Origin: a bacterium | GTDB lineage: Bacteria > 4484-113 > JALSIF01 | DNA: 6,921 nt | Direction of reading: 5' to 3' | Assembly (NCBI GenBank): GCA_026981635.1 | Contig: JALSIF010000005.1 | Span: forward strand, 1 to 6,921 | Part shown: piece after piece, positions 1 through 6,921 of the stretch | Position numbering within the stretch: position 1 is the first letter of the stretch | How the letters are laid out: each line of letters opens with the position of its first letter | Made by a program: the position numbers and the translations under genes | Notes under the pieces: model-generated | Seen by the model: only the letters and a program-made list of their open reading frames with translations | Database searches by the model: none | Told to the model about the DNA's origin: nothing

Positions 1-506
1 ACATAGAGGGGGCTTAGGGGCGGCGGGTAGACCACCGCCTTCTCCCGCCTAAAGGAGAAGCGCTCCATAAGTGCCCTCAGGGTGCGGCGGGAATCGCACA
101 GGATGAGGTCGGCCCTTTCAAGCGCGGGGGGCATGAAGGTCCGATAGAGGGTGCGGGCGCGCCAGGAGATGGAGTTGGGAGCCTCCCAGGGAACCAGGTC
201 GTGGACCACCACCGCACACCTGGTGCGCAGGCGGAGGGGGAGGGTAAAGTCAGCGCCCAGGTAGAGCCCGGGTCTAAGTCTTCCTACCACCTGGGGAATG
301 ACTGCCTGCTCAAGGAGGGTGCGGTTGAGGAATGGAAGGGGGAGGCTGTGCTGAATGATCCCCTCTGGCAGGGTGGGGTCGGGTGAACGGACCAGGGTGT
401 GGACCTCAAAGCCCCCCCCTCTCACCAGAGCGTGGAGGAGGGAGCGGGTGTAGCGGCCGATCCCCCAGCGGTTGGTCAGCGGAAGACCGGTCACTACAAT
501 ACGCAC
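1..506 (-). CDS. Glycosyltransferase, GT4-like (GT-B fold), N-terminal part; gene cut by window edge
   Basis: I translated the minus strand from GTG at 506-504; it stays open for 168 codons to the window edge. The protein begins MRIVVTGLPLTNRWGIGRYT, matching the N-terminal Rossmann half of GT-B glycosyltransferases: a hydrophobic first strand, then a G-x-G-R-Y-T loop near residues 15-20. Near residues 105-110 it reads VVVHDLVPW, the (V/H)DL.P signature common in GT4 enzymes, followed by ALERADLILCDSRRTL, where ADLI..S..T is typical. By family, it should transfer a sugar from a nucleotide donor to a glycan, cell-envelope or small-molecule acceptor; donor and acceptor cannot be told, because the C-terminal donor-binding half lies outside. 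A GATAAT -10-like hexamer ends 7 nt before the GTG and there is no strong Shine-Dalgarno, so the mRNA may be leaderless. It is divergent from the TolC-family gene. Fold is fairly sure, substrate unknown. Confidence 0.85.
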   Translation of the reverse strand, partial: MRIVVTGLPLTNRWGIGRYTRSLLHALVRGGGFEVHTLVRSPDPTLPEGIIQHSLPLPFLNRTLLEQAVIPQVVGRLRPGLYLGADFTLPLRLRTRCAVVVHDLVPWEAPNSISWRARTLYRTFMPPALERADLILCDSRRTLRALMERFSFRREKAVVYPPPLSPLY

Positions 507-512
507 GATGCC

Positions 513-519
513 TATTATC
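513..519. promoter_or_regulatory. Shared -10-like element in the divergent spacer between the glycosyltransferase and TolC-family genes
   Basis: The 45-bp spacer holds one A/T-rich island. On the plus strand it reads TATTAT (513-518), placing a start near 525, upstream of the ribosome binding site GGGAGG at 539-544. On the minus strand it reads GATAAT (519-514), placing a start near 506, the GTG itself. A single island could therefore serve as the -10 of both genes. No convincing -35 is visible on either strand. This is inference from consensus matching. Confidence 0.4.
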
Positions 520-538
520 GGTAAGCGCCGGTGAGGAT

Positions 539-544
539 GGGAGG
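539..544 (+). promoter_or_regulatory. Ribosome binding site that decides the TolC-family start
   Basis: GGGAGG lies 7 nt before GTG at 552, an ideal Shine-Dalgarno spacing. It sits almost against ATG 546 (one base away) and downstream of the in-frame GTG 531 and ATG 537. This favours 552 as the start, with 546 as the next choice. Confidence 0.6.
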
Positions 545-551
545 AATGAGA

Positions 552-1985
552 GTGCCAAATTCAAGGAAGGCCCTGTTTCTGGCGGTGGTGATCGCTCTGG
601 GAAGCTGGCTCATGGCTTACCCATCCGGGGTGGCAGAGGAGGCAGAGAGTCAGGCCAGGGAGAGTAAAGCGACGGCAGAGCAGGGAGTGGTGGAGCTAAG
701 CCTGGAGGAAGCCATCCAGACCGCCCTGGAGAAGAACCTGGCCCTGGCCCAGGCCCGCCACGGAGCACGGGCGGTCCTCTTCCAGGAGCGGGCTATCCGG
801 GCCGCCCTGATGCCCAAGCTTGACCTGGAGAACATGAGCTCCATCGTGGACGATTCCAACCTGGACATCCCCCCATTCCTGCAGGCCCAGGGGGGAGGTG
901 GCCAGATCTTTGGTCAGGACAAGTACACCCGGCTGACCACCCTAAGCCTCACCCAACCCATCTCCTTCACCCTGCCCAAGGTCCTAAGCTCCCTCAGCCA
1001 CGCCCGGCGGGCGGCAGACCTTCAGGTCTCAGCCCTGGAGGACCAGATCCGCTTCGCCACCACCCAGGCCTACCTCATGGCCCTGCTGGCCGAAGAGAAG
1101 CTTAGGGTGGCAGAGGAGGGGCTCAGGCTGGCGGAGAAGCTCAGGCGGGCGGCCAAGGTGCGCTATGAGGTGGGAACGGCGCCCCGCTTTGACCTCATCC
1201 AGGCCGAGGTGGGGGTGGCCAACGCCCGCCAGGAGCTGGAAAAGGCAAGGGCGGAGCGGGAGCGGGCGCTTAGGAACCTGCTTCTGGTGATGGGGGTAGA
1301 GGGAGTCAGTGCCGACCACCTGAGGCTCAGCCAGCGCCCCCTGGAAGATGAGGGCGGCCTGGCCGACGGTTTCAGGCCGGACGACCTTCCCGGCTATCCC
1401 GACCGCTACCTAGCCCTGAATGCCACCTACCTGGCCTTGCGGGAGACGGCCAAGGCGGCCCGCATCAAGGCGGGGGCACTGAGGCTTATCCCCGAGTTTG
1501 CCCTCATCGCCAGCGCGCGGGACATGGACCAGAGCCCCTTCCAGAGCGGGGAGATCTACTCCCTAGGGCTTTCGGCCCGCTGGCGCATCTTTGACTCAGG
1601 GGAGGTGAGGAGCAAGCGCCTCAGCGCCCGAGAGGAGGCGGCGGCGGCCCAGGCCAAGGCGGAGGAGTTTCGCCGCAACCTCCGCGAGGACCTTATCTGG
1701 GCCGCCGACCAGGTTCGGGTGAGCCGGCTAAATCTCGCCACCGCCAAGGAGGCCCTTCGGCAGGCCAGGGAGGCCCTGCGCATGGCCGAGCTGGGCTACC
1801 GGGAGGGAGAGACCAGCATGATTGAGTACGACCAGGCAAAGGTGGCCTACCTCTCTGCCCAGGTGAGGCTCTATGCCACCCGGGTTGAGCTGGCCCTGGC
1901 GGTGGAGCGGATAAGGAGCCTGATCGGCTACCGCAACCTGCCCCAGAAGGAGGAAGGGAGCGGGACGAAGACAGAGTCCGGCTAG
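552..1985 (+). CDS. TolC-family outer membrane efflux protein
   Basis: From GTG 552 this gives 477 residues, typical for TolC/OprM-like outer membrane factors (about 420-490). A signal peptide is visible: basic SRK, hydrophobic ALFLAVVIALGSWLMAY, then a likely cut before the acidic EEAESQ region. There is no lipobox cysteine, so it is not the lipidated NodT type. Two outer-membrane-efflux (PF02321-like) repeats follow: the first begins with VVELSLEEAIQTALEKN and includes RYEVGTAPRFDLIQAEV near residue 203; the second ends with GYREGETSMIEYDQAKVAYL near residue 414 and a long Ala/Glu/Arg-rich helix. In this family three copies form a beta-barrel plus periplasmic tunnel that docks to an inner-membrane pump and adaptor. 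No pump or adaptor gene is in the window, so the substrate is unknown. In-frame starts at 531, 537 and 546 are possible, but the ribosome binding site best fits 552. The stop overlaps that of convergent mnmG. Confidence 0.92.
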   Translation: MPNSRKALFLAVVIALGSWLMAYPSGVAEEAESQARESKATAEQGVVELSLEEAIQTALEKNLALAQARHGARAVLFQERAIRAALMPKLDLENMSSIVDDSNLDIPPFLQAQGGGGQIFGQDKYTRLTTLSLTQPISFTLPKVLSSLSHARRAADLQVSALEDQIRFATTQAYLMALLAEEKLRVAEEGLRLAEKLRRAAKVRYEVGTAPRFDLIQAEVGVANARQELEKARAERERALRNLLLVMGVEGVSADHLRLSQRPLEDEGGLADGFRPDDLPGYPDRYLALNATYLALRETAKAARIKAGALRLIPEFALIASARDMDQSPFQSGEIYSLGLSARWRIFDSGEVRSKRLSAREEAAAAQAKAEEFRRNLREDLIWAADQVRVSRLNLATAKEALRQAREALRMAELGYREGETSMIEYDQAKVAYLSAQVRLYATRVELALAVERIRSLIGYRNLPQKEEGSGTKTESG

Positions 1986-3970
1986 CTCCGGCGGGCACCC
2001 CTTCCCCGCCCCCGGCTGAGGGCGAAGAGCAGGGCCTGAAGGTCGGCCGGATCCACCCCGGGGATGCGGCCCGCCTGGCCCAGGGTCTCAGGCCTGACCT
2101 TGGAAAGTTTCTCCTTGGCCTCGGCGGAGAGGCTCTCCACCTGGTCAAAGTCAAAGTCAGGCGGGATCCTCACCGCCTCGCTCTCCCTCAGCTGCTCAAC
2201 CTCCCGAAGCTGGCGCTCCAGGTAGCCCCGGTAGCGGGCCTCAATCTCCACCTGCTCCACCGCCAGGGGGTCCAGGCTGTCCATGAGGTAGAGCAGCTCC
2301 TCGCTCATCACCGGCCGAAGGCGCTCCAGGGTGGTGGCGGGAAACTGGAGGGCCTCCAAGACGCTGCGGGGCTCTCCGGCGGGGAGCCCCGCCTGGGCAA
2401 GCTGTTCGCGGGAGAGGCGCTCGCGCCCGAGGGCCTCCCGAAGCTCCTCCACCTGGGAGAGCACCTCCCTGGCCCGGCGCCACTTGGCCTCCGGCAGCAG
2501 GCCGGCCCGGTGGGCGATCTCGGAGAGGCGAGTAAGGGCGTTGTCAAACCGGCAGAGGAGGCGAAACTCACAGCGGGCGGTAAACATCCGGTAGGGGTCG
2601 GTCACCCCCTTGGTGGTGAGGTCATCAATCAGGGTGCCGATGTAGCCGGTCTCCCGGGTAAGTGGGAGGGGCTCCCTGCCCGCCAGGGTGAGGGCGGCGT
2701 TGGCACCCGCCACCAACCCCTGGGCACCTGCCTCCTCGTAGCCGGTGGTGCCGCAGAGGTTCCCCGCCATGAAGAGGCCGGCCACCAGCTCTGACTCCAG
2801 GGCGCGGGTGAGGTGGATGGGGTTGTGGACGCTGTACTCCACCGCATAGCCGGGGCGGACGATGTGGGCCCGCTCAAGGCCCGGTATGGTGGCAAGCATC
2901 TGGTACTGCACCTCCAGGGGCAGGGAGGTGGAGAGACCCTGGAGATAGATCTCGGTGGTGGCAAGGCCGTCCGGCTCAACGAAGATGGGGTGGTGGAGGT
3001 TTTGGGGGAAGCGCTTCACCTTGTCCTCAATGGAGGGGCAGTAGCGGGGCCCGGGGCCGGCGATGAGGCCGGCAAAGAGAGCGCTCCGCTCAAGGTTTTT
3101 GCGCAGCACCGCGATGGTCTCGGGGCGGGTACGGGTGATCCAGCAGGGAAGCTGGAGGCCGCCACCCCCTTCCAGGGGCTTAAAACTTGAGAAGCCGTAG
3201 CGGTAGGGGCGGGAGAGCTGAACCTCCAGGCGGGAGAAGTCCACCGTGCGCCCGTCCAGGCGGGGGCTGGTGCCGGTCTTTAGGCGGATGAAGCGAAGGC
3301 CAAGCTTCCTCAGGTTCTCCTCCAGGGCCATGCTTGCCGGCTCGCCCATCCGCCCGCCGGGGAGGGTGGTCTCGCCGATGAAGAGGCGGCCGCCCAGGAA
3401 GGTGCCGGTGCAGAGGACCACCCGGGGGGCCAGGATCACCTCACCGGTGGAAAGCCTTACCCCCCGCACATAGAGGGGCTGGCGGAAGTGGGTGGGGCGC
3501 TCCCGCTGTTTCTGCCAGGGGAGACTGCGGGGAGAGCGGCCGGGGCGCTCGGCAAGCTCCTCCTCGGGGGCAGTTTCAAACTCACCCACCAGAAGCTCCA
3601 CCACCTCACCCTGGTAGAGGCTGAGATGGGGGGTCTGCTCCAGGCGCTGCTTCATGAGCAGGGAGTAGCGGGCCCGGTCGGACTGGCTACGCAGGGCCTG
3701 CACGGCGGGGCCGCGGCCGGTGTTGAGCATGCGGAAGTTGACTGCCGCCCGGTCGGTTATCTCTCCCATCGCCCCGCCCAGGGCGTCTATCTCCCGGATG
3801 AGGTGGCCCTTGGCCGGGCCCCCCATGCTGGGGTTGCAGCTCATGCGGGCGATGGCGTCAAGCTGGAGGGTGATGAGCAGGGTTTCCATGCCCAGCCGGG
3901 CGGCAGCCAGGGCGGCCTCGCAGCCGGCATGGCCCCCACCCACCACGATGACGTCGTAGCGCTGCCACAT
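1982..3970 (-). CDS. mnmG: tRNA uridine-5-carboxymethylaminomethyl modification enzyme MnmG (GidA)
   Basis: MnmG is an FAD- and NADH-using protein that, with the GTPase MnmE, installs (carboxymethyl)aminomethyl groups on wobble U34 of certain tRNAs in the cytoplasm. The 662-residue product (E. coli has 629) starts YDVIVVGGGHAGCEAALAAA, the GxGxxG FAD-binding fold. Next come CNPSMGGPAKGHLIREIDALGG (Cys45) and FRMLNTGRGPAVQALRSQSDR. The GidA signature YCPSIEDKVKRF holds the conserved Cys311, and GTTGYEEAGAQGLVAG is at 407-422. The C-terminal MnmE-binding region ends YLERQLREVEQL, IPPDFDFD, then RPETLGQAGRIPGVDPADL. Both conserved cysteines are kept. Oddities: about 35 extra residues near 129-165, changes in the second GidA signature (GNLCG where GQxNG is usual), TGTSPRLDG for TGTPPR, and an Arg-rich tail. 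The ATG has no Shine-Dalgarno; a TAATCT -10-like box ends 14 nt upstream. The adjacent beta-barrel gene has the same orientation. Confidence 0.96.
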   Translation of the reverse strand: MWQRYDVIVVGGGHAGCEAALAAARLGMETLLITLQLDAIARMSCNPSMGGPAKGHLIREIDALGGAMGEITDRAAVNFRMLNTGRGPAVQALRSQSDRARYSLLMKQRLEQTPHLSLYQGEVVELLVGEFETAPEEELAERPGRSPRSLPWQKQRERPTHFRQPLYVRGVRLSTGEVILAPRVVLCTGTFLGGRLFIGETTLPGGRMGEPASMALEENLRKLGLRFIRLKTGTSPRLDGRTVDFSRLEVQLSRPYRYGFSSFKPLEGGGGLQLPCWITRTRPETIAVLRKNLERSALFAGLIAGPGPRYCPSIEDKVKRFPQNLHHPIFVEPDGLATTEIYLQGLSTSLPLEVQYQMLATIPGLERAHIVRPGYAVEYSVHNPIHLTRALESELVAGLFMAGNLCGTTGYEEAGAQGLVAGANAALTLAGREPLPLTRETGYIGTLIDDLTTKGVTDPYRMFTARCEFRLLCRFDNALTRLSEIAHRAGLLPEAKWRRAREVLSQVEELREALGRERLSREQLAQAGLPAGEPRSVLEALQFPATTLERLRPVMSEELLYLMDSLDPLAVEQVEIEARYRGYLERQLREVEQLRESEAVRIPPDFDFDQVESLSAEAKEKLSKVRPETLGQAGRIPGVDPADLQALLFALSRGRGRGARRS

Positions 3971-3984
3971 TGGAAGCGAAGTCT

Positions 3985-3990
3985 AGATTA
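3985..3990 (-). promoter_or_regulatory. Candidate -10 box for mnmG
   Basis: Read on the minus strand, TAATCT ends 14 nt before the mnmG ATG and would place transcription start about 7 nt before it. The leader would be too short for a ribosome binding site, and none is seen. No clear -35 is visible. Weak evidence on its own; it gains weight because other genes in the window show the same arrangement. Confidence 0.35.
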
Positions 3991-3995
3991 GCGCG

Positions 3996-4014
3996 AAACC
4001 GGCCCCGAGGCCAG
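3996..4014 (-). terminator. Small GC-rich hairpin after the beta-barrel gene, possible weak terminator
   Basis: Directly after the beta-barrel TAG the minus strand reads CTGGCC-TCGG-GGCCGG, then TTT. This folds as a 6-bp stem (one G-U pair) with a 4-nt loop. The T run is only three bases, so it would be a poor intrinsic terminator. It may instead attenuate read-through or protect the mRNA end. It lies just upstream of the candidate mnmG promoter. Confidence 0.3.
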
Positions 4015-5172
4015 CTACCAGCGGAGGAAACCGCTTATGGTCAGGCGGTAGTCCCGCTCAAGCTGGGGGCCGTGGAGGTTCTGGTAGAGGGGAAGCCTGA
4101 TCCCCAGGGCTATCCCCTGGTTCCTCCCCATCCCGGGACGGGAGCTGAGGGAGAGATCCAGCCCCAGGTCCAGCCGGGTCCCCCCCTGGATGTGGGGACC
4201 GGCGGTGGGCACCAGAGAGGGATTGAGCTCCGGGTCCCTTCCCCGGATGTCCTTCCACCCCTCCCCCGCCAGGGAGAGCCTGAGGTGGGCCTTTCTCCCC
4301 AGCGGGTAGCGCTTCCAGAGCTCGGCGCTGAGCTCGTTTCCCAGCCGGTAGCCGCTGGAGTTTCTCCCCGTGCGCAGTACCCCCTCCAGCCCAAAACCCC
4401 AGCGGGATCTCCCTTGGAGGTACTCCCGCTGGTAGCCGAGGACCAGGTCCCAGGTCCCCGAGCCAAGCTGCATGGCGTAGGGGAGCTTGGCGCTCTCATT
4501 CATGGGAGTCCGGCCCCGCTTGCTCACCGAGCCGGTGGGGATGCTTATCCCCAGGCGGTAGCGGGGACCGGGGGCCATGTGACCGCGGGGGGAGTGCTGC
4601 CAGAGGAGCAGGAGGTCTCCCAGGCCCCGGGAGCGGGTGACGAACCTGGTCCCCATGCGGGTGCGGTGGCGCATGCTGAGGCTCTTGTAGGAGCCCATCA
4701 GCATGAACATCTCCCTCTCCCCCGCCATGTACATGAGCTCAACCATGTGGGCCTGCATGGACATCTGCTCGGGGGTAACGGGGAAACTTTCCAGCACCTC
4801 CTCCACCGAGCGCCGGGAGCGACCCTGGCGCAGCCCCTCCATCCCCATCTGGCCGAAGCGGTAGCGGAGCATGAGGCGGTGGCGGCGCATCCCCATCTCC
4901 ATCCCCATGGGGTGGGCCATGGGCTCTTCGCTCGGGGCCGGCTGGGCACTGGTGGCAAGTCCGGTCAGTCCAGCCAGGATTAGAAAGCCGCCCCCTTCCC
5001 CACGCCAGGAGGCAGAAAGCAGGCCGCCCACAGAAAAATCAGCCCCCGCAAAGGGAGGCGAAGGGGACGGGTGCCAGGCCCCCGCCGGCGAAAGGAAAGG
5101 CCCCTGAGAGAGGAGGAGGGCCAGGGTGAGCAACAGGAAATGCTTGGCGACCGGCTTAGCTGGATACCCCAT
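4015..5172 (-). CDS. Methionine-rich outer-membrane beta-barrel protein, PF13557-like family, probably linked to Cu/Ag handling
   Basis: 385 residues with an N-terminal signal peptide (basic KPVAKH, hydrophobic FLLLTLALLL, likely cut after AGA near residue 32) and a C-terminal Trp, as in many barrels folded by BAM. The body matches a family I recognise from copper/silver-resistance neighbourhoods, usually annotated as transporter or 'MetA-pathway of phenol degradation': MGTRFVTRSRGLGDL (173-187), YRLGISIPTGSVSKRGRTPM, LPYAMQLGSGTWDLVLGY (230-247), LNPSLVPTAGPHIQGGTRLDL and LPLYQNLHGPQLERDY. Residues 85-199 contain 19 Met, with MEMGM, MSM, MYM and MFMLM, the soft-metal MxM type. The transport role is not proven for the family. 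Residues 33-80 look added and include a second hydrophobic stretch ending TSAQPA. The ATG sits inside a CsoR-type dyad just after an extended -10, so the mRNA is probably leaderless and repressor-controlled. The long plus-strand frame opposite it is a shadow. Confidence 0.82.
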   Translation of the reverse strand: MGYPAKPVAKHFLLLTLALLLSQGPFLSPAGAWHPSPSPPFAGADFSVGGLLSASWRGEGGGFLILAGLTGLATSAQPAPSEEPMAHPMGMEMGMRRHRLMLRYRFGQMGMEGLRQGRSRRSVEEVLESFPVTPEQMSMQAHMVELMYMAGEREMFMLMGSYKSLSMRHRTRMGTRFVTRSRGLGDLLLLWQHSPRGHMAPGPRYRLGISIPTGSVSKRGRTPMNESAKLPYAMQLGSGTWDLVLGYQREYLQGRSRWGFGLEGVLRTGRNSSGYRLGNELSAELWKRYPLGRKAHLRLSLAGEGWKDIRGRDPELNPSLVPTAGPHIQGGTRLDLGLDLSLSSRPGMGRNQGIALGIRLPLYQNLHGPQLERDYRLTISGFLRW

Positions 5173-5180
5173 AGGGGTAT
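5164..5180. promoter_or_regulatory. Candidate CsoR-family operator over the start of the beta-barrel gene
   Basis: A perfect dyad, ATACCCC-ATA-GGGGTAT, has 7-bp arms and a 3-bp centre. It spans the ATG (5172-5170) and the predicted transcription start near 5175. TACCC-N5-GGGTA is the layout known for operators of the CsoR/CstR branch of the CsoR/RcnR/FrmR repressors, which release DNA on binding Cu(I) or reacting with persulfide. Bound here, a repressor would block transcription initiation. No csoR-like gene is in the window. That this is an operator is inference; the dyad itself is seen directly. Confidence 0.65.
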
Positions 5181-5181
5181 G

Positions 5182-5190
5182 AATATACCA
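5182..5190 (-). promoter_or_regulatory. Extended -10 promoter of the beta-barrel gene
   Basis: On the minus strand the sequence is TGG-TATATT, an extended -10 (TGn) joined to a hexamer one base off TATAAT. It ends 9 nt before the ATG, giving a predicted start 2-3 nt upstream and so a leaderless mRNA. No -35 is evident, as expected for an extended -10. It would let the gene be transcribed separately from aspA, whose stop is 40 bp upstream. Confidence 0.6.
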
Positions 5191-5212
5191 GCTTTGAGCT
5201 AACCCTTTTCCC

Positions 5213-6646
5213 TCAGAGGTCCTCCTTGGTGATGAAGCCGGGTCTGGTCAGGCGGTCGGGGGTAAAGATCTTCCTTACCTGTTCCTCGGTAAGCACCCCC
5301 TCCTCCACCACTTCTCGCAGGATGGGCTTGCCCTTGGCCAGGGCCTGCTTTACGATGCGGGCGGCCTGGTTGTAGCCGATGAGGGGATTTAGCACGGTGG
5401 CCAGGGAGAGGCTGGACTCAAAGAAGTGGCGGCAGCGCTCCTGGTTCGCCCTAATGCCCCGGACGCAGCGCTCGGTGAAGGCGGTGATGGCGTTGGTGAG
5501 GATCTTTAGCATGTGGGTAAGGTTAAATCCCACCACCGGCATCATCACATTGAGCTGGTGCTCGCCAGCGGTGGTGCAGTAGTCCACCGTGGTAGCTAGC
5601 CCAACCACCTGGAAGCAGACCTGGTTTAGCATCTCCACCATGGAGGGGTTGATCTTGCCCGGCATGATGGAGCTTCCCGGCTGGACGGTGGGCAGGACGA
5701 TCTCGTAGATCCCCGAGGTGGGGCCGGCGTTCATGTGGCGAAGGTCAATGCCAATTTTCAGCAGGTCCAGCGCCAAACAGCGGAGGGCGGCGGCAAACTC
5801 GGCAAAGTCGTGGATGTTATGGGCGATCTCAATGTAGTTTCGGGCTGGCTTCAGGTCCAGGCCGGTAAGTTCGGCAAGTTTCAGGGCTACCCGCTCGCGG
5901 TAGTCGGGGTGGGTGTTTAGGCCGGTGCCCACCGCCGTCCCGCCCAGGTTGAGGTGGTAGAGCTCCCCGCTTGCCCGGACGAGGCGCTGTCTGGCCTTCT
6001 CCACCGTGTCGGCAAAGGCGGTAAAGACCTGGCCCAGGGTGATGGGGGTGGCGTCCTGGTTGTGGGTGCGGCCGGTGGTGATCACCTGGGCAAACTCCTC
6101 CCCCTTCTCCCCCAGGGCCTGGATGAGGCTGTCCAGGGAGCTGAGCAGGGCGGGCAGCATCCTGAGGCAGGTTAGGCGGATGGCGGTGGGGAAGGTGTCG
6201 TTGGTGGACTGGGCCATGTTGACGTGGTCGTTGGGGTGGACCAGGGGGTAGGTGCCCCGCTCGGGGTGGCCGGCAATCTCGTTTGCCCGGTTGGCAATCA
6301 CTTCGTTGGTGTTCATGTTGAAGCTGGTGCCGGCCCCCGCCTGGTAGACGTCCACCACCCACTGGTCAAGGAACTTTCCGGCGAGCACCTCGTCGCAGGC
6401 CGCAACGATGGCGTCCCGCTGCTCCTCGGATAGCATCCCCAGCTCGCAGTTGACCAGGGCGGCGGCTTTCTTGATGAGCACGTAGCTTTCAATGAAGACC
6501 CGGTCTATTACCAGCCCGCTGATGGGGAAGTTTTCCCTTGCCCGCTGGGTCTGGGCACCGTAGTAGGCCTCCTTGGGGACCTTGACCTCGCCCAGGGAGT
6601 CGCGCTCAATGCGATAGTTGCCTTCTTCACCCTGAACCTGGTTCAC
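5213..6646 (-). CDS. aspA: Aspartate ammonia-lyase (aspartase); class II fumarase is the alternative
   Basis: Aspartase/fumarase superfamily, cytoplasmic homotetramer. Aspartase converts L-aspartate to fumarate plus ammonia, feeding nitrogen or fumarate metabolism. From GTG 6646 the protein has 477 residues, the family's usual size. Conserved blocks in order: YRIERDSLGE...AYYGAQTQRA; GAGTSFNMNTNEV (104-116); QSTND (146-150); GRTHNQDATP (192-201, His195); LGGTAVGTGLNT; GSSIMPGKINP (324-334), the flexible loop with catalytic Ser326, Lys331 and Asn333. GAGTS (fumarases more often have GSGT), VNQVCF-type spacing with LNQVCFQVVG, the block AGEHQLNVMMPVVGFN and the ending LTRPGFITKEDL favour aspartase; GRTH.QDATP is shared with fumarase. 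Oddity: MNAGPTSGIYEI lacks the Arg of the usual GPR.G. A second GTG at 6691, also with a good ribosome binding site, would add 15 residues. The 6646 start fits family N-termini better and has GGGAGG 8 nt upstream. Confidence 0.9.
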   Translation of the reverse strand: MNQVQGEEGNYRIERDSLGEVKVPKEAYYGAQTQRARENFPISGLVIDRVFIESYVLIKKAAALVNCELGMLSEEQRDAIVAACDEVLAGKFLDQWVVDVYQAGAGTSFNMNTNEVIANRANEIAGHPERGTYPLVHPNDHVNMAQSTNDTFPTAIRLTCLRMLPALLSSLDSLIQALGEKGEEFAQVITTGRTHNQDATPITLGQVFTAFADTVEKARQRLVRASGELYHLNLGGTAVGTGLNTHPDYRERVALKLAELTGLDLKPARNYIEIAHNIHDFAEFAAALRCLALDLLKIGIDLRHMNAGPTSGIYEIVLPTVQPGSSIMPGKINPSMVEMLNQVCFQVVGLATTVDYCTTAGEHQLNVMMPVVGFNLTHMLKILTNAITAFTERCVRGIRANQERCRHFFESSLSLATVLNPLIGYNQAARIVKQALAKGKPILREVVEEGVLTEEQVRKIFTPDRLTRPGFITKEDL

Positions 6647-6654
6647 CTTGCCTT

Positions 6655-6660
6655 CCTCCC
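6655..6660 (-). promoter_or_regulatory. Ribosome binding site favouring the inner aspA start
   Basis: GGGAGG on the minus strand lies 8 nt before GTG 6646. A second GGAGG (6704-6700) lies 8 nt before the in-frame GTG 6691. Both starts are translatable; the inner one leaves 12 residues before the conserved RIERDSLGE block, as in known aspartases. Confidence 0.55.
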
Positions 6661-6710
6661 TTGGTTTGAGTGGCCCAATTCTAGTCCCCACTGGAGCATC
6701 CTCCGGCGCC

Positions 6711-6716
6711 TATACT
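6711..6716 (+). promoter_or_regulatory. Candidate -10 box for the small rightward ORF
   Basis: TATACT lies 11 nt before the TTG at 6728, placing a start near 6723 with a leader of about 5 nt. It sits in the divergent gap upstream of aspA. No -35 and no clear ribosome binding site are visible. Weak evidence. Confidence 0.3.
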
Positions 6717-6727
6717 CTTAGCCAGCC

Positions 6728-6919
6728 TTGACGAGGGAGAACAACCAGTCCACCCAGCCGGAGGAGAGCCCCCCCACCCCTGCCAGGGCCGGCATCTTTC
6801 TGCCGGAGCGGTTTGGTGCCCGGGAGATCATGGTTATCGCGGTGGCTTCGGAGGGCTTTCTCCTCATCATCGCTCTACTCATTGCCTGGCTGGGCAGGGT
6901 GGAGCTGGCAGGCTACTAG
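6728..6919 (+). CDS. Possible small single-span membrane protein, unknown function
   Basis: 63 codons from TTG 6728 to TAG at 6917-6919. I do not recognise the product. A hydrophilic, Pro/Glu-rich N-terminus (residues 1-22) is followed by FLPERFGAREI and one strongly hydrophobic segment, about residues 34-55 (IMVIAVASEGFLLIIALLIAWL), then a short polar end. The polar-then-hydrophobic layout looks like coding sequence rather than chance, and divergence from aspA leaves room for a promoter. TTG is a weak start; an inner ATG at residue 35 is possible but would remove the charged flank. It also resembles the first membrane helix of a larger protein (CPBP-type proteases often begin this way), in which case the TAG may be a disruption or sequencing error just before the window edge. 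Confidence 0.42.
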   Translation: MTRENNQSTQPEESPPTPARAGIFLPERFGAREIMVIAVASEGFLLIIALLIAWLGRVELAGY

Positions 6920-6921
6920 CG

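What the first reader, a model, noticed from the sequence alone, without database searches (positions are those of the whole stretch)
5164..5180. CsoR-type operator dyad straddling the start codon of a Met-rich outer-membrane gene
ATACCCC-ATA-GGGGTAT is a perfect 7+3+7 dyad and keeps the TACCC-N5-GGGTA spacing of CsoR/CstR operators. It lies right after an extended -10 and covers the predicted +1 and the ATG. The gene it controls encodes a barrel with MxM motifs. Together they predict direct Cu/Ag (or persulfide) control of an outer-membrane protein by a repressor whose operator includes the start codon.
Basis: partly seen in the sequence, partly recalled or inferred. Interest (0 to 1): 0.75.

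Follow-up and report, generated by a model that had tools for sequence, protein, structure and literature searches.

The report
Copper-repressor operator over start codon
The palindrome is almost certainly a docking site for a CsoR-type (copper-sensing) repressor, one of about 16 such sites in this bacterium's genome; here it covers the start codon of a methionine-rich outer-membrane channel gene, so copper probably switches that channel on directly.

Summary
The dyad ATACCCC-ATA-GGGGTAT (5164-5180) is real and perfect, and covers the ATG (5172-5170, minus strand) of the barrel gene. It is a regulon motif. ATACCC-N5-GGGTAT (<=1 mismatch) occurs 17 times in this 1.75-Mb MAG against 2 for the reversed pattern and about 1.7 expected from nine class relatives. 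Of 14 exact TACCC-N2-8-GGGTA matches, 12 have N5. It equals the published Streptomyces lividans CsoR consensus core (PMC3902906). The genome has four CsoR-family genes; the C24 one has the Cu(I) triad C56-H81-C85 and its own site. Other sites precede a CopA-type ATPase, DsbD, CcsA/ResB, cytochrome b and Met-rich exported proteins. Nine of 29 related csoR genes carry the dyad upstream (expectation 0.02). AlphaFold2 predicts an outer-membrane barrel with invariant methionines. No Shine-Dalgarno, and an extended -10 lies 9 nt before ATG: near-leaderless transcription is likely. Not shown: binding, metal response, which paralogue acts. Distant barrel homologues lack the dyad; some carry DUF2946/CruR-like leader ORFs. 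Main interest: an unusually broad CsoR regulon and a start-codon operator.

The parts
5164..5180 (.). CsoR-type (type 2) operator dyad ATACCCC-N3-GGGGTAT, containing the ATG of the barrel gene
   Evidence: published consensus core ATACCC-N5-GGGTAT (PMC3902906)
5182..5190 (-). extended -10 element TGG-TATATT of the predicted barrel promoter
   Evidence: sequence and hexamer scan; no good -35
5170..5172 (-). ATG start codon inside the dyad, 9 nt after the -10, no Shine-Dalgarno; probably (near-)leaderless
4015..5172 (-). gene for a 385-aa Met-rich outer-membrane beta-barrel (about 12 strands), signal peptide about residues 1-32
4648..4923 (-). methionine-rich stretch (residues 84-175, 18 Met) including family-invariant M101, M137, M143, M147, M167

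Best explanation
The dyad is a type-2 CsoR operator. An apo-CsoR repressor, most likely the C24 paralogue that also carries its own copy of the site, binds across the +1 region and start codon of the barrel gene, just downstream of its extended -10, and blocks RNA polymerase. When Cu(I) fills the C56-H81-C85 site the repressor lets go; a transcript with almost no leader is made and translated into a Met-rich outer-membrane barrel that handles copper at the outer membrane. The same repressor would control about 15 other promoters: csoR with a MerT/CopZ-like gene, a CopA-type ATPase, DsbD, CcsA/ResB, cytochrome b, a Rieske protein, Met-rich exported proteins and a rhodanese. Shown by computation: the dyad, its genome-wide enrichment and spacing, promoter positions, the CsoR fingerprint and the predicted barrel fold. 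Inferred: binding, copper response, identity of the acting paralogue, leaderless start, and the barrel's role and direction of transport.
For: Enrichment 17 versus 2 (reversed control) and versus 1.74 expected from nine relatives, none of which has a protein resembling the C24 CsoR at better than E 1e-5; N5 spacing in 12 of 14. Sites lie at promoters: in 7 of 16 sites the right-arm TAT starts a -10-like hexamer (TATAAT, TATAAA, TATATT, TATCAT), and in about five others, this one included, the -10 lies just upstream so the dyad covers +1. Four CsoR-family genes; C24 CsoR has RLRR and C56/H81/C85, best PDB match a CsoR (4m1p), and its own site upstream. Targets include a CopA-type ATPase and a MerT/HMA fusion. 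Nine of 29 related csoR loci in other genomes have the dyad upstream, 0.02 expected, and G017 has an exact copy just before its csoR. Published core ATACCC-N5-GGGTAT and TAC-N9-GTA (PMC3902906). Barrel: AF2 mean pLDDT 80.7, above 90 for most of residues 101-385; COG4313 channel 4rl8 Z 25.0; invariant Met in a 50-sequence alignment; some homologues lie beside multicopper oxidase, SCO1, DUF411 or P-type ATPase genes.
Against: No binding or expression data. Three other CsoR-family paralogues (C302 also has C-H-C) could be the one that binds. The dyad is not conserved upstream of distant barrel homologues, and no close orthologue exists to test. Several putative targets (DsbD, CcsA/ResB, cytochrome b, Rieske, rhodanese) are not classical CsoR targets and could point to a sulfur or redox signal. 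The MAG is 85% complete in 317 contigs. No -35 box for the barrel promoter.
Confidence: 0.78

Rival explanations
1. The regulon belongs to a persulfide- or redox-sensing CsoR-family repressor (CstR-like, such as T. thermophilus TTHA1953), not a copper sensor; copper genes are only part of an envelope thiol/cytochrome response.
For: Targets include DsbD, CcsA/ResB, cytochrome b, a Rieske protein and an exported rhodanese. C146 encodes a CsoR-like protein without the His of the triad, next to a thioredoxin-like gene. TTHA1953 controls sox and cytochrome genes scattered over its genome (PMC10318464).
Against: The CsoR that carries the site has C-H-C; targets include a Cu-type ATPase and a CopZ-like domain; the TTHA1953 consensus TACNNTACNNNNGTANNGTA lacks G/C tracts, unlike this motif.
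Confidence: 0.14
2. The dyad acts in RNA as a hairpin that hides the start codon, i.e. translational control.
For: The transcript would fold AUACCCC-UAU-GGGGUAU into a 7-bp hairpin with the AUG at its loop.
Against: The region folds no better than shuffles (z -0.36). The same dyad occurs at many other genes at varying distances from the start and often overlaps the -10. A transcript starting 0-3 nt before the ATG would lack the left arm.
Confidence: 0.04
3. A chance palindrome in GC-rich DNA, or part of a terminator for the upstream fumC gene.
For: It lies 33-49 nt downstream of the fumC stop codon on the same strand.
Against: No T-run follows; the terminator scan does not flag it; genome-wide enrichment and spacing.
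Confidence: 0.03

Closest known systems
CsoR of Streptomyces lividans and its type-2 operators (PMC3902906)
   Same: Operator core ATACCC-N5-GGGTAT with TAC-N9-GTA; csoR has its own site; copper ATPase and chaperone targets; RLXR motif, and a Cu-ligand triad, in the C24 repressor.
   Different: S. lividans has three sites; here about 16 promoter sites including an outer-membrane barrel, DsbD and cytochrome-assembly genes, and one operator includes the start codon.
Mesorhizobium NreA, nickel-responsive CsoR/RcnR family (PMC12724321)
   Same: Compact promoter with operator dyad and a leaderless mRNA starting at the ATG.
   Different: NreA's operator lies between -35 and -10 and senses Ni; here the dyad lies downstream of the -10 and contains the ATG.
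T. thermophilus TTHA1953 (PMC10318464)
   Same: CsoR-family repressor with a scattered regulon that includes cytochrome genes.
   Different: Different consensus without G/C tracts; regulates sulfur oxidation; not released by metals.
COG4313 outer-membrane channel (4rl8) and FapF barrels
   Same: Predicted barrel fold, Z 25.0 and 23.9.
   Different: About 10% sequence identity; the invariant methionines mark a separate family without a Pfam or NCBIfam match.
PcoB/CopB copper outer-membrane proteins (PMC9210255, PMC12509749)
   Same: Works-like candidate: copper-linked outer-membrane barrel.
   Different: The window barrel has no match to any Pfam family at E<=1, and PcoB was not compared directly.
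CruR/CutF DUF2946 leader ORFs (PMC9426467, PMC9973294)
   Same: Copper control of envelope genes; RAPP-like-ended leader ORFs precede 16 of 78 barrel homologues tested.
   Different: The window gene has no such leader ORF; it has a DNA operator instead.

Membership tests
CsoR type-2 operator | TAC-N9-GTA inverted repeat flanking two G/C tracts, core ATACCC-N5-GGGTAT | tested here: met
   exact in 5164-5180; consensus from PMC3902906
CsoR type-2 operator | located at promoters of csoR and copper-efflux genes in the same genome | tested here: met
   C24 csoR and C309 CopA-type ATPase
CsoR type-2 operator | bound by apo-CsoR and released by Cu(I) | not testable with these tools
   needs gel shift or footprint
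CsoR repressor (C24 protein) | DUF156/PF02583 domain | tested here: met
   73 bits, cut-off 22.8
CsoR repressor (C24 protein) | Cu(I) ligand triad Cys-His-Cys | tested here: met
   C56, H81, C85 in alignment with the CsoR chain 4m1p and with the paralogues
CsoR repressor (C24 protein) | RLXR DNA-contact motif in helix 1 | tested here: met
   RLRR (motif from PMC3902906)
CstR persulfide sensor | two cysteines without the His of the copper triad in the acting regulator | tested here: not met
   C24, the presumed acting regulator, has the His; only C146 lacks it while keeping both Cys
COG4313-like outer-membrane channel | barrel fold | tested here: met
   AF2 model, Z 25.0, rmsd 2.6, 252 residues to 4rl8
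COG4313-like outer-membrane channel | sequence-family membership | tested here: inconclusive
   no Pfam or NCBIfam hit; about 10% identity
PcoB/CopB | match to the CopB family profile in Pfam-A | tested here: not met
   no Pfam-A family matches at E<=1

The most novel reading that the evidence does not exclude
One CsoR paralogue has become a global envelope-copper regulator in this lineage, with about 16 promoters spanning outer-membrane channel, efflux, DsbD/Ccs thiol and haem maturation and respiratory-chain genes, using start-codon operators on leaderless mRNAs, while distant barrel relatives use other copper controls such as translational leader ORFs.
Probability: 0.45. Interest if true: 0.65.

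Novelty: new variant of a known kind. Interest (0 to 1): 0.52.

Why it matters
Known CsoR regulons are small: in gut Firmicutes csoR and copA promoters make up over 90% of them, with reported sites 20-180 bp upstream of the start (PMC4938975). Here a textbook CsoR motif marks about 16 promoters in a 1.75-Mb genome, five or so of them for envelope redox and cytochrome functions, and one operator contains the start codon itself. It ties a widespread, unnamed family of Met-rich outer-membrane barrels to copper by two independent lines (a CsoR operator here; DUF2946-type leader ORFs and copper-gene neighbours elsewhere), which makes the barrel's function testable.

Tried and rejected
RNA hairpin at the start codon: not more stable than shuffles. 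Terminator for fumC: no T-run. Conservation of the dyad upstream of distant barrel homologues: absent, 4 near-matches versus 3 expected. PDB sequence search with the barrel: no hits. The Foldseek rows shown do not include PcoB; this says nothing about relatedness. Some near-matches look like chance: C312 inside an ABC-transporter gene, C263, C22, C117:11340. Extra exact core sites at C219 (near or inside an ORF) and C306 (contig end) were not counted.

Full report
Observation. The sequence at 5164-5180 is ATACCCCATAGGGGTAT, a perfect 7+3+7 dyad. On the minus strand it contains the ATG (5172-5170) of a 385-aa ORF. TGG-TATATT, an extended -10, ends 9 nt before that ATG. There is no Shine-Dalgarno and no credible -35. 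The gene lies 40 nt after fumC and 44 nt before mnmG on the same strand.

Is it more than chance? ATACCC-N5-GGGTAT with at most one mismatch occurs 17 times in this MAG (1.745 Mb, 85% complete) against 2 for the reversed pattern; nine relatives of the same class hold 25 in 25.1 Mb, so 1.74 are expected (P about 7e-12). Nine of the 17 are exact; the relatives together have one. With the arms fixed as TACCC and GGGTA and the spacer free from 2 to 8, 12 of 14 matches have N5. This is a regulatory motif.

What binds it? The motif is the core of the S. lividans CsoR consensus, ATACCC-N5-GGGTAT, with TAC-N9-GTA as the essential element (PMC3902906). The genome has four PF02583 genes. The C24 one has RLRR and C56-H81-C85, is most similar among solved structures to a CsoR (4m1p), and has ATCCCCTGGGGGGGTAT 14 nt before its own start, followed by TGGTATATT and a predicted leaderless ATG. 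It is followed by a MerT/HMA (CopZ-like) fusion gene. Of 29 related csoR loci in other genomes, nine have the dyad just upstream of csoR, where shuffles give 0.02. Those genomes have at most one or two exact sites and totals below the 17 seen here, in most cases nearer their reversed-pattern control, so the breadth here is unusual. Paralogue C302 also has a C-H-C triad and cannot be excluded.

What else carries it? Oriented toward genes, sites precede: csoR-MerT/CopZ (C24), a YHS/HMBD CopA-type ATPase (C309), DsbD (C25), CcsA/ResB (C287), cytochrome b plus a Met-rich exported protein (C315), a Rieske protein (C69), a Met-rich exported protein (C123), a porin-like protein (C284), an exported rhodanese (C92), a beta-propeller protein (C270, where the dyad also reaches the ATG), two lipoprotein-like genes (C40), a cupin (C292) and several unknowns (C117, C124, C20). 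In seven the right-arm TAT is the start of a -10-like hexamer; in about five, the window among them, the dyad lies just downstream of or overlapping the end of a -10. Both positions suit a repressor.

The barrel. A scan of genomes of 84,980 species found 123 stretches encoding relatives, 80 kept, from many phyla. A 50-sequence alignment shows invariant M101, M137, M143, M147, M167, M234 and a consensus MTMQMHM. AlphaFold2 gives a confident barrel for about residues 98-385, closest to the COG4313 channel (Z 25.0) and FapF (Z 23.9). Some homologues neighbour multicopper oxidase, SCO1/SenC, DUF411 or Cu-type ATPase genes, and 16 of 78 have an upstream ORF ending in an RAPP-like motif, versus 1 in the control, as in the copper-sensing DUF2946-type leaders CruR and CutF (PMC9426467, PMC9973294). 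So a copper link for the family is supported independently of the dyad. The dyad itself is not conserved upstream of them. CruR lowers expression with copper and CutF raises it, so the direction in those relatives is open.

Mechanism. Best reading: apo-CsoR on the dyad blocks polymerase at +1; Cu(I) releases it; a leaderless or near-leaderless mRNA follows. Precedent: the CsoR/RcnR-family repressor NreA controls a leaderless nickel operon (PMC12724321). Reported CsoR sites lie 20-180 bp upstream of the start (PMC4938975), so an operator over the ATG is outside that range. The persulfide reading is kept at 0.14 because several targets are thiol, haem or sulfur genes.

Limits. No experiment, an incomplete MAG, no close relative for phylogenetic footprinting, and target genes assigned by simple ORF inspection. 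Whether the conserved methionines face the channel or the lipid was not determined.

Noticed in passing
L069:4480-4887, L145:4470-4877, L087:4437-4835 and others: Met-rich barrel homologues are preceded by small Cys-containing ORFs ending in RAPP-like motifs, resembling DUF2946/CruR/CutF copper leader peptides (16 of 78 versus 1 in the control).
   Followed up: partly
L076, L080, L082, L084, L085, L086, L141, roughly 60-130 nt upstream of the barrel start: Cyanobacterial barrel homologues share TTTGACnnnnTGTCTTTTGAC upstream, a different possible cis element.
   Followed up: no
G000:C33:5091-5104 (L178): An N4 version, TACCCTACGGGGTA, ends 4 nt before the start of a rhodanese-domain-like gene on the contig of the C33 CsoR-like paralogue, which lacks the His and second Cys of the triad.
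   Followed up: no
L041:1162-1828: CsoR-like gene without the triad His followed by a thioredoxin-like 109-aa ORF.
   Followed up: no
window 3970-4015: mnmG (tRNA modification) starts 44 nt after the barrel gene and could be co-transcribed from the presumed copper-controlled promoter.
   Followed up: no
L023:316-2356: Two tandem paralogous lipoprotein-like genes without Pfam match, behind an exact core-motif copy.
   Followed up: no
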